Shown here: piece by piece, positions 1 through 64,000 of the stretch
How positions within the stretch are numbered: the first letter of the stretch is position 1
Layout: each line of letters opens with the position of its first letter
Assembly: GCA_022448315.1 (NCBI GenBank)
Contig: JAKVCA010000026.1
Coordinates: forward strand, 1 to 64,000
DNA: 64,000 bases
Reading direction: 5' to 3'
Origin: Pirellulaceae bacterium
GTDB lineage: Bacteria > Planctomycetota > Planctomycetia > Pirellulales > Pirellulaceae
Notes under the pieces: generated by a model
Told to the model about the DNA's origin: nothing
The model's database searches: none
Seen by the model: only the letters and a program-made list of their open reading frames with translations
Position numbers and translations under genes: made by a program

Positions 1-2
1 AT

Positions 3-110
3 CGCTTAGGTTTGGCGAAAAACAACGACGGCCGCTGGTCTGCCATATCAATCGATGAGGCAAATTCCAGATTGGGCGAACATCTTGCCCGAGTGAACCT
101 GAATTCTTAG
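3..110 (+). CDS. C-terminal fragment of a gene cut by the window edge
   Basis: An open frame runs from the left edge to a TAG at 108-110 and gives about 35 residues ending in RVNLNS. The residue mix (charged and polar, WSAISIDE, RLGEHLARV) looks like ordinary protein. It converges on the lipoprotein gene that ends at 112, which is a normal arrangement for two tail-to-tail genes. No family can be named from so short a piece, and the frame could be chance; the call rests on composition and position only. Confidence 0.4.
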   Translation, partial: RLGLAKNNDGRWSAISIDEANSRLGEHLARVNLNS

Positions 111-111
111 G

Positions 112-594
112 TCATCTTATCGAGAACTGGGCAAAAACTACATCGCGGATTTCCTCGCCCAGTTCCTGCCTCAACGCCTCAACCAATGTTGACTTTAACC
201 GATCCAAGTCAGGGTCTGAAAGTATCGTCATGTTGCTCTTGAAAATTATGTCATCTACATTTTCAATCAGGTCGTTTCGCTGATTTGAGATTTTTTCTTC
301 CAATGTTTCTTTGCCAGTCTTCGGCACCAAGATGTAAACTTGAAAGCTGATATAGATGGGTGCACCGGTAGCCTCCTCTTCCTTCTGGATACTCTGTGGC
401 GAAAGGTGCAGTTGAATTTCAGCGAACTCTGCGGGATCTTGGTCAGATGCGTTGGCATCGAATTTTTGGGCGAGTTTAAGAGGATCTAGAATCTGGTCCT
501 TATCATAGTTGGGACCGCACCCGGCGAAAAAAAACAGCGAGAAGGCGGGTATCATCGTCATGAGGTAGCGATGATTTTCAATAACGAATCTCAT
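112..594 (-). CDS. Small predicted lipoprotein of unknown function
   Basis: 160 codons. The N-terminus is a short basic stretch, a hydrophobic core (residues 12-24) and a lipobox-like FFAGC with Cys26, so the mature protein is probably lipid-anchored. The rest is soluble, acidic and rich in Glu/Gln, with a predicted mixed alpha/beta pattern and the ending VFAQFSIR. An alternative start at Met12 or Met14 would shorten the n-region but keep the lipobox. No domain is recognised. It lies tail-to-tail with the fragment at the left edge and downstream of the opp terminator, so it is probably a separate transcript. Confidence 0.65.
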   Translation of the reverse strand: MRFVIENHRYLMTMIPAFSLFFFAGCGPNYDKDQILDPLKLAQKFDANASDQDPAEFAEIQLHLSPQSIQKEEEATGAPIYISFQVYILVPKTGKETLEEKISNQRNDLIENVDDIIFKSNMTILSDPDLDRLKSTLVEALRQELGEEIRDVVFAQFSIR

Positions 595-1002
595 GGTGAA
601 TCTCTGTGCCTGCTATGAGAGGCATGCGGCGAACACTCGACTTCCTTTCTCAAGGCAAGTCGTCCCCCCCCAAAAAAAATTATGCCAAAGAATCGTGAGG
701 ATTGTAGTAGTAAAAAGGAAAAAGTTGGGACCCTGCAACTGACGGCGAGTCAGGGTGGTTGGACAGTAAAGCAGGGTCCCAACCGTGGTCTTGTAATGAG
801 GTTCGCGCCATGGCCTTGGCGGACATCGAAGTCTAGAACGCGATTAAGCAGACACGGCAGGACTGGTAAAAAAATACCGAGATCGATTTTTGGTCATGCC
901 AAGCAAAGCAAACCATTCTCGGCGGGTGGGCACTCGCCGCTAGAATTTTGGGCCCTAAAACTTTGGCTTTTCGCCGAAACTGTTGCGGACTGAAGGCCGC
1001 GA
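595..1002. other. Intergenic stretch between the lipoprotein gene and oppF
   Basis: I see no convincing gene. Both strands have short open frames, but their products are Arg/Trp/Ser-rich and carry no signal peptide or motif. The stretch holds the strong inverted repeat and U-tract at 712-783 (listed separately as a terminator) and a weaker near-palindrome, TTTTGGGCCCTAAAA, around 946-960. Confidence 0.6.
712..783 (-). terminator. Large hairpin terminator downstream of the opp operon
   Basis: Perfect 13-bp inverted repeat, GTTGGGACCCTGC at 724-736 against GCAGGGTCCCAAC at 771-783. The 34-nt apical part contains a second small hairpin (CTGAC/GTCAG at 739-753). Read on the minus strand the outer stem is followed directly by TTTTTCCTTTTT (723-712), the signature of a Rho-independent terminator. 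It sits about 220 nt after the oppF stop, on the same strand as the operon. The branched top is larger than usual for a terminator. Confidence 0.75.
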
Positions 1003-2007
1003 TCAGGATGCCGCATCTTGTGTCACGGGAGTCTGCTCGGTTGGGGGAGCAACCTCCCAGCAAGCGACTTCGTGGTCGGTTCCGATTTGGACAAGTGGCG
1101 GATTTTCTACACGACAGCGGTCGGTCACCATGGAACACCGACCCGCAAATGGGCAGCCGGGAGGAGGATTGTAGGGACTGGGAACATCACCTTCGAGGAC
1201 GGTGAGGGGCCGCCGTTCATCGGGATCGTTGATGGGATTCGCGCCGAGCAAAGCCTGAGTGTACGGGTGCTTGGCATCCTGCGTCAGGTTGTTGCATCGC
1301 AGTTCTTCGACAACGTGGCCGAGGTACATCACAATCAAGCGGTCGCAGAAATGATTGACGACTTTAAGGTCATGCGAAATGAACATGAGTGTGAGCTGAA
1401 ATTCATCTTTCAAATCCTGCATCAGGTTCAGAACCTGCGCTTGAATCGAGACATCAAGGGCGGAGACCGGTTCGTCGGCGACAATGAATTGAGGTTGAAC
1501 AGCCAATGCCCGAGCGATACCGATTCTCTGTTTTTGTCCCCCGGAGAATTCATGAGGATACTTTGTCTTGTCATCCGGGCGCATCCCCACCTTATTCATC
1601 AACTCATCCACGTAAGCATCCACGTCAGAATGAGGGACAACACGATGAAATCGGGTGACTTCGCCGAGGGTACCCGCGATCGTCATTCTGGGGTTCAGGG
1701 ACGAATTGGGATCCTGAAAGATCATCTGCATCTTGCGTCGAATGGGAAGCATGGCCGTTCGACCGAGATTTGAGATGTCGGTGCCGTCGAATTCCACCTG
1801 CCCAGCCGTGGGTGGATAAAGTCGCATAATGGTTTTGCCAAGTGTGGATTTGCCACATCCGGATTCGCCAACAACCCCGAGTGTTTCACCGGCTTCCACA
1901 CCGAAGGAGACGTTGTTGACCGCTTGAACTTTACCGACAACCCGGTTCAAGAATCCGCCTCGAACGGGAAAATGCTTAACGAGATTTTTAACCTGCAGTA
2001 ACGTCAT
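1003..2007 (-). CDS. oppF: Oligopeptide ABC transporter ATP-binding protein OppF
   Basis: 334 residues. ATPase subunit of a peptide/nickel-family importer; it works at the inner face of the membrane with OppD to power uptake. Visible motifs: Walker A GESGCGKST (47-55), Q-loop IFQDP (97-100), signature FSGGQKQR (154-161), Walker B IVADEP (175-180) and the H-loop SHD. After about residue 260 comes the oligopeptide/dipeptide C-terminal extension with Cys residues in CPFAGRC and VACW. It is the last gene of a five-gene leftward operon, 6 nt after oppD. The family also imports other substrates, so peptide as cargo is inferred from the whole operon. Confidence 0.93.
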   Translation of the reverse strand: MTLLQVKNLVKHFPVRGGFLNRVVGKVQAVNNVSFGVEAGETLGVVGESGCGKSTLGKTIMRLYPPTAGQVEFDGTDISNLGRTAMLPIRRKMQMIFQDPNSSLNPRMTIAGTLGEVTRFHRVVPHSDVDAYVDELMNKVGMRPDDKTKYPHEFSGGQKQRIGIARALAVQPQFIVADEPVSALDVSIQAQVLNLMQDLKDEFQLTLMFISHDLKVVNHFCDRLIVMYLGHVVEELRCNNLTQDAKHPYTQALLGANPINDPDERRPLTVLEGDVPSPYNPPPGCPFAGRCSMVTDRCRVENPPLVQIGTDHEVACWEVAPPTEQTPVTQDAAS

Positions 2008-2013
2008 CGACCT

Positions 2014-3003
2014 TTATTCTCCCAGTGGGAAGAAGCAGCGGGCGGAGTGGAGTTTGGAATGCTCTTCGAGTTGAGGTGGCTGAGCTTTGCACTGCTCCTG
2101 TGCAAATCGACAACGCTGGTGGAAGCGGCAACCCTCCGGCAATTCGAACAGGCTTGGCACAATTCCCTCGATCGCTGGGAGTCGCTGCCCCTTTTCGGTC
2201 GCGTCGGGTCGAGGCAGTGAGTCCAACAAGGCACGCGTGTAAGGGTGCTGGGGAGTGTGGAAAAGTTCTGTCACCGAAGCGACCTCCACAATCTGTCCGG
2301 CATACATCACGATGACCCGATCACAAACCTGAGCGACCACACCAAGGTCGTGCGTGATGAGAATGATGGCTGTGTTGATTTTTTTCTGCAGGTCCTGCAT
2401 CAGGCGAAGAATCTGGGCCTGAATGGTGACGTCCAGGGCCGTGGTAGGCTCGTCCGCAATCAGAATTTCAGGTTCGCAAGCCAAGGCCATAGCAATAACG
2501 ATTCGCTGCCGCATCCCACCCGACAATTGGTGGGGATATTCATTGATGCGTTTCTCGGGATTGGGGATTTCAACAAGCTGCAACAGTTCGAGCACGCGTT
2601 CACGACGCTGAGCACGATTCATGGACGTGTGATACTTCAGTGCTTCTTCGATTTGCCAGCCAATGGTAAACACTGGGTTGAGTGCGGTCATGGGTTCCTG
2701 GAAAATCATGGCGATGCGATTTCCACGGATCGTTCGCATCACTTTCTCGGGAACATGGGCCAAGTTGTGACCGTCGAAAAGGATTTCGCTTTCTTCAGAA
2801 AGTTCGCTGGTGTACTCCGGCAGGAGTCGCATGATGGATCGATTGGTCACTGATTTGCCGCAACCCGATTCCCCCACGATTCCCAACACTTCTCCGGGAA
2901 AGAGGTCAAACGAGACTCGATCAACGGCCGTAACGGCTCCCCGGTCCGTTTTGAAACGGGTCGAGAGATGGTTGACTTTGAGGATCGGATCTTCGGATGA
3001 CAT
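2014..3003 (-). CDS. oppD: Oligopeptide ABC transporter ATP-binding protein OppD
   Basis: 329 residues. Second ATPase of the importer, pairing with OppF. Walker A GESGCGKS (44-51), Q-loop FQEP (101-104), signature LSGGMRQR (160-167), Walker B LIADEP (181-186) and H-loop THD are all intact. The C-terminal region from about 270 carries the family's Cys-bearing extension (CRFHQRC, then ARCFFPLGE at the end), the same layout as in OppF. The gene lies 14 nt after oppC, so translation is probably tightly coupled. Nothing suggests loss of function. Confidence 0.93.
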   Translation of the reverse strand: MSSEDPILKVNHLSTRFKTDRGAVTAVDRVSFDLFPGEVLGIVGESGCGKSVTNRSIMRLLPEYTSELSEESEILFDGHNLAHVPEKVMRTIRGNRIAMIFQEPMTALNPVFTIGWQIEEALKYHTSMNRAQRRERVLELLQLVEIPNPEKRINEYPHQLSGGMRQRIVIAMALACEPEILIADEPTTALDVTIQAQILRLMQDLQKKINTAIILITHDLGVVAQVCDRVIVMYAGQIVEVASVTELFHTPQHPYTRALLDSLPRPDATEKGQRLPAIEGIVPSLFELPEGCRFHQRCRFAQEQCKAQPPQLEEHSKLHSARCFFPLGE

Positions 3004-3017
3004 CAGGGATGGCTTCC

Positions 3018-4229
3018 TTAAACGTGTTTGGGATCGAAAGCATCCTGTAATGCATCCGACAAGATATTGAAGGCCAGCACAAAGATAAACATCAAGGTCG
3101 TCGCCGCACCGATCTGCCAGAAAAAGCTGTTGAGGACTTCAGATCGCGAGTCACGAATCATGATTCCCCAACTCGCACCCGCGCCCGCTTGAACTCCGAG
3201 GTTCAAGAAGCTCAGAATGACTTCGCTTTTGATCGCTCCAATCAAGAGGAGTGAAAAATTGATCAGCATCAGGTGAATCGTATTGGGCAGGACATGTCTC
3301 AGGAGCGTGTAGACCGGACTGAATCCTGCTGTGGTCGATGCCTGAACGTATTCCAACTCTTTTATTTTTAATGTTTCACCTCGAATCACACGACACGGAC
3401 CGATCCAGAAGGTGCAACAGAAAGCGACGTAAACGGGGATCAACGTCTGGCCGATGGCCTTCCCGAAAATCTCAACGTTGATGGATGAGAAAACGTAGGC
3501 CAGCACTACCAGAAGAACCAAGTTGGGAATCGACGAGAAGGTGGAGTAGAGCCAGATGACCGCGTGATCCACCCAGCCGCCAAAGAAGCCAGCCAGAGCG
3601 CCGAGCACGCTTCCAATCGCTACACTGATCATGGCCGTGACGACACCGATCTGGACGGCGACTTTGATGGAGAATACGGCCCGGATGAAAATGGATCGTC
3701 CTTGGCGATCGGTCCCCAGCGAAAGGTAAATGGTCTCCATGACCTGCTGGCTGAATGTTGGTGTCGCGGTCAGACTCTCGACTTCCGATTCCAAATCCGC
3801 AAGCAACGCAAGGCCCGATTCGTCATTTTCCAGATCGGGGCTGGCGGACAAGTCGTCATAAATCGCGTACGCCTTTTCAAGTTTCAGCTCAAAGTCGTCG
3901 AGGGAGATTTTTTCAAGTTTGCGCAAGCCCACTTGGATTTCATCGAGCGAAGCCTGCTGCGACTCGGGGGTCGATTTAGCGAGGGCACGGTCGACGACTG
4001 CCAGTGTGTTTTCTGCGTTGACAAGTCTTTTCTCCGCGGGAGCTTCTGCAAAGAATCCTGGGATGTTTGGGGGGCCGACGGGTTGATTGCAAAATGAAGG
4101 GGAGATGCCACCGAGCATGACAAAGATGGCGGCGGCCAGGTAAACGCCAATGATCAGCATCGCTCCCAATGCCATACGATTGGCCAGCAGCTTCCTGCCT
4201 GCTCGGGTTTTTCGGATCCGCTGCATCAT
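3018..4229 (-). CDS. oppC: Oligopeptide ABC transporter permease OppC with a long helical insertion
   Basis: 403 residues, about 100 longer than typical OppC. One membrane helix (about 19-40) is followed by an extra segment (about 45-160) that is charged, Leu/Glu/Lys-rich and looks helical or coiled-coil. Only then comes the family landmark LGTDRQGRS (171-179) and the usual block of about five membrane helices with the EAA-type cytoplasmic loop (TTAGFSPVYTLLRHVLPN). The topology puts the insertion outside, where it could touch the binding protein OppA; that is inference. The start overlaps the end of oppB by 4 nt (ATGA). Confidence 0.9.
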   Translation of the reverse strand: MMQRIRKTRAGRKLLANRMALGAMLIIGVYLAAAIFVMLGGISPSFCNQPVGPPNIPGFFAEAPAEKRLVNAENTLAVVDRALAKSTPESQQASLDEIQVGLRKLEKISLDDFELKLEKAYAIYDDLSASPDLENDESGLALLADLESEVESLTATPTFSQQVMETIYLSLGTDRQGRSIFIRAVFSIKVAVQIGVVTAMISVAIGSVLGALAGFFGGWVDHAVIWLYSTFSSIPNLVLLVVLAYVFSSINVEIFGKAIGQTLIPVYVAFCCTFWIGPCRVIRGETLKIKELEYVQASTTAGFSPVYTLLRHVLPNTIHLMLINFSLLLIGAIKSEVILSFLNLGVQAGAGASWGIMIRDSRSEVLNSFFWQIGAATTLMFIFVLAFNILSDALQDAFDPKHV

Positions 4230-5206
4230 GTTAGCCTCACCCTCGGATCAACGATGGCATAAAGCACATCCGTGAGGATGTTGGAAAGAATGAATAGCCC
4301 CGCAAACAGAGACGTGAAGGTTTCAATGATCGGGAGGTTCTTTTCGTTGATCGCAGTGATCAGGGTTTTGCCCATTCCCGGAATGTTGAAATACATTTCT
4401 AGGAGAATGGAGCCGGTGATCAGAAAGGGGAGCGTGATCATGATTCGCGTCACAATCGGGATCAAGGCGTTTCGCAACATGTGAACAAACATGATTTTCG
4501 ATTGCGTGGCGCCCTTGCTTCGAGCCGTCACGATGTAGTCGCGTCCCGTCTCTTCAACCATGACGGCTCGATAGAAGCGCGTGTCATAACCCATAGCGAC
4601 GATCACGCTGATCAGGACGGGCAGCATGATGTAATGAAACCAATGTTGCAGTCCCGGTTCATAGCCCTGAATGGCAAACCAGACCGAGCCCCACGTTTCC
4701 TTCATGTCGTGGGATTCGAAGTACTTCTGCGGCAGGTAGGCAATGAAGTACTGTCCCAGGATGATGTACACCAGAAAACTTATGCTCATTCCAAGCACAG
4801 CGAAGAAAACGAGGCCTCGATCCAGATTGCGGCCTCGAAAAAACGCGGAGATCATTCCCACGAAGATGGAAATCAAGCTGGTCAGTGTCAGGGCAGGGAT
4901 GGTGAGTGAAAGCGTCGGGATGACCGCACCGGCAATTTCATCGGACACTTTCCTGCCACGTCGAGACCAACTTTCCTGACTGAAGTCAAAAAATGCCAGC
5001 CTCTTCAGGAATTCACCGTACTGAGTCAGGAAGGGTCGGTCCAACCCGAACTCTTCCCGACGTCGGTCGATATCCTCTTGTGTGGTGTTCTTCCCCAGGA
5101 ACGCGTACACGGGATCGTTGACGCGTAGTAGGGCCATCACCACAAAGATGATGGTCAAGTAAACCGGAATGTTGTAAATCAGTCGCCGAAAAACGTACGC
5201 CCACAT
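4226..5206 (-). CDS. oppB: Oligopeptide ABC transporter permease OppB
   Basis: 326 residues. Inner-membrane permease that forms the channel with OppC. The N-terminus MWAYVFRRLIYNIPVYL is the typical first helix of this family. It is followed by the periplasmic segment with GLDRPFLTQY, then the permease core, with the EAA loop at TARSKGATQSKI and the family-typical ending VDVLYAIVDPRVRL. The periplasmic loop with YFESHDMKETW is somewhat extended. Its stop codon overlaps the oppC start, and it follows oppA after about 60 nt, so the five genes form one transcription unit. Confidence 0.92.
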   Translation of the reverse strand: MWAYVFRRLIYNIPVYLTIIFVVMALLRVNDPVYAFLGKNTTQEDIDRRREEFGLDRPFLTQYGEFLKRLAFFDFSQESWSRRGRKVSDEIAGAVIPTLSLTIPALTLTSLISIFVGMISAFFRGRNLDRGLVFFAVLGMSISFLVYIILGQYFIAYLPQKYFESHDMKETWGSVWFAIQGYEPGLQHWFHYIMLPVLISVIVAMGYDTRFYRAVMVEETGRDYIVTARSKGATQSKIMFVHMLRNALIPIVTRIMITLPFLITGSILLEMYFNIPGMGKTLITAINEKNLPIIETFTSLFAGLFILSNILTDVLYAIVDPRVRLT

Positions 5207-5265
5207 CTTCTGTCCCGTCGAGTATTAACCGCAGATGGCCGTTTGAATCGGTGAGGTTTCCAGGG

Positions 5266-7125
5266 TCACTCTCCAACGTTCAGATACTTCACCCAGTTGT
5301 AAAAATCTTCGGAGGGTTTGAAGTTCTTCAGGCGGGGATTGATCAGGTAGAACCGGGTTCGAGCCATGGATCCCGCGTATGGAGCGTCTTCCAGCAGCAT
5401 GCTTCGCATCGACTCGACAATCTTCAAACGCTCGGGACTGGGAGGCATGGTACGAATCTTTTCGTACATCTGATCGTAGTCGTCGCGTTTGTAGTTGAAA
5501 TGATTTGCGCCTGGCGATTCATAAGGGCCGTAAAACAACGCCAGATTATTTTCGGCATCCGGATAATCCGAAGACCAGGCGAACGAGAAGAACGGAGCCT
5601 TTTTGGTGTTCACATTTTCGATGAGCGTCGAAAAGTCGACCAGCTTGATATCGAGTTTAACTCCGATTTGCTCCATATGTCGGGCGAGCATTTCCACTTG
5701 TTCAGCATTGTTCCCGCCCCGACTCGTGTAGAACTCGATGACCGGCAGGCCTTCTCCGTCTGGATACCCGGCTTCTGCCAAGAGCTTTTTCGCCCGAGGA
5801 ATGTCCGGTCCGCGGTAACTTTCGGGAGCGTTGTGCCCTTCAGGGTGTCCCGCAAGTCCCGGTGGGATCGGGCCATCGTAAATGATATTGATTCCGTTGT
5901 AGAAGCGATCATTTCGCTCGTCCCAGTCCATCGCCAAGCAAAGCGCTTGACGCAGCTTTTTGGACTTTTCGTCATAGCCACCGATCAAGGAATCATCCAT
6001 GTTGAAGCCATAGAAAATGAAATCCAAAAGGGGGACAGACGCCCACGAGATGTCTTCGGACTCATAATCCGACTTCAGTTCAAACGTTCGATTGCTGCGA
6101 CGACCTCGCTTGGTAAAGGCGTCATCGAAATTCTCTGCAGGAACCTGCGTGTAATCGACATCCTTCGCACTGAAGCTCAACCACATTGGCTGGTCTTCAA
6201 CAAACATGGTGACTTCGACCTGATCCACCAACGGCAGTCGCTTGCCCTGGTCTTTGTCGAAGCCCTTCTCAATGTCCTCCGGCGTGAATTCCGTCGGGTA
6301 GTAACATTCGTGATAATTCGGATTCTTGTTGAAGACCATGCTTTTACCCTGCACCCAGTCTTCTTCTTTGAGCGTGAAGGGGCCGGTTCCAACAGGATGA
6401 AGATCGAACTTGGAACCGTACATTTCGACGGCTTCGCGTGGCACTACGGCCAGCTGGAACATCGCGAGGGTGTAGAGGAATCGATAAACAGGTTCTTGAA
6501 GCGTGATTTCAAATTCGTAGTCGTTGATGACCTTCATGCCTTCGACAGGAGCATCGTAATCGAACTTCTCCGCAGCATTCTGCTCTTCACGGTATTTGTC
6601 AAAGCCCGCGATCGTATTTTCCATGAGCCACCAGCTCTTGGGATCGTTGTCGTTATCGGCCATCCGCTTCCACGAATAGATCACGTCCTCCGCTTTCATT
6701 TCTCGACCCTTGCTGTCGGGGAAACAGGGGTCATCATGGAAAAAAACGCCGGGTTTCAATTTGAAGTTGTAGGTGAGGCCATCCTCCGAGACGGTTGGCA
6801 TTTCCGCCAATAACAGAGGCTCAAGAGCTGTGGCATCGGAAGGCCGTTTGAAATAGGCGTACTGGATCAGCGTTTCATAAACGAAGGAGGAGGCCCGATT
6901 GTCGTAGACGGTCGATCCGCGAACGGGATCGAGGGATTTTGGGCCGTCAGTCCGCATCGGCAAATGGAGGACTTTCTCTTCGGCACTCGCCCCACCGCCT
7001 TCGGTTCCGCCGCCCGTTCCGGGGTCCTGATCCGCCGAGCCATTGCATCCAACAATCAGGCTTGACGCTAAGACGCCAAGCAGCAACGCGGTCGACCGAA
7101 GAAATCGATTGTTTGTCATGTCCAT
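5266..7125 (-). CDS. oppA: Oligopeptide-binding lipoprotein OppA
   Basis: 619 residues. Family-5 extracellular solute-binding protein that captures peptides in the periplasm and hands them to OppBC. The signal peptide ends in a lipobox, SLIVGC with Cys27, so it is membrane-anchored. The family landmark appears as TYNFKLKPGVFFHDDP (about 115-130), followed by the long two-lobe body. A Glu/Gly-rich linker (TGGGTEGGG) follows the lipidated Cys. TGGAG sits 5 nt before the first ATG and 11 nt before a second one (Met3), so either may start translation. It is the first gene of the operon. A 520-codon antisense frame over this gene is rejected as a shadow. Confidence 0.93.
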   Translation of the reverse strand: MDMTNNRFLRSTALLLGVLASSLIVGCNGSADQDPGTGGGTEGGGASAEEKVLHLPMRTDGPKSLDPVRGSTVYDNRASSFVYETLIQYAYFKRPSDATALEPLLLAEMPTVSEDGLTYNFKLKPGVFFHDDPCFPDSKGREMKAEDVIYSWKRMADNDNDPKSWWLMENTIAGFDKYREEQNAAEKFDYDAPVEGMKVINDYEFEITLQEPVYRFLYTLAMFQLAVVPREAVEMYGSKFDLHPVGTGPFTLKEEDWVQGKSMVFNKNPNYHECYYPTEFTPEDIEKGFDKDQGKRLPLVDQVEVTMFVEDQPMWLSFSAKDVDYTQVPAENFDDAFTKRGRRSNRTFELKSDYESEDISWASVPLLDFIFYGFNMDDSLIGGYDEKSKKLRQALCLAMDWDERNDRFYNGINIIYDGPIPPGLAGHPEGHNAPESYRGPDIPRAKKLLAEAGYPDGEGLPVIEFYTSRGGNNAEQVEMLARHMEQIGVKLDIKLVDFSTLIENVNTKKAPFFSFAWSSDYPDAENNLALFYGPYESPGANHFNYKRDDYDQMYEKIRTMPPSPERLKIVESMRSMLLEDAPYAGSMARTRFYLINPRLKNFKPSEDFYNWVKYLNVGE

Positions 7126-7345
7126 TTATCTCCAAAAAGGCCCTGGCTGAGCCCCCAATCCTAGCAGGTATTGGGACCTGCCTCCAGTTCAGCATTCCGG
7201 GTTCTTTACGTTCTTTCTTGCAACAACGTTGGGTGGTATAACACAAAATCGGGCCAGGGAGAGTTCCAAATTTTCCTTCGAAAATCCAGGTCACGTTGGC
7301 CATCGAGCGGCCCGCTCTCGTCTTAACCGTCTGGCATGAATACCC

Positions 7346-8551
7346 GTGGATCATCCGATTGAAGAAAAACACGAGTTTCTTCTGCGAACCGCGGAGCTCC
7401 TGCAGCGTTACGGTACACCTTCTCACCGCCTCGAACGGTTAATGGTTCGGGTCTCCGGTTTTCTGGGTGTGGAAGCGGCTTACTTGTATACGCCCACTGC
7501 CGTGATTGTCTCGTTTGGTACGGGGCAAGCTGAACAGACCCGTCTGATCCGATCGGATGCCGGGGACGTCGACCTTGGCAAGCTCGTTGAATTCGACGAA
7601 GTTCTCGAAGATCTTGAGGATGGTCAAATTGACCTTGTCGTCGCACGGGAGCGAATGTTGGCTCTTTCGGAGGCGCCACAACGGTATGCCTCGTTGGCCG
7701 TTGCGGTGGCCAGTGGAGTCGCATCGGGGGGAGCTGCCGTTTTTTTTGGAGGGGGTATCCGTGAGGTCCTCGTAGCTCTGGTGTTGGGCGGCATCCTTTT
7801 TGGGGTTGCCTGGCTTACGCAGAGATTGAAATCTCCAGTGGGTCTCTTTGAGCCACTCGCCGGTTTCGTGGCCGCAACACTCGCGCTATGGATTTCCCCG
7901 TGGATTCAACCAATGGACGATCGCCTTGCGACACTCGCAAGTCTGATCATCATCCTGCCCGGCCTCTCTTTCACGGTTGCGATGACCGAGTTGGCTTCAC
8001 GCCATCTGACTGCTGGAGTCGCCCGTCTGGCTGGGACCATGGTGAGCTTCATGACTTTAACGTTGGGTGTGGCGCTGTCCTGGCGACTGTTCGCTGGAAT
8101 TCGACCCAACGATGTGGCCACCGAGGTACTCCCCGATTGGGCTCCCTGGCTTGCGCTCCTTATCGTGCCGCCTGCTCTAGCGATCCTATTTCAGGCCCGC
8201 TATCGAGAATGGTTCGTCATTGCTGTGGTGGCTGGTTTCGGCTTCCTTGCTTCCCAGCTCGGTGGCAATTGGATGGGAGGAGAGTTTGGCCCTTTTCTCG
8301 GCGCGCTCGCGGTGGGAGCTTGCAGTAACGCATACGCCCGCTGGCTCGATCGCCCCGCTTCAGTGACTTACACGCCAGGGATCCTGATTCTCGTTCCGGG
8401 GAGTCTCGGGTATCGGAGCTTGACTGCCTTTGTCAATCAGGATGCCTTGGAAGGATTGGAACTCGCCTTCGCAACCTTTCTGGTCGCGATGAGTCTCGTC
8501 GGCGGCTTGTTGGCGGCCAATGCGTTGATTCCGCCCCGAAGAATCCTGTGA
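7346..8551 (+). CDS. Threonine/serine exporter family membrane protein (ThrE-like)
   Basis: 401 residues. Two-part layout typical of ThrE. The N-terminal part (about 1-110) carries the family start LLRTAELLQRYGTPSHRLE; multiple membrane helices follow, first the DUF1212-type bundle (about 110-255), then the shorter ThrE_2-type bundle (about 265-400). The family exports small amino acids such as threonine and serine across the inner membrane; the substrate here is inferred. The start is GTG at 7346: the frame has a stop at 7337 and no ATG before the conserved N-terminus. It is divergent from oppA with about 220 nt between. A weak hairpin, AATCCT/AGGATT at 8542-8558, overlaps the stop codon. 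Confidence 0.85.
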   Translation: MDHPIEEKHEFLLRTAELLQRYGTPSHRLERLMVRVSGFLGVEAAYLYTPTAVIVSFGTGQAEQTRLIRSDAGDVDLGKLVEFDEVLEDLEDGQIDLVVARERMLALSEAPQRYASLAVAVASGVASGGAAVFFGGGIREVLVALVLGGILFGVAWLTQRLKSPVGLFEPLAGFVAATLALWISPWIQPMDDRLATLASLIIILPGLSFTVAMTELASRHLTAGVARLAGTMVSFMTLTLGVALSWRLFAGIRPNDVATEVLPDWAPWLALLIVPPALAILFQARYREWFVIAVVAGFGFLASQLGGNWMGGEFGPFLGALAVGACSNAYARWLDRPASVTYTPGILILVPGSLGYRSLTAFVNQDALEGLELAFATFLVAMSLVGGLLAANALIPPRRIL

Positions 8552-8698
8552 AAGGATTTTCTGTTCGTCGAACTCAAAAAGTCCACTCCTGTTGAATGTC
8601 TGATGAGGGCATCTGAGACTTAAGACCGTGAGAACGCCGCCGACGGGATGTGCCTCAGTCAGTAGCGGAACTTGCCGTTGAATTTTCAAGTCGACTGA

Positions 8699-9565
8699 TC
8701 ATCGAATGACGGTTTGAATCATCGCCTGATGGCGAAAAGTACCGGGGCGAAAGGGAAGTGGGACCGAGGAGTTTTTTGGCGGTTCCACGGGTTTCATTTC
8801 TGGTGAGGGGGGCTGTGACGCTCGCGCTTCGATGCGAAGACGTTGAGCGTGCTCCCGTAATCGATCGGCTTCATCGAATTTTGATTGTTCTTCAAGGTCC
8901 GCCGCCGCCTGGTCGAGCCTGCGAGCTGAATCCCGTAGGGCACCAATGTAGGTGACTTCGCCATGATCACGAGGGTGGGTTGGACTACTGTGTGGGTAGC
9001 CAGAATGCTGTGGCATCAATGGGGCCGTGCCCTGACCGGGGTGCGTTGGCTGAAAGAGGTGCCCGAGCAGCGGGATTGTACCTTCTGGTTGCGGTTGATT
9101 CCGTATGGGATCGCCTCGGCGCCCTTCAGTTTTCGCTAAAGGTTGATCTACCGAATGACCAACTGGCAGGTCGCTGGGCCACAAAGCTGGGCCACCCACG
9201 GCGGATCGGATGTCTTCCAGAGTGCCAAGCATCTGCTCGAATTCTTCAGGATTGAGTGGTTCTCCCTGATTCTTCAAATGCTGGCGTAACGCAGCTTTAA
9301 AGTCGTGAGGGGGTTGAGGGGAACGAGGCCCTACGAAGGCCGGCTTTGGAACGGAGCGAGGCCCCTGAGCCTCTTGATTCGACGACGGAGTTGCAGACTG
9401 ATGGATCTGAGCGTGGGAGGTTGTGGTGCTTGGGCTCTCAGAGCGGCGGACGGGTTCGGACGAACGAGTCGCGGTCTTTTCTTCCAGCGGTGAACCGGAG
9501 GTCAAGGTCTTGTCTTGAGTGGACAGGACCGCGGTCAACGCAACGGCAAAAATGAGATGGGGCAT
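8699..9565 (-). CDS. Secreted low-complexity protein of unknown function
   Basis: 288 residues from the ATG at 9565. That start is preferred because AAGGAAA precedes it at good spacing and it opens directly into a short signal-like segment (MPHLIFAVALTAVLS). Longer in-frame starts exist to 9652. The mature protein is Pro/Ser/Gln/His-rich and probably disordered up to about 200. A helical segment then follows (about 215-255: GALRDSARRLDQAAADLEEQ and on), with a heptad-like, UvrB/C-motif-like pattern of Ala, Leu and Arg. A Pro-rich tail closes it. No catalytic motif is visible. Its neighbours (ThrE-like exporter, outer-membrane barrel) do not reveal its role. Confidence 0.6.
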   Translation of the reverse strand: MPHLIFAVALTAVLSTQDKTLTSGSPLEEKTATRSSEPVRRSESPSTTTSHAQIHQSATPSSNQEAQGPRSVPKPAFVGPRSPQPPHDFKAALRQHLKNQGEPLNPEEFEQMLGTLEDIRSAVGGPALWPSDLPVGHSVDQPLAKTEGRRGDPIRNQPQPEGTIPLLGHLFQPTHPGQGTAPLMPQHSGYPHSSPTHPRDHGEVTYIGALRDSARRLDQAAADLEEQSKFDEADRLREHAQRLRIEARASQPPSPEMKPVEPPKNSSVPLPFRPGTFRHQAMIQTVIR

Positions 9566-9911
9566 GCTTGAAATTTCCTTGGTGTCATCAGTTGAGTTCT
9601 GGACCCATCGGAATCTTGGTCCACGCTCTCGACAGCTGAGGTCGCAGCTCAAAGAACCCCTGAGTCATGCTGGGATGACATTCTGGCTCATGAAAAAAAT
9701 GCGAGAACTGGGTCGTCTGCTACCCACCCAGATGTCATTTGCATGGCAGATCAATATTTTGTCACTTCGGTCGTCAATATAAGGTCCCTCGGTCCGGTCC
9801 CCAACGGCAAACAGAGTTTGCATTGACACACACGACCGACTTGTCCATAATCCGCCGCCATTTCTCTTTCGAGAGATGGATTACTGAAATGCCCATGATT
9901 TCGAGAATTCC
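9566..9911. other. Divergent intergenic region with a promoter for the barrel gene
   Basis: No gene is seen. The region separates two divergent genes and holds the near-consensus rightward promoter at 9823-9851 (listed separately). It also has an inverted repeat, ATGACAT at about 9676 and ATGTCAT at about 9732, enclosing a loop of some 50 nt; its role is unknown. Confidence 0.5.
9823..9851 (+). promoter_or_regulatory. Near-consensus housekeeping promoter
   Basis: TTGACA at 9823-9828, a 17-nt spacer, then CATAAT at 9846-9851. The -35 box is perfect and the -10 box matches 5 of 6. The predicted transcript would start near 9858 and have a leader of about 54 nt before the ATG at 9912. This is the best sigma-70-type promoter I found in the window. 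Confidence 0.7.
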
Positions 9912-11129
9912 ATGACCATCGAAGTTGCAAACTCGTCTGATTCGATCGCAAGTCGGTCTCGGCGAGAGGGATTTCACTTTTTCAAAATGCTAGCAGCTTG
10001 CGTGTGGTGCTTGGGTGCGGTCACCGTTCAGGGAGTGACTCAAGAGTTGGCAGGGGCCTCACCGCAGGTACCGGTGATTCCCGAGCAGGCCGAGTCGAGC
10101 GACCAAAATGTCCAACTTCGGAATGGTTCCATTTCCCGCGGTTTGAGACTGAAAGGGCGAAGCACGCGGCCTGCAGAGCAAACCGTCGTGATCGAACCGA
10201 CTCCCCCGGAGACAAAGCAAACCAGAGATGAGGGAAAGAGCATCGGGGCGACCACTGGCGACTTGCCCATGCCGGTTCTAGGGCCGACGGACAGCATTGA
10301 AACCTCCGGTGATGCTGAGTTTGTTGAAGGCATCCCAAGCATTCTCGACCCACTTCCGCTGGAACACCCGCTGAAACCGCGACGTCGTTCCATCACGGTG
10401 AACCCCATTGGTCTTCAGCAAGGTATGGCCAACTTTGCCTTCAACGGTCAACCGACCGTGCCATCTTATCCCGGCGAGCACATCCCGAGGATTCCCCGAG
10501 AACGTGGCAAAGGCTTTCCTCGCTTGGCATTGCAGTTTTCGATACCGGAAGAACGGCATCAGGGCCGAGGAGATCCTTTGGTGAGGACGAGTTGGATCAA
10601 CCGTCCCATCCACGTCGATTTGCTCAGCGGTGGCTTATTTACCGGTGAGCTTGTGACAGGTTCAGCGAACGCAACCAATGGAATTATTGTCGGAACACGT
10701 ATCGGCTGGGACTTAAGCCACTATCTTGGCGGCGAATTGCGTTTAGCGCAAGCCAATGTTGGACTCCAAGGTCGCTACGACACGGGTGATATTCGCTTTT
10801 ATGATGTCAGCGTTCTTTATTATCCGTGGGGCGACTCGAGATTTCGCCCTTTCACCACCTTTGGACTTGGGATCAGTCAATACACATTCACTGACCCGCT
10901 GGCGTTGCCCGCCAAGGACACGTTACTGAATGTTCCGTTTGGCCTTGGTTTCAAATATCTCGCCCGACCTAATCTCGCCTTGCGCATGGAGATTCTTGAC
11001 AATCTCGGGTTTGGTTCGTCCTGGATGCGGACTCAAAACAACCTGTCACTGACCGGTGGTTTCGAACTGAAAATGGGGGGATCGCGACGCAATTACTTCC
11101 CATTTTCCGCATCGTCCAGGAACTGGTAG
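9912..11129 (+). CDS. Predicted outer-membrane beta-barrel protein
   Basis: 405 residues. An N-terminal segment with a hydrophobic core (about 26-40) acts as a long signal peptide; a second start at Met26 (9987) would give a shorter one. Residues about 45-230 are Pro/Glu-rich and probably unstructured. From about 235 to the end the sequence alternates polar and hydrophobic residues in short strands (GTRIGWDLSHYLGGELRLA, VSVLYYPWG, FTTFGLGISQY, ALRMEILDNLGFG). This is the pattern of an OmpA/PF13505-type eight-stranded barrel, closing with LTGGFELKMG and then a short tail. The role is unknown. The gene is driven by the promoter at 9823. Confidence 0.7.
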   Translation: MTIEVANSSDSIASRSRREGFHFFKMLAACVWCLGAVTVQGVTQELAGASPQVPVIPEQAESSDQNVQLRNGSISRGLRLKGRSTRPAEQTVVIEPTPPETKQTRDEGKSIGATTGDLPMPVLGPTDSIETSGDAEFVEGIPSILDPLPLEHPLKPRRRSITVNPIGLQQGMANFAFNGQPTVPSYPGEHIPRIPRERGKGFPRLALQFSIPEERHQGRGDPLVRTSWINRPIHVDLLSGGLFTGELVTGSANATNGIIVGTRIGWDLSHYLGGELRLAQANVGLQGRYDTGDIRFYDVSVLYYPWGDSRFRPFTTFGLGISQYTFTDPLALPAKDTLLNVPFGLGFKYLARPNLALRMEILDNLGFGSSWMRTQNNLSLTGGFELKMGGSRRNYFPFSASSRNW

Positions 11130-11369
11130 AGCATCTGCGGTTCCGACTTTGCTCCCTCGTCTTTGGCACCGGTGTTTGAGTTTTTTATGGATGCCGGTCG
11201 AGGCATTTGAAGTCGAGACAGCTAGAGCTTCGAGACTCTCGAATGATCGAGTAGGCTCACTCGTGATTGTCCCTCTCGTTCGACCTTGGTAGTTTGACGC
11301 TTGGTCGTGGAGTCTCGAGTTGGAACGGGGCTCGGATCGCTGCCAGTGTTGTCAAGTCGGATCGATTCG

Positions 11370-12635
11370 ATGTTACGTTTTTTGCACACAGCTGACCTTC
11401 ATCTGGATAGCCCGCTCAAAGGTCTGCAACGCTACGAGGGTGCTCCTGTTCAAGAGATTCGATCCGCGACGCGTCGCGCATTGGATAATATCGTCCAGCT
11501 CGCCATCCATAGAGAGGTTCAAGTGGTGGTGATTGCGGGCGACATCTTTGACGGGGATTGGAGGGATACCCATACGGGCCTGTTTTTCAGTCGGCAACTC
11601 ACCCGATTAGTGGAACATGGCATCCGGGTCGCCATGATTCGTGGAAATCATGATGCTGCGAATCGGATGACTCAGACGCTTCGTTTGCCTGAGGGGGTGA
11701 AGCTGTTTGGCGTCGATGTGCCGGAGACGATCGATTGGGGCGATCTTGGGATCGTCATTCATGGCCAGAGTTTTGCTGACGTCGCTGAGACACGAAACTT
11801 GGCCATGGAGTACCCTGCTGCCGTGCCGGGTGTATTCAACTTGGGCTTGCTCCATACGTCGCTGACTGGCTCTGAGGGTCACGATAATTACGCGCCTTGC
11901 ACGCCCGACGACCTGCGACGCAAAGAGTACCAGTATTGGGCGTTGGGTCACATTCATCGACGTGATGATGTCACGTTCCGCGATCCGGCCATTGTTTATC
12001 CGGGCAATCCTCAGGGACGACATATTCGAGAGACCGGGGTTAAAGGATGCGTAATTGGCGAAGTGGAAAATATGACACTTCGCTCGCTGGAATTTGTGGA
12101 AGTGGATGTGTTTCGCTGGGAGCGAGTTGAAGTTGATCTGTCAGATTGCGTCGACACCGAACAGATGCTGCAGAATGTGGATGAGCATTTGGCGGCAATC
12201 CTCAACGAACACGCCCCTAAACCGCTGGCCGTTCGCGTTGAACTTGCCGGAAATACGACATTGCATCGCTCTCTTGCGGCCAAGTTTCAGGCTTGGCGTC
12301 AAGAGGTCCTCAATTGTGGGATTCAGGTGGGGCAAGATCGACTCTGGATTGAGAAGGTCCAACTGCGGACACAGGACAGGGATTCTCAAACTCAGGAAAG
12401 CGTGGGCGAAGGTCCCTTGGCCGAATTGTGGTCCGAGTTCGCCCGGGTGCAGCAAGATGAGGAGGTTTGGACAAGGATCACAGAAGCGATTGAGGGCCTC
12501 CGCAAGAAGTTGCCTACGGGGACCGATCAATCGCTTGCTTGGCTGGACACGGCCGATGACGGTGTGAGGGCCGAGTTTCTCCAAAAGGTCCAGACGCTAC
12601 TGGCAGGTCGACTGTTGGGAGCGGATGCCACATGA
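11370..12635 (+). CDS. YhaO/SbcD-like metallophosphoesterase (DNA repair nuclease family)
   Basis: 421 residues from the ATG at 11370, chosen because the family N-terminus begins there (MLRFLHTADLHLDSP); a TTG at 11301 opens a longer, less likely frame. Calcineurin-like metal-site motifs are present in order: DLH (9-11), GDIFDGD (57-63), GNHDA (92-96), then HTS and GHIHR. The YhaO subgroup and SbcD/Mre11 use two metals to cut DNA ends. The stop overlaps the next start (ATGA at 12632), so it is coupled to the AAA/coiled-coil partner, as in the YhaO-YhaN and SbcD-SbcC pairs. Confidence 0.85.
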   Translation: MLRFLHTADLHLDSPLKGLQRYEGAPVQEIRSATRRALDNIVQLAIHREVQVVVIAGDIFDGDWRDTHTGLFFSRQLTRLVEHGIRVAMIRGNHDAANRMTQTLRLPEGVKLFGVDVPETIDWGDLGIVIHGQSFADVAETRNLAMEYPAAVPGVFNLGLLHTSLTGSEGHDNYAPCTPDDLRRKEYQYWALGHIHRRDDVTFRDPAIVYPGNPQGRHIRETGVKGCVIGEVENMTLRSLEFVEVDVFRWERVEVDLSDCVDTEQMLQNVDEHLAAILNEHAPKPLAVRVELAGNTTLHRSLAAKFQAWRQEVLNCGIQVGQDRLWIEKVQLRTQDRDSQTQESVGEGPLAELWSEFARVQQDEEVWTRITEAIEGLRKKLPTGTDQSLAWLDTADDGVRAEFLQKVQTLLAGRLLGADAT

Positions 12636-15600
12636 ACTGGTTAGAACTTGAATTGATTGCCTTTGGTCCTTTTGCCGGGCAGACTCTCGATTTTTCGAAA
12701 TCTCCTCACGGACTGCATCTTGTTTATGGAAAGAACGAGGCCGGCAAAAGCTCGACGCTTCGAGCATTACGCTGCTTTCTTTACGGCTTTCCCAGAGCGA
12801 CGGGAGACGATCAGAATCACGAAGCGAAAGCCCTGCGGATCGGCGGACGAATTCAAGACAATCAAGGTCAGGTGTTCCACTGGATCCGTCGTCGCGGCGT
12901 CAAAAACTCCCTGCGTGAATCGGATGATCTTACACCGGTGAACCCTGACCGGATGCTCGCGCTGCTGGGGGGGATCGACGAAGACCAATTCTGTTCTCGA
13001 TTTGGTCTTCACTACGATGATCTCGTCACTGGAGGGCGCGCCATCGCGACAGGCCAAGGTGAATTAGGACAGCTGGTTTTTTCCGCTGCGAGCGGACTCG
13101 CCGGTTTGTCGAAAGTACAGCGAGAATTGGACGAGGAAGCCGACAGCCTGTACCGACCTCTGGCTAGAAAACGCAAAATCAATCAGACGATGACTCGGTT
13201 GGCGGATGCACGAAAGTCGGTCCGTGAGGTCACACTTTCTCTGGATGCCTACCAACGATGCGAACTTGATCTGAATGAGGCACGCCAAAAAAGTGAGCAA
13301 TGTGCTGAAGCGAAGCGGGCCAATGGTGCTCGTCAGGCCTTGTTGGTTCGATATCAGGAAACGCTCAAGTTATTGCCCCAATGGATGGGCTGGAAGAAGA
13401 AACTGACGGAACTTGATGAGATCCCGTATCTTGACGAGGGATGGAGTGATCAGCGACGCGTAACCGAACGCGAACTCTTGATGCTGGAGCGAGAGCGAGA
13501 CAAGTATCAGGTGGAAGTTCAGCAAGTCGATAAGGAGATGGAAACACTCGGAGACCATGCGGTCGACGCGGCCCACTGCGAAGCGGCCCAACATCTGATC
13601 GATCAGAGGAGCGCGCTCGTTCAGGCAACTCGTGACGTCGCGTCCAAACGTCAGGAACAGATGCAACTTCGCGCTTTGATCGACGCGCGTCTGGGAGATC
13701 TGAATCGAAGGATCGAAACCGATGACTACAGCGACTGGGAGCCCCTCCCTCTGCAGGTGCAAGAGCAAATTGCGCTGCTGATTGAGTCCTATCAGAAAAT
13801 ATCCGCACAGCGTTCCACAGAATCCGACGCCTGTCATCGTCTTCGTCACCAATTGGCGGCCACTGAAGTGGAGGCCACCGAAGAGGGCCTGATCGCGCTT
13901 GAGCCTCTTGCGGAGCGTCTCGAGCTGAGTCAGGACCATGAGGGGCTGGATCCGTCCATTGAGGCGGAGAAATTGAAGGTCGAAGAGCTAGAGTTGAAAC
14001 TTGGTCATCAAGCAAAAGAGCTGCGTTTCTGGAAAGGCTCAGCGGATGAATTGATGGAGTTGCACCTGCCTCACTCTTCTCGTATCGAAAGTCACGAGGA
14101 GATTTGGAGGGAGTTGGAAAGTGAACTCAAAAGGGTCGACTTGGAGCTGGAGGCGCAGGATAAGCAGGTCGCAGTATTGGAGCGCGAGCTTCATGAATTG
14201 GATGATCAAGCGGCTTTGCCGGATCCCGAGCAATTGAACGCTTTGCGAGAACAAAGGGATCAACTTTGGCTCAAAGAGTTGAAGCCCAACCTGCGGGAAC
14301 CAACCTCGTCGGGGGACGCTCAAGCGGCCTGGATGATGCACGGCCACGTTTACGAGTCGCTGACGCAGCAGGCAGATCAACTGGCAGACCAGCTTCTGCA
14401 GGCATCGGCGGAGTTGCAAAAGAAGAAATTACTGCAAGACCGTGTTGCGGCAGTTCGGGCGACTCGTGATTTCCTGAAGCAGGAATCGCAGGACTTGATG
14501 GGGCGGCGGTTGGAGTGGGAGCAGCAGTGGCGGAAAATCTGGCCCGAAGAACTCGAGGATATTGGCGACCCCGTAGAGATGCGCGACTGGATTTCCGCCG
14601 CCGATTTATGGATTGAGGGGAACCGCGAATTGGCACAGCAGCAACGAAATGTTCGAGGTGCGGAGCGTCAGCGTGATGCTGAAATCAATCGGCTGCGGGA
14701 AGCGTTGGAGAACACAGGTTGCAAACGCAAGCCGGACCAACCCCTTCAGCTGAGGACCTGGGTTCGTTTGGGGAGACAATGGCACGATGACCAGCGCGAA
14801 CGGCATCGTGATCACCAAGAGCGAGAGAGAGAGCAAGAACGACTACAACGGGAATTGGCCATTGAAGTTGCCAGACTCAAAGCGACGGAGGATGAACTCA
14901 AAGACTGGACGGATCAATGGCAAGCGGCAATCGCACCCCTGAATGTCGGCCTCGATCTGTTGCCTGAGATTGCTCGAAAGATGGTGAACGCCCTTTTGGA
15001 CGTCGAGCAAAGTGTGAGTCAGTGGCGGAAGCTGGATCTTGAAGCTCGGGCGTTTGAAAGTCGACTTGAGCACTTTAAAACCGAAGTTCAGGTGACGAAT
15101 AAGGTGTTCGGACTCGCAGATTGTGACGACTGGATGGAGGCTGTGGAGAAACTCCGAGACGTCGTGCACGACCACCGTCGATCCTTGGATCGCCTTCAAG
15201 ATCTTGAGTTGCGCAAGGCAACGCTCGATCAGGAGAGAGTAGAGCTGGATGCCAGAAACCAAAGGCTTCACGCAGACCGGGAGGTACTCAGCCAGCAAGC
15301 CCGTGTCGACTCTTCGGATCGTTGGAGCGAAATTGAAACGCTGTCGACCGCCAAGCGAGATGCGTTCAAGCAACTACAGGAAGTGGAGCAAAAGTTGCGA
15401 GAGCTTGCTCTTGAGGTCGACTTGGAAACCTGGTCCGAGCAGGTTGTGTCGATGAGCGTTACGGATGTGGATCTTCAAATTCAAGAATTGGCCGAGGAAG
15501 AACAGAGACTCGAACGTGAGACACTGGACGCAAGTGAGCAAGTGGGGGCGGCGCGCAAAACGTTGCTCGAAATGAATGGTAATGCGGAGGCTGCAGCGGC

Positions 15601-16159
15601 ACAGGAGGAGGTGGAATCCCTGACTGCTGAATTGGAGCAGCAAATCGATACTTTCAGTCAATTGACGGTTGCATCGGCCGTGATGCGTGGGACGATTCAG
15701 GCCTATCGCGAAAAGCATCAGGGCCCGATCCTTGAGCATGCAAGTCGATACTTTCATATGTTGACTTGTGGATCGTTTTCGGGGCTGGTGACCGACCTTG
15801 ACGAACAGGGGCAGTTTGTTCTTCTTGGGCAGCGGGAAGGTCGGCAGCGGCTGCAGATTTCACAAATGAGTGAAGGGACCCGGGATCAACTTTACCTGGC
15901 GCTGCGACTTGCCAGTTTGCGAGATCAGCTCGAGCAGCAGGAACCTTGGCCCTTGATCCTGGATGACATTCTCATCAAGTTCGACGATCCACGCGCGCTT
16001 GCGACACTGGAGGTTTTGTCGGAGCTGGGGAAACAGACGCAGGTCATTCTCTTTACGCATCATGCTCACCTTTTGGATCTCGCACGTCGCCACTTTCCAG
16101 AGGAAACGGTGCAATTCCATACGCTCGAAGAATCGTGGCAGAGTCGCGTTAAGGCTTGA
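12632..16159 (+). CDS. YhaN/SbcC-like coiled-coil ATPase
   Basis: 1175 residues. ABC/SMC-type head split by a very long coiled coil. Walker A GKNEAGKSS is at 33-41. The middle (about 170-1050) is Glu/Gln/Leu/Arg-rich heptads with several breaks. Near the end come the signature SQMSEGTRDQLYLALR (about 1080) and Walker B LILDDIL (about 1107), followed by a switch His in FTHHAHL. I see no C-x-x-C zinc hook in the coiled coil, which fits YhaN better than Rad50/SbcC. With the preceding nuclease it should form an ATP-driven DNA-end processing complex; that is inferred from the family. Confidence 0.87.
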   Translation: MNWLELELIAFGPFAGQTLDFSKSPHGLHLVYGKNEAGKSSTLRALRCFLYGFPRATGDDQNHEAKALRIGGRIQDNQGQVFHWIRRRGVKNSLRESDDLTPVNPDRMLALLGGIDEDQFCSRFGLHYDDLVTGGRAIATGQGELGQLVFSAASGLAGLSKVQRELDEEADSLYRPLARKRKINQTMTRLADARKSVREVTLSLDAYQRCELDLNEARQKSEQCAEAKRANGARQALLVRYQETLKLLPQWMGWKKKLTELDEIPYLDEGWSDQRRVTERELLMLERERDKYQVEVQQVDKEMETLGDHAVDAAHCEAAQHLIDQRSALVQATRDVASKRQEQMQLRALIDARLGDLNRRIETDDYSDWEPLPLQVQEQIALLIESYQKISAQRSTESDACHRLRHQLAATEVEATEEGLIALEPLAERLELSQDHEGLDPSIEAEKLKVEELELKLGHQAKELRFWKGSADELMELHLPHSSRIESHEEIWRELESELKRVDLELEAQDKQVAVLERELHELDDQAALPDPEQLNALREQRDQLWLKELKPNLREPTSSGDAQAAWMMHGHVYESLTQQADQLADQLLQASAELQKKKLLQDRVAAVRATRDFLKQESQDLMGRRLEWEQQWRKIWPEELEDIGDPVEMRDWISAADLWIEGNRELAQQQRNVRGAERQRDAEINRLREALENTGCKRKPDQPLQLRTWVRLGRQWHDDQRERHRDHQEREREQERLQRELAIEVARLKATEDELKDWTDQWQAAIAPLNVGLDLLPEIARKMVNALLDVEQSVSQWRKLDLEARAFESRLEHFKTEVQVTNKVFGLADCDDWMEAVEKLRDVVHDHRRSLDRLQDLELRKATLDQERVELDARNQRLHADREVLSQQARVDSSDRWSEIETLSTAKRDAFKQLQEVEQKLRELALEVDLETWSEQVVSMSVTDVDLQIQELAEEEQRLERETLDASEQVGAARKTLLEMNGNAEAAAAQEEVESLTAELEQQIDTFSQLTVASAVMRGTIQAYREKHQGPILEHASRYFHMLTCGSFSGLVTDLDEQGQFVLLGQREGRQRLQISQMSEGTRDQLYLALRLASLRDQLEQQEPWPLILDDILIKFDDPRALATLEVLSELGKQTQVILFTHHAHLLDLARRHFPEETVQFHTLEESWQSRVKA

Positions 16160-16233
16160 GTTGCATGCCCTGCGAGAGCTGGAAATGCGGAAGACACCTT
16201 GTCGTGTCCCTGTGACCCCATGCCACGGCTGGG

Positions 16234-17298
16234 TCAGTGCTGCAGGTCAGCCAATGCGAGTCGATGCTTCCTCACAACTTCTCCGTTGAGATCCCGAATG
16301 GCCAACATCAGGGTCGTTGACTCGCCCCACTCGATATCGAGGGTACCAAAGTTGACTTTCAGGTAGTGCTGGCCAAGTCGATATCGGTTGGGCTCATTTT
16401 CATTCCCACCGCCACTCGGCTGATTCAAACTGGAACTTGTGAAGTCAATAATTGGGTAGGGCGTCCTGTCAGGATCCGGGGGCATCTTGGAGATTTCGGC
16501 GAGATGGCGATCGCCGCTCACAAAGAGAATGCCATTGGCTTTCGTCTTCGAAATGAGTTCGAGCATGCGTTGACGTTCTCGCGGGAAATTGCCCCACATT
16601 TCCCAGCCGTGTTGGTCGGGAACAAATTGAATGCTGGAAACCACCACGCGGATTTCCGCGGGTTGGCGGAATTGCTTTTCCAGCCAGCTCCATTGGGCGT
16701 CTCCGAGGATGGTTGATCCGGGGGAATCGGTGGGCCCGTAGGGACCGCGGCCCTTCATGCGGGGGTTGGCCTTCGTGAGCGCACTACGGAAGTAGCGGGT
16801 ATCAAGAAGAATGATTTGCAGACGTTTTCCGGCGGGGCCAAAAATGGCCGAATCATAAATGCCTTCTCGATGTCGCCGTGGAGAATCCTGAGGAGTCTCA
16901 AAGAAGTCATTGAAAATTTTCTGTGACTCTCGCTTAATTGGAAACTCCGCGCCACCATCGTTGACACCGTAGTCATGGTCGTCCCATGTCGCGAGAATCG
17001 GGCAAAGGCTCTTGAGTTTTTTGAATCCCGGATTAGACCCAAGCTGGTCGTACTTGAGTTTCAAGATCTCAACATCGTCGGAGTCACCATAGATGTTGTC
17101 TCCTGTGAGGACGAAAAGTTGAGGTTCGTAGTCAGAGATCGCTTGCCATATCGGTTGGGATCGATCCTGACGGATGCACGACCCGAAGGCGATTCGACTC
17201 AACGGCGACGTTTGGGATTGCGTCTGGGCGGAGGCCAGCGGTGCCACCAAACAGGAGATGGCCGCAAGTCTAATCGCAAGCTTGATCCAGTGATGCAT
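16234..17298 (-). CDS. Secreted PhoD-like phosphodiesterase/alkaline phosphatase
   Basis: 354 residues. Signal peptide of about 24 residues ending ASAQ, so it is probably periplasmic. Family landmarks: IAFGSC (about 35-40), LTGDNIYGD (about 64-72), ATWDDHDYG (about 104-112), LDTRYFR, then FVSGDRHLAE and the closing FTSSSLN. PhoD enzymes use Fe/Ca to hydrolyse phosphomono- or diesters; which substrate applies here cannot be read off. It is tail-to-tail with the YhaN-like gene and about 50 nt upstream of the end of the helicase gene, but with its own signal and probably its own transcript. Confidence 0.85.
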   Translation of the reverse strand: MHHWIKLAIRLAAISCLVAPLASAQTQSQTSPLSRIAFGSCIRQDRSQPIWQAISDYEPQLFVLTGDNIYGDSDDVEILKLKYDQLGSNPGFKKLKSLCPILATWDDHDYGVNDGGAEFPIKRESQKIFNDFFETPQDSPRRHREGIYDSAIFGPAGKRLQIILLDTRYFRSALTKANPRMKGRGPYGPTDSPGSTILGDAQWSWLEKQFRQPAEIRVVVSSIQFVPDQHGWEMWGNFPRERQRMLELISKTKANGILFVSGDRHLAEISKMPPDPDRTPYPIIDFTSSSLNQPSGGGNENEPNRYRLGQHYLKVNFGTLDIEWGESTTLMLAIRDLNGEVVRKHRLALADLQH

Positions 17299-17350
17299 GG
17301 GCGTCCCTTGCGGATCTCAAGACAGTCTCAGCATCCACCTCGCCGAGGCT

Positions 17351-18616
17351 CTAAGGTGCAGAGCGATAACGCTTTTTGGCCCGGGAAGTTGGTGGTTTGG
17401 GGGGAGCTGCGACCGTTTCCTGACGAGGTTGACTCGGCTCACCCAGATCGATGTTCTCCCGGATCAGCAGTTTATCAATCCGCATTTCAATCGAGGTCAG
17501 AAACTCACCCTGATCAGGTTCGACGAAGGTGTAAGCGACACCCTCTTGCCCCATCCGTCCTGTCCGCCCCACACGATGGACATAGTCGTCACAAAGTTCA
17601 GGGATGTCGTAGTTGATGATGTGAGAAATGCCAGAGACATCGATGCCGCGACCGACAACATCGGTGGCGACCAGCAACGACACTTTTCCCTCCCTGAACT
17701 TCGTCATGGTTCCGGTCCGTGCGCTCTGGGTCATGTCCCCGTGAATGGTACCGACGGCTTTCATGCGGTCGGCGAGGAATCGATAAATTCGATGGGTTTG
17801 GACTTTCGTTCGACAGAAGACGATGGCTTGCTTGGGTGTCTCCCGCTCAAGGAGTTTGAGCAGTAACTCGCGTTTCTGGTTGCGAGCCACCGAAAAGTAA
17901 TATTGATCGATCGTGTCCGCAGCGACTTGAGAAGGCGATAGATTCACCAGCGTCGGTTGGTACATGTAGCGTTTGGCGAGTCGTCGGATTTCATCTGGAA
18001 CGGTCGCGCTAAGCAAGAGTGTTTGGCGATCTTCTGGGCACTTTCGCAGGATCTTTTCGATTGCAGGGCGAAACCCAATATCCAGCATGCGGTCGGCTTC
18101 GTCCAACACGACGCACCACAACTCTTCTGTTTTCAGGGTGCCTCGTTGGAGATGATCGATCACCCGTCCCGGAGTCCCGACCACCACATGAACCCCCTGC
18201 TGCAAGCGGTTCTGTTGGCTCCGGAAAGGACTTCCCCCGAATACGGCTGCAGATTTGAAGGGTTGATTGAAAGCCAGTTTCTCAACTTCGCCATGAACTT
18301 GAAGCGCCAACTCGCGAGTCGGAACTAGAATGAGGGCCTGAGGTCTCAGAGGGTGCGGCTCATCATCGAGCTGTTCAAGAATCGGAATGACGAAGGACGC
18401 CGTTTTACCCGTGCCGGTTCTCGCTTGACCGATCACATCTCGTTCCTCCAGGGCGAGAGGAATCAAGGCTGCCTGAACGGCCGAAGGTTTCTCGTAACCT
18501 GCCCGATCAAGGGCTTTCTGCATCGCGGCTGAGAGTTCAAATTGCTTAAACGATTTCAATGAAATTCGTTTGAGCGTCTTGGGACTGTTCGCGGCAGTGG
18601 CTTCGCTGGAGGGCAT
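17351..18616 (-). CDS. DEAD-box ATP-dependent RNA helicase (RhlE-like)
   Basis: 421 residues. Complete motif set in order: a Q-motif region with aromatic F-K-Q-F (about 23-26), motif I ARTGTGKT (about 64-71), Ia PTRELALQ, Ib TPGR, II DEAD, III SAT, IV IVFCRTK, V ATDVVGRGID and VI HRVGRTGR. The C-terminal tail (about 395-421) is short and basic, ending in an Arg/Lys-rich stretch, as in RhlE-type helicases that remodel rRNA or mRNA structure. It is a single gene with a long upstream region. Confidence 0.93.
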   Translation of the reverse strand: MPSSEATAANSPKTLKRISLKSFKQFELSAAMQKALDRAGYEKPSAVQAALIPLALEERDVIGQARTGTGKTASFVIPILEQLDDEPHPLRPQALILVPTRELALQVHGEVEKLAFNQPFKSAAVFGGSPFRSQQNRLQQGVHVVVGTPGRVIDHLQRGTLKTEELWCVVLDEADRMLDIGFRPAIEKILRKCPEDRQTLLLSATVPDEIRRLAKRYMYQPTLVNLSPSQVAADTIDQYYFSVARNQKRELLLKLLERETPKQAIVFCRTKVQTHRIYRFLADRMKAVGTIHGDMTQSARTGTMTKFREGKVSLLVATDVVGRGIDVSGISHIINYDIPELCDDYVHRVGRTGRMGQEGVAYTFVEPDQGEFLTSIEMRIDKLLIRENIDLGEPSQPRQETVAAPPKPPTSRAKKRYRSAP

Positions 18617-19108
18617 GTTTTTCCGGGGTGACCGTGGGGGGAAGGAAAAGTCAAAGACATCAGCCGTTGGAGTTGTTTGCTAGCAAAAACAGAGACCGGT
18701 TCCAACTCTAGCGGTTCTTCGCCCGCAATCTGATTCCAAGCAGTATAGCCTGACGTCGCCGAGTCCGACGATCAAGGGGGAGCGGCCTGTTCCTTGCCAA
18801 ACTATATCAAAATAGGAACCAAGGGCGGGCTGGGGGCGTTAGTGGGTGCCGCCGTTATGGAACTCCAGGAAACTGATCTTGCCAATTTGAGTCCAAATGG
18901 GGTACCAAATTGTCGTCAAGGGAGGGAAAGGACGCTCTTCTGAACGAACCGCCGGAGTTTGCGGGCCATTCATGGGCTGTATCGGACTTGGTCAAGTTCA
19001 CCAGGGCAGGGTTTTGTCAGAATTGGTGCAATTTTGAGGTTGCCTCATCTCACTGTCCTCTCTGATGGGCATCGTACCTCAGCCATTCATCCGTGATGTG
19101 AAGTCCCC
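18617..19108. other. Intergenic region between divergent helicase and exporter genes
   Basis: 492 nt with no convincing open frame. A TATACT box on the minus strand (about 18745) could serve the helicase, but no good -35 lies 16-18 nt from it. No strong hairpin or tandem repeat was seen. It probably holds the two divergent promoters and leaders. Confidence 0.45.
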
Positions 19109-21187
19109 ATGCTACAAGCGATTGCTTCGATGAAACGTAGGGCCCTCTTTGCGCCTCTGCAGATGTGGCGGAAAGCGGCAGAGCCGTTTGCGAATCTGGG
19201 CCGTGCACTGAAAATGGCCATGTGTTATCGAGTCAGCCTGATCTTATCGATTTTCTGTTCGCTGGGCGTTGCATTACTTTGGGGTAGCAATATTGGCGCT
19301 GTCTATCCTCTGGTGGAAGTGGTTCTTGCGGGAAAGTCACTGCATCAATGGGTGGACGAGCAGGTGGTGGATTCTCGGCAGCGGATCGAAGAAGTCCATC
19401 AGGAAATGGGTCAACTCATTCCACCACCCTCGACGGAAAGTGAGCAGGTCCGTCGCCAATACGACATGAAAAAAATGCAACTCGACTTCGAGTTGGAGGC
19501 CACGGAAAAACAGATGGCCCTTGCCCAGTGGCTCCAACCGGGAATCCATCGTTTTCCCTTTCTCTCGACTCCCTTCAATACGCTCATTTTGATGGTCGGT
19601 TTTTTGATGGCTGGAACGTTGGTGAAGGGCGCCTTTCTGTTCGGGAATATGGTGCTTGTCGCGCGCGTTGGCCAACGCACCGTTCTCGATCTTCAAAACA
19701 TGTTCTTTGCGCGGACGCTCAACCTCGATCTGACGACACTCGGTCAAAATGGGACTGGGGATCTTGTCGGACGAATTCGAGGGGAAACCAATGCGATAGG
19801 AAATGCGATCACGACGCTTTTCGGGAAGATGCTTCGTGAGCCCCTCAAAATGTGCGCCTGTCTAATCGGAGCCGCTTTGGTCAATTGGCGATTGTTGATC
19901 CTGTCCATTGTGATTTGCCCCATCGCGGCCTTCTTCATGATTCGTCTCGCTCGAGCGACCAAGCGAGCCAGCCGCAAGGCCATGGAGGAGTCGGCCAAAT
20001 TGATGAACCGACTTTTTCAGGCGATCACTTACATCAAGATCGTCAAAGCGTTCACGATGGAGCACAGTGAGCGTCGCCGGTTCCGGAAGGTTTCGGGTGA
20101 GGTTTACGCCCGGGGTATGAAAATCGCCATTTACAGTGCTCTGTTCCGACTTAACAACGAGGTTTTAGGGATCGGTGTGATTTGCCTGTCGATGCTTGCC
20201 GGCGGCTATCTGGTCTTGAATCAGGAAGAGTTTCTTTTTGGGATTCGGATGAGTGACGCGCCCATGAGCGCCGGTAAATTGTTGACCTTTTATGCGTTTC
20301 TCGTTGGAGCCAGTGACCCAATCCGAAAGATGGCCGATGTTTACAACATGCTGCAAAGTGGCATTGTTGCAGCCGATCGTGTTTTTCCTTTGATCGATCG
20401 GGAAAGTAAGATTCGCGATACGGAAGATCCAACTCCGCTTCCCGTTGGGCCTTCGACCTTGTCATTTGAAGAGGTTCGGTTCGGGTACAACGATGAACAG
20501 GAGATCCTGAAAGGAGTCAGTTTCGAGCTGCCGGTAGGCAAGTCTCTGGCCATTGTTGGGGCCAACGGGGCAGGAAAGAGCACCCTCGTCAATCTTCTGC
20601 CACGTTTCTACGATCCTGCCTCAGGTTGCATCAAGCTCGACGGGATACCCCTTCAGGATTTCAGTTTGAAGCATCTGAGGAAATATGTTGGTTGCGTCAC
20701 CCAGCAAACAATGCTGTTTGACGACTCCATCATCAGCAACATCCGTTACGGAAATCCGGGCGTCACGATCGAACAGGTCATCGATGCTGCCAAGCGAGCC
20801 CACGCCCACGCGTTTATCGAGAATCAACTTGAAGAGGGGTATGAGACTCGGATCGGCGAACATGGTGGTCGCTTGTCGGGCGGACAGCGTCAAAGACTCT
20901 CGCTCGCTCGAGCCATCCTCCGCGATCCGTCGTTGCTGATTCTGGATGAAGCGACCAGCCAAATTGATCCCGAGAGTGAGATTCTGATTCATCAGGCACT
21001 CTCTGATTTTATACAAGATCGCACCACCATCATGATCACCCATCGGTTGAGTACTCTTGATCTCGCAGATTTGATTATGGTGATGAGTGAGGGTCGAATC
21101 GAGGACTACGGAACCCACGAGGAACTGTTGCAACGATCGTCGATTTACCAGCGACTGAGGCAAACCGAATTGAGGGAGTCCGCATGA
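19109..21187 (+). CDS. MsbA-like ABC exporter with an extended periplasmic loop
   Basis: 692 residues, about 100 more than MsbA. The transmembrane half spans about 45-420. Between the first helix (about 47-70) and the second (about 155-175) lies an extra 75-80 residue segment, charged and helical (VDEQVVDSRQRIEEVHQEM and on), which should face the periplasm. The ATPase half has Walker A GANGAGKS (484-491), Q-loop, signature LSGGQRQR, Walker B LLILDEATS and H-loop THR. The family flips lipids, notably lipid A-core. Coupling to kdsD (ATGA overlap at 21184) supports a lipopolysaccharide role, but other lipids remain possible. Confidence 0.88.
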   Translation: MLQAIASMKRRALFAPLQMWRKAAEPFANLGRALKMAMCYRVSLILSIFCSLGVALLWGSNIGAVYPLVEVVLAGKSLHQWVDEQVVDSRQRIEEVHQEMGQLIPPPSTESEQVRRQYDMKKMQLDFELEATEKQMALAQWLQPGIHRFPFLSTPFNTLILMVGFLMAGTLVKGAFLFGNMVLVARVGQRTVLDLQNMFFARTLNLDLTTLGQNGTGDLVGRIRGETNAIGNAITTLFGKMLREPLKMCACLIGAALVNWRLLILSIVICPIAAFFMIRLARATKRASRKAMEESAKLMNRLFQAITYIKIVKAFTMEHSERRRFRKVSGEVYARGMKIAIYSALFRLNNEVLGIGVICLSMLAGGYLVLNQEEFLFGIRMSDAPMSAGKLLTFYAFLVGASDPIRKMADVYNMLQSGIVAADRVFPLIDRESKIRDTEDPTPLPVGPSTLSFEEVRFGYNDEQEILKGVSFELPVGKSLAIVGANGAGKSTLVNLLPRFYDPASGCIKLDGIPLQDFSLKHLRKYVGCVTQQTMLFDDSIISNIRYGNPGVTIEQVIDAAKRAHAHAFIENQLEEGYETRIGEHGGRLSGGQRQRLSLARAILRDPSLLILDEATSQIDPESEILIHQALSDFIQDRTTIMITHRLSTLDLADLIMVMSEGRIEDYGTHEELLQRSSIYQRLRQTELRESA

Positions 21188-22215
21188 CCCGCCCGCTTCC
21201 CCAGACGTCGTTGCAGACGAGTCCTTACGAACAGATTTCCCTGGGTCGCCGGATCGTTCTTCAGGAGGCCCAGACGTTAGCGCGTCTCGCCGATCATATG
21301 CCTGCCGATTTTCATCGGGTCGTGCAGATGTTGAGCGAGTGCCGAGGCGCGGCTCTGGTCTCAGGGATCGGTAAAGCAGGTTGGATTGGTCAGAAGCTTT
21401 CCGCTACGCTGGCGTCCACCGGCACGCGAAGTCACTTCGTTCATCCCGGTGAAGCCATGCACGGAGATCTCGGACGTTTTGGCCCAGAAGATTTGCTCCT
21501 CGTTTTGAGCAATAGCGGCGAAACTGAGGAGGTTCTTCGCATGCTGCCGAGCGTCATTCAATGGGGAACGCCGATCATCGCCTTGACCGCGAATGATCAG
21601 AATTCTCTCGCTCGGCAAGCAACCTTTGTGCTCGATTATGGAAAAACCAGAGAAGCCTGCCCCAATGGTCTCGCTCCATCTTCCACCACCACTGCCATGC
21701 TGGCTTTAGGAGATGCTTTGGCTCTCGTGGTGGCCCAATCTCGTGGCTTTGGCGCGATGGACTTCGCCAATTTTCATCCGGGGGGAAGCCTCGGCCGGCA
21801 GCTTGCGTCAGTCGATGAGGTGATGCGCCCGGCGGATCAATGCCGTGTCTCCCGAGATCAGCTCACGGTGCGAGAAACTTATATTGGCACTGCAGGTCCA
21901 AGCCGAAGAAGCGGCGCCATTCTACTTGTGGATGACACTGGAAAGCTGAGCGGTATTTTTACGGATAGTGATCTCGCTCGACTGCTGGAGACCAAGCATG
22001 ACTCGGCTTTGGATCAGCCAATCCAGAAGGTCATGTCGACGGAGCCTGAAACGGTTGCCAGTGGAACAAAACTGAGCGTTGCCATTGAACAACTGGCAGA
22101 AAAGAATCTCAGCGAATTGCCTGTCATCAATCGAGATGGGCAACCGACGGGGATGCTAGATATCACGGACCTGATCGGTGGTGTTCCGCCTGAAAGCCTC
22201 AACGCCAACGGGTGA
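21184..22215 (+). CDS. kdsD: Arabinose-5-phosphate isomerase KdsD/KpsF
   Basis: 343 residues. Converts ribulose-5-phosphate to arabinose-5-phosphate, the first step of Kdo synthesis for lipopolysaccharide. The SIS domain (about 40-175) shows GIGKAGWIG, HPGEAMHGDLG and the phosphate-binding LSNSGETEE. APSSTTTAML and FHPGGSLG are family signatures. Two CBS domains follow (about 215-335), including FTDSDLARLLE and LPVINRDG. Start and stop frame overlap with the exporter gene, so the two are co-translated. A short hairpin with a U-run follows at 22288. Confidence 0.93.
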   Translation: MTRPLPQTSLQTSPYEQISLGRRIVLQEAQTLARLADHMPADFHRVVQMLSECRGAALVSGIGKAGWIGQKLSATLASTGTRSHFVHPGEAMHGDLGRFGPEDLLLVLSNSGETEEVLRMLPSVIQWGTPIIALTANDQNSLARQATFVLDYGKTREACPNGLAPSSTTTAMLALGDALALVVAQSRGFGAMDFANFHPGGSLGRQLASVDEVMRPADQCRVSRDQLTVRETYIGTAGPSRRSGAILLVDDTGKLSGIFTDSDLARLLETKHDSALDQPIQKVMSTEPETVASGTKLSVAIEQLAEKNLSELPVINRDGQPTGMLDITDLIGGVPPESLNANG

Positions 22216-22287
22216 ATCGCCGACTCCAGTGAGTTGAGGTCGCTCGCGGATCTTCCCAAGTCCCGGCAGTTTTGAACGTTCTCTGCT

Positions 22288-22305
22288 ACGCCTTCGGCGT
22301 TTTTA
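22288..22305 (+). terminator. Short hairpin terminator after kdsD
   Basis: ACGCC-TTC-GGCGT at 22288-22300 followed by TTTT. The stem is only 5 bp but GC-rich, with a run of U after it, and it lies about 70 nt past the kdsD stop in a convergent gap. A Rho-independent terminator for the exporter-kdsD transcript is the simplest reading. Confidence 0.5.
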
Positions 22306-22333
22306 AGGGCTATGGCCGCACCCAGACCCTGTC

Positions 22334-23131
22334 TCAACCCATGTAGCTCTCGAGCCAGTCATCCATCTGCTGTGAAGTCGACTCCAGACGTTGCCAGACC
22401 CAGTCGGTAAAAAGTGGTCGAGATTGTTCCGCATCTGACAGTTGTCGGTGATTGGGCAAAATGCCACGGATTGAACGATGGATCTCTAAGTTGAGTGTCG
22501 GGTTGGCTGACGGGGCCGCGCCACCGGGGAACGCCTTGGAAAATGAGGCCATATAAAGCGACCAGTTATTCGCCCGCGCGTTGTCATTCCCTTGGTATGC
22601 CACCTGAAAATCTTTCAGGCGTTCCCGATCAACGGCGTAATTTCGAAACCGCGCATGGTCTCCGAGGTGCGCGAGCAAAACGTCACTCCACCGCTCCGTT
22701 TTCCGACGAAGACGATTCAGGCTTAGGCCTGCGGGTAGGGCTGCAGCGACGGCGACATTGAGGACCTTAAGGGCCTCCATGCGTGCTTCCAGGTGGCTAA
22801 GCCAGATGCTGCGAACCGCTGCCACCGAAGCATGATGCGATTCTGTATGGTTGGTGACCTCGTATGCGGCCGTCCAAATTCGACACAGGATCTCACTGAC
22901 GAGAATCTCTTCAAAGATCGGACGACGGCGTGCGAGTTGCCGATTGTGCTCGGTTGCCGGGAAATCCATCTGCTTGAATTCGCTGAGAGCAGAACGCCAT
23001 TGGTCAAGTCGCCGTTGAGAGACCGTCCAGTAGGATTCGAGGTCGAACGCAGGCCAGTCGAGTGAGAGGTTGGTCTGGCCATGTCGATCGGCGATGTCTG
23101 CCGCTAAACGGGCGAGCTGGTTTGAGTGCAT
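22334..23131 (-). CDS. Conserved-looking protein of unknown function
   Basis: 265 residues from the ATG at 23131; a TTG at 23173 would add 14. The protein has no signal peptide or membrane helix and looks mainly helical. It is rich in Trp, Arg, His and Leu, with segments such as EEILVSEILCRIWTAAYEV, SHLEARMEALKVLNVAVAAA and LFTDWVWQRLESTSQQ. A His/Glu/Asp-rich middle (NHTESHHASV, HLGDHARFRNYAVDRERL) could bind metal, but no known motif fits. It stands alone, convergent with kdsD. It is real by length, composition and strand-specific codon pattern; the function is not recognised. Confidence 0.65.
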   Translation of the reverse strand: MHSNQLARLAADIADRHGQTNLSLDWPAFDLESYWTVSQRRLDQWRSALSEFKQMDFPATEHNRQLARRRPIFEEILVSEILCRIWTAAYEVTNHTESHHASVAAVRSIWLSHLEARMEALKVLNVAVAAALPAGLSLNRLRRKTERWSDVLLAHLGDHARFRNYAVDRERLKDFQVAYQGNDNARANNWSLYMASFSKAFPGGAAPSANPTLNLEIHRSIRGILPNHRQLSDAEQSRPLFTDWVWQRLESTSQQMDDWLESYMG

Positions 23132-23554
23132 AAACAGAACTTTGATTCGTTGAGCGATTAGGGCTCGGTTCAAATGCGTGAGGATTTAATTCGATGATCG
23201 CCATGACGACGATCCTCGAGAGAGTGAAAGCTCAAGTGCTGGAAAGTAAATCGAGACCTGCTCATCACTCACCATTCAGGTGAGGGCGCCAGGAGCGGTC
23301 TATGCCATATCGAGTACCTGAGCGAGATAACGGTGTTGCAAGATGGATGCCAACCATTCTTTTTTGGGGCATCTTGCCTCGAAATACTCCAGACTCCGGC
23401 TTTTATGCTCTGGATCTTTATTCCAACGCGGCCACAAAGGAAAGTGGCTGTTGCCAAAAGACCCCGTTGTGGTGTTTGAAAGCAACAACTCCAGGGCGTC
23501 GCCTCTCGGGAATTTCACATCCACATCGAGGAACCCGAGGTTCGCCTAAAGAAT
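23132..23554. other. Intergenic stretch without a gene
   Basis: No supported gene. Two hairpins can be drawn: CTCACC/GGTGAG at about 23268-23284, and a longer one with arms GCAAGATG (23338-23345) and CATCTTGC (23370-23377). The left arm is followed by GATGCC, which could instead pair with GGCATC inside the right arm. Neither is followed by a U-run. Confidence 0.45.
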
Positions 23555-24586
23555 TCACTCAGTTTTCGTCGGGAAGGTGACAGGGCGAGCAAAGCTTGGA
23601 CCTAACACCGTATCGAGAGGGTCAACACCGGCCGCAACCAGACCAAAACGATTGACGTAGATCGAGTCATCGTCACCCAACAGGTGGGCCGAGCAGTCCT
23701 GAAGAAAAGCAGTGTGGCCGTCTTCGAAAAGGATATTTTGCCCTCGGCTGCCATGGCGGCGTGAATATTGGGAGTTGGACGAATCATTCGTATCTGCCAT
23801 TACCATGACGTAGGGACGCTGGCTCGACCTCGGTGCATGCCAACCTTCCTGATCGTAGTAACCCATGGTGTAGGCATAAGTCCCACCCATTTTTCGCTGC
23901 AAATGAGAGAGCTTGGCCCCATCAGATCGAGTGATTTCCAAAGTTGTTGGAATCGAAAAATTCGATTGACTCAACGGACTCGAAGGACATAACAGGAGCC
24001 GATCCTGAATCAGTTCAGCGTCTCTTAGAATCGGACCATACGCCCCGGCGACCCCAAGTCGGCTACCTAGCTCGGCTGAGGGAAGGAATCCTGCGTGGGA
24101 TTGAGAATAATGCTGAAGTGCCGTCGACACCTGCCTCAAGTTGTTTTGGCACATTGCTATCCGAGCCTGATACCGGCTGTTGAGGATCGATGGCAGAAGG
24201 ATGAGTGCAACAGCGAGGCAAGTGCCTGCCAAGACCACGATGTCGCGCCAACTCCAGCCCGAGCCGGCGTAAGTTCGGGCCTTCGAAGCAGGCTGAGATG
24301 CTAAATCACTCTGGGCAAACAGTTCCCGGGTGCGGTCAAAATCCACCACCTTTTCGCAGGCACGCCTAGCAAGTCCCGATGGCGGGCGGACGGACTGCCA
24401 GGATTCCGGAGTTTTCGGTAGCGAGGCGTAAAGTCGATCCACCGCCTCTTGAAGTTCAGGAGAACCACTGATTTTTTCTGCGATACGAGAATGCTCTTCC
24501 GGTTCGAGTGCTCCCAGCACAAAACCGACGAGATCCAAATCCTCGGCGCCGTTTAAGGGGTCTCGGTTGTCTGGTTGTTGTTCCAT
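23555..24586 (-). CDS. Anti-sigma-like membrane protein with a DUF1559-type outer domain
   Basis: 343 residues. The N-terminal cytoplasmic part (about 1-110) begins with an acidic helical segment (LVGFVLGALEPEEHSRI, then ELQEAVDRLYASLP) like the sigma-binding end of anti-sigma factors, though without the His-Cys-Cys zinc site. One membrane helix follows (about 117-133). The outer part starts with CQNNLRQVSTALQHYSQSH and ends with NILFEDGHTAFL, the hallmark pair of planctomycete DUF1559 (H-X9-DG) proteins; here the His-to-DG spacing is 10. The start lies inside the sigma gene (34-nt overlap), so the two are co-translated. Confidence 0.75.
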   Translation of the reverse strand: MEQQPDNRDPLNGAEDLDLVGFVLGALEPEEHSRIAEKISGSPELQEAVDRLYASLPKTPESWQSVRPPSGLARRACEKVVDFDRTRELFAQSDLASQPASKARTYAGSGWSWRDIVVLAGTCLAVALILLPSILNSRYQARIAMCQNNLRQVSTALQHYSQSHAGFLPSAELGSRLGVAGAYGPILRDAELIQDRLLLCPSSPLSQSNFSIPTTLEITRSDGAKLSHLQRKMGGTYAYTMGYYDQEGWHAPRSSQRPYVMVMADTNDSSNSQYSRRHGSRGQNILFEDGHTAFLQDCSAHLLGDDDSIYVNRFGLVAAGVDPLDTVLGPSFARPVTFPTKTE

Positions 24587-25203
24587 GTTTCAGTCAACTT
24601 GGAAATTGCAGAATGCAATCTGCTTTTCACGGTTCCTACCGGGATGTCGAGAACTTCGGCCGCTTCTCGGTACTTCAATCCTTGATAGTACACCAGTTGA
24701 ATGACCGCATACATCGACTCGGGTAACGAATCCAGCGTCATCCGAACCTGATCGTGGCTTTCACTTCGTTCTACTCTTTGCAGTGGATTTTCCTCATGGC
24801 TCTCAAGCAAATTGACCAACCGGCTGACTTCATCGCCTTCGGCCGACGAGCCACTCTGATCGAGGCTGACCATCCGGTGTCGCATGACTTTTCGGCGAGC
24901 ATCGATCGCCTGATTGGTCGCGACCGCGTAAAGCCAAGGACGGAATTTCCTCCCCTCGTCAAACTGATCACACTTGAGGTGAACTTGCAGAAAAGTCGCC
25001 TGGAATGCGTCCTCTGCCAACTCAGCATCATTCAGGTATCGGCGTAAGTAGTTGTACAACTCACGCTCGTAACGATACACCAGTTGCGCGAACAGTTCTC
25101 GATCGCTGGTTTCACGATAGCGTGCCACCAGTTGCTCGTCCGACAAGACCGGTTGAGCTGGGACCTGAGATTCCGATCGATTTGTTTTTGCTTGAGCGTC
25201 CAT
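24553..25203 (-). CDS. ECF-type RNA polymerase sigma factor
   Basis: 216 residues from the ATG at 25203, chosen because the conserved region starts soon after; the frame stays open to 25410. Region 2 is clear: LFAQLVYRYERELYNYL, then EDAFQATFLQVH and the region 2.4-like FRPWLYAVATNQAIDARR. Region 4 is also clear: LDSLPESMYAVIQLVYYQG, then a helix-turn-helix with EAAEVLDIPVGTVKSRLH. A linker of about 40 residues separates them. The protein should direct polymerase to a small regulon, probably held by the membrane partner encoded in the overlapping next gene. No zinc or C-terminal sensor domain is seen. Confidence 0.9.
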   Translation of the reverse strand: MDAQAKTNRSESQVPAQPVLSDEQLVARYRETSDRELFAQLVYRYERELYNYLRRYLNDAELAEDAFQATFLQVHLKCDQFDEGRKFRPWLYAVATNQAIDARRKVMRHRMVSLDQSGSSAEGDEVSRLVNLLESHEENPLQRVERSESHDQVRMTLDSLPESMYAVIQLVYYQGLKYREAAEVLDIPVGTVKSRLHSAISKLTETWNNNQTTETP

Positions 25204-25421
25204 GTCTACTACGCATACATGAAAGGAGAGTTCGGAAAAATTACGTGCGTCGCGCAAGACGATTGGATCTTTGACCCGAAGTGTCCTACACCATCGTAAC
25301 TCAATGCCGCAGAACTCACCAATGTTTTGGCCCCTCGTCTGGTTGGTTTGACAGTCAGGTAGGGCCCGCCTTACACTCACAACCCGTACAACAAGCAACC
25401 GGTGTGCCAACCGAGGTTAAA

Positions 25422-27122
25422 GTGTCTAAAAAACAACTGAGTTGGGCGGCTTCTGGCGATGTTAACGCCTTTTTTGGCTTGATGTTAGATAATGTTGCCG
25501 GATTAATACTCATGGTGAGTCTGCTGGCAGGAGTCTTTGAATTTTCTTCCAGTTTCACCTTGAACTACATGGTTCCGGGAACGGCCATAGGGGTCCTTGT
25601 GGGGGATCTCATCTTTTTTTTCGTGGCATTACGCCTCGCTCGGAAGCTCGGTCGGGGCAATGTGACCGCCATGCCCCTCGGCCTCGATACTCCAAGTACC
25701 TTTGGAATGGTCCTTTTTGTCTTGGGCCCCGCATTTGTAAAGATGAAGGCGGACCTCGGTGGGGAAGGGAGCTTGACCGATGCCCAGCTGGTCTTGGCGC
25801 AGAAGTACGCCTGGCACATTGGCATCTGTTGCATTTTCATCAGTGGAATTTTCAAGGCGATCTGCGCGTTCGGTTCCAACTGGATCCGGAAGGCTCTGCC
25901 GAGAGCTGGGCTTCTTGGATCACTCGCCGCGATCGCGCTGGTCTTGATCAGTTTCCTCCCGTTGATCGAGATTTTAAACTCGCCGGTGGTCGGCCTCACA
26001 GCGCTTGCCGTCGTCCTCACGACGCTGGTGGCTCGCGTCAAGTTGCCTTTCAAGATTCCTGGCGCTCTGGGGGCCCTGCTCATTGCTGGCCTGCTGTTTT
26101 ATTTGATGCAGGCCAGCGACGCGTGGCTGAATACTCATCTCCTTTCCCATGTCCATGCCATGGATTTCGATCCAAAATCGGCCTTGCTGCCAACCGGATG
26201 GTTGGAGGTTTTCCGATTCGAATGGATTCAGCAAATGCCCAGCGCGCTCAATTACCTGCCCATCGTTGTGCCCTTTGCGTTGGCAACGGTAGTTGGCGGC
26301 ATTGATTGCACCGAAAGTGCGGCAGCGGCTGGCGACGAATTTGATACCGGTCAAGTGATTGGCGTCGAAGCGTTCGCCACGCTGGTCGCGAGCCTGTGTG
26401 GTGGCGTCATCCAGACCACCCCGTACATTGGCCACCCGGCCTACAAGGCGATGGGAGGGCGTTCCGCTTATACACTCGCAACGGCAATGTTCATTGGGGG
26501 AGCGGGAATCCTTGGTTATTTCGGTTACCTATATTTGATCATTCCCAAGCCGACGGTCTTCCCAATTCTTGTTTTCATCGGGATTGAAATCACGGCGCAA
26601 AGTTTTCACGCCACGCCCAAACGGCATTACCCGGCCGTGGCAATTGCCTGCATTCCCGCACTTGCGACCCTTGCGGCGATGTATGCCGGTAAAATCTTGA
26701 GTGACCCGAGCATGTTTGCTGCAGGAATTTCCGAAGCCAAATTGAGTGACCATCTTCAAGGTGAACTCGTGACCGTGAGAATGTTGGCCAATGGCTTCAT
26801 CATTACGAGCTTGCTCTGGGCGAGTGGGCTCGCCATGTTGATTGACCGAAGATGGAAGGCTTCGACGCTGATCTTTGGACTCTGCGGGATCTTGACCCTC
26901 TTTGGAGTCATGCACTCACCACTTCCTGATGGCTCGATGTTTTGGCCTTGGCAGATCGGAGATACGGTCCTTCAGCGTTTGACCTGGGAGTACGCGGCCG
27001 GATACCTCGTTGTCGCCGTACTGATTTACTTCCTGGGGCATTGGTCCTCGAAGGATCAGCGAGTGGCGGGCGATGATGAAGACCCACACCTCATGGAATC
27101 CAGTTCAGCGGCAAACTCATAA
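25422..27122 (+). CDS. NCS2-type permease (xanthine/uracil/adenine permease superfamily)
   Basis: 567 residues with about 12-14 membrane helices. Core landmarks include the discontinuous-helix loops NVTAMPLGLDTPS and GGIDCTESAAAAGDEF, followed by GGVIQTTPYIGHPAYKAMGGR. They place it nearest the AzgA/NCS2 group of proton-coupled nucleobase carriers, but the substrate cannot be deduced. The start is uncertain: GTG at 25422 has GAGG 5 nt before it and leaves 218 nt to the divergent sigma gene. GTG at 25404 and GTG at 25281 are alternatives, the last adding 47 poorly conserved-looking residues. Confidence 0.82.
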   Translation: MSKKQLSWAASGDVNAFFGLMLDNVAGLILMVSLLAGVFEFSSSFTLNYMVPGTAIGVLVGDLIFFFVALRLARKLGRGNVTAMPLGLDTPSTFGMVLFVLGPAFVKMKADLGGEGSLTDAQLVLAQKYAWHIGICCIFISGIFKAICAFGSNWIRKALPRAGLLGSLAAIALVLISFLPLIEILNSPVVGLTALAVVLTTLVARVKLPFKIPGALGALLIAGLLFYLMQASDAWLNTHLLSHVHAMDFDPKSALLPTGWLEVFRFEWIQQMPSALNYLPIVVPFALATVVGGIDCTESAAAAGDEFDTGQVIGVEAFATLVASLCGGVIQTTPYIGHPAYKAMGGRSAYTLATAMFIGGAGILGYFGYLYLIIPKPTVFPILVFIGIEITAQSFHATPKRHYPAVAIACIPALATLAAMYAGKILSDPSMFAAGISEAKLSDHLQGELVTVRMLANGFIITSLLWASGLAMLIDRRWKASTLIFGLCGILTLFGVMHSPLPDGSMFWPWQIGDTVLQRLTWEYAAGYLVVAVLIYFLGHWSSKDQRVAGDDEDPHLMESSSAANS

Positions 27123-27287
27123 CAATCTTGCCGTTGCACCATCGGAGCGGAGTTCTTCATGAGAACATGCTGCGAGCACCTTGGGGCGCGACGGAGAGCA
27201 AGGATCCCGGGCGAACGCGAGGTGGCAACAAACGACGCGTCTTTGAATGTCCACCCAAAATTTGAAACGGTAGGAGCAGCAGACCTC

Positions 27288-27950
27288 ATGGCTTTAGAAA
27301 GAATCTTGGAACCGGAGGTCATGGATACTTTGGCTGAGGCTCAAGACTATGACTCGATGGATCATGGAGGCGTCAACGAACGCTTTGTCGCCGAGGCGAT
27401 AAGTTTTGGTATCGATTCGGGGGATGTTCTTGATCTTGGCACCGGGACGGCTCAGATTCCGGTGCAGTATTGCCTGAAGTGCCTCGAAGTGCGCATCATG
27501 GCTGTTGATATGGCCGTTCACATGCTGGACCTCGCCCGTTACAACGTTGAAGCTGCCGGAGTGACCGAGCGTGTGCAATTGGGACAGTGCGATGCCAAGG
27601 ATCTCCCTCAGGATGATGGGATCTTTGATGCGGTCATTTCAAATAGCATCGTGCATCACATTCCCGAACCGCTAACTTGCTTGGAGGAGGCGGTTCGCGT
27701 TACCCGCTCAGGAGGTCGGTTGTTTGTCAGAGATTTGATGAGGCCTGAATCGCTCGAGCAAATTCAGGAGTTCGTGGAAGCCTACGCGGGCGAAGAAAAC
27801 GATCATCAACGCAAGATGTTTCGTGATTCGCTGCATGCAGCCTTGTCACTAGAAGAAATTCGGCAGATGGTTTCGGGTTTAGGATTTGATCCTGAAACAG
27901 TCACCGCAACCAGCGATCGTCATTGGACCTGGGCGGCCATCAAGCCCTGA
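27288..27950 (+). CDS. Class I SAM-dependent methyltransferase
   Basis: 220 residues from the ATG at 27288, which has GGAG 11 nt upstream; an earlier ATG at 27159 would add 43 Arg-rich residues. Motif I is VLDLGTGTAQIPV, the acidic residue of motif II is in MAVDMAVHML, and motif IV is FDAVISNSIVHHIPEP. These are followed by EAVRVTRSGGRLFVRDL. The fold is that of UbiE/methyltransferase-11-type enzymes. The acceptor is unknown and no neighbour points to one; the upstream permease is only 165 nt away and may share a transcript. Confidence 0.8.
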   Translation: MALERILEPEVMDTLAEAQDYDSMDHGGVNERFVAEAISFGIDSGDVLDLGTGTAQIPVQYCLKCLEVRIMAVDMAVHMLDLARYNVEAAGVTERVQLGQCDAKDLPQDDGIFDAVISNSIVHHIPEPLTCLEEAVRVTRSGGRLFVRDLMRPESLEQIQEFVEAYAGEENDHQRKMFRDSLHAALSLEEIRQMVSGLGFDPETVTATSDRHWTWAAIKP

Positions 27951-28008
27951 TGGATCAATCCAAAAATCTTTCCTCAAAATCACGCACGCAAGACGGGGGA
28001 AGCGTGTT

Positions 28009-29187
28009 CTAGGTGTTTTCACTCGCGGTGGCGAGTGTCATTGCGATCTGGCAGGCTTTGAGATATTCGTCGACCATGAGTTCTTCCGTTTTCATATGTT
28101 GGTTGACCTGTCCACAACCGAAAGAGACCGTGGGTAGTCCGCGAGCGCTGAGCCAATTCGCATCTAGCCCACCATTGGCCACGGCAAACTCTGGCTCGAG
28201 GCCCGCTTGCGAAACCGCCTGAATTCCTGCCTTCACACAAGGGTGATCCTGGGAGATTTTGAATGCCTCGTAATCCAGGTTGCCGCGAAACTTGACTTGG
28301 CCATTCACTCCCTCTTGGTTTGTGACTCTCGTAGCGGCTTGGCTGAATGCCGCTTCGATTTCGTTCACTATCTCTTCCCGAAAGACCGGGTCGTGACTTC
28401 GGGCTTCAGCCCGGAGTGTCACCTCATCGCAAACCACATTGGTAGCCGCACCCCCGTGAATCACGCCAATATTGCTGGTCCCCAGCCTTCCCCGTTTTTT
28501 GATCGCACCGTGCCAGCCTCGTCGTTGAAGATCTGCAATCGCGAGCCCCGCAATGGCGATGGCACTGACCCCAGCTTCGGGCGCGCCGCCAGCATGACTG
28601 GCGAGTCCAGTGATCCGTATTTCCATCCGATACCCTCCCGTCGCGCCAATCGTCAGTTTATTCGCTGCTCCACCGTCCCAGTTGAAACACAGCTTTGGAG
28701 ACTTCAGTGAGCCTTTCGCCAACAGGCGTGCGCCGTGCAAACCGATTTCTTCCTGCACGGTCCACAAAAAGGTCAGCGGCGGGTGATCGAGGCCTCGGCC
28801 CAGGATTTCGGAAGCGGCGATGAGAGTGACCGCACAACCCGCACGGTTGTCCGCGCCGAGACCGGAGCTGGGATTTGCACTGATCATCTTGTTCCCTTTG
28901 CGAACAGGCTTCGAGCCGACGCAGATGGGAACTGTATCCATGTGGGCCATCAGAAGACGCCGTGGACCACGGACTGTGCCCGGCAAGACGCAGACAAGAT
29001 TGCCAGTATTGCCCTGGAGGGGTGTCCGTTTTTGAACCTGATCCGAAGAGATCCAACTCGCTTTGGCACCCGCCGCCCGAAGATGGCCTATCAAGTAATC
29101 CGCCACATCGGCTTCTCGACCACTGTCGCCTGGAATCGCCATGAGTTCCATGACTCGTTGTACTGCAGTGTCTTGGTCAAAACTCAT
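28009..29187 (-). CDS. M20/M42-like zinc aminopeptidase (tripeptidase-type)
   Basis: 392 residues from the ATG at 29187 (AGGA about 9 nt upstream); the frame extends to 29274. Metal ligands appear in the expected order: MAHMDTVP (His), GLGADNRAG (Asp), VQEEIG (the catalytic Glu pair), then NWDGG, and near the end a His in the GQVNQHMKTEE region. A dimerisation lid domain sits between about 190 and 300. The enzyme should remove N-terminal residues from short peptides in the cytoplasm, which would suit peptides brought in by a transporter such as opp, though the genes are 21 kb apart. It is convergent with the methyltransferase gene. Confidence 0.87.
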   Translation of the reverse strand: MSFDQDTAVQRVMELMAIPGDSGREADVADYLIGHLRAAGAKASWISSDQVQKRTPLQGNTGNLVCVLPGTVRGPRRLLMAHMDTVPICVGSKPVRKGNKMISANPSSGLGADNRAGCAVTLIAASEILGRGLDHPPLTFLWTVQEEIGLHGARLLAKGSLKSPKLCFNWDGGAANKLTIGATGGYRMEIRITGLASHAGGAPEAGVSAIAIAGLAIADLQRRGWHGAIKKRGRLGTSNIGVIHGGAATNVVCDEVTLRAEARSHDPVFREEIVNEIEAAFSQAATRVTNQEGVNGQVKFRGNLDYEAFKISQDHPCVKAGIQAVSQAGLEPEFAVANGGLDANWLSARGLPTVSFGCGQVNQHMKTEELMVDEYLKACQIAMTLATASENT

Positions 29188-29548
29188 CACAGGGATCCTG
29201 AATCGGAAGGTCAGATGGCAAGTTGCCAACTTCAGAGCAGCTTGCAACTCGTGGGGAAGCGACGCGAATGCCACATTCTCACATCATGAAAAGGGACTTG
29301 AGAACGCATGATGAACTCCAAGGAATTCATCATTTCTTTTACCCATCTTCCCTTTTGTCTTTCGCAGGAGAAAGGGGGGCGCGAGGTGGTCTCCCAAATG
29401 GATAATTGGCAGTGGCTCCAATTCGTTATCTGATTCCACCGGCGTGTGGTGTGCCACATCGCAGTCAAGTGATACCATTCATCCTCTGTGGAATTCATTG
29501 CGGGCTAACCCGGTTGAGCCTTGTTAGTCGTTCATTCAGGATGCACAA
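29188..29548. other. Divergent intergenic region with a long inverted repeat
   Basis: No gene. The main structure is an almost perfect inverted repeat at 29308-29333 (12-nt arms, one mismatch, 2-nt centre) followed on the plus strand by TTTCTTTT. Nothing that needs a plus-strand terminator ends here, so it may be an operator or a barrier to antisense transcription. Confidence 0.5.
29308..29333. repeat. Near-perfect palindrome in a divergent promoter region
   Basis: Arms ATGATGAACTCC (29308-29319) and GGAATTCATCAT (29322-29333) are reverse complements with one mismatch, around a central AA. TTTCTTTT follows on the plus strand. It lies between the divergent peptidase (start 29187) and deoxyribosyltransferase-like (start 29549) genes. 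The near-absent loop argues more for a dimeric regulator site than for an RNA hairpin; both remain open. Confidence 0.45.
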
Positions 29549-29992
29549 ATGTTGCGTTTTTTTATTGCCGGAGTCATGCAAGGATCGAGTGGCGGCGACG
29601 ATGTTGTCGAACAGTGCTATCGCACGACCATTCGAGAGGTCCTTGGCCGCGTGTTTCCGGAGGCGGACATTTATGATCCTTGGGCGGGACACGAAGAGTC
29701 TATCGGCTACAGTGACGAAAAGGGGAAGCGAGTATTCCTTGAACACAACGCGATGTGCGGGCAAGTGGATGTCTTGATCGCATTTCTCCCCGAGGCATCC
29801 ATGGGGACGGCGATCGAAATGTGGGAGGCCTATCGAAATAGCAAAAAGGTGATTTCGATCAGTCCGATGCGTCACAACTGGGCAATTAAATTTATCAGTG
29901 ACCATCGGTATGACTCACTGGAAGATTTTGTCCGGGCAGTCCAAGATGGGTCGTTTCAAAAGATACTCGACGCGTCAACGCATGCAGAATGA
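29549..29992 (+). CDS. Nucleoside 2-deoxyribosyltransferase-like protein
   Basis: 147 residues. Opens with RFFIAGVMQGS, a Rossmann-like first strand and phosphate/sugar loop. It then has CGQVDVLIAFLPEASMGTAIE: Asp74 and Glu90 match the sugar-binding Asp and nucleophilic Glu of the family, followed by MWEAYRNSKKVISISP. The closing part is a short helix-strand-helix. Known members swap bases between deoxyribonucleosides or hydrolyse nucleotides (the DNPH1-like branch); which applies here is open. It lies 50 nt upstream of rlmN on the same strand, possibly one transcript. Confidence 0.75.
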   Translation: MLRFFIAGVMQGSSGGDDVVEQCYRTTIREVLGRVFPEADIYDPWAGHEESIGYSDEKGKRVFLEHNAMCGQVDVLIAFLPEASMGTAIEMWEAYRNSKKVISISPMRHNWAIKFISDHRYDSLEDFVRAVQDGSFQKILDASTHAE

Positions 29993-30042
29993 GGTTAGGG
30001 AAGTTCCAAGGGTGGAATCGGCTGCGTGGTGGGAGAGACTAG

Positions 30043-31176
30043 ATGAGCGAAGATCATGGAGAGAGTGGACTCGAGTCGGAGTCTCATGGCCCCGATAAGG
30101 TTGCCGCCAATTCGCAGCTTCACCTTCTCGACTACGATTCCAAGTCGCTTGCCACGTGGCTGAAGACGGAGGGGAGCCAAAGTTATCGGGCCAAGCAGAT
30201 TCGTCATCGACTCTTCTCCGGTCGAGCCGAATCTTTCGAGGACATGCCGGACCTTCCGAAGGCACTTCGGGAAAAGCTGTCGCAGGATTTTCAACTATGG
30301 ACTTCAACCGTTGTCAGACATCAAAAGGCTGAGGATGGCACGGAGAAACTGCTTCTGCAGTGGTCCGAGGGAGGGCGAATTGAATGCGTGCTTCTCCGCG
30401 ATGGTGACCGTCGAACGATTTGCATCAGTAGCCAGGTTGGCTGTGCGATGGGGTGTGTTTTTTGTGCCAGTGGTCTGGATGGCGTCGATCGAAATCTGAC
30501 CCGCGGTGAAATTATCGAGCAGATGCTCAGGTTGCAACGCCTGCTGCCTCAAGGTGAGCGTCTTAGCCATATCGTGGTCATGGGGATGGGAGAGCCCCTG
30601 GCCAATCTCAACTCACTCCTTTCAGCACTGAATGAGGCCAATGCTCCCGATGGACTGGATATCAGCGCGCGGCGAATCACGATCTCTACAGTAGGACTTC
30701 CGCCCGCGATCGTCAGACTGGCAGAAGAGAACCGGAGGTTTCATTTGGCCGTTTCTCTTCACGCGCCCAATGACGAACTTCGAGATCAGATTGTACCCGT
30801 CAATCGAAAAATCGGCATCAAAAAAGTGCTCAAAGCGGCGGACCAATATTTTGAGGCCTCGGGTCGAAGGCTGACTTACGAATACGTCCTGTTGGCCGAG
30901 GTGAATGACTCTCCAGAACATGCCCAGCAACTCGCGCAGTTGCTTCGAGGCCGACCGGCTTTGCTCAATGTGATTCCGTACAATCCCGTTGAGGGACTTC
31001 CCTATCAGACACCCTCTTCGATGAGCGTGAGACGATTTCGCGAGATTTTGGAGCGGGGTGGGATCAACGTTCAATTTCGTCAACGTAAGGGCGACAAGAT
31101 CAACGCCGCGTGCGGGCAGCTCAGACGCTCCACGCCAACAGCCAATGTCGAAATTCAACCGCCATCTCAGGCATGA
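30043..31176 (+). CDS. rlmN: 23S rRNA (adenine2503-C2)-methyltransferase RlmN
   Basis: 377 residues. Radical-SAM enzyme that methylates C2 of A2503 in 23S rRNA (and often A37 of some tRNAs). The cluster-binding C-x3-C-x2-C is CAMGCVFC (134-141). VVMGMGEPLAN follows, then the SAM-binding region TISTVGLPPAIVRLAEE. The methyl-accepting/resolving Cys near the C-terminus is in INAACGQLR, as required for the RlmN/Cfr mechanism. GGGAGAG precedes the ATG. Upstream is the deoxyribosyltransferase-like gene and downstream another RNA methyltransferase. Confidence 0.95.
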   Translation: MSEDHGESGLESESHGPDKVAANSQLHLLDYDSKSLATWLKTEGSQSYRAKQIRHRLFSGRAESFEDMPDLPKALREKLSQDFQLWTSTVVRHQKAEDGTEKLLLQWSEGGRIECVLLRDGDRRTICISSQVGCAMGCVFCASGLDGVDRNLTRGEIIEQMLRLQRLLPQGERLSHIVVMGMGEPLANLNSLLSALNEANAPDGLDISARRITISTVGLPPAIVRLAEENRRFHLAVSLHAPNDELRDQIVPVNRKIGIKKVLKAADQYFEASGRRLTYEYVLLAEVNDSPEHAQQLAQLLRGRPALLNVIPYNPVEGLPYQTPSSMSVRRFREILERGGINVQFRQRKGDKINAACGQLRRSTPTANVEIQPPSQA

Positions 31177-31274
31177 TTTTCTAGACAATCGGCGAAGCAG
31201 ATTTCAGCGATCGGTGGTGTATCGTTCGCAAGAACTCTTTCAGTCCCACTTTGTAATTTCCTTGTCGAGTGATT

Positions 31275-32627
31275 ATGGCGAGATCCAAAAAACCGCGTCC
31301 TCCGATCGATGTTGAACTCGGTCAGTTTTGTTTTACAGGGCAAGTCGAGGGGCATACGGAGACACGTCGCGTGCTGGCCTGGGGGGGCTTGCCCGGAGAG
31401 CATGTGCTGGTCCGCGAACGCAAACGCAAACGTGGAACTTCGATCGGTGTCGTCGAAGAGATTTTTCGACCTTCGCCTGATCGTGTACCGCCTCTTGAGG
31501 ATCACTACATCTGCAGTTCCCCTTGGCAAGTACTCAATCCGGAACGGGAGAACGAGATCAAACATGATCTTGTTCGAGATTGGTTTTCTCAAGAGCATGG
31601 GATCGAATTGCCCGACTTCGAGGTCGTTGGGGACGTGAGGGTCGGTTATCGAAACAAACTGGAATTCGGATTTGCCAACACGGATGAAGGGGTGTCGCTT
31701 TCGTTCTTCGAGCGAGGAGGACCCGGACGAAGAATGCCTTTGGAAAGTTGTTGCCTTGGGCAAAACGAAATTAATGAAGCCGCCCAGAAAATTGTGAAGC
31801 GTTGCCGAGCCGCTGGCTACGAGTCGCGCAGTTTGAAGTCGTTGATGCTCAGAAGCAATCAGGCCGGTGAAGTTCTGGCCGGACTGTACGTGCGAGATGA
31901 ATTGCCTCCTCCTTTTACCTCGTTGGATGATCTTGAGCCGTTGGTTGGCTTTCGAATGTATTTGAGTAATCCCAAGTCTCCAGCGTCCGTGGTGGACAGG
32001 GTGATTCAGGATTTGGGACTTGCCGAAATCGACGAATATCTCCACGGTCATCGATTTTCAATGACTGATCGCAGTTTCTTCCAGGTAAATATACCGATGT
32101 TTGAAACCGCGCTCTCCGCCATTCGTCCGCATGTTCTGCCCGACCGCCCTGTTTATGACCTCTACGCCGGAGTCGGCACGATTGGGATCAACTTGGGTGT
32201 CGCCGGTACCCATTTCGTTGAGATCGAACCCGAGTGCACTCGACAGCTTGAGTTGAATTGCCAAAGAAACGGCTTGGAGGCCCCCCAGATCATCACGTCT
32301 CCTGCGGAAAAGGCGATACCTGAATTTTGCCGAGACGCGACATTGATCGTGGATCCACCCCGCGTGGGATTGCACCCCAAAGTGGTCAAGGCCCTTGCCG
32401 AGAGCGGTCCAGATCGTGTCATTTATTTGTCCTGCAATCCAGATACTCAGGCTCGCGACCTGAGTATTCTCATGCCTGGCTATACGCTAACTGACTTCCA
32501 AGCCTTCAACTTCTTTCCGCGCACCCCCCACCTCGAAACGCTTTCGATTCTGGATCGAAAAGCATGTACGGCCTCCGCAATTGAGGTTTCCCATGGAAAT
32601 TCGAGTGACCTCAACCCGCAGGATTAA
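31275..32627 (+). CDS. RlmD/RumA-family (uracil-5-)-methyltransferase
   Basis: 450 residues. An N-terminal TRAM domain (about 5-65) binds RNA. A SAM-dependent catalytic domain follows, with YAGVGTIGIN (SAM loop), VDPPRVGLH and the nucleophilic Cys in YLSCNPDTQARDL. The family makes m5U in rRNA or tRNA. Members such as RlmD hold a 4Fe-4S cluster by C-x5-C-x2-C just after the TRAM domain; here that place has only one Cys (YICSSPW), so the cluster motif is not complete. ATG at 31275 is preferred to the GTG at 31269. The target base is not known. Confidence 0.85.
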   Translation: MARSKKPRPPIDVELGQFCFTGQVEGHTETRRVLAWGGLPGEHVLVRERKRKRGTSIGVVEEIFRPSPDRVPPLEDHYICSSPWQVLNPERENEIKHDLVRDWFSQEHGIELPDFEVVGDVRVGYRNKLEFGFANTDEGVSLSFFERGGPGRRMPLESCCLGQNEINEAAQKIVKRCRAAGYESRSLKSLMLRSNQAGEVLAGLYVRDELPPPFTSLDDLEPLVGFRMYLSNPKSPASVVDRVIQDLGLAEIDEYLHGHRFSMTDRSFFQVNIPMFETALSAIRPHVLPDRPVYDLYAGVGTIGINLGVAGTHFVEIEPECTRQLELNCQRNGLEAPQIITSPAEKAIPEFCRDATLIVDPPRVGLHPKVVKALAESGPDRVIYLSCNPDTQARDLSILMPGYTLTDFQAFNFFPRTPHLETLSILDRKACTASAIEVSHGNSSDLNPQD

Positions 32628-32892
32628 AAGCTCAGGGAGCCCAAGGCTTCGCGTCGGTGAGAGCTCAGAAGGTTGCAATCTGCGTGGTCTTTCCGGCGGT
32701 TCAGCGAGCCGGGTAGCATTTTTTCTCGACCTTAAAACCCTAATGGCCGATACACCCCGTATGAACTGCGCGATCGGACCATCATCGTTGGCGTGATTCC
32801 GCTGGGGGTTGGCCCCGATCGCATAAGATTTCGGTGTCCCGAGGAACTCGCGGCATCGCCGACGACTCTCCCTCAGAACCTGCAGCGTGTGA

Positions 32893-34221
32893 ATGGCAAC
32901 TTCTTTCAGAATCAAACCGAAGCAGATGCTCGGAAAGTATCGCATTGAGTCCAAGCTTGGGGATGGCGGTTTCGCAACGGTCTATCGCGCGTTTGATACG
33001 CTCGAGGGAATTCGCATTGCGTTGAAAGTTCCCTATCCTCACCTTGTCAGTCCTGAGTGGACGGAAGATTTTCGACGTGAAATCCGGATCAATGCCCAAC
33101 TCAGGCATCCTCACGTTCTGCCGGTAAAAAATGCAGAGATGGTCGAGGGGGGCCTGGTGGTCGCCTACCCACTCGGAGATCGGACTTTGCAGGATCGCTT
33201 GCGTAGTCGCATGTCGCTGCCGACTGCGATCGAGTATGTCCAGCAGCTTCTGTCAGCAGTCGCGTATGCCCATTCCAGGAAGGTGATGCATTGCGACATC
33301 AAACCCGAAAATCTCATCCTGTTTGATGATCATCTCATGCTGTCGGATTTCGGACTCGCCAAAATATCGGCTCGGACGCTTCGAGCATCTGGTTCCGGGA
33401 CGGTGGGCTATATTGCTCCGGAGCAGGCGATGGGGCGACCCTCCTTTCGATCCGACGTTTTTTCGCTCGGGCTTGTAAGTTATCGAATGGTGGCCGGGAT
33501 CCTTCCGGAGTGGCCTTACGACTGGCCTTTTCCCTCGCACTCACGCCTCAGCCAGAGGGCTCACCCTGATTTGGTGCGGTTCTTGAAACGCAGCCTTGAA
33601 AACGACCCTCGCAAACGGTTTTCGGATGCGATGGCCATGGAGTCTGCGTTCCTTCGTATCCGGGCAAAATGCTTACGCTTCTCTTCCAAGACGAGCGTGA
33701 CTCAAGCTCGGACAGTCCCGCTGAAGCCGAGAGACTGGAGAACCGTGCGTCGTCGTCAATTTGTCAAAGAGTTTGGCAGCGTGCTGGAGACCGACTTTAC
33801 ATGTCAGAAATGCGACGGTCCCGTTTCAGAGGCGATGGGATTTTGTCCCTGGTGTGGCGATGACCGTACGTATTTCCCGGACCGGACTCGGCTGTCTCAA
33901 TGTTGTCCGAGGTGCAACCGTGGGCTCAAACTCGATTGGAGTTATTGCCCATGGTGCTACGGAGGCGGATTCGAACTGGCAACCCAACGCGAATATTCAG
34001 ACTCGAGGTACGTCCGTGGTTGTCAGAACTCAGCCTGTGACCGAAAAGAGCTGCTACCTTTCATGAAATATTGCCCATGGTGCCGGACAAAGGTCCGCAA
34101 GCGTTGGAAAATTCCCGGCATTAAGGAGACCTGCACAAGTTGTGGCTGGGGAGTTCTTTCCAGTTATTGGAGTCACTGCGGATGGTGCGGCAAAGCGCTT
34201 GCCGCCCAGCGGGCTGCCTAG
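32893..34221 (+). CDS. Ser/Thr protein kinase with four C-terminal zinc ribbons
   Basis: 442 residues. Kinase domain 15-260: Gly loop LGDGGF (22-27), Lys45, Glu63 of helix C, catalytic loop HCDIKPEN (133-140; Cys replaces the usual Arg, a non-RD kinase), DFG (152-154), APE (175-177). No membrane helix is seen. From about 300 come four C-x2-C (once C-x4-C)/C-x-W-C knuckle pairs: C304/307 with C318/321, C338/341 with C352/355, C377/382 with C394/397, C414/417 with C429/432. They look like zinc ribbons that bind nucleic acid or protein. The next gene encodes a PP2C phosphatase, so the two probably set one phosphorylation state. Confidence 0.9.
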   Translation: MATSFRIKPKQMLGKYRIESKLGDGGFATVYRAFDTLEGIRIALKVPYPHLVSPEWTEDFRREIRINAQLRHPHVLPVKNAEMVEGGLVVAYPLGDRTLQDRLRSRMSLPTAIEYVQQLLSAVAYAHSRKVMHCDIKPENLILFDDHLMLSDFGLAKISARTLRASGSGTVGYIAPEQAMGRPSFRSDVFSLGLVSYRMVAGILPEWPYDWPFPSHSRLSQRAHPDLVRFLKRSLENDPRKRFSDAMAMESAFLRIRAKCLRFSSKTSVTQARTVPLKPRDWRTVRRRQFVKEFGSVLETDFTCQKCDGPVSEAMGFCPWCGDDRTYFPDRTRLSQCCPRCNRGLKLDWSYCPWCYGGGFELATQREYSDSRYVRGCQNSACDRKELLPFMKYCPWCRTKVRKRWKIPGIKETCTSCGWGVLSSYWSHCGWCGKALAAQRAA

Positions 34222-34274
34222 AAACGACCTGCCTCGGCAAAATCACCCGAGGCTGAAAAGCAAAGGGCCTCACC

Positions 34275-35201
34275 GTGAACCAAGCGTCACGCCAATCGAG
34301 GATGTACCTTAATCAGGACATGCCAAGGCCCCTCGTGGAACATTGCCTTGATGGCCAGGTCGGGGTTTTCTCCCATCGCTGTCCTGGCAAAGCCACGTCC
34401 AATGAGGATTCCGTCGCCATCATAGAAGTCTCGGAAGAATTCTTGGTGCTCGCGGTCGCTGACGGTCTTGGAGGAGGGCCTGAGGGTGAAAAGGCGAGTC
34501 GATTGGCCGTTCAGACTTTGAGGCAAGAGGTCCAGGCGACATTAACCGCGGGGGTGCATCCTCGTGCCGCGATTTTGAATGGCTTCGAGGCGGCCAATGA
34601 GGTCGTTCTGCAGTCGGTGCGGGGTGGGGCGACAACGCTTGCCGTTGCTGAGATTCGTGACGGTTTTTTTCGACCCTATCACGTCGGTGATTCCGTGCTT
34701 CTATTGATGAGTAACCGCGGGAGGGTCAAGTATGAAAGTATTTCCCATTCTCCGGTTGGCTATGGTATCGAAGCCGGGGTGCTGGACCGAGAGGAAGCCC
34801 TCTATCGCGACGATCGGCATTGGGTAAGTAATGTCATAGGCTCGGAGGAGATGAGGATTGAGATCGGTCCTCAGGTCGCGATTGCTCCCCGAGATACGGT
34901 ACTCGTTACAAGCGATGGTTTGATCGACAATCTGCGGGTTGCTGAGATTGTCGAGGAGATTCGCAAGGGGGATCTTCAACGCGGAATCGAATCGCTCGTC
35001 GAGAAAACTCGCAAGCGGATGGAGGTGAAGGTCGAGGGACAGCCCAGCAAGCCTGATGATTTTACGCTGGCACTCTATCGGCCTATGGGCTTGGCGAGCC
35101 AGGCTGAGGCTGATGAGGTCGCCCAAAATCCAGTCACGCTTGGTGTTGCAAACCCACCGGAGGGGTGGGCGGAGCCTTCGAGTCCGACAAAGCCCCTCTG
35201 A
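34275..35201 (+). CDS. PP2C-family Ser/Thr protein phosphatase
   Basis: 308 residues from the GTG at 34275, supported by AAAGGG 7 nt upstream. Metal-binding motifs are in the usual order: NEDSV (43-47), ADGLGGG (62-68), GDS (138-140), TSDGL (212-216) and KPDDFTL (259-265), so the two-metal site looks intact. The last 40 residues are a Pro/Glu-rich tail. The gene begins 53 nt after the zinc-ribbon kinase and should reverse its phosphorylation; that partnership is inferred from position. No membrane segment is seen, so both act in the cytoplasm. Confidence 0.88.
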   Translation: MNQASRQSRMYLNQDMPRPLVEHCLDGQVGVFSHRCPGKATSNEDSVAIIEVSEEFLVLAVADGLGGGPEGEKASRLAVQTLRQEVQATLTAGVHPRAAILNGFEAANEVVLQSVRGGATTLAVAEIRDGFFRPYHVGDSVLLLMSNRGRVKYESISHSPVGYGIEAGVLDREEALYRDDRHWVSNVIGSEEMRIEIGPQVAIAPRDTVLVTSDGLIDNLRVAEIVEEIRKGDLQRGIESLVEKTRKRMEVKVEGQPSKPDDFTLALYRPMGLASQAEADEVAQNPVTLGVANPPEGWAEPSSPTKPL

Positions 35202-35433
35202 AATCGCTGAAATTTGCGTTGCAACCGAGGATTGAGAGCGTGTCGGTTGCGATGAAAAATGCTTCCGAGACGGCGCTAAGTAGTTGAATCGGTTCGGATC
35301 GCTGGGATTCACACCTTCGTCAGCATCCTATTGGGATCGATTCTGATCCTGTTCAAGGTCCTTGCGATTGTTGCGTCAGCCTGCGAAAACGTGGGTTGAA
35401 CAATCAGCACAGGTATTACGACGGAGAAACAAA

Positions 35434-36543
35434 GTGGAACGAAAATGTCGCTGGGGCTTTCTTAGTACTGCAGATATTGGCCGAAAAAATTGGCAAGCCA
35501 TCTTTCATGCGGACAACGCGGTGGTGACGGCGGTTGCGAGTCGCAGTGAGGATAAAGCTCAAGAATTCATCAAAGACTGTCAGTCTTTCCACCCCTTCGA
35601 TCCGGCTCCTCGAGCCATGGGGAGCTACGAAGAGCTTCTGAGCAGCGACGAGGTTGATGCGGTTTATGTGCCTCTGCCGACGGCCTTGCGTCGGCCATGG
35701 GTCGTCAAGGCGGCGGAAGCCGGGAAGCACGTCCTCTGTGAGAAACCCTGCGGTGTTTCTAAAGCTGAAGTCGCTGAGATGACTCGGGCGTGTGAGGCCA
35801 ACGGTGTCCAATTCATGGACGGCGTGATGTTCATGCATAGTCAACGTCTACCGGCGATGAAGCAGGTGCTTCAGAATGAAGAGGAGTTTGGAAAACTGCG
35901 CCGCATCGGTATTCAGTTTTCGTTTTGTGGTCCGGATGAATTCTTCACGGACAATATTCGAACGCATAGTGATCTTGAGCCTGCGGGGTGCCTCGGGGAT
36001 CTGGGGTGGTATTGCATCCGGATGATCCTGTGGGGAATGGACTGGGAGCTTCCTCACAAGGTCACAGCGACGATTCTGACGGAAGCCAAGCAGCCCAGCA
36101 GTCCAGAGGCAGTACCCGTCGAGTTTTCAGCCGAGTTGTTTTTTGAGGACGGGGTATCGGCCAGTTTTTACTGCTCGTTCATTACGGAAAACCAGCAACT
36201 GGTGCGGTTCTGCGGGAGCAAAGGGTATCTCGAGCTTAATGATTTCGTCCTGCCTTACCTCGGTAGCGAATTGAATTTCGACCTCGTCAAAAACGTGTTC
36301 AATGTTCACGGCTGTGACTTCAATATGGAGCGTCATGCAACGCGGCATTCGGTTGCAGAATATGCGAATAGCTGGCCGAGTGCTCAAGAGACTCAGTTGA
36401 TTCGGACGTTCTCCGAGACCGTAAACAGCGGGCAAATGGATTCGCAATGGCCTCGTTACAGCGTCGCGACGCAAACCGTTCTTGACGCCTGCTTTGAAGC
36501 CGCAAGGAGCCAAACTTCGGTCAAACCCGGTTTGCCTTCCTAG
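35434..36543 (+). CDS. Gfo/Idh/MocA-family oxidoreductase
   Basis: 369 residues from the GTG at 35434, which has a well-spaced GGAG 7 nt upstream and opens on the conserved WGFLSTADIGRKN nucleotide-binding strand; the frame itself is open from 35362. The family landmark EKPCGV (about 109-114) supplies the catalytic-site Lys, and the C-terminal alpha/beta domain follows with GGxxDLG-like GCLGDLGWYCIR. Members oxidise or reduce sugars or related polyols with NAD(P). The substrate is not indicated by the neighbours. Confidence 0.87.
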   Translation: MERKCRWGFLSTADIGRKNWQAIFHADNAVVTAVASRSEDKAQEFIKDCQSFHPFDPAPRAMGSYEELLSSDEVDAVYVPLPTALRRPWVVKAAEAGKHVLCEKPCGVSKAEVAEMTRACEANGVQFMDGVMFMHSQRLPAMKQVLQNEEEFGKLRRIGIQFSFCGPDEFFTDNIRTHSDLEPAGCLGDLGWYCIRMILWGMDWELPHKVTATILTEAKQPSSPEAVPVEFSAELFFEDGVSASFYCSFITENQQLVRFCGSKGYLELNDFVLPYLGSELNFDLVKNVFNVHGCDFNMERHATRHSVAEYANSWPSAQETQLIRTFSETVNSGQMDSQWPRYSVATQTVLDACFEAARSQTSVKPGLPS

Positions 36544-36657
36544 TTTTCTGTCGCGGTTGGAGTTCAGTCTGCCGGGCATTGCCCCCGGCCGACGGATTCC
36601 CTGAAGACTCATCGCTGAATGTTCGCGACTTAGGCGGTGCGGTGCGAGGTTCATTCA

Positions 36658-36702
36658 TGAAAAAGCCCGCACATTTCATCCACCGAGGAAATGTGCAGGC
36701 TT
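36658..36702 (-). terminator. Rho-independent terminator of the atp operon
   Basis: On the minus strand, a 15-bp stem with one mismatch (arms 36702-36688 and 36677-36663) and a 10-nt loop is followed by TTTTT (36664-36660). It begins 38 nt past the atpC stop. It also stands between the convergent oxidoreductase gene and the operon, and may act in both directions. Confidence 0.8.
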
Positions 36703-36739
36703 CATGTTGATCGACATCAGGTGATCCTGTCGCAACCCT

Positions 36740-37137
36740 TTAGCGTTTCGCAACCATCCGTTGCTGTCCACGAGCCTGGCTCATCAAGCGATCGCGTATG
36801 GCCATCAATTCTGGGCTTTTGGCCGACATTTCGTTCGCCCTGTCCAGAAGTTGCTGTGCTTCTTCGCCATTCAAGTCAGCGGCGGGAATGGCACGATTCG
36901 TCAATACCGAGACCGTGTTCTCATTGACTTGGACGAACCCTCCATCAACGTAGAACGACTCGGACTGTCCGCCCCCGGTCAAACGCATCTCTCCATGTCC
37001 AAGACGACCAATCATGGGGCTGTGCTTCGCCGCAATTCCGATTTCACCATCGTGAAGCGGAAGTGCCACAAATTCGATCTGCTTGTCGATCACGGTTTTT
37101 TCGGGGGTGACAACGACACATTGGAGTTCGGCCATCA

Positions 37138-37138
<1 letters not shown>
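36740..37138 (-). CDS. atpC: ATP synthase F1 subunit epsilon
   Basis: 132 residues. Central-stalk subunit that links rotation to the catalytic head and can inhibit ATP hydrolysis. N-terminal beta-sandwich with LQCVVVTPEKTVIDKQIE, LPLHDGEIGIAAKHSPMIGRL and GGFVQVNENTVSVLTN; then a helical hairpin (about 90-132) ending in a basic tail. Its ATG overlaps the stop of atpD by one base (TAATG), so translation is coupled. Last gene of the operon; the terminator follows directly. Confidence 0.93.
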
Positions 37139-38640
<1,502 letters not shown>

Positions 38641-38695
38641 TTATGCGATTGTGATTGACCGGGGAGCTGCTTCGAAGATCTTGTTGAGATCACGA

Positions 38696-39586
38696 TTAGC
38701 CTTGCAAGGCTTCCACGCCTCCGATGACTTCCATGATTTCGCCAGTAATCTGGCTTTGTCGGGCGCGGTTGTACGTCTGTGACAGATTACGGATCATGTC
38801 ACTCGCGTTTTCGGTTGCGCTCTTCATTGCGACCATCCGCGCGATCTGTTCACTGACCGCAGCATCCAGGAAGCATTTGAACAATTTGACCTTGAAACTC
38901 ATGGGTACCACTTCTTCGAGAATGCTCTCGGGTGATGGTACGAATTCGTAAAGTGATTCACTCGAACCCGAGGCGCCTTCTTCCGACCCCTCTTCGTCGA
39001 TCAAGCTGCCGAGGGGCAACAGGGTTTCGACGACGGTCTCTTGACGGGCCACCGTTTTAAACTGGGTGTAAACCACGTCCAAGCGATCGATTTTCCCAGA
39101 CGCATAGTCCTCGAGGTAACCCTCGGCGATCTTCTCTACTTCTTCGAAGGCAGGTTGATCGTCGAACTGAGTGTAGGTGTCTTCGACCGAAATGTTGCGG
39201 AATTTGAAACCTGAGATCCCACGCTTGCCTGAGACATCGAGGGCCAGGTTCTTGTTTTGATCCTGCCACTCCTGTCGCTGGCGGATGGCCTGCCGAAGTA
39301 CATTGCCGTTGTAACCACCACACAAGCCGCGATTGGCAGTCAAAACGAGGGTTGCCACATTGTTGACTTCAGTTCGACCTTCCAAAAGCGGATGCGAAAC
39401 TTCAAGTCCACTTGCAGCGAGGTCCCCGACCAATCGGGTGATTCGTGCGGTGTAATCGGTTGCCGCGGTCGCACGATCCATGGCTTTCTTGAATCGTGCC
39501 GTCGCGATCAGCTCCATCGTCCGCGTAATCTTGCGAATATTGCGGATGGATTTTCGCCGTTTGTCGAGTGCTCTAGCGTTGGCCAT
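38696..39586 (-). CDS. atpG: ATP synthase F1 subunit gamma
   Basis: 296 residues. Rotor shaft of F1: long N- and C-terminal helices (starting MANARALDKRRKSIRNIRKITRTM with the conserved TRTMELIATARFKKA, and ending NRARQSQITGEIMEVIGG) form the coiled coil, with a Rossmann-like middle. Before the last helix is an acidic Gly/Ser-rich insertion (about 203-218, EEGSEEGASGSSE), slightly longer than in E. coli. Only 15 nt separate it from atpA. Function is secure from both ends and from context. Confidence 0.95.
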   Translation of the reverse strand: MANARALDKRRKSIRNIRKITRTMELIATARFKKAMDRATAATDYTARITRLVGDLAASGLEVSHPLLEGRTEVNNVATLVLTANRGLCGGYNGNVLRQAIRQRQEWQDQNKNLALDVSGKRGISGFKFRNISVEDTYTQFDDQPAFEEVEKIAEGYLEDYASGKIDRLDVVYTQFKTVARQETVVETLLPLGSLIDEEGSEEGASGSSESLYEFVPSPESILEEVVPMSFKVKLFKCFLDAAVSEQIARMVAMKSATENASDMIRNLSQTYNRARQSQITGEIMEVIGGVEALQG

Positions 39587-39601
39587 AGGTTTCAGATGCC
39601 T

Positions 39602-41131
39602 CTAAAACTTGTGATTCGCGGCAAACTCTTCGATCGCGGCAACCACTGCCTGGGTTGCCGGATGATCGGCTTTTTTCATCGCGTCTTTGTTGTCTTTGTT
39701 CTGGTCCAGCAAGTCCCAGACATCCTGCTTCTTGTCGTGGATGAACTCCAAGAACAAAGACTCCCATTCACCGACCTTGTTCGTGGGAACTTTATCCAGG
39801 TAACCCTTGGTTCCTGCAAAAATGACCATGATCTGGTCAACCACGTTCATCGGACTGTACTGCTGCTGCTTGAGCAATTCGACCATCCGATAGCCACGAT
39901 CCAGGCGCGATTGAGTCGCGGCATCAAGATCGGTTCCAAGTTGAGCGAATGCTTCTAGTTCACGGAAAGCTGCGAGGTCCAGACGCAAACTGCCGGACAC
40001 GTTGCGCATCGCCTTTACCTGAGCTGCACCACCCACACGAGACACCGAAATACCCGCGTTCATCGCGGGGCGGATGCCGGCGAAGAACAGGTCGGGTTGA
40101 AGGTAAATTTGACCGTCCGTAATCGAAATCACGTTGGTTGGAATGTAGGCCGATACTTCGCCTTCAAGCGTCTCGATGACCGGCAAGCTAGTGATCGATC
40201 CACCGCCAAGTTCGGCCGACAGCTTGACACTTCGTTCCAGTAGGCGGCTGTGGCAATAAAAGACGTCACCAGGGAAAGCTTCACGACCCGGTGGACGTCG
40301 CATCAGGAGTGACAGTTCCCGGTACGCAGCGGCCTGCTTGGACAAATCGTCATAAACCACCAAACAATGTTCGCCGTTGTACATGAAGTACTCGGCCATG
40401 GAGGTTCCCGAGTAGGGTGCGATGTACTGGAGAGGAGCCGGTGAGCTGGCACCCGAGATGATGACGGTCGTGTAGTCCATGGCCCCCGCTTCTTCAAGCT
40501 GGTCAACCACGGCTGCCACTGAGGAATCCTTCTGGCCAACAGCGACGTAGAAGCATTTCACGCCTGTGTTCTTCTGGTTGATAATCGCATCGATCGCGAT
40601 CGCCGTCTTCCCCGTTTTTCGGTCACCAATAATCAGCTCTCGCTGACCGCGACCCACAGGGGTCATTGCATCGATGGCCTTGAGACCGGTCTGCATCGGC
40701 TCATGAACGGGCTGCCGTTCGGCCACGCCTGGGGCGATGGTTTCGACGTTTCGTCGTTCGGTCGTATTGATGGGGCCCTTGCCATCTAGCGGGTTGCCAA
40801 GCGGGTCGATGATTCTGCCGAGAACGGCTTCGCCGACCGGGACGCTGAGAAGCTGGCCCATCGCCTTGACTTCGTCACCCTCGTTAATGGTTAGGTAGTC
40901 ACCCAAAATGATGACACCGACACTGTTCTCTTCGAGGTTGAACGCCAGTCCGGTAATCCCACCGGGAAACTCTACCATCTCACCTGCCGCAACGCCGGTC
41001 AGGCCGTGGACTCTGGCAATGCCGTCACCGACTTCCAGAACTGTGCCGACCTCTCGGACGTCGATCTGGCTGTCGTACTGTTCTATCTCTTGCTGAATCA
41101 CCGAAGCGATTTCGTCAGCGTTAAACTTCAT
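39602..41131 (-). CDS. atpA: ATP synthase F1 subunit alpha
   Basis: 509 residues. Non-catalytic nucleotide-binding subunit that alternates with beta in the head. P-loop GDRKTGKTA (about 170-178), the family signature [13 protein letters not shown] with its SRLLERS arginine, and [18 protein letters not shown] are intact. The N-terminal segment ([18 protein letters not shown]) contacts delta. Standard position between delta and gamma. Confidence 0.96.
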
Positions 41132-41218
41132 CGAAGTCCTCGCACATTGTTAAATCAATCAACCTCACCGAGGAATCGTGTCGATTGGGTCCGACTCCGG
41201 TGGAGGTGAAACGGTTGG

Positions 41219-41845
41219 CTATGAGGCATCCACCGCAAAACGATCGAGGGATTGCCGGATCTGCTGCATCGCTTGATCGACTGCAGTACGTCGAATTTGC
41301 GAAAGCTGGTTGGCCACGCTCCCATCAAAAACGGTATCGCCCACACGCACCACAAGGCCACCGAGGATGTCGGCGTCGGTTTCGGTACGAATCACGACCT
41401 GTTTTTCAAGGATCTGACCGAGTTTAGTTTTCAGTTCTTCGTGCATCGATTCGGGAACCAATTCCGCGGTGGTGACTCGAACTTCGACCACGCCTGTCTG
41501 CTCTTGAAGGAGCGCCGTCGCTGTTCTCGAAATCACACGCAGGCAGTCAAAGCGACCGTGTCGGCAAACCACCTTGAGGAAGGTCAGAAGTACGGACGAA
41601 CCCGCCGAAAACGACTGGTTCAACACCTTTTCCTTCACTTCCATCGGAACTCTCGGCGATTCGAGTAGCAGCTTGAGTTTTGGAAGTTGTGGCAATACAT
41701 CCACAACGATCGACTCCAGCTCGTCTACCACCTGCGTGACCTGGTTCGCCTTTTCGGCGGCTCCAAGCAAACCCTTGGCGTAGACCGTTCCGATGTACTG
41801 TCGTTCGGTGTCGTAGGCCAAGTTGCCTGATCCCGAAGCTGACAT
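41219..41845 (-). CDS. atpH: ATP synthase F1 subunit delta
   Basis: 208 residues from the ATG at 41845 (AAAGG about 9 nt upstream); a TTG two codons earlier is possible. Peripheral stalk subunit that joins the b dimer to alpha. Family landmarks: YAKGLLGAAEKAN near the N-terminus (helical bundle), then LESPRVPMEVKEKVL. The C-terminal domain has VVEVRVTTAELVPE and the conserved closing part ADILGGLVVRVGDTVFDGSVANQL. It lies between atpF and atpA, as in most F1Fo operons. Confidence 0.93.
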   Translation of the reverse strand: MSASGSGNLAYDTERQYIGTVYAKGLLGAAEKANQVTQVVDELESIVVDVLPQLPKLKLLLESPRVPMEVKEKVLNQSFSAGSSVLLTFLKVVCRHGRFDCLRVISRTATALLQEQTGVVEVRVTTAELVPESMHEELKTKLGQILEKQVVIRTETDADILGGLVVRVGDTVFDGSVANQLSQIRRTAVDQAMQQIRQSLDRFAVDAS

Positions 41846-41892
41846 GGTCAATTACCTTTCAAGTGATCCGCGATAAGTCACAGGGGCTTTCC

Positions 41893-42423
41893 CTAGTTTC
41901 GACCTGCAAACCGATCCAATGACTCTTGAATCAGCTGGGCATGACGATCCGGGGTAAGCTCTTTTCGAACCAACGCTCCCGCTAATTGTACCGCCGAGTC
42001 GACGCTTTTCTGAGCGAGCTCACGAACAGCCTGTTCTTTTGCAGACTCGATGTCCGCTAGAGCTCGCTGCTTTGCTTTTTGGGCTTCGTCCTGAGCTTCG
42101 GAAACAATCCGATCCTTCGCAGCTTCTGCCTCCTTTTTTGCTTCCGCGAGAATGGCGGTCGCCTGCTCGGCAGCAGTTGCGAGTTTCATCTCGTACTCTT
42201 TCAGCGTCGTCTCTGCCTTCTCCGCATCGACGCGTGCTTGATCGATGTGATCGGCGATCGATTTTTCACGTCGATCAAGTCCTTCGACGATCGGCTTCCA
42301 GGCAAAACGCCATAAGATCAATAGCGTGAGGCCGAAGACAATAACGGTAAAAAAGGCCAAGTCGGGATCCACATTAGTGACGCCCAACAAGGTGCTTGCA
42401 GTGGTGAAATTTTCCAGATGCAT
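41893..42423 (-). CDS. atpF: ATP synthase Fo subunit b
   Basis: 176 residues. One membrane helix (about 21-40, AFFTVIVFGLTLLILWRFAW) is followed by the PIVEGLDRREKSIADHI segment and a long Ala/Glu/Lys coiled coil (about 55-160), the dimerising peripheral stalk. There is a single b gene, not the b/b-prime pair of photosynthetic bacteria. It follows atpE after a 71-nt gap that contains a perfect hairpin (42467-42493). Confidence 0.95.
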   Translation of the reverse strand: MHLENFTTASTLLGVTNVDPDLAFFTVIVFGLTLLILWRFAWKPIVEGLDRREKSIADHIDQARVDAEKAETTLKEYEMKLATAAEQATAILAEAKKEAEAAKDRIVSEAQDEAQKAKQRALADIESAKEQAVRELAQKSVDSAVQLAGALVRKELTPDRHAQLIQESLDRFAGRN

Positions 42424-42466
42424 ACTAGCTTCCTCGACCTGTCACCAGGTAGATCGGTTTCCACCC

Positions 42467-42493
42467 GATTCAGGCTCAACGCGAGCCTGAATC
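42467..42493 (-). promoter_or_regulatory. Intercistronic stem-loop just after atpE
   Basis: Perfect 11-bp inverted repeat: GATTCAGGCTC (42467-42477) and GAGCCTGAATC (42483-42493) with a 5-nt loop, beginning one base after the atpE stop. There is no U-run on either side, so it is not a normal terminator. A stabilising or ribosome-pausing hairpin that raises c-subunit output relative to b is a plausible role; this is inference. Confidence 0.55.
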
Positions 42494-42494
42494 A

Positions 42495-42806
42495 CTATTT
42501 GATGATACAGATAATCAGGCCGAACAACGCAGCACCTTCGATCAGGGCGGCCGCGATAATCATGGCCGTCTGGATGTTACCTGCCACTTCAGGTTGGCGG
42601 GCGATACTCTCGGTGGCTGAACCACCGATGCGGCCAATGCCCAAACCCGCACCAATCACAACCAAGCCGGCAGCCAAAGCGGACAAGCCGCCGCCCAATC
42701 CACTGGCCTCCTGGGCCAACAACGCGGTACCTTCTTGGGCCATCGCCGGAGTCGCTGCGATGAAACAGACCACTAGAACGACCATTACACTCAACCACTT
42801 AGCCAT
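42495..42806 (-). CDS. atpE: ATP synthase Fo subunit c with a signal-like N-terminus
   Basis: 103 residues from the ATG at 42806, with GGAG 9 nt upstream (a TTG at 42821 overlaps that site). A proton-translocating ring subunit is normally 70-90 residues; here a signal-peptide-like segment (MAKWLSVMVVLVVCFIAATP, then AMAQ) precedes it. The hairpin is standard: Gly-rich first helix GLVVIGAGLGIGRIG, polar loop ARQPE, second helix with the ion-carrying Glu in AALIEGAALFG. The positions that mark sodium binding in Ilyobacter/Propionigenium (Gln in helix 1, Ser after the Glu) are Ile and Gly here, so proton coupling is inferred. Confidence 0.94.
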   Translation of the reverse strand: MAKWLSVMVVLVVCFIAATPAMAQEGTALLAQEASGLGGGLSALAAGLVVIGAGLGIGRIGGSATESIARQPEVAGNIQTAMIIAAALIEGAALFGLIICIIK

Positions 42807-42943
42807 CGATACATTCTCCAAAGTACGTTGTGGAAAGGATGTGAACCTTTGTCATACGGTTATTACGGGCCCAACTCTGGACCCCCTGCTTTCTCTACCC
42901 TTCTTGCTGTACTCCCCGCGCGGACCCATCAAGCCGACAGTCT

Positions 42944-44041
42944 TTAGTGTGGGTGAGCCGCAAAGCCGATAAACAATGCGGACAAAAAGGTGAAAATGTA
43001 AGCCTGCAGGAAGGCGACAAAAATCTCAAGCATATTCACAGCGACGCTGACACCAACCGCCCCTGGTGCAACGAGATACACCAAGCCCGATTCAAATGTA
43101 ACGCCGATGAAAGCCAACAAAACGGCAAGCACTAGGTGACCGGCAAACATGTTTGCGAACAAACGAATGGCCAACACGATGTGTTTCATGAAGAGGCCGA
43201 CGACTTCAATCACCCAGATCATCGGTTTGATCACGATTGCAAGTGCCGGAGGCAAATCCATGTGCGGAACCTGAGCGACAAAGAAGCCGACCACGCCCAT
43301 CTTTTTGAATCCGGTACCTAACACCATGATCAGCGTTGCTGCGGCCAGTACGCCTGTTGTTGCTAAGGAACCCGTTGGCGACCCGAGGAACGGGATCAAT
43401 CCGAAAAGGTTACAAAACAGGACGAAAAAGAAGATGGTCCACAAATATGGGAGGTACTTGTCACCGTCCGTTTTGCCAATCGCGGGTCGCGCGACCTCGT
43501 CTCGGATGTAAAACAGAATCACTTCGAAAAGATTCCAAAACCGACCGCGTGGACGATCGCCCGTCTTAATTCTTCGTGCCAGCGGGACAAATACGGCCAC
43601 CAGAGCCAGTGCGACCAGCGTCTCGATCACCATGAACTTGGTGACTTTTAGGTCCAAGGGAAGGATGGGGGTGTCTTCCTTGCCGATCAACGGAGTTTCC
43701 GTCTTGAAAGGCTGGGGAATATTGATGTGCTTTGTGCCGTCTTTAAAATCACCAAGAAGCCAACCGGACACTTCAAAATGTTCGGAGTCCAGCACGTGCC
43801 CCATCAAATGGTCTTGACCAAGATAGTCGTGCTCGTGATGTTCATCGTGGCCATGTTCATCGTGGCCATGTTCATCGTGCCCGTCTGCGTGTTCTTCGGA
43901 AGAGTGTGAAGAATGCTCCTGATCCGCATCGGAATGTTTGTCTTCCGAAGCGTGGCCGTCGCTCGACGCCCCAGCCTGCGCATCCGATGCGATCTCGTGG
44001 TTTTCGTCATCTGTCGTGGCGGTTGTGTCGTACATTAACAC
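42944..44041 (-). CDS. atpB: ATP synthase Fo subunit a with a His-rich N-terminal extension
   Basis: 365 residues, about 90-100 more than usual. The first 75 residues are extremely His/Asp/Glu-rich, including a threefold GHDEH-type repeat, and should face the periplasm. The core has the expected five or six helices with the essential Arg in VLAIRLFANMFAGH and the last two helices ending FLSALFIGFAAHPH. A GTG start at 44041 has AGGAG 7 nt before it and is preferred; ATG at 44035 is two codons on. The extension may bind metal or protons near the entry channel; this is inference. Confidence 0.93.
   Translation of the reverse strand: MLMYDTTATTDDENHEIASDAQAGASSDGHASEDKHSDADQEHSSHSSEEHADGHDEHGHDEHGHDEHHEHDYLGQDHLMGHVLDSEHFEVSGWLLGDFKDGTKHINIPQPFKTETPLIGKEDTPILPLDLKVTKFMVIETLVALALVAVFVPLARRIKTGDRPRGRFWNLFEVILFYIRDEVARPAIGKTDGDKYLPYLWTIFFFVLFCNLFGLIPFLGSPTGSLATTGVLAAATLIMVLGTGFKKMGVVGFFVAQVPHMDLPPALAIVIKPMIWVIEVVGLFMKHIVLAIRLFANMFAGHLVLAVLLAFIGVTFESGLVYLVAPGAVGVSVAVNMLEIFVAFLQAYIFTFLSALFIGFAAHPH
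43837..43881. repeat. Three tandem 15-bp units inside atpB
   Basis: Units at 43837-43851, 43852-43866 and 43867-43881 (plus strand CATGTTCATCGTGGC, with one or two changes in the outer copies). In the reading frame of atpB they encode the repeated HGHDE block of the His-rich extension. In-frame 15-bp units allow the tract to lengthen or shorten by slippage without breaking the gene. Confidence 0.85.
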
Positions 44042-44091
44042 TCGTTAGCTCCTGAGTCTTGCAGACTAACAAGGCAAACATTCATTGCAAT

Positions 44092-44574
44092 TCATTCAGG
44101 CTGCTCGGTCGACTTCGGTGAAATCGATGGGGCGGCGTCCGTGCGGTTCAGAGTCCTCGACCATAACCATGTATGGACAATCAATCCGGCGGCGTAGAAA
44201 CAAACCAAGTTGGCTAAAAACCAACGAGAGATTCCTTTCTCAACCATGACACCGGCCAGCAATGCCGCCATGGCAACGCCTCCGGTGCGAAAACCGATGG
44301 CCATCAATGGACCGCTTATGGGCTGGGATCGTTGTCGACTCATGTGATCAACAACGGTCGCGGCCGAAAAACAAGCCATGCAGGTCACCATCGCGACGAT
44401 GGACCAGAGGATCGCCTCGTCAAACCAGAGGCCCGTCCAAGGTCCTGCGATACGTACTCCAACCAACACCACAAGCAACGATAACAAGAGCCATCCATGC
44501 TGCCCTGTAAGCCTCACCCATGCCGGCGGCTGCTTTCGATCACCGTCGGAATTTGTCATTTTGGGAGACTTCAT
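44092..44574 (-). CDS. Small membrane protein of the atp operon (AtpI-like)
   Basis: 160 residues from the ATG at 44574; ATG at 44559 is an alternative. Four predicted membrane helices with short loops: LLLSLLVVLVGVRIA, AILWSIVAMVTCMACFSA, GGVAMAALLAGVMV and FLANLVCFYAAGLIVHTWLW. Size, topology and place (second gene of the operon, right before subunit a) match the UncI/AtpI group, which helps c-ring assembly or Mg uptake in other bacteria. The sequence match itself is weak, so this rests mainly on context. It overlaps the preceding gene by 35 nt. Confidence 0.7.
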   Translation of the reverse strand: MKSPKMTNSDGDRKQPPAWVRLTGQHGWLLLSLLVVLVGVRIAGPWTGLWFDEAILWSIVAMVTCMACFSAATVVDHMSRQRSQPISGPLMAIGFRTGGVAMAALLAGVMVEKGISRWFLANLVCFYAAGLIVHTWLWSRTLNRTDAAPSISPKSTEQPE

Positions 44575-44791
44575 TGACCAACAAAAACATCTGCCATCCA
44601 AACGCGGTCGCACCCAGCAAAACGCCGACAATCAGGAAGGGACCTGTCCATCCGAGCCAGCGATCAATCAGGTAACCTCCAGCAGAGAGAAGGCCCATCG
44701 TGACACCCGCAGAGATGATTTGAGAGGCGAGTTGCATCGCCTTCGCATACGGCTCCCGATCATCCATATCCTGCGGTGTTCGCGATTTCAT
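44540..44791 (-). CDS. AtpZ/ATPase_gene1-type membrane protein
   Basis: 83 residues and two membrane helices (about 26-44 and 50-72). The pattern GLLSAGGYLIDRWLGWTGPF then LIVGVLLGATAFGWQMFLLV fits the AtpZ/AtpQ (PF09527) family of two-helix proteins often encoded first in F-ATPase operons. Such proteins are reported to help assemble the ring or move Mg/Ca. The start is preceded by AGGAGG at ideal spacing, the strongest ribosome site in the operon. It is the promoter-proximal gene. Confidence 0.8.
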   Translation of the reverse strand: MKSRTPQDMDDREPYAKAMQLASQIISAGVTMGLLSAGGYLIDRWLGWTGPFLIVGVLLGATAFGWQMFLLVNEVSQNDKFRR

Positions 44792-45567
44792 AACCCCCTC
44801 CTTCTCGGGTGATCACCCTCGTCAAAAAGGACTTTGAAACGTTCAAAACACCGGCAAATGCTGATCGTTTCTCGTGTTAGGCTGGTCAATTTAGCCAACG
44901 GATTCCGAGTGGTCAACCGAAGGCAATTTAACTTTGTGTCTTTTTTCACAAACCCCGTTTTACCGCCGTCCAGTAGGGCATCTATCGGGTGGGCTCACAA
45001 GTATTCCAGCCGCCATGCTCACGAGCCCCAAAGCCCCAAAAGTCTGGGAGTTAGGGGGCGTTTCAGGCGCGTGTCCCCGTCCCGCGGCTTTCGGTTCATG
45101 CGAGAGGTTCGCAGTCTGACCCCCTGCCCTGTTTGGGTGGATAATTTTTCCGTTAATACGGATTGAAATGCGTTTCTGACCAAGTGAAGCGTTGCATTTT
45201 TTCAACGTTCGTTTAGGATAGATTCACGCGAAGGACGCGATGGAGAACTGCAGGGTTAAGCATCAGGGTACAAACGGTGGATGCCGCACCAACGTCAAGC
45301 AGCCCCCCCGCTTGGGCTGGTTTTAAGTCCCGCCTTAATTGATGATATAGGGTTTCCTGACCCGGAAACACCAATGTCACCCACCATCGCAGGTTTGCTC
45401 GGGCCATCGAAGTTACTTTCGGTGAGGCCGGCACTGCGAACTCTCACGGATCGGGAACACTCGTGCGACATTGCAAGAGTGACCATTGGCCAGCGACAAA
45501 CGATAAAATAGCCAGTTCCATCCACTTGTCTCGCGAAGGGCGGGTTGGCTGATCCGGAGGAAGAGTT
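44792..45567. other. Divergent region upstream of the atp operon and the DUF4912 gene
   Basis: 776 nt with no supported gene; short frames in it give Pro/Arg/Ser-rich products without motifs. It holds the candidate atp promoter (44888-44916). A plus-strand hairpin CAGCCC/GGGCTG at 45300-45319 with TTTT after it (45321-45324) could end a small RNA, but I cannot show one. The segment about 45000-45070 is rich in CCCC/GGGG runs. Confidence 0.5.
44888..44916 (-). promoter_or_regulatory. Candidate promoter of the ATP synthase operon
   Basis: On the minus strand TTGACC (44916-44911), a 17-nt spacer, then TAAATT (44893-44888). The -35 matches 5 of 6 and the -10 matches 4 of 6, and spacing is ideal. 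Transcription would begin near 44881 and give a leader of about 90 nt before the first gene. No competing site as good was seen in the region. Confidence 0.5.
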
Positions 45568-46740
45568 TTGATTACTGCTGCAAGCTTGAAGTCTCGCACT
45601 TCGAAAGATCTGTCCGAAATGGCAAAACGCAAGGGCATCTCCGGTTGGCATGCCATGCGCAAGGATGAGTTGGTGAAGGCTTTGGTGAAAGACGCCAGGG
45701 CGGCTGAGCGCAAGAAGGCGGCTCGGGCAACCAAAAAGTCGGCACCTGCGAAGAGTGCAAAGGCGAAAGCGAGCCCAAAATCCAGCCCGAAGGCGAAAAG
45801 CGAAACCGCCCGACCCAAGCGAGCCAAAGCGGCCCCCAAAAAGAAGGTTTCTGCGCGAACCATTCGAAAAATCCAGAAAGCCCACGAATTGCGAGGTCAA
45901 AAGCGGGACTTGGCCACCGAAAGCGGGTCGGCGAAGAAAAAGCCTCGGGATCGTTGTGTGTTGCTTGTTCGGGATTCTTATTGGCTACAAGCGTACTGGG
46001 AAATCACTCGAGAGACTGTCGAGCGCGCCAAGGTGGCACTGGCAGAGCACTGGCACACTGCAGAGCCTGTCCTCCGCGTCGCCGAAATCGATGACACCTC
46101 CACCACCTCGACCGCCGAGCGTGTGATCCGCGAAATCCCGATCCATGGTGGTGTGAACAACTGGTACATCGACGTTGCAGAACCGCCGAAGACATTTCGC
46201 GTCACGCTGGGCTACAAGACGGGCAACAAGAAGTTTCATGTTCTCGGCCGGAGCAATAAAGTCTCGACTCCGGTCCCCGGTGGCGCTGACGTTGACGGCA
46301 ATTGGGCGGATATCGCCGAGAACTGCGAAAAAATCTTCGCGATGAGTGGCGGATACAACTCGGACAACGGAAACGGCGAGCTTAAGGAATTGTTCGAAGA
46401 GCGACTGCGTCGTCCCATGGGGTCGCCAGCCACGACTCAGTACGGTGCGGGTGCGGACACCGTTCTATCGCGTCCTCGACAATTTGAATTCAATGTGGAC
46501 GCCGAAATGGTGATTTTTGGCAGTGCGGACGCTTCCGCCTACGTGACCTTAGCCGGAGAGCCAGTGAAGTTGCGATCCGATGGCTCGTTTACTGTTCGGC
46601 TCCCTCTGCCAGATCGGCGCCAGGTGTTGCCCATCGTCGCCAGCAGTGCCGATGGGGTCGAGCAAAGGACGACTGTGCTCGCCGTCGAACGTAACACAAA
46701 GGTGATGGAACCGTTGATCAAGCAAAACGGAGACGATTGA
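45568..46740 (+). CDS. DUF4912 protein with Rho-N-like head and Lys/Ala-rich linker
   Basis: 390 residues from a TTG at 45568; GGAGG lies 9 nt before it and decides the start. Residues about 5-40 (SLKSRTSKDLSEMAKRKGIS and on) resemble the Rho N-terminal/SAP-type helix-extended loop. About 45-115 is a basic Lys/Ala/Pro/Ser tract like a histone H1 tail. From about 125 comes the DUF4912 domain, with RDSYWLQAYWEITRE, NWYIDVAEPPKTFRVTLGY. The C-terminal part (about 310-385) looks like a beta-sandwich with GSADASAYVTLAGEPVKL. Nucleic-acid binding is likely from the first two parts; the role is unknown. Confidence 0.82.
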   Translation: MITAASLKSRTSKDLSEMAKRKGISGWHAMRKDELVKALVKDARAAERKKAARATKKSAPAKSAKAKASPKSSPKAKSETARPKRAKAAPKKKVSARTIRKIQKAHELRGQKRDLATESGSAKKKPRDRCVLLVRDSYWLQAYWEITRETVERAKVALAEHWHTAEPVLRVAEIDDTSTTSTAERVIREIPIHGGVNNWYIDVAEPPKTFRVTLGYKTGNKKFHVLGRSNKVSTPVPGGADVDGNWADIAENCEKIFAMSGGYNSDNGNGELKELFEERLRRPMGSPATTQYGAGADTVLSRPRQFEFNVDAEMVIFGSADASAYVTLAGEPVKLRSDGSFTVRLPLPDRRQVLPIVASSADGVEQRTTVLAVERNTKVMEPLIKQNGDD

Positions 46741-46809
46741 TTGCAGGTCGTCCTGCTCATTCAACTCGAGCCAAGCGATCATTCACGGCAAACGATTCAC
46801 AAAAAGAAG

Positions 46810-46847
46810 CCCTGCCCTTTCATGCACTGGAAAGGCAGGGTTTTTTT
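46810..46847 (+). terminator. Strong Rho-independent terminator
   Basis: CCCTGCC (46810-46816) pairs with GGCAGGG (46834-46840), and TTTC with GAAA inside it, leaving one bulged C and an 8-nt loop. Seven U residues follow (46841-46847). It starts about 70 nt after the DUF4912 stop. A-rich sequence before the stem gives some U-run on the other strand too. Confidence 0.88.
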
Positions 46848-46947
46848 AATGAGTATCGCTTGGGTTCGTCGGGCTTTTTTGAGAACGAAATTGCCGGAGC
46901 ATTTTGCGCGCGACCCACAATTCAGCGACCGGCTGAGGACAATCGGT

Positions 46948-46977
46948 TTGACGCGATCTCGCTTTCCCCTTTAAAAT
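46948..46977 (+). promoter_or_regulatory. Candidate promoter
   Basis: TTGACG (46948-46953), 18-nt spacer, TAAAAT (46972-46977). Each box matches 5 of 6. The transcript would start near 46984 with a leader of about 88 nt before the ATG at 47072. It lies right after a strong terminator, as expected for a new transcription unit. Confidence 0.55.
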
Positions 46978-47071
46978 TCCGGCCGAGGCGTTGGTCCGAG
47001 TTTCGTGGCCGCAGTCTCCAGACTCAGGTTTCGTGCCAGTTCTGATTTGCCCGAGTGGAAGGTGTCAGCAG

Positions 47072-48040
47072 ATGTTTGTGAAACGGGTCCAAGAGTTGTC
47101 GCGACATTGTCGTGTTATGAAAATCAATGTCGCGTGGTCTGTCTTGGGAACGACGTTCTGTCTCGCCATGGGGTTTTCTACTGAGGGGCACGCCCAGTAC
47201 ATCGGTATCGGACTGCCGTTTCAGACCGCCAATGAGTCGTCCTATGAACGGATGGGCGTGGGATTCAATTTCTGGCTTGATGGCTCGCAAACGGGCAAGG
47301 GAGTTGTGGGGTTGATGCCCAACGGACAGTTGACTCCCGATGGACGCCTCTATTTTTCCCAAGGAGGAATTCGTTCTACCATCCCACCCTTTGGAGGCTA
47401 TGATCCAGGGGCAGATGCACGTTTGGGGTTCGCTTACAACGGCAGTGGCGGTGGTTTTGGTTTGAATTTGGTGATGGGGAAAGGAAACACTCGCACCGTT
47501 GGTCACACGACGCCATCCTTGGTGGTTCCCAATGGAGTCCCTGGCTGGATTTACTCGGGTCAGTTGCGCCCATTTGTCACCGGGATCTACCCCGTTCTGG
47601 GCGCGAGAGCGGGGGCGTACGATGTCATGCCTCGCGGGCCCATCTCCAGTGTTCATCCTGTGCATTACAAATTGTGGTTGAGCCAACAGCAGGCCTCGGA
47701 GGGCCAGGAGATCGCGGAGTCTGAGGGAGGTTTGGTTCTTGGTGGTGGACAGGAAGCGGTCGATTCATTCCCGCAAAATGTGTCGAGTTCACCCAGTAGT
47801 GCAGCGACCGCCGCGCTGAGTGTCGATGAATTGACTCGGCGTCGCGAGCAGCGGAATCGGGTCGCGGAGCAAGAACGCCAAGCCAAGATCAAGGAGTTGG
47901 TTGCCAGCGCAGAACGCGCGGTGGCGGACCGGTATTACGGGGCGGCAAGGGAGCGATTGAGGCGAGCCATTCGGTTAGCGACGGAGCAGGAACGTGAGTC
48001 GCTGCAATCCAAATTGGACGCATTGTCGCAGAAGCGTTGA
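47072..48040 (+). CDS. Secreted Gly-rich protein with a C-terminal coiled coil
   Basis: 322 residues from the ATG at 47072, which has AAGG 9 nt upstream; ATG at 47117 is an alternative that gives a shorter n-region, and the frame itself is open from 46991. The signal peptide ends in GHAQ. The middle (about 45-190) is Gly/Pro-rich with short strand-like blocks (GVGFNFWLDGSQTGKG, GFAYNGSGGGFGLNLVMG). A Gln/Ser-rich stretch follows, and the last 70 residues are a charged coiled coil (LTRRREQRNRVAEQERQAK to the end). No family is recognised. It converges on the next gene, with stops 4 nt apart. Confidence 0.65.
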   Translation: MFVKRVQELSRHCRVMKINVAWSVLGTTFCLAMGFSTEGHAQYIGIGLPFQTANESSYERMGVGFNFWLDGSQTGKGVVGLMPNGQLTPDGRLYFSQGGIRSTIPPFGGYDPGADARLGFAYNGSGGGFGLNLVMGKGNTRTVGHTTPSLVVPNGVPGWIYSGQLRPFVTGIYPVLGARAGAYDVMPRGPISSVHPVHYKLWLSQQQASEGQEIAESEGGLVLGGGQEAVDSFPQNVSSSPSSAATAALSVDELTRRREQRNRVAEQERQAKIKELVASAERAVADRYYGAARERLRRAIRLATEQERESLQSKLDALSQKR

Positions 48041-48043
48041 GTT

Positions 48044-49243
48044 CTAGTCTCGTTGCACGGAGAGCAGCCCGCTTGGCGACCTTGATTGGATGGGCGACTG
48101 GGCTTGGTACGGCGTTTCGGGCTGCATTCGATTTCGGTATAGGACAAGTCCGTGTGCGGCATGGTACAACGCACCGCACTCGAGGTCGTAATCCTTGGTT
48201 TTGTCGAATAGGTCGCACAGATTTCTCACAGCGGCCATCATCCATGGTGCTTGAATTTCACGCTCTGGCATGGCAATGGCCAGAAACTCTACCAGGTGTC
48301 CTGTGGTTCCCAGGTTTTGGGCCAAGTCTTGACTGGTGCCTCCTCGCGACAGGTAGTTTGTCGAAAAGCTTCCATCCTGATTCTGGAATCGGCGGGCGTT
48401 AACCAATGCCCGCTCGACCAAGTCGGCGGCGTCTAGCCAGACCCCTTCAACCGGTGCTCCTTCTCGACGACGCTTGTTGAGGGCCATGGCGAGTCCAATC
48501 AGGCGATGGGTTCCTCCGCATGGCCCGTCACCCAGTCCGTAGTCCGTTTCGACTTCGACCAATCGTTCGATCGACCATGTTTCCCCATCGGCAGCGGTCC
48601 AAAAGGTTGTTGTCGGATAGTATTCGGTCAGTCCGATGAGCGTCCAGCTATACTCTTGATTCAAATTTCTGGGGACATCCCACTTCACCTGTTCCACGAA
48701 GTCGGAAACCGTAAACTTCTGTCCGTCAGCCAAGATCGTATCGGTGAGAGTGAGGCCCGACTGGGCCAGAATTGCCAGCCACTGATCATGATGACCTTGT
48801 CCAGCTTTTGTACCGGGTTGCATCACTGCGACTAGTCCACGTCGCTCTGATGATTCGTCCAGAATTCTTCCTGGTTGCAATTCAAACCCACGAATGTTGC
48901 CGCCGCGTTGGAGGAAGTCGACGACTCCTGAGGTACCTTCACCGTGATCCACGGGAAAATTCTTACCGTAAGCGAGTACGCCGTGCAGAATTTGCCACGC
49001 CGCCTGGGTGTCGGTGTTGAGGCGTCGACGTTTCAGCGTGTAATCAAGAATCTGATCCACTCGTTCCGCAAGTTGAGCGACCTCCGTCGCCGCGGTCTGC
49101 GGACGGGCGACCGACCGAGGTGGTTCAGAGTTCAGGCAGCCCGGGGCAAAAATGAGCAGGCTCAGCAACCCGCATTTTCCAACCCAGGCGGGGAACGCAG
49201 GGGGCTTGGAGGCGGCTCGAGCTATGCGGTTGCGTTGCGACAT
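48044..49243 (-). CDS. Predicted lipoprotein with alpha/alpha-toroid-like repeats
   Basis: 399 residues from the ATG at 49243. That start is preferred over the open frame to 49426 because a TATAAT box lies between them and because it opens on a lipoprotein signal (IFAPGC, Cys36). Visible blocks are AAWQILHGVLAYGKNFPVDH, FLQRGGNIRGFEL, YSWTLIGLTEYYP, GTHRLIGLAMALNKR, ARRFQNQDGSFSTNYL and GTTGHLVEFLAIAMPE. Repeated helical pairs with a QDGSF-type turn resemble the toroids of prenyltransferase/terpene-cyclase folds, but catalytic Asp boxes are not evident. The function is unknown. It is probably exposed to the periplasm. Confidence 0.65.
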   Translation of the reverse strand: MSQRNRIARAASKPPAFPAWVGKCGLLSLLIFAPGCLNSEPPRSVARPQTAATEVAQLAERVDQILDYTLKRRRLNTDTQAAWQILHGVLAYGKNFPVDHGEGTSGVVDFLQRGGNIRGFELQPGRILDESSERRGLVAVMQPGTKAGQGHHDQWLAILAQSGLTLTDTILADGQKFTVSDFVEQVKWDVPRNLNQEYSWTLIGLTEYYPTTTFWTAADGETWSIERLVEVETDYGLGDGPCGGTHRLIGLAMALNKRRREGAPVEGVWLDAADLVERALVNARRFQNQDGSFSTNYLSRGGTSQDLAQNLGTTGHLVEFLAIAMPEREIQAPWMMAAVRNLCDLFDKTKDYDLECGALYHAAHGLVLYRNRMQPETPYQAQSPIQSRSPSGLLSVQRD

Positions 49244-49549
49244 GGTGGTCAGGTGACTGCGAAGGGGAAGCGGTAACGGTCTTGGTGAGAGCGGATTGCG
49301 GATATCTTGTTGCAAATGCTCATTATAGTTGGGCACTTTTTTTCCGGGTCGTTTTCCAGCGATCAATTTAGAGCCATGAAAAATGGGTTCCGCTGACTTC
49401 GAATCACGACCTGAACGCCAGTCCAATCCCTAGGTCGGTCTTGGCCTCTACGGGCAGAATTCGAGGTTTCTTTTGGCCTTTGGATTTCGGGTTCGTTAAG
49501 ATGTCGTGGCTTTGGTTTCAGCCTCGGTTTTCCGCGTAAAGGTAGGTTC
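49244..49549. other. Divergent intergenic region
   Basis: No gene. On the minus strand it holds the TATAAT box at 49322-49327. For the plus strand no convincing promoter was seen, though AAAGGTAGG precedes the ATG at 49550. Confidence 0.45.
49322..49327 (-). promoter_or_regulatory. Perfect -10 box without a clear -35
   Basis: TATAAT on the minus strand, about 80 nt before the ATG at 49243. The hexamer 17 nt upstream (near 49345-49350) is a poor -35 match. If real, it would need an activator or another sigma feature, and it argues against a translation start at 49426. Confidence 0.35.
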
Positions 49550-51898
49550 GTGATGAGCGACAAATCGCCCCGATTCTTTCTGGTTTGGCTTGCTGTCTGG
49601 ATTTGTTTCGGCGGCTTGGGGAATACGCAGGAGTCGGTTCAATCGCCGATACCGACTGCGGGCCCTGAAACGTTTCCGAATACGGTTCCCCTCAGATTGG
49701 ACGGGGATGTGGCTTCACATCTCGTGGACAACGTGGACGCATTTCTGTTGAAGCGTTGGGAAGTCCAGAGAGCGGTGCGAGAGAAGGTCTGGCAGCAGGC
49801 AATCGAGGCGGATAACTACGCGGAATTTCTACGGCAGCGTCGTCAGGAATTGCGAAAGCGTCTGGGGTTAGTTGATGAACCTTCTGGAGTTTCGCGACCG
49901 CGATTTCTGAGTCCCATTGGTGATACGGATCAAGTCGCCTCGGGCCCTGGGTGGCAGGCGCGGTACATCACTTGGCCCGCTTTCGGTGACTTTCATGCTC
50001 AAGGAATACTCGTCGAGCCAACGACAGACAAAATCCGGGGGCAAGTGATCGCTTTGCCGGATGCGGACGAAACGCCTGAGGACTGGGTCGGTTTCCCACA
50101 AGAGGGGCAGGTTGAGCCCGGGCTTGCTGCCCGGCTTGCACAACAAGGTTTCCGCGTCGTGCTCCCCGCCCTCATTCATCGTGATCTGTCCAAGCGAAAT
50201 GGGCGAGCCAATCTGACCAGCCGGGAGTTTGTCTATCGCCCCGCATTTGAGATGGGGAGGCATCTGATCGGTTTTGAGGTTCAGGAGATTTTGACAGCGC
50301 GTCGATGGTTGACTCACCTCGCCCCGGAGATGCCGATTGGCCTCTTGGGCTATGGAGAGGGGGCTCATCTTGGACTGTATGCAGTCGCGATCGACCCGGA
50401 GTTGAAATCCGTGTTGCTGAGTGGGGATTTTTCGACCAAGTCTGATTTGTGGAATCAGCCTCTTGACCGCAATGTGTTTGGCCGCATGCTGCACTTCGGC
50501 GACGCGGAGTTGGCCCTGATGGTTCATCCAAGACCCCTGATTCTGGAGGTGTCCCGCGGGCCAGAGATCGACCTGCCGAGTGAAGGGGGCGCGCCGGCGA
50601 AACTTGTATCCCCTTCCCTTCAAGATGCCATGGCGGAATGGGATCGGCTGAGTGCTTACTGTCAACGGATGGGGAGCGACAGTCACGCTCAGCTTGTGGA
50701 CGCGGAAGGTGCGGTATTGAAAGGAGATTCTCTTGAGTTGTTTTGTAATTCACTCGCGGGGGATGAGGGGAGGCTGAAGTCCTACGAAGGAGGCATCGAC
50801 TGGAATGCGGCAAAGTTGCTCGACGATTCCGTGCGTCAGCAAAGACTGGTGCAATCGATGATTGACCACACCCAACGTTTGCTTGTGGAAAGTCCGTATG
50901 TACGCAAGGAATACATGAAAGACCTGAATACCTCTTCCCTGGAAGCTTATGAGAAATCATCGGACGTCTACCGCAGGCGATTTCGAAATGAGATCATCGG
51001 GTCGATCGGATCTGAACTTGCGGCGATCGAAAAAGCGAACTTGCGCACTCGTCGAGCCTACGCCGGTGAGGGGTGGAGTGGGTACGACGTGGTTCTTGAT
51101 CTCTATGGAAAAAAAGGAGAGGGTGAGGATCTCTTTGCCTATGGCATCTTGCTTTGGCCGGATGGCATCAAGCCTGACGAGAAACGACCGGTTGTGGTGT
51201 GTCAGCATGGTCTCGAGGGACGTCCACAAGATATCATCGCGGGGGACCATCCCGCGTATCATGATTTTGCAGCAAAGTTGGCACAACAAGGCTATATCGT
51301 TTTCGCTCCGCAAAACATCTATATCTTTCAGGACCGATTCCGAACCCTGCAGCGTAAGGCGAACCCTCTTCAGTTGACCCTGTTTTCAGTGATGGTTGAT
51401 CAGCACCAGCAGATCACCAATTGGCTTCGCCAGTTGCCAAACGTCGATCCATCACGAATCGGCTTTTACGGCCTGTCCTACGGGGGGAAGAGTGCGATGC
51501 GAATTCCAGCATTGGTGGACAATTATTGCCTTTCGATCTGTTCGGCGGATTTCAACGAGTGGGTATGGAAGAACGCTTCAACCCGAGGAAATTACAGTTA
51601 CGTTTGGACGGGCGAATACGAGATTTTCGAATTCGATCTCGGCAGTACATTTAACTATGCGGAAATGGCCGCCTTGATCGCGCCGCGGCCCTTCATGGTC
51701 GAACGGGGGCACTTTGACGGCGTTGCGCCCGACGAGACGGTCGCCTACGAGTTTGCGAAAGTGCGAAACCTGTACGCAGCTCGGCTCGGTCTTTCAGATC
51801 GTTGCGAAATCGAGTGGTTTGTCGGTCCGCATACGATTCATGGCGAAGGCACTTTTGAGTTTCTTTCCCGCCACCTGAAATGGCCGATTCGAGAGTAA
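49550..51898 (+). CDS. Secreted duplicated alpha/beta hydrolase (dienelactone/acetyl-xylan esterase type)
   Basis: 782 residues with a signal peptide (about 1-26). Two hydrolase-like domains: about 130-310 and about 480-775. The second has a full triad: Ser643 in GLSYGG, Asp723 in GHFDG, His761/His764 in GPHTIHG; VVVCQHGLEG is its oxyanion strand. The first keeps the fold pattern (QVIALPDADE, then a strand and GYGEGAH), but the nucleophile position (269) is Gly, so it looks inactive. Such double-domain esterases are common in planctomycetes that degrade polysaccharide. Ester substrate and location outside the cytoplasm are inferred. Confidence 0.85.
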   Translation: MMSDKSPRFFLVWLAVWICFGGLGNTQESVQSPIPTAGPETFPNTVPLRLDGDVASHLVDNVDAFLLKRWEVQRAVREKVWQQAIEADNYAEFLRQRRQELRKRLGLVDEPSGVSRPRFLSPIGDTDQVASGPGWQARYITWPAFGDFHAQGILVEPTTDKIRGQVIALPDADETPEDWVGFPQEGQVEPGLAARLAQQGFRVVLPALIHRDLSKRNGRANLTSREFVYRPAFEMGRHLIGFEVQEILTARRWLTHLAPEMPIGLLGYGEGAHLGLYAVAIDPELKSVLLSGDFSTKSDLWNQPLDRNVFGRMLHFGDAELALMVHPRPLILEVSRGPEIDLPSEGGAPAKLVSPSLQDAMAEWDRLSAYCQRMGSDSHAQLVDAEGAVLKGDSLELFCNSLAGDEGRLKSYEGGIDWNAAKLLDDSVRQQRLVQSMIDHTQRLLVESPYVRKEYMKDLNTSSLEAYEKSSDVYRRRFRNEIIGSIGSELAAIEKANLRTRRAYAGEGWSGYDVVLDLYGKKGEGEDLFAYGILLWPDGIKPDEKRPVVVCQHGLEGRPQDIIAGDHPAYHDFAAKLAQQGYIVFAPQNIYIFQDRFRTLQRKANPLQLTLFSVMVDQHQQITNWLRQLPNVDPSRIGFYGLSYGGKSAMRIPALVDNYCLSICSADFNEWVWKNASTRGNYSYVWTGEYEIFEFDLGSTFNYAEMAALIAPRPFMVERGHFDGVAPDETVAYEFAKVRNLYAARLGLSDRCEIEWFVGPHTIHGEGTFEFLSRHLKWPIRE

Positions 51899-52069
51899 AA
51901 CTTGGACTTTGGCCGTGTTCAAAGTTGTTGACCGGTTGACGGTGCGACACCGTTTCGCCATCTTTGGGCTCGATGCGAAACATCTTCCGGCATGATTGTT
52001 CAATTCGAGTTGGACGGTCGTTGCTCTCATTTCACCTAGAGATCCGATCGATCAGGAGTTTGACGTTCG

Positions 52070-53257
52070 ATGGCAAAGCAGACAATTGCGGATGTAGATG
52101 TGGCGGGCAAGAACGTTTTAATGCGAGTGGATTTCAATGTGCCCCTCGATGATCAGCAGGCCATTACCGATGATCGCAGGATCGTGATGGCGTTGCCCTC
52201 GATAAAATCGGTTCTGGAACGCGGTGGGCGTGTGATCTTGATGAGCCATTTGGGGCGTCCAGCTGGAGAAGGTTACGAAGCAAAATACAGTCTCGCCCCT
52301 GCTGCAACTCGACTCGGAGAGTTGTTGGGGCAAGGCGTCGCGATGGCGACCGATGTTGTCGGTGAGGATGCCGTGGCGAAAGCGGCAGCCCTGTCTGACG
52401 GTGGCGTGCTCCTGTTGGAGAATCTCCGATTCGAAAAGGGAGAAAAAAAGGGATGTGCCGAGTTTGCATCGAAACTCGCAGCGATGGCCGATGCCTACTG
52501 CAATGATGCCTTTGGCACCTGTCATCGAACGGACGCTTCGATGGCCGCAGTCCCAGCGGCAATGGAAGGTAAGCCCCGAGTGGTCGGCTTCCTGGTGGAT
52601 AAGGAAATTCAGTATCTCTCCGATACGATCGCAGCTCCCCAGCGACCGTTTGTCGCGATTCTCGGCGGCGCGAAAGTGTCGGATAAGATCAATGTCATTC
52701 AGAATCTGCTTGGGATCTGCGATCAAGTTTTGATCGGCGGAGCGATGGCTTATACGTTCTCATTGGCGAAAGGTGGGCAAGTCGGACAAAGTCTTGTCGA
52801 ACCCGATAAGGTCGAGCTTGCCAAGGAATTGGTCGAGAAGGGTGGAGACAAGTTGGTCTTGCCATTGGATACCCATTGTGGTGATGCCTTCAGTGGTGAT
52901 TGCAACAAGCAGGTGGTTGCAGCGGGTGAGATCCCGGACGGGTTCGAGGGGTTTGATATCGGCCCGGAGACCGCGAAAAAGTATGCAGAGATTCTGGCGA
53001 ATTCAAAAACCGTCGTCTGGAACGGTCCGATGGGTGTCTTTGAGATGCCTCCTTTTGACGAAGGGACGAAGGCGGTAGCGAAGGCGATCGCGGATTCGGA
53101 TGCTACCAGTATCATTGGAGGCGGCGACAGTGCGGCGGCCATTCAGCAGTTGGGATTTGCCGAGCAGGTCACGCATGTTAGCACTGGAGGCGGGGCGAGT
53201 CTGGCCATGCTCGAGGGGCAAGAGTTTGAGGCGGTCAAGCTGCTTGACGAGAAATGA
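52070..53257 (+). CDS. pgk: Phosphoglycerate kinase
   Basis: 395 residues, the normal length. Transfers phosphate from 1,3-bisphosphoglycerate to ADP in glycolysis. Signature RVDFNVPLD (about 24-32), [21 protein letters not shown], the nucleotide-binding GPMGVFE and the final GGGDSAAA are all present. AGGAG precedes the ATG. It is a single gene, not next to gap or tpi, and lies between the hydrolase and an SDR gene on the same strand. Confidence 0.97.
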
Positions 53258-53438
53258 TCACTGATCCGCGAAGATTTTGGCGGTTTCGGTTGGATGGAAG
53301 AGGCAGCGGCGGGTCGGTTGCTTGGGTTATGGAGTGGTGTCGCGGCGGCTCTAGCGTCTCTGCTGGCTTTGGCACTTTGTGGCGGCATTCGTCCGGGGTT
53401 TCGGCGCCCATTGAACGCCGCACAAACTGGAGGATTCA

Positions 53439-54185
53439 ATGTCTGATGGACCGAAGATGCGTGCGGTCGTGACGGGTGGGGGAACGGGCGTCGGCCGAGC
53501 AACCGCGTTGTTGTTGGCGAAGCGGGGCTATGACGTCGCGATCAATTACTCTCGGTCCGAGTCCGAGGCTGAGCACACTGTGGAGCAGATTCGAGAGCAC
53601 GGAGTCGATGCGTTTTCAATTCAGGCCGACGTCTCGGATCGATCGCAGGTCGTCACTATGACGCAAGCGATTCAATCTCGATGGTCGGGCCTGGATGTGG
53701 CCGTCAACAATGCTGCAACGACGCATTTCATAGACCTGGGCGATTTGGATGAAATCACCGACGAGGTTTGGGATCAGATCCTTTCGGTCAATTTAAAAGG
53801 TGCATTCTGGGTCGCTCAACAGATGGTCCCGCTGATGCAAGGTCGGCCCTCTGCGTCGATCGTCAACGTTGCGTCCATGGCGGGAGTGACCGGGGCAGGA
53901 AGTTGTTTGCCTTACGCCGCATCCAAAGGTGCGATGATGACGATGACGAAATCTTTGGCTCGTGGTCTGGCTCCTAGGGTTCGCGTCAACGCGGTCTGTC
54001 CCGGCGTCATCGAATCGAGGTGGCTAAAGGAGCATCCAGAGATGATCGAGGGGGCAATGAAGGTGACTCCTTTGGGCCGTCCGTCTTTGCCTGAGGATGT
54101 GGCCGAGGCGGTCGTTTATCTTGCTTGCGACGCGAAAATGATGACGGGGCAAATGCTGCAGATGGATGGGGGCCGTACGATATGA
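53439..54185 (+). CDS. Short-chain dehydrogenase/reductase (FabG-like)
   Basis: 248 residues. Classical SDR: coenzyme motif TGGGTGVGRA (12-21), NNAA (about 90-93), catalytic Tyr and Lys in YAASKG (about 157-162), the conserved PG after the active site (VCPGVI) and the C-terminal MMTGQMLQMDGGRTI. A GGAGG site lies just before the ATG. FabG-type enzymes reduce 3-oxoacyl-ACP, but relatives act on sugars and polyols, and the neighbours do not settle it. The tRNA-Lys gene lies about 160 nt beyond the stop, on the other strand. Confidence 0.88.
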   Translation: MSDGPKMRAVVTGGGTGVGRATALLLAKRGYDVAINYSRSESEAEHTVEQIREHGVDAFSIQADVSDRSQVVTMTQAIQSRWSGLDVAVNNAATTHFIDLGDLDEITDEVWDQILSVNLKGAFWVAQQMVPLMQGRPSASIVNVASMAGVTGAGSCLPYAASKGAMMTMTKSLARGLAPRVRVNAVCPGVIESRWLKEHPEMIEGAMKVTPLGRPSLPEDVAEAVVYLACDAKMMTGQMLQMDGGRTI

Positions 54186-54342
54186 GCCATGACTCCGCTC
54201 TAACATCGGAGTCGACATCGGAGTCACTCGGGCGTCGCAGTGACCCTTGGCGTCAAGCGGTACTGTTGCGGTGGATGATGCCGAGAAGGGGCGGTGAAAG
54301 TCAGATCACAGAGCCATTGAGATCATGGCTGGCCAGAAAGAG

Positions 54343-54415
<73 letters not shown>

Positions 54416-54541
54416 TTTGGGAAACTTTTCGTTAGGTCGCGCGTCGTCTCCAGCCCGTAATTGTCCTACCCGCGCGGCTTATATTTAGGACTAGGTAGTT
54501 TAGCCGCGTTTCTCGATGCCGCAAGTGGTTGCGGTCGTCCC

Positions 54542-55141
54542 TTACGTTTCTAGGTCCCCGAGGAGTGAATTGAGGGCGGTCGACGAGATGCCCAAGGCTT
54601 TGGAAATCGAGTCAAGAAGATCAAGGCCTGCGGGATGGGCTTCGCCTGGGCACCGTACCAGTTCATCGATCAGGACGACCGCACGAATGCGATCTTCGCG
54701 GGAAATTCCTGCACGCGTTGTGCGGGCGTATTCAAAGGCCGAATACCGTGTCGACTGGCCTTGGAGAATCAGGGCGGCGACCGTCTCTGAAGAGACCGGC
54801 TGCTCACGGAGTTCAGAAAGAACCTGTTGTAATTTGGCGACGACTTTTCGATTGGGGGTACCTCGATCCAGAGCGACGAGGACCAGCAGGGCCTCGGCAA
54901 AGTCCTCGCTGGTCGGCGAATCTGATGCTTGAGATTGCGGAGCAGACTTTGCGGGAAACTCGATTTTACACTTGGTGCACTGGAGCACCTCGCCCGAGGA
55001 GCCGATCGGGATGATCGGGATGAAGTAAATTGAGATCCAGTTTTTGATTAATTTTCGCTGGTAACTTCGCTGCTGGTGACATTTTGGGCAGTCAAAACTA
55101 CCCGTATCGATAACCGGCTTGGTTGTTGAGAGTCCAATCAT
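54542..55141 (-). CDS. Zinc-ribbon membrane protein with a TerB-like C-terminal domain
   Basis: 199 residues from the ATG at 55141; the frame is open to 55489, but the added part is Arg-rich and unconvincing. CPKC (about 17-20) and CTKC (about 52-55) form a zinc ribbon around a short hydrophobic segment (WISIYFIPIIPIG), the layout of zinc-ribbon_15-type proteins. A Ser/Pro linker follows. From about 75 come helical repeats with EDRIRAVVLIDELVRC and LDSISKALGISSTALNSLLG, like TerB/DnaJ-associated helical domains. The function is unknown. It is divergent from the first pilus ATPase gene, 304 nt away. Confidence 0.72.
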   Translation of the reverse strand: MIGLSTTKPVIDTGSFDCPKCHQQRSYQRKLIKNWISIYFIPIIPIGSSGEVLQCTKCKIEFPAKSAPQSQASDSPTSEDFAEALLVLVALDRGTPNRKVVAKLQQVLSELREQPVSSETVAALILQGQSTRYSAFEYARTTRAGISREDRIRAVVLIDELVRCPGEAHPAGLDLLDSISKALGISSTALNSLLGDLET

Positions 55142-55445
55142 GTTAGTCTTTGAGGGCGTTGAGGGGATACGCGGTTCGCTCCGGGCTTGACCCGGATCTA
55201 CACGGGCACGTGTAACGGCTCTGTTTCCGATTTTAGGTGTTGTGCCGAATGGTTGGCAAACGATGGGGAGGAATTCGAGCGGAAGGCCGGATTTTTGAGT
55301 GGTGGTTCCTTGGAATCTGCTGAATGATCGGCAACAGAATTGACCCCGCTGGCTCCCGAAGTCAAACTGTATGGTTAAGTGACAAGTGGGCCCTGTCGCA
55401 TTTTTATGAATTTTTGCCCGCACCTTATGTCTGAGGCGGCTTTTT
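55142..55445. other. Divergent region upstream of the pilus cluster
   Basis: No gene. A possible plus-strand promoter is TTGACC (55187-55192), 18 nt, TGTAAC (55211-55216), which would leave a leader of about 220 nt. The -10 matches 4 of 6. No ribosome site is evident before the ATG at 55446. Confidence 0.4.
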
Positions 55446-57194
55446 ATGGCAACTGGAGTTAGTCGTTTTGCGGAAATTCTGATCCGCAATCAGGTCATCT
55501 CGATTGATCAGTTTAGGGAGGCCGACCAGGTTGCTCGTGAGTCTGGAAAGACTGCGGGGGACATACTGGTTCAATTGGGCTACGCCACTGGCGATGAGGT
55601 GATGGAGGCGATGGCCACCGAGCACCACATCCCTTACATCGACCTGTCCAGAAATAAAGTGACCGAGAGCGTCATTGAGTTGGTACCTGAGTCGGTGGCT
55701 CGTGAAAACTCGATCTTGCCATTCGAGGAGCAGGAGGGCGTGTTGACCGTCCTGATCAGCGACCCGGGCGATATGGACACAATCGAAAAACTGCGGTTCA
55801 TCCTGAATCGCGACGTGAAGATTGCACTCGCCCCTCGCGATCGAATTCAAGAGTCGATCAACCGATATTATGGGCAGATCGAAGGTGAATCTGCTGACTC
55901 GATGCTGCAGGAATTCACGGATACCGCCATCGACTTCACAGAAACCACGGACTCCGAGTTTGGTGTCGAGGAAGGGGGAGACGAGTCTTCCGCTCCCGTG
56001 GTCAGGCTCGTGCAGTTGATGATTGGCGAAGCGGTTCAGTTGAGAGCTTCGGACATTCACATCGAGCCGTTTGAGGATCGGGTCAGGATTCGCTACCGGA
56101 TTGACGGAGTGCTGCACGAGCGAGACAAGGCGCCTAGGCGACTCCTCGGTGCGATCATCTCAAGGATCAAAATTCTGGGGAAAATTGACATTGCCGAGCG
56201 TCGGCGGCCGCAGGACGGTCGGATCAAGGTGACTGTCGGAGAGAAAGAGCTCGACTTACGAGTGAGCGTCATTCCGACCAATCATGGCCAGTCCGTGGTC
56301 ATGCGTTTGCTCGACAAGGACAACATTAAGGTTGGGATTCGGCAGTTGGGCTTCAGCGAGGAGATGTTCAGGCATTTCCAGGGTCTAATTCGCCGCCCGA
56401 ACGGCATTGTCTTGGTGACGGGGCCAACAGGATCCGGGAAGACCACGACGCTTTATGCTGCTCTAAATACTCTGAATCGGCCAGATCGTAAAATCATTAC
56501 GGCCGAAGACCCAGTTGAATATTACCTTCCGGGGATCAATCAGGTTGAAGTGAATCACGGCATTGGCCTGGATTTCTCGCGAATCATTCGCTCGATGTTG
56601 CGGCAAGCGCCGAACATTATCCTTGTGGGTGAAATGCGAGATAATGAGACCGCATCGATGGGAATTCAGGCCTCGCTAACTGGACACTTGGTTTTCAGTA
56701 CGCTGCACACGAACGATGCGCCCAGTGCTGTGACGCGGATGGTGGACATGGGTGTACCGGGTTATTTGGTCGCCAGTAGCGTGATTGCTATTCTGGCTCA
56801 GCGTCTTGTGCGAACCGTTTGCAGTAAGTGTAAGACGAAGGTGACGCCGCGTGAGAGCGTGATTCTGGAGTCTGGTCTGACGCTCGAGCAGGCTAAAAAC
56901 GCCAATTTTGTTCGGGGTAAGGGCTGTAATCATTGCCAGAAAACGGGATACAAGGGGCGACTGGGTATCTTTGAGTTGATGATGATCAACTCGAAAATTC
57001 GAGAGATGATCTTTGCGGATTCGTCTTCCACGCAGTTGAGAGATGCCGCGATAAGTCAAGGTATGATGACACTTTACAGCGATGGCCTGGATAAGGTGAT
57101 GCGAGGGATCACTACATTTGAGGAGGTGCACCGCGTTGCCAAGCAGACCGAGGCTGACGGCATCTGCATCAGCAAGCTTGGTGCGACAGATTGA
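55446..57194 (+). CDS. GspE/PilB-type assembly ATPase (first copy)
   Basis: 582 residues. Cytoplasmic hexameric ATPase that drives pilin or pseudopilin polymerisation. An N-terminal MshEN-type domain (about 1-150) is followed by an acidic linker and the N2 domain (ASDIHIEPFEDRVRIRYRIDG). The motor follows with Walker A GPTGSGKTT, Asp box, Walker B LVGEMRD and His box TGHLVFSTLHTND. A tetracysteine site (CSKC ... CNHC, then TGYKGRLGIFE) marks the GspE/PilB branch rather than PilT. A second, distinct copy lies at 59071. No ribosome site is obvious. Confidence 0.93.
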   Translation: MATGVSRFAEILIRNQVISIDQFREADQVARESGKTAGDILVQLGYATGDEVMEAMATEHHIPYIDLSRNKVTESVIELVPESVARENSILPFEEQEGVLTVLISDPGDMDTIEKLRFILNRDVKIALAPRDRIQESINRYYGQIEGESADSMLQEFTDTAIDFTETTDSEFGVEEGGDESSAPVVRLVQLMIGEAVQLRASDIHIEPFEDRVRIRYRIDGVLHERDKAPRRLLGAIISRIKILGKIDIAERRRPQDGRIKVTVGEKELDLRVSVIPTNHGQSVVMRLLDKDNIKVGIRQLGFSEEMFRHFQGLIRRPNGIVLVTGPTGSGKTTTLYAALNTLNRPDRKIITAEDPVEYYLPGINQVEVNHGIGLDFSRIIRSMLRQAPNIILVGEMRDNETASMGIQASLTGHLVFSTLHTNDAPSAVTRMVDMGVPGYLVASSVIAILAQRLVRTVCSKCKTKVTPRESVILESGLTLEQAKNANFVRGKGCNHCQKTGYKGRLGIFELMMINSKIREMIFADSSSTQLRDAAISQGMMTLYSDGLDKVMRGITTFEEVHRVAKQTEADGICISKLGATD

Positions 57195-57784
57195 TAAAAG
57201 GAGCCGCACGGCATTTGGCCTGTTTGCTGTCGAAGCACAGGCTGTATTGGGTCCTTCGGGTTCAGTGAGGTGGAGTTTGTTGTTCCGGGCGGCCAGATTT
57301 GGTTGCGGAAAGAATCGGTTGTAGTGCTGAGGGCGGTCAGCCGCAGCATCTTCACCGGTTCCGGGGGTGGGTTGTCCGCTAAAAACTTGAGTCCCGTCCC
57401 TGGATCGAAAATAATTGTGAGTCCGCCGTCATCGGGTGTCTGAGTGCATTGCGATACGCATGAGCCAGCCCAGCAGCATGGTGGTTTCGGTGGAGCTAGT
57501 CCTTAATTTTGCATCGGCCCTGCATTTGAAAAGCAAGGCCGGATTTTGATATCTGCTTGTCTTAAATGAGTTGACTCAGTTCTGCTCTTGAATTCATGCC
57601 TTTTCGGCACTTTGGTCTCGTCCGGCTCCCTGACGGCTGGTAGCCCACCCATTTGGGTGTACTGGCAGGCAGGTTTTCGCGGTTTTTGGGTGGGTGCCTG
57701 AAGTGGGAGCGGGGCGTCAGGGCGATGTGCTCTGGCGATTCCATTGGCGATGAAGTCTGGAGTTAGGAAGGATCGAACGAATCA
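57195..57784. other. Long gap between the first ATPase gene and pilT
   Basis: 590 nt with no supported gene. A hairpin with a short U-run (57515-57548) could end the first ATPase transcript. Nearer pilT, CCCACCCA at 57644-57651 can pair either with GGGTG right after it or with TGGGTGGG at 57687-57694, so the leader may switch between two folds. Confidence 0.45.
57515..57548 (+). terminator. Possible terminator after the first pilus ATPase gene
   Basis: CGGCC (57515-57519) pairs with GGCCG (57537-57541), continued inward by TGC/GCA across one mismatch, with a loop of about 9 nt. GATTTTGAT follows, a modest U-run. It lies about 320 nt past the stop, so it is plausible but weak. Confidence 0.35.
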
Positions 57785-58915
57785 ATGGCCACTGTTCTGA
57801 TCGATAAGTTGCTGCAGGCCTGCGTGAAGCAGGGCGCAAGCGACATCCATATTACAACCGGTCAACCACCGGTTTTTCGTTTGCATGGTCGTTTGCGTCG
57901 GCTTGAGACCAAAGTTCTGGAGCCGGACGATACCGTTGGCTTGATGAAGAGTATCGCCCCTGAAAGATGTCAGCGAGAGTTGCAGGAGACCGGGAGTTCC
58001 GACTTCGGCTTTGCATTCGGCGATCTGGCTCGTTTCCGGGTGTCGATTTTCAAGCAGCGTGGTCAGATTGCCATGGTGCTTCGGCAAATTCCAAACGACA
58101 TGCTCACGCCTGAGCAATTGGGTCTGCCTCAGGTTCTGAGCAAATTGGTGATGCGTCCTCGCGGTTTGTTGCTCGTGACTGGGCCGACCGGGTCGGGGAA
58201 GAGTACGACGCTGGCAAGCCTGATCAACTTCCTCAATGAAAACGTGGATCACCACATCATTACGATTGAGGATCCAATCGAATTCTACCACTACCACAAA
58301 AAGTCGACGATCAATCAACGCGAAGTCGGGGTGGATGTGCCCAGCTTTGCTGAGGCGATTCGGCGCGCTTTGCGACAGGATCCGGATGTGATCCTCGTCG
58401 GTGAGCTTCGAGATCTTGAGACGATCGAGGCGGCCATCAGTGCGGCAGAAACGGGGCACATCGTTTTTGGCACACTTCATACGAACAGTGCTCAAGGCAC
58501 GGTGAACCGAGTGATTGACGCATTTCCAGGAAACCTTCAAGATCAAATTCGAACCCAACTCTCTACGTCTCTGATCGGGGTCTTGGCTCAGACGCTGCTG
58601 CCCAAGATCAGCGGCGGTCGATGTGCAGCGTATGAAACGTTAGTGGTGACTCCGGGTATTGCGAACTTGATTCGGGAAAATAAAACGTTCCGAATCAACT
58701 CAGCCATTCAAACCGGAGCGAAGTTCGGCATGCAGTTGATGGATGATGCGTTATTCGATCACTGGGTTAATGAACGCGTGACGATCGAAGATGTTTTGGA
58801 TAAGGCTCAAGATCCTGACGCGTTGGCCAAAAAGATTGCGACCGCGCGGCGGCAAATGATGCAGATGGAAATGGAATCGGAGCAGCTAGGAGGCGCCGAA
58901 GGCGAGATGGAGTAG
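57785..58915 (+). CDS. pilT: Twitching-motility/retraction ATPase PilT
   Basis: 376 residues. Hexameric ATPase that depolymerises type IV pili. It lacks the long N-terminal MshEN domain of the neighbouring PilB-like proteins and opens with KQGASDIHITTGQPPVFRLHG, the PilT form. Walker A GPTGSGKST, Walker B VILVGELRD, His box GHIVFGTLHTNSA and the PilT-typical AIRRALRQDPDVI are clear. No tetracysteine site is present, as expected. The last 30 residues are Met/Glu/Gln-rich. Its presence shows that the cluster makes a retractable pilus rather than only a secretion pseudopilus. Confidence 0.93.
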   Translation: MATVLIDKLLQACVKQGASDIHITTGQPPVFRLHGRLRRLETKVLEPDDTVGLMKSIAPERCQRELQETGSSDFGFAFGDLARFRVSIFKQRGQIAMVLRQIPNDMLTPEQLGLPQVLSKLVMRPRGLLLVTGPTGSGKSTTLASLINFLNENVDHHIITIEDPIEFYHYHKKSTINQREVGVDVPSFAEAIRRALRQDPDVILVGELRDLETIEAAISAAETGHIVFGTLHTNSAQGTVNRVIDAFPGNLQDQIRTQLSTSLIGVLAQTLLPKISGGRCAAYETLVVTPGIANLIRENKTFRINSAIQTGAKFGMQLMDDALFDHWVNERVTIEDVLDKAQDPDALAKKIATARRQMMQMEMESEQLGGAEGEME

Positions 58916-59070
58916 TCAATGGCTTGCCGAAGGTCAGGATGTGAAATCGCGAGAGTTTGCGATTCACGCCCTCGTCGATGGCGAGACGCATTCAGTTTGC
59001 AAAAGAATTGAGGAAACGGATCTCCCCTCGTTTAACATTTCAAGTGGGTTAAAGAAAAGGTAGCAAGGTT

Positions 59071-60789
59071 ATGGCAGCTCGACGAATCGGACAGATTTTT
59101 GTCGACTTGGGTTTCATCACCGACGAACAGCTCGACATGCTGGTTGAGGAACAGTCTCAGAATCCAGGTCGGTTGATCGGTCGAATTGCCATGGAAATGG
59201 GCCTGCTTGATGAAGACCAGTTGGCTCAGGCGCTTGCAGAGCAGATGAATCTGCAAATCATCGATCTCGAAGGTCTCGATATCTCCGATGAGGTTCTCGA
59301 AGAGGTTTCGGACGCGATGGCCCAGCTTTATAAGGTGGTCCCTTTGCGGCTTTCGGACGGCGTATTGACGGTCGCGACCTGCGAGCCTCAGAACTTGTCG
59401 ATGGAGGATGAGCTTCGTCGATTTCTCGGCTACGACATTCGGCTCCTGATTGCGATTGAAAGCCAGATCAACAAGACGATTGATCGTTATTATTCTGAGG
59501 AACAGGAGACACTCGAGAAGATTCTTGAGGAACTTGAGAACGACACCGACCTGAAGAAGGCGGCTCAGGAGTTGTCGGGAGATGGGCCAATCAACCTGAC
59601 CGATGTCGCCGAACTCGCGGACAGTGCTCCGGTGCGCAAGCTACTGAACATGGTCCTCCTGTTGGCGATTAAAGACCATGCCAGCGACATTCACTTTGAG
59701 CCTTTCGAAGATGAATTTCGGATTCGAATCAAATCGGATGGCGTGCTTTACGAAATGGTGCCTCCACCCCGGCACCTCGCATTCGCGATCACGACTCGAG
59801 TCAAGGTGATGGCAAATCTCGATATTGCCGAGCGACGGTTGCCTCAAGACGGTCGAATTGAGCTTTCCGTGGGTGGTCACCCGGTCGATCTTCGGGTTGC
59901 TGTTTGTCCAACCATGTTTGGCGAATCGGTCGTCATGCGGGTGCTGGATCGTAGTGTGGTTTCATTGGATCTCACCAAGGTCGGAATGGATGACGAGACC
60001 ATCGGAGGGTTCCGCGAAGTTATCGAAAAGCCTAATGGGATTGTGTTGGTGACGGGCCCGACGGGCTCAGGCAAGACCACCACGTTGTATTCGGCTTTGT
60101 CCGAATTGAATGACATCAAAGAAAAGCTGATCACGACCGAGGATCCGGTTGAGTACGACATCGACGGGATCGTTCAAATTCCAATTGAATCCGATATCGG
60201 GGTCACTTTTGCGGCCTGTTTGCGGGCCATCTTGCGTCAAGATCCGGACAAAATTCTTGTCGGGGAAATTCGGGATCTCGAAACGGCGGAGATCGCAGTT
60301 CAAGCTTCGCTCACGGGCCACCTCGTCTTCAGTACTTTGCATACCAACGACGCTCCCAGCACGGTGACGCGAATGAAGGACATGGGGGTTCCCACCTTCC
60401 TCATCACCGCGACGGTGGAGGCCATTCTGGCACAGCGATTGGTACGTCGGATCTGCCCGGATTGCCGAGAGGAAATTCGTCCGAGTGAAGACCAGATTTT
60501 TGATTTGGGTTTGACCGCCGAGATGGTGGATAACGGAAAGTTCTTCCGGGGCGGCGGATGTGAGAGTTGCAACAACACGGGCTACAAGGGCCGCGTCGGG
60601 CTCTTTGAGTTGATGGTTCTCGACGATGAGTTGCGAGACATGATTCTCAACAACAAGTCGTCAGACGAATTGCGTACTGCAGCTCAGAAAAAAGGGATGG
60701 TGACCTTGCGAGATGCAGGAATATCATTTGTCTTCAATGGAACGACAACGTTAGATGAGGTGATTCGCGAGACGATCCTCGAAGCGTAA
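59071..60789 (+). CDS. GspE/PilB-type assembly ATPase (second copy)
   Basis: 572 residues. Same layout as the first copy: MshEN-type N-domain (starting RRIGQIFVDLGFITDEQLD), acidic linker (EEQETLEKILEELENDTDL), N2 domain with ASDIHFEPFED, Walker A GPTGSGKTT, Walker B ILVGEIRD, His box TGHLVFSTLHTND, tetracysteine CPDC ... CESC and TGYKGRVGLFE. The two copies differ widely outside these motifs, so this is an old duplication rather than a recent one. It lies 155 nt after pilT and 233 nt before pilC. Confidence 0.93.
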   Translation: MAARRIGQIFVDLGFITDEQLDMLVEEQSQNPGRLIGRIAMEMGLLDEDQLAQALAEQMNLQIIDLEGLDISDEVLEEVSDAMAQLYKVVPLRLSDGVLTVATCEPQNLSMEDELRRFLGYDIRLLIAIESQINKTIDRYYSEEQETLEKILEELENDTDLKKAAQELSGDGPINLTDVAELADSAPVRKLLNMVLLLAIKDHASDIHFEPFEDEFRIRIKSDGVLYEMVPPPRHLAFAITTRVKVMANLDIAERRLPQDGRIELSVGGHPVDLRVAVCPTMFGESVVMRVLDRSVVSLDLTKVGMDDETIGGFREVIEKPNGIVLVTGPTGSGKTTTLYSALSELNDIKEKLITTEDPVEYDIDGIVQIPIESDIGVTFAACLRAILRQDPDKILVGEIRDLETAEIAVQASLTGHLVFSTLHTNDAPSTVTRMKDMGVPTFLITATVEAILAQRLVRRICPDCREEIRPSEDQIFDLGLTAEMVDNGKFFRGGGCESCNNTGYKGRVGLFELMVLDDELRDMILNNKSSDELRTAAQKKGMVTLRDAGISFVFNGTTTLDEVIRETILEA

Positions 60790-61022
60790 TCCGATTGGCG
60801 GCACGCCCTGGAATTGCGAATACAGATGCGTTCGGGAAAAACGGATACGAAAACACTTCGAATCAGAACAAATTAATTTCGGCGAAAGCAAGACGACTCC
60901 GTGTCGTAAGCAAAGACAGGCCGAACACAGAACAATATCAAACAAACATACGGACACACTGACCGACTCCTCCCAGGTGAGGGTGAGGGTCACCGGCAAG
61001 GTTTTGGCCAGGAGATCAGGCG
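60790..61022. other. C/A-rich, G-poor leader before the pilC gene
   Basis: 233 nt without a gene. Between about 60920 and 60975 the plus strand is strikingly rich in C and A and poor in G, with little chance to fold. Such stretches are the usual loading sites of Rho factor; alternatively it is just an unstructured leader. Confidence 0.4.
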
Positions 61023-62429
61023 ATGCCAGCTTTCCAATTTGAAGCGATGGATGCCCAGGGGCAAGAGATTCGAGATGTGATCGAAGCTCCGACCCAGGAC
61101 GAAGCTCAAGCAACGATTCGATCGATGGGTTACTTTGTGACCAAGATCGCCGTTCAGAAAGAAACGGCGGCGGAGGCGGCAAAGAGCTCTCGCAAAAAGT
61201 CTTTCGCCATGGGCGGAGCAGGTGGAAAGAAGATGGTGACGTTTACGCGTCAGCTGTCCATCCTTCAAGACGCCGGGATGCCGATTCTGAGAAGTCTGAA
61301 AATCTTGGAAGGTCAATCCAAACCGGGCGCTTTGAAGAATGCGCTCATGGATGTCTGTGATGAGATTGAGGGTGGTGCGACGCTTTCGGAAGCGTTGGCC
61401 AAGAGCCCGAAGGTCTTTGATCGACTCTACGTCAACATGATCAAAGCGGGTGAGGCCGGTGGATCACTTGAGATTATTCTTCGCCGTCTTGCTGAGTTTA
61501 AAGAGCGGACCCAATCACTGAAGAACAAAGTGATTGGTGCCATGATTTATCCTGTCATGGTCGTTTTGTTCACGGTAGGTATCGTGAGCTTCATCATGGT
61601 CTGGATCATTCCGACATTTAAAAAGATGTTCGAGGAATTCGAACTGACGCTTCCGGCCATCACGGTGATCTTGATTGAGACGTCGAACAAGATGGTGAAG
61701 TTGTGGTTCCTGTTCCCGCTGATCCCGGTGTGTATTGTTCTGTTCATCTTGCTTGTGACGAAGTTCAAGGCAGGCCGGATGGGCTGGCATTTGTTCCTGC
61801 TGAAGATCCCGGTCCTTGGCAAATTGATCGAAAAGGCGAACCTGGCACGAACCACGCGAACCCTTGGCGCACTTGTTGCCAGCGGTGTTCCGATTCTCGA
61901 GGGTCTGACGATCACTCGGGAAACCTCGGGCAATGCGATGTTTGAGAAGATGTATACCAAGGTGATTGAGGCGATTCGGGAAGGTGAGTCGATTGCTCAG
62001 CCGATGAAGCAGGGTTCGATTCCCAATTTTCATCCCGTTGCATTATTTTTCTGGATGGCCGCCTTGGGGTTGCCGCCCCTGGGGATTTTGATCATCAAGG
62101 TCGAGTACTGGATGATTGCGGCCGTGGGAGGAGGAATTCTTTCCATCCTTGGGGCTCTGTTTTACGTACTCAAAATGAAGGGTCGAGTGGTCGAGGATCT
62201 TGTGATCAACATGGTGGACGTCGGCGAGGAGACCGGCGAACTGGACGTCATGTTGTACAAGGTGGCGGACTACTATGAAGAAGAAGTTCAGAACTTGACC
62301 GACGGTATGATGAAACTGATCGAGCCACTGATGATCATCGTGCTTGGCGGGATCGTGGGTTTCATCGTGATCGCATTGTTCATGCCTCTGATCGGTATGA
62401 TCAGTCAGTTGTCGGGTGGTGCCAAGTAG
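61023..62429 (+). CDS. Type IV pilus/type II secretion inner-membrane platform protein PilC/GspF
   Basis: 468 residues, somewhat long. Polytopic platform that couples the assembly ATPase to pilin. The N-terminal cytoplasmic segment (about 1-65, MPAFQFEAMDAQGQEIRDVI) has the family start. The first T2SSF repeat follows, with FTRQLSILQDAGMPILRSL and VNMIKAGEAGGSLEIILRRLAEF. Two membrane helices come next, then a second repeat with TLGALVASGVPILEGL and DVGEETGELDVMLYKVADYYEEEV, and the last helix IVLGGIVGFIVIALFMPL. An unusual extra hydrophobic pair (FFWMAALGLPPLGILI and MIAAVGGGILSILGALFYVL) sits inside the second repeat. Confidence 0.92.
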   Translation: MPAFQFEAMDAQGQEIRDVIEAPTQDEAQATIRSMGYFVTKIAVQKETAAEAAKSSRKKSFAMGGAGGKKMVTFTRQLSILQDAGMPILRSLKILEGQSKPGALKNALMDVCDEIEGGATLSEALAKSPKVFDRLYVNMIKAGEAGGSLEIILRRLAEFKERTQSLKNKVIGAMIYPVMVVLFTVGIVSFIMVWIIPTFKKMFEEFELTLPAITVILIETSNKMVKLWFLFPLIPVCIVLFILLVTKFKAGRMGWHLFLLKIPVLGKLIEKANLARTTRTLGALVASGVPILEGLTITRETSGNAMFEKMYTKVIEAIREGESIAQPMKQGSIPNFHPVALFFWMAALGLPPLGILIIKVEYWMIAAVGGGILSILGALFYVLKMKGRVVEDLVINMVDVGEETGELDVMLYKVADYYEEEVQNLTDGMMKLIEPLMIIVLGGIVGFIVIALFMPLIGMISQLSGGAK

Positions 62430-62646
62430 GTCGAGATTTGGACGAAAGACGAGGGCAGCGAACGAATCGTCTTGCGGTCTACAGCATCCGTTGAAGTTTG
62501 ATCAAAGAAGGATACCGGCCTCGGAGACCGAGTCGGAAATGAAGATAACCAAGTAGGCATTCCCGCCCATTTCAGCGGTTCGTTCTCCTCAAAGGCGAGC
62601 GAAATCGTGGGACTCGAGAGATCAAAAAAGAACAGGAGTTTAGTCC

Positions 62647-63627
62647 ATGCGACTCGCAACTCGAAAATCGGCGAACGGTTTTACGCTGGTGGAAATGCTG
62701 GTGGTGTTGGCGATTATTGGTGTCTTGGCTGCGATATTGGTACCAACCATTGGTGTCGCGGTGCGAACCGTTCGTCAGGGCGCGATTCGGACCGAGATGA
62801 AGCAGATGGAAGTGGCCATCGAGAATTACAAAACCAAATTCAATTCTTACCCGATTGACTTTGATCCCCGGGGACGCCAATTCGTCGCGCCCCACGTGAA
62901 GAAGATTTCTCGACGGGCGATTCTTCGGAAACCCGGTAAAAGACCTGACCTTTACGCCGATTTGATGACGAACCGGTTTTGTCCAAATCCGCATTACGTC
63001 CAGGGTTTAGCGCCCGGTGATGCGGGTTACAGAGGGCCCGAATATCGTAACTTCACGACCATGCTTCCCCATGAGGCATTGGTTTTCATGTTGAGTGAAT
63101 TGAGTACCAATGCCGAGTATCCTCTCGGATACAAGCCCTCGGGTCGAGGCGTTTTCGCCCTCGTGGATTACACGTGGGATGCGAACCTTGGGAAATTTTT
63201 GTTGACCGGGAACAAGCAGACCTTTTTTGATTTCAATGACAATCGGCTTGTGGATCTCGATGGTGATGGCTGGTTGGAATACATGCCTTCGGGTGGCCTC
63301 GATGCACCTTATGTTTATTTCGACTCACGAATTTACCGAAATGTCCCTGCGTACGGTATCGACTTCGAAACGGGTGGAACCGTTGCAGACATTGGTGGCA
63401 CGGGAGTGGTCGGAGCGGGTTTTGCGGTCCCCTACTGGACCAATGCAACCACACCGGTCGAGGCTAATGGCTACCAACTTCTGTGCTGTGGCATGGACAA
63501 TAACTTTGGAGTTTCCCCGGTGACTTCCCTGAGAGGGTTTCCCTCAGGCGAGAATTCCACCCTGGAGGATCGAGACAACCTCGCAAACTTTACCGATCTC
63601 AGGCTGGATGAGAATTTGGCCGAGTAG
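62647..63627 (+). CDS. Large type IV prepilin/GspG-like protein with a calcium-motif loop
   Basis: 326 residues, about twice a usual pilin. Prepilin peptidase site G11/F12 in NGFTLVEMLVVLAIIGVLAA with Glu16 as the fifth mature residue; the GspG-like helix then continues (EMKQMEVAIENYKTKFNSYP). The large outer domain has a D-x-N-D-N stretch followed by VDLDGDGWLEYM (about 195-212), which resembles an EF-hand/dockerin loop. GspG-type pilins are known to bind calcium. AGGAG lies 9 nt before the ATG. It follows pilC by 217 nt and is followed by another prepilin gene. Confidence 0.87.
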   Translation: MRLATRKSANGFTLVEMLVVLAIIGVLAAILVPTIGVAVRTVRQGAIRTEMKQMEVAIENYKTKFNSYPIDFDPRGRQFVAPHVKKISRRAILRKPGKRPDLYADLMTNRFCPNPHYVQGLAPGDAGYRGPEYRNFTTMLPHEALVFMLSELSTNAEYPLGYKPSGRGVFALVDYTWDANLGKFLLTGNKQTFFDFNDNRLVDLDGDGWLEYMPSGGLDAPYVYFDSRIYRNVPAYGIDFETGGTVADIGGTGVVGAGFAVPYWTNATTPVEANGYQLLCCGMDNNFGVSPVTSLRGFPSGENSTLEDRDNLANFTDLRLDENLAE

Positions 63628-63681
63628 TTCCATGACGGATCGCTGAGGACAGGATGGGTGGTTTCCCCGGTCACCCGAATC

Positions 63682-63703
63682 GGCCTTACGGTCCAATAAG
63701 GCC
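63682..63703 (+). repeat. Intercistronic hairpin between two prepilin genes
   Basis: GGCCTTA (63682-63688) and TAAGGCC (63697-63703) are perfect reverse complements with an 8-nt loop. There is no U-run on the plus strand. It lies about 55 nt past the first prepilin stop and could protect the upstream message or set relative levels of the two pilins. Confidence 0.4.
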
Positions 63704-63819
63704 CCGCCGCCGTTGGCGTGGGTGCAGCGTTCCGAAAGAAAACGACGCACTAAAAAGTAGATGGTCGTGAATTTGAATCCTTTGGGATCAAACAAAAACA
63801 TCTCATCGAGTCGAAAGCT

Positions 63820-64000
63820 ATGAAACGCATGTCAAATTGTAGGCTCAGGCCTGCCAGGATATGTCCGGGGAACCAGCGGCAGGGTCTGACCCTGATCGAA
63901 TTGCTGGTCGTCCTCGGCATTATTGTCACCATCGCGGGTATGTTGCTCTTCATGCTCAACGGTGCCCGCGAGGAGTCCCGTCGTCTGCGGACAGTCGCTC
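63820..64000 (+). CDS. Prepilin-like protein, truncated by the window edge
   Basis: First 60 residues only. A basic 22-residue leader (MKRMSNCRLRPARICPGNQR) is followed by a prepilin peptidase site QGLTLIELLVVLGIIVTIAG, with Gly before the cleavage point and Glu at position 5 of the mature helix, then LLFMLNGAREESRRLRTVA. It is likely a minor pilin/pseudopilin of the same cluster. The frame is still open at base 64000, so length and C-terminal domain are unknown. Confidence 0.8.
   Translation, partial: MKRMSNCRLRPARICPGNQRQGLTLIELLVVLGIIVTIAGMLLFMLNGAREESRRLRTVA

Follow-up and report, generated by a model that had tools for sequence, protein, structure and literature searches.

Kinase and PP2C pairs are standard in bacteria, and genes for Stk1/PknB-type kinases and Stp1/PrpC-type PP2C phosphatases often adjoin. 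The PASTA pairs (PknB/Stk1/StkP) are nearest to the kinase domain described here, both by sequence and by fold, and the Stp1 family is closest to the phosphatase beside it. Both proteins score far below the equivalog cut-offs of these systems (132.5 against 450 for the PknB/Stk1 model NF033483, 98.3 bits against 230 for Stp1). Unlike the PASTA kinases, the present kinase has no transmembrane helix, no PASTA domain detectable with Pfam, HCD rather than HRD in its catalytic loop, and a cytoplasmic tail of zinc ribbons.

Several other described systems share single features with this locus. In Actinobacteria, GAP1-N2 systems place a kinase with a zinc ribbon beside a PP2C and a vWA gene (PMC7159879). 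There the theme combines a zinc ribbon and a beta-strand-rich domain with a vWA gene in GTPase-centred loci, whereas the present pair, its ribbons compared by description, has four ribbons, no conserved third gene and a range of Planctomycetota and Gammaproteobacteria. A scan of 20 operon-like neighbours at other loci showed no vWA gene. Some PP2C phosphatases carry DZR or zf-ribbon domains (PMC12088040). The first two ribbons of our tail also pass the DZR (PF12773) cut-off; the difference is that DZR-PP2Cs bear their ribbons on the phosphatase, whereas here they sit on the kinase, as one four-ribbon domain with CPWC knuckles. The KKP report describes two kinases and a phosphatase borne on prophages (PMC11341870). 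KKP as described there is likewise a compact kinase-phosphatase unit with a patchy, mobile distribution, but the present pair has one kinase and a ribbon tail, and no prophage context was found for it in phage and plasmid records. In Synechocystis SpkB, thioredoxin targets a Cys-rich extension at the N-terminus (PMC10651672); compared by description, it too is a kinase with a Cys-rich extension, although that extension is N-terminal and redox-regulated and ours is C-terminal. Finally, PKD and DYRK kinases resemble ours at the level of a motif, with Cys replacing the HRD Arg. No description of the present four-ribbon kinase family was found in the open-access papers searched.

The window, meaning the whole 64,000-nucleotide stretch analysed, is contig C46 of an assembly of 5.03 Mb that is 97% complete; its nearest relatives with a name are planctomycetes. 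The features discussed are as follows.

32893..34221, + strand: soluble Ser/Thr kinase of the Hanks type, 442 aa, ending in a four-ribbon tail
32938..33651, + strand: kinase domain (Pkinase match, residues 16-253)
33289..33297, + strand: HCD motif of the catalytic loop (residues 133-135), with Cys134 in 50/52 tailed rows
33346..33426, + strand: activation segment from DFG to PEQ, with conserved T162, S166 and T170
33742..34218, + strand: C-terminal tail, a helix and four Cys4 ribbons; query for the searches and the structure model
33802..33855, + strand: ribbon 1 (C304, C307, C318, C321), CPWC
33904..33957, + strand: ribbon 2 (C338, C341, C352, C355), CPWC
34021..34083, + strand: ribbon 3 (C377, C382, C394, C397), CPWC
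34132..34188, + strand: ribbon 4 (C414, C417, C429, C432), CGWC here and CPWC in most relatives
34275..35201, + strand: PP2C-type Ser/Thr phosphatase, 308 aa, GTG start

The kinase domain and its HCD motif

The kinase domain matches PF00069 (Pkinase) with 127.5 bits against a Pfam cut-off of 31.7, and a short linker separates it from about 150 residues that contain two double zinc ribbons. The predicted catalytic residues are K45, E63, HCD (133-135), N140 and DFG (152-154), and the initial annotation was right to read the usual Lys, Glu and Asp (K45, E63, D135) together with HCD in place of HRD. K45, E63, D135, N140 and D152 are invariant in the 31 full-length relatives that were aligned, a set without a tail-less kinase apparently on the same contig as G038 (L044), one cut by a contig end (L046) and one remnant (L048). 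Cys134 is likewise present in all 31, which come from several phyla. Across 52 tailed rows, counted without L067, whose tail is cut, and with two duplicates, 50 have Cys at this position and 2 have Arg. The duplicates are identical sequences fetched twice (L038/L070 and L045/L216), leaving 51 distinct tailed kinases of 53.

A simple hydropathy scan finds no membrane helix in the window kinase. Its highest 19-residue mean is 1.10, whereas 19 of the 25 other kinases of the genome exceed 1.6 over the stretches fetched; within the family, 3 of 88 members do so slightly. These values bear out the earlier observation that the protein lacks a membrane helix, and they are consistent with the suggestion of a soluble switch. 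Kinase matches that pass the Pfam cut-off number 26 in this genome. Of 26 other kinase loci, 25 gave a match, and the motif could be read in 20 (16 HRD, 2 HCD, 2 HGD). Both further HCD kinases (L232 and L234) are without ribbons, and the idea of HCD as a rare signature was dropped on finding them in the same genome.

The initial annotation also supposed that HCD makes activation-loop control probably different, which was not established. Human PKD is an HCD kinase, yet its activity is raised by activation-loop phosphorylation (PMC9962925, PMC10359097), and R732 of PKD1 substitutes for the HRD Arg (PMC9962925). DYRKs, which are also HCD kinases, have been argued to do without the primary site (PMC3677093). 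Among HCD members, the activation loop retains Thr and Ser residues that are candidate phospho-acceptors: T162 is present in 66/71, S166 in 60/71 and T170 in 70/71, a count that predates and omits 20 later tail-less rows. T162 is Thr in none of 15 HRD paralogs. We take R732 of PKD to be the DFG+3 position, and its S738 and S742 to lie 8 and 4 residues ahead of the GT-pair Thr. T162 and S166 stand at the same distances, 8 and 4 residues, from T170, and DFG+3 is K or R in 47 of 51 tailed and all 20 tail-less HCD members. Because this basic residue and this spacing both match PKD, control of the kinase by loop phosphorylation is plausible. The DFG+3 residue is not diagnostic, since it is also basic in all 15 tail-less HRD paralogs. 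If the kinase is phosphorylated on its loop, the PP2C would gain a direct substrate.

Two relatives depart from the motif in other ways. L211 (G024) reads HCDVNPDN, with the catalytic-loop Lys changed to Asn, and is perhaps an altered or dead kinase. L276 (G524) is tail-less and has HLD instead of HCD, with a PP2C still adjoining.

The four-ribbon tail

The tail was first read as 16 cysteines in four knuckle pairs, three with CPWC and one with CGWC as second knuckle. The count and the second knuckles stand (CPWC at 318, 352 and 394, CGWC at 429), with the refinement that ribbon 3 opens with C-x4-C (377/382) rather than C-x2-C. A seventeenth cysteine in the region, C337, is not conserved. Fifteen of the 16 are kept in every one of the 31 full-length relatives and C382 is aligned in 29, and in the 52 tailed rows all are kept except C382 (50/52, two gapped). 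The ribbon motif is thus not chance, as its cysteines are kept in 31 relatives from several phyla. Over these 31 sequences the kinase domain averages 56% pairwise identity and the tail 53%, so the tail is nearly as constrained as the enzyme.

DZR (PF12773) covers residues 304-355 with a score of 32.4 against a Pfam cut-off of 27.3 for the whole protein, and 37.4 when the tail alone is the query. AlphaFold2 models of the whole kinase, built with the 31 sequences, reach a mean pLDDT of 84.6 and a pTM of 0.57; the tail alone reaches 89.6 and 0.83. The confident stand-alone model and the cysteines kept in 52 relatives indicate that the tail is a compact, real domain, whose position relative to the kinase is loose in the full-length model. 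Judging from the cysteines, all four sites would hold zinc.

The tail is strongly basic, with a mean net charge of +16 (range -7 to +29) and +8 or more in 46/52 rows. W, Y, M and basic positions are conserved between the ribbons, which suggests a binding surface. A nucleic-acid or ribosome target, as the initial annotation proposed, is something that this charge only allows. Foldseek found no significant match for the tail in the PDB (best E 2.6) or among viral structure models (best E 0.099), and VIA-align found none at Z 2 among 24 chains. Because knuckle-dominated folds are hard for these structure-comparison methods, we do not claim a new fold. Against the sequences of solved structures, the tail drew non-significant hits to L33 over ribbon 3 (E 0.058 to 0.39) and to a flavocytochrome (E 0.038); a ribosomal reading from the L33 likeness was not adopted, given these E values.

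Searches with the tail alone, which score just the best candidates per genome so that weaker tails in other proteins could escape, found it in 23/147 related genomes and 21/392 genomes of a phylum sample, own genome included in each. It occurred in 2/369 genomes of the class to which a Woeseia record belongs, that record included, and in none of 240 from the phylum of an Akkermansiaceae record save for a remnant in that record itself. There is one match per genome except in G026, where the gene seems split over two contigs. The 20 further matches in the phylum sample and the single further one in the class sample are all the same kinase. Named relatives include Botrimarina colliarenosi (its strain Pla108 is an isolate in which the pair occurs, L036), Phycisphaerae, Chromatiales, Woeseia and other Gammaproteobacteria. 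Plasmid and phage records gave no match to the tail, and viral contigs two weak ones (29% over 75 residues). The Akkermansiaceae remnant (L048, about 2792-3070) fuses the start of a kinase to the second half of a tail, with some 320 residues missing; an intact-looking PP2C follows it, and the arrangement is either a natural deletion or a misassembly.

The PP2C neighbour and the optional tail

Kinase and PP2C genes lie on the + strand, 53 nt apart, the gap being as first annotated. The phosphatase matches PP2C_2 at 53.1 bits (Pfam cut-off 24). Its D45, D63, D139, D214 and D218, which we assume to be the metal-site residues, are conserved at 95% or more in a set of 58 relatives that excludes PP2Cs below 35% identity (L043).

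When the neighbours of 36 loci were clustered, this PP2C, downstream on the same strand, was the sole broadly conserved one; other clusters occur in at most 4 of the 36. The two genes upstream of the kinase (window 30043-32627), which presumably encode relatives of rRNA methyltransferases, recur in G017 alone and represent local synteny, not a conserved link to the kinase. Nor was an operon theme evident: Pfam matched 15 of 20 neighbours, mostly to metabolic or housekeeping families (aminotransferase, FGGY kinase, arginine decarboxylase, CinA, mechanosensitive channel and others). Of 51 distinct tailed kinases, 40 have an adjacent PP2C, 9 have none and two are undecidable at contig ends, giving 40/49 decidable cases on the same strand. 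One of these phosphatases is only 29% alike, and one pair was joined from the two contigs of G026. Conservation of the PP2C neighbour across genomes, on which the earlier proposal of a partnership hung, is therefore upheld.

The nine tailed kinases with no PP2C beside them are not all alike. G098 has the ortholog elsewhere in its genome. No match at 1e-5 was found in G021, G131, G115 and G128, which makes 4 of the 23 tailed genomes among the relatives; the best matches in G162, G448 and G210 are generic (28-31% identity, 28-29% in the latter two), and G429 gave no match. Some of the assemblies without the ortholog are only 80-94% complete. With eight tailed genomes holding the kinase but no PP2C ortholog, the pair is not obligatory.

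Across 147 related genomes, the PP2C subfamily is found in 37 (E 1e-30) and the kinase-domain family in 50 (E 1e-45), 43 of which have an HCD-type member. Both HCD-type kinase and PP2C are present in 33 genomes, the kinase only in 10, the PP2C only in 4 and neither in 100. The PP2C is thus held by 33/43 HCD-kinase genomes against 4/104 others (Fisher p 1e-19, kinship ignored), and the seven genomes with an HRD paralog alone have no PP2C of this subfamily. Distances between kinases and between phosphatases correlate with r 0.71, a value reached in 0 of 999 permutations (37 pairs, one a duplicate; kinship again ignored). Taken with the pair's presence in Gammaproteobacteria, these results support the proposed partnership. 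In the four genomes with this PP2C and no family kinase at the cut-off (G103, G112, G119, G135; L139-L141, L143), genes beside two of the phosphatases (L139/L140) look, in our judgement, like flagellar export.

The phosphatase does not depend on the ribbons. When 392 phylum genomes were searched with the kinase domain alone, the family was found in 43, 21 of them tailed. Twenty-one tail-less loci were fetched, one cut by a contig end, and 18 of the remaining 20 have an adjacent PP2C, as do 10 of 20 tail-less HCD kinases among the relatives; four tail-less genomes (G010, G031, G058, G073) hold both genes apart. PP2C thus tracks the kinase domain rather than the tail, as 28/40 tail-less non-HRD members lie directly before it. 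A tie between tail and PP2C was rejected, the PP2C occurring in 19/23 tailed and 14/20 tail-less HCD-type genomes (Fisher p 0.47). The initial annotation would have been refuted by kinases that lack the ribbons or the PP2C neighbour in most genomes: the neighbour held up, but 55 of 106 family kinases have no ribbons. Kinase and PP2C therefore make up the core, to which the tail is an accessory.

A quick tree of 106 kinases (51 tailed, 55 not; SH-aLRT only, with the contig-cut G456 left out) implies 12 or 13 changes of tail state, at least three forced by starred branches, and its deepest branches are tailed. The tail has changed state several times, although gain and loss cannot be firmly separated on these trees. 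Tail-less kinases were sought in the relatives and the phylum sample. An earlier view of an ancestral tail, lost once or more in one family, was overturned by this wider tree. In a tree of 88 rows, a single tail-less clade is not rejected (p-AU 0.69), but that set is biased, as its queries beyond the 147 relatives were the tail or a whole tailed protein.

All 17 HRD members are without an adjacent PP2C: 15 tail-less paralogs in one clade (L190-L204, several sharing a genome with an HCD tail-less copy), and two tailed kinases, L213 (G448) and L215 (G210). The latter two are the sole tailed members with HRD and also have the only acidic tails (-7 and -2), so that three features shift together. 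As HRD arose or was kept in just two lineages, its link to the missing PP2C is a lead and not proof.

The pair has probably also crossed phyla. A tree built on the kinase, tail and PP2C columns of the 52 tailed rows groups the six gammaproteobacterial rows in a single clade (support 92), nested in a starred set (support 95) whose other members are planctomycetes. With the kinase only, the six rows fall into two clades within a larger starred set with planctomycetes, the union of the two clades not being resolved. Two gammaproteobacterial copies sit on contigs of 503,726 and 209,030 bases, which argues against binning error. Because the gammaproteobacterial pairs nest within planctomycetes, the two genes probably moved as a unit, and transfer between phyla is the simplest reading.

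A proposed phosphorylation switch and its rivals

We favour, with a probability of roughly 60%, a conserved two-gene phosphorylation switch in which kinase and PP2C form the core and the ribbon tail, where there is one, serves to dock the kinase on a target. The kinase would phosphorylate a single cytoplasmic target or a handful of them, probably along with itself. The PP2C, expressed from what would be the same small operon, would strip the phosphates and thus probably reverse the kinase's work. The basic tail, a single rigid domain of two double zinc ribbons, may be an accessory dock that brings some kinases to a target; it is not what links the kinase to the PP2C. We are more confident of the partnership with the PP2C than of the docking role of the tail.

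The main rival, an appreciable though clearly lesser prospect, is that the tail is a sensor, in which oxidation of the Cys4 sites or loss of zinc, possibly together with Cys134, switches the kinase while the PP2C resets the output. Sixteen conserved cysteines and a near-invariant active-site Cys134 would suit such a role, and there are precedents in the thioredoxin-targeted extension of cyanobacterial SpkB (PMC10651672) and in DYRK, for whose HCD cysteine a possible redox role has been suggested (PMC3677093). Four complete Cys4 sites, however, would be more in keeping with structural zinc than with redox switching, and the loop alignment has no conserved cysteine to partner Cys134. The HCD motif is kept in 39/40 tail-less non-HRD relatives, so Cys134 and the tail cysteines are uncoupled, and the conserved positions between the ribbons point to binding. 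The further tail-less pairs from the wider phylum slightly lowered this reading.

A toxin-antitoxin or anti-phage module like KKP, with a kinase that is toxic unless the PP2C restrains it, is improbable. The pair is compact and found across phyla, the tail (23/147, 21/392) and the kinase (50/147, 43/392) are patchy, and kinase models in PADLOC, PD-T4-6 among them, recognise the kinase domain. Those matches reflect a generic kinase fold, however, and the PP2C matches none. KKP itself has two kinases and is prophage-borne (PMC11341870), whereas our tail has no plasmid or phage match beyond the two weak ones in viral contigs, and the scanned neighbours that matched Pfam are mostly metabolic or housekeeping. 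The eight genomes that keep the kinase with no PP2C ortholog are also unlike a toxin without its antitoxin. Least probable of all is that ribbons and PP2C are unrelated add-ons of shared inheritance: some tailed genomes are without the PP2C, four have it and no HCD-type kinase, and the tail comes and goes irrespective of it, but adjacency outlasts changing neighbours in Planctomycetota and Gammaproteobacteria, with or without a tail, and the wider tail-less pairs slightly lowered this reading too.

Within the two-gene switch that we prefer, it is tempting to speculate further. The constant kinase-PP2C core might be a mobile, self-sufficient phospho-switch, with a rigid, basic CPWC four-ribbon head, gained or lost several times, deciding recruitment to a ribonucleoprotein or nucleoid target, and HRD without PP2C in two lineages marking another mode of control. 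We hold this extension only tentatively.

Kinase-PP2C pairs and actinobacterial kinases with a zinc ribbon are known; what is new is a conserved four-ribbon kinase family with a PP2C. About half of the family kinases found, that of the window included, are tailed. In a genome with 26 kinase matches, this kinase keeps one phosphatase adjoining across phyla. It also corrects a habit, as HCD need not mean the absence of activation-loop control. Finally, because the kinase is soluble and nature supplies relatives both with and without the tail, its substrate and the docking role of its tail are directly testable.
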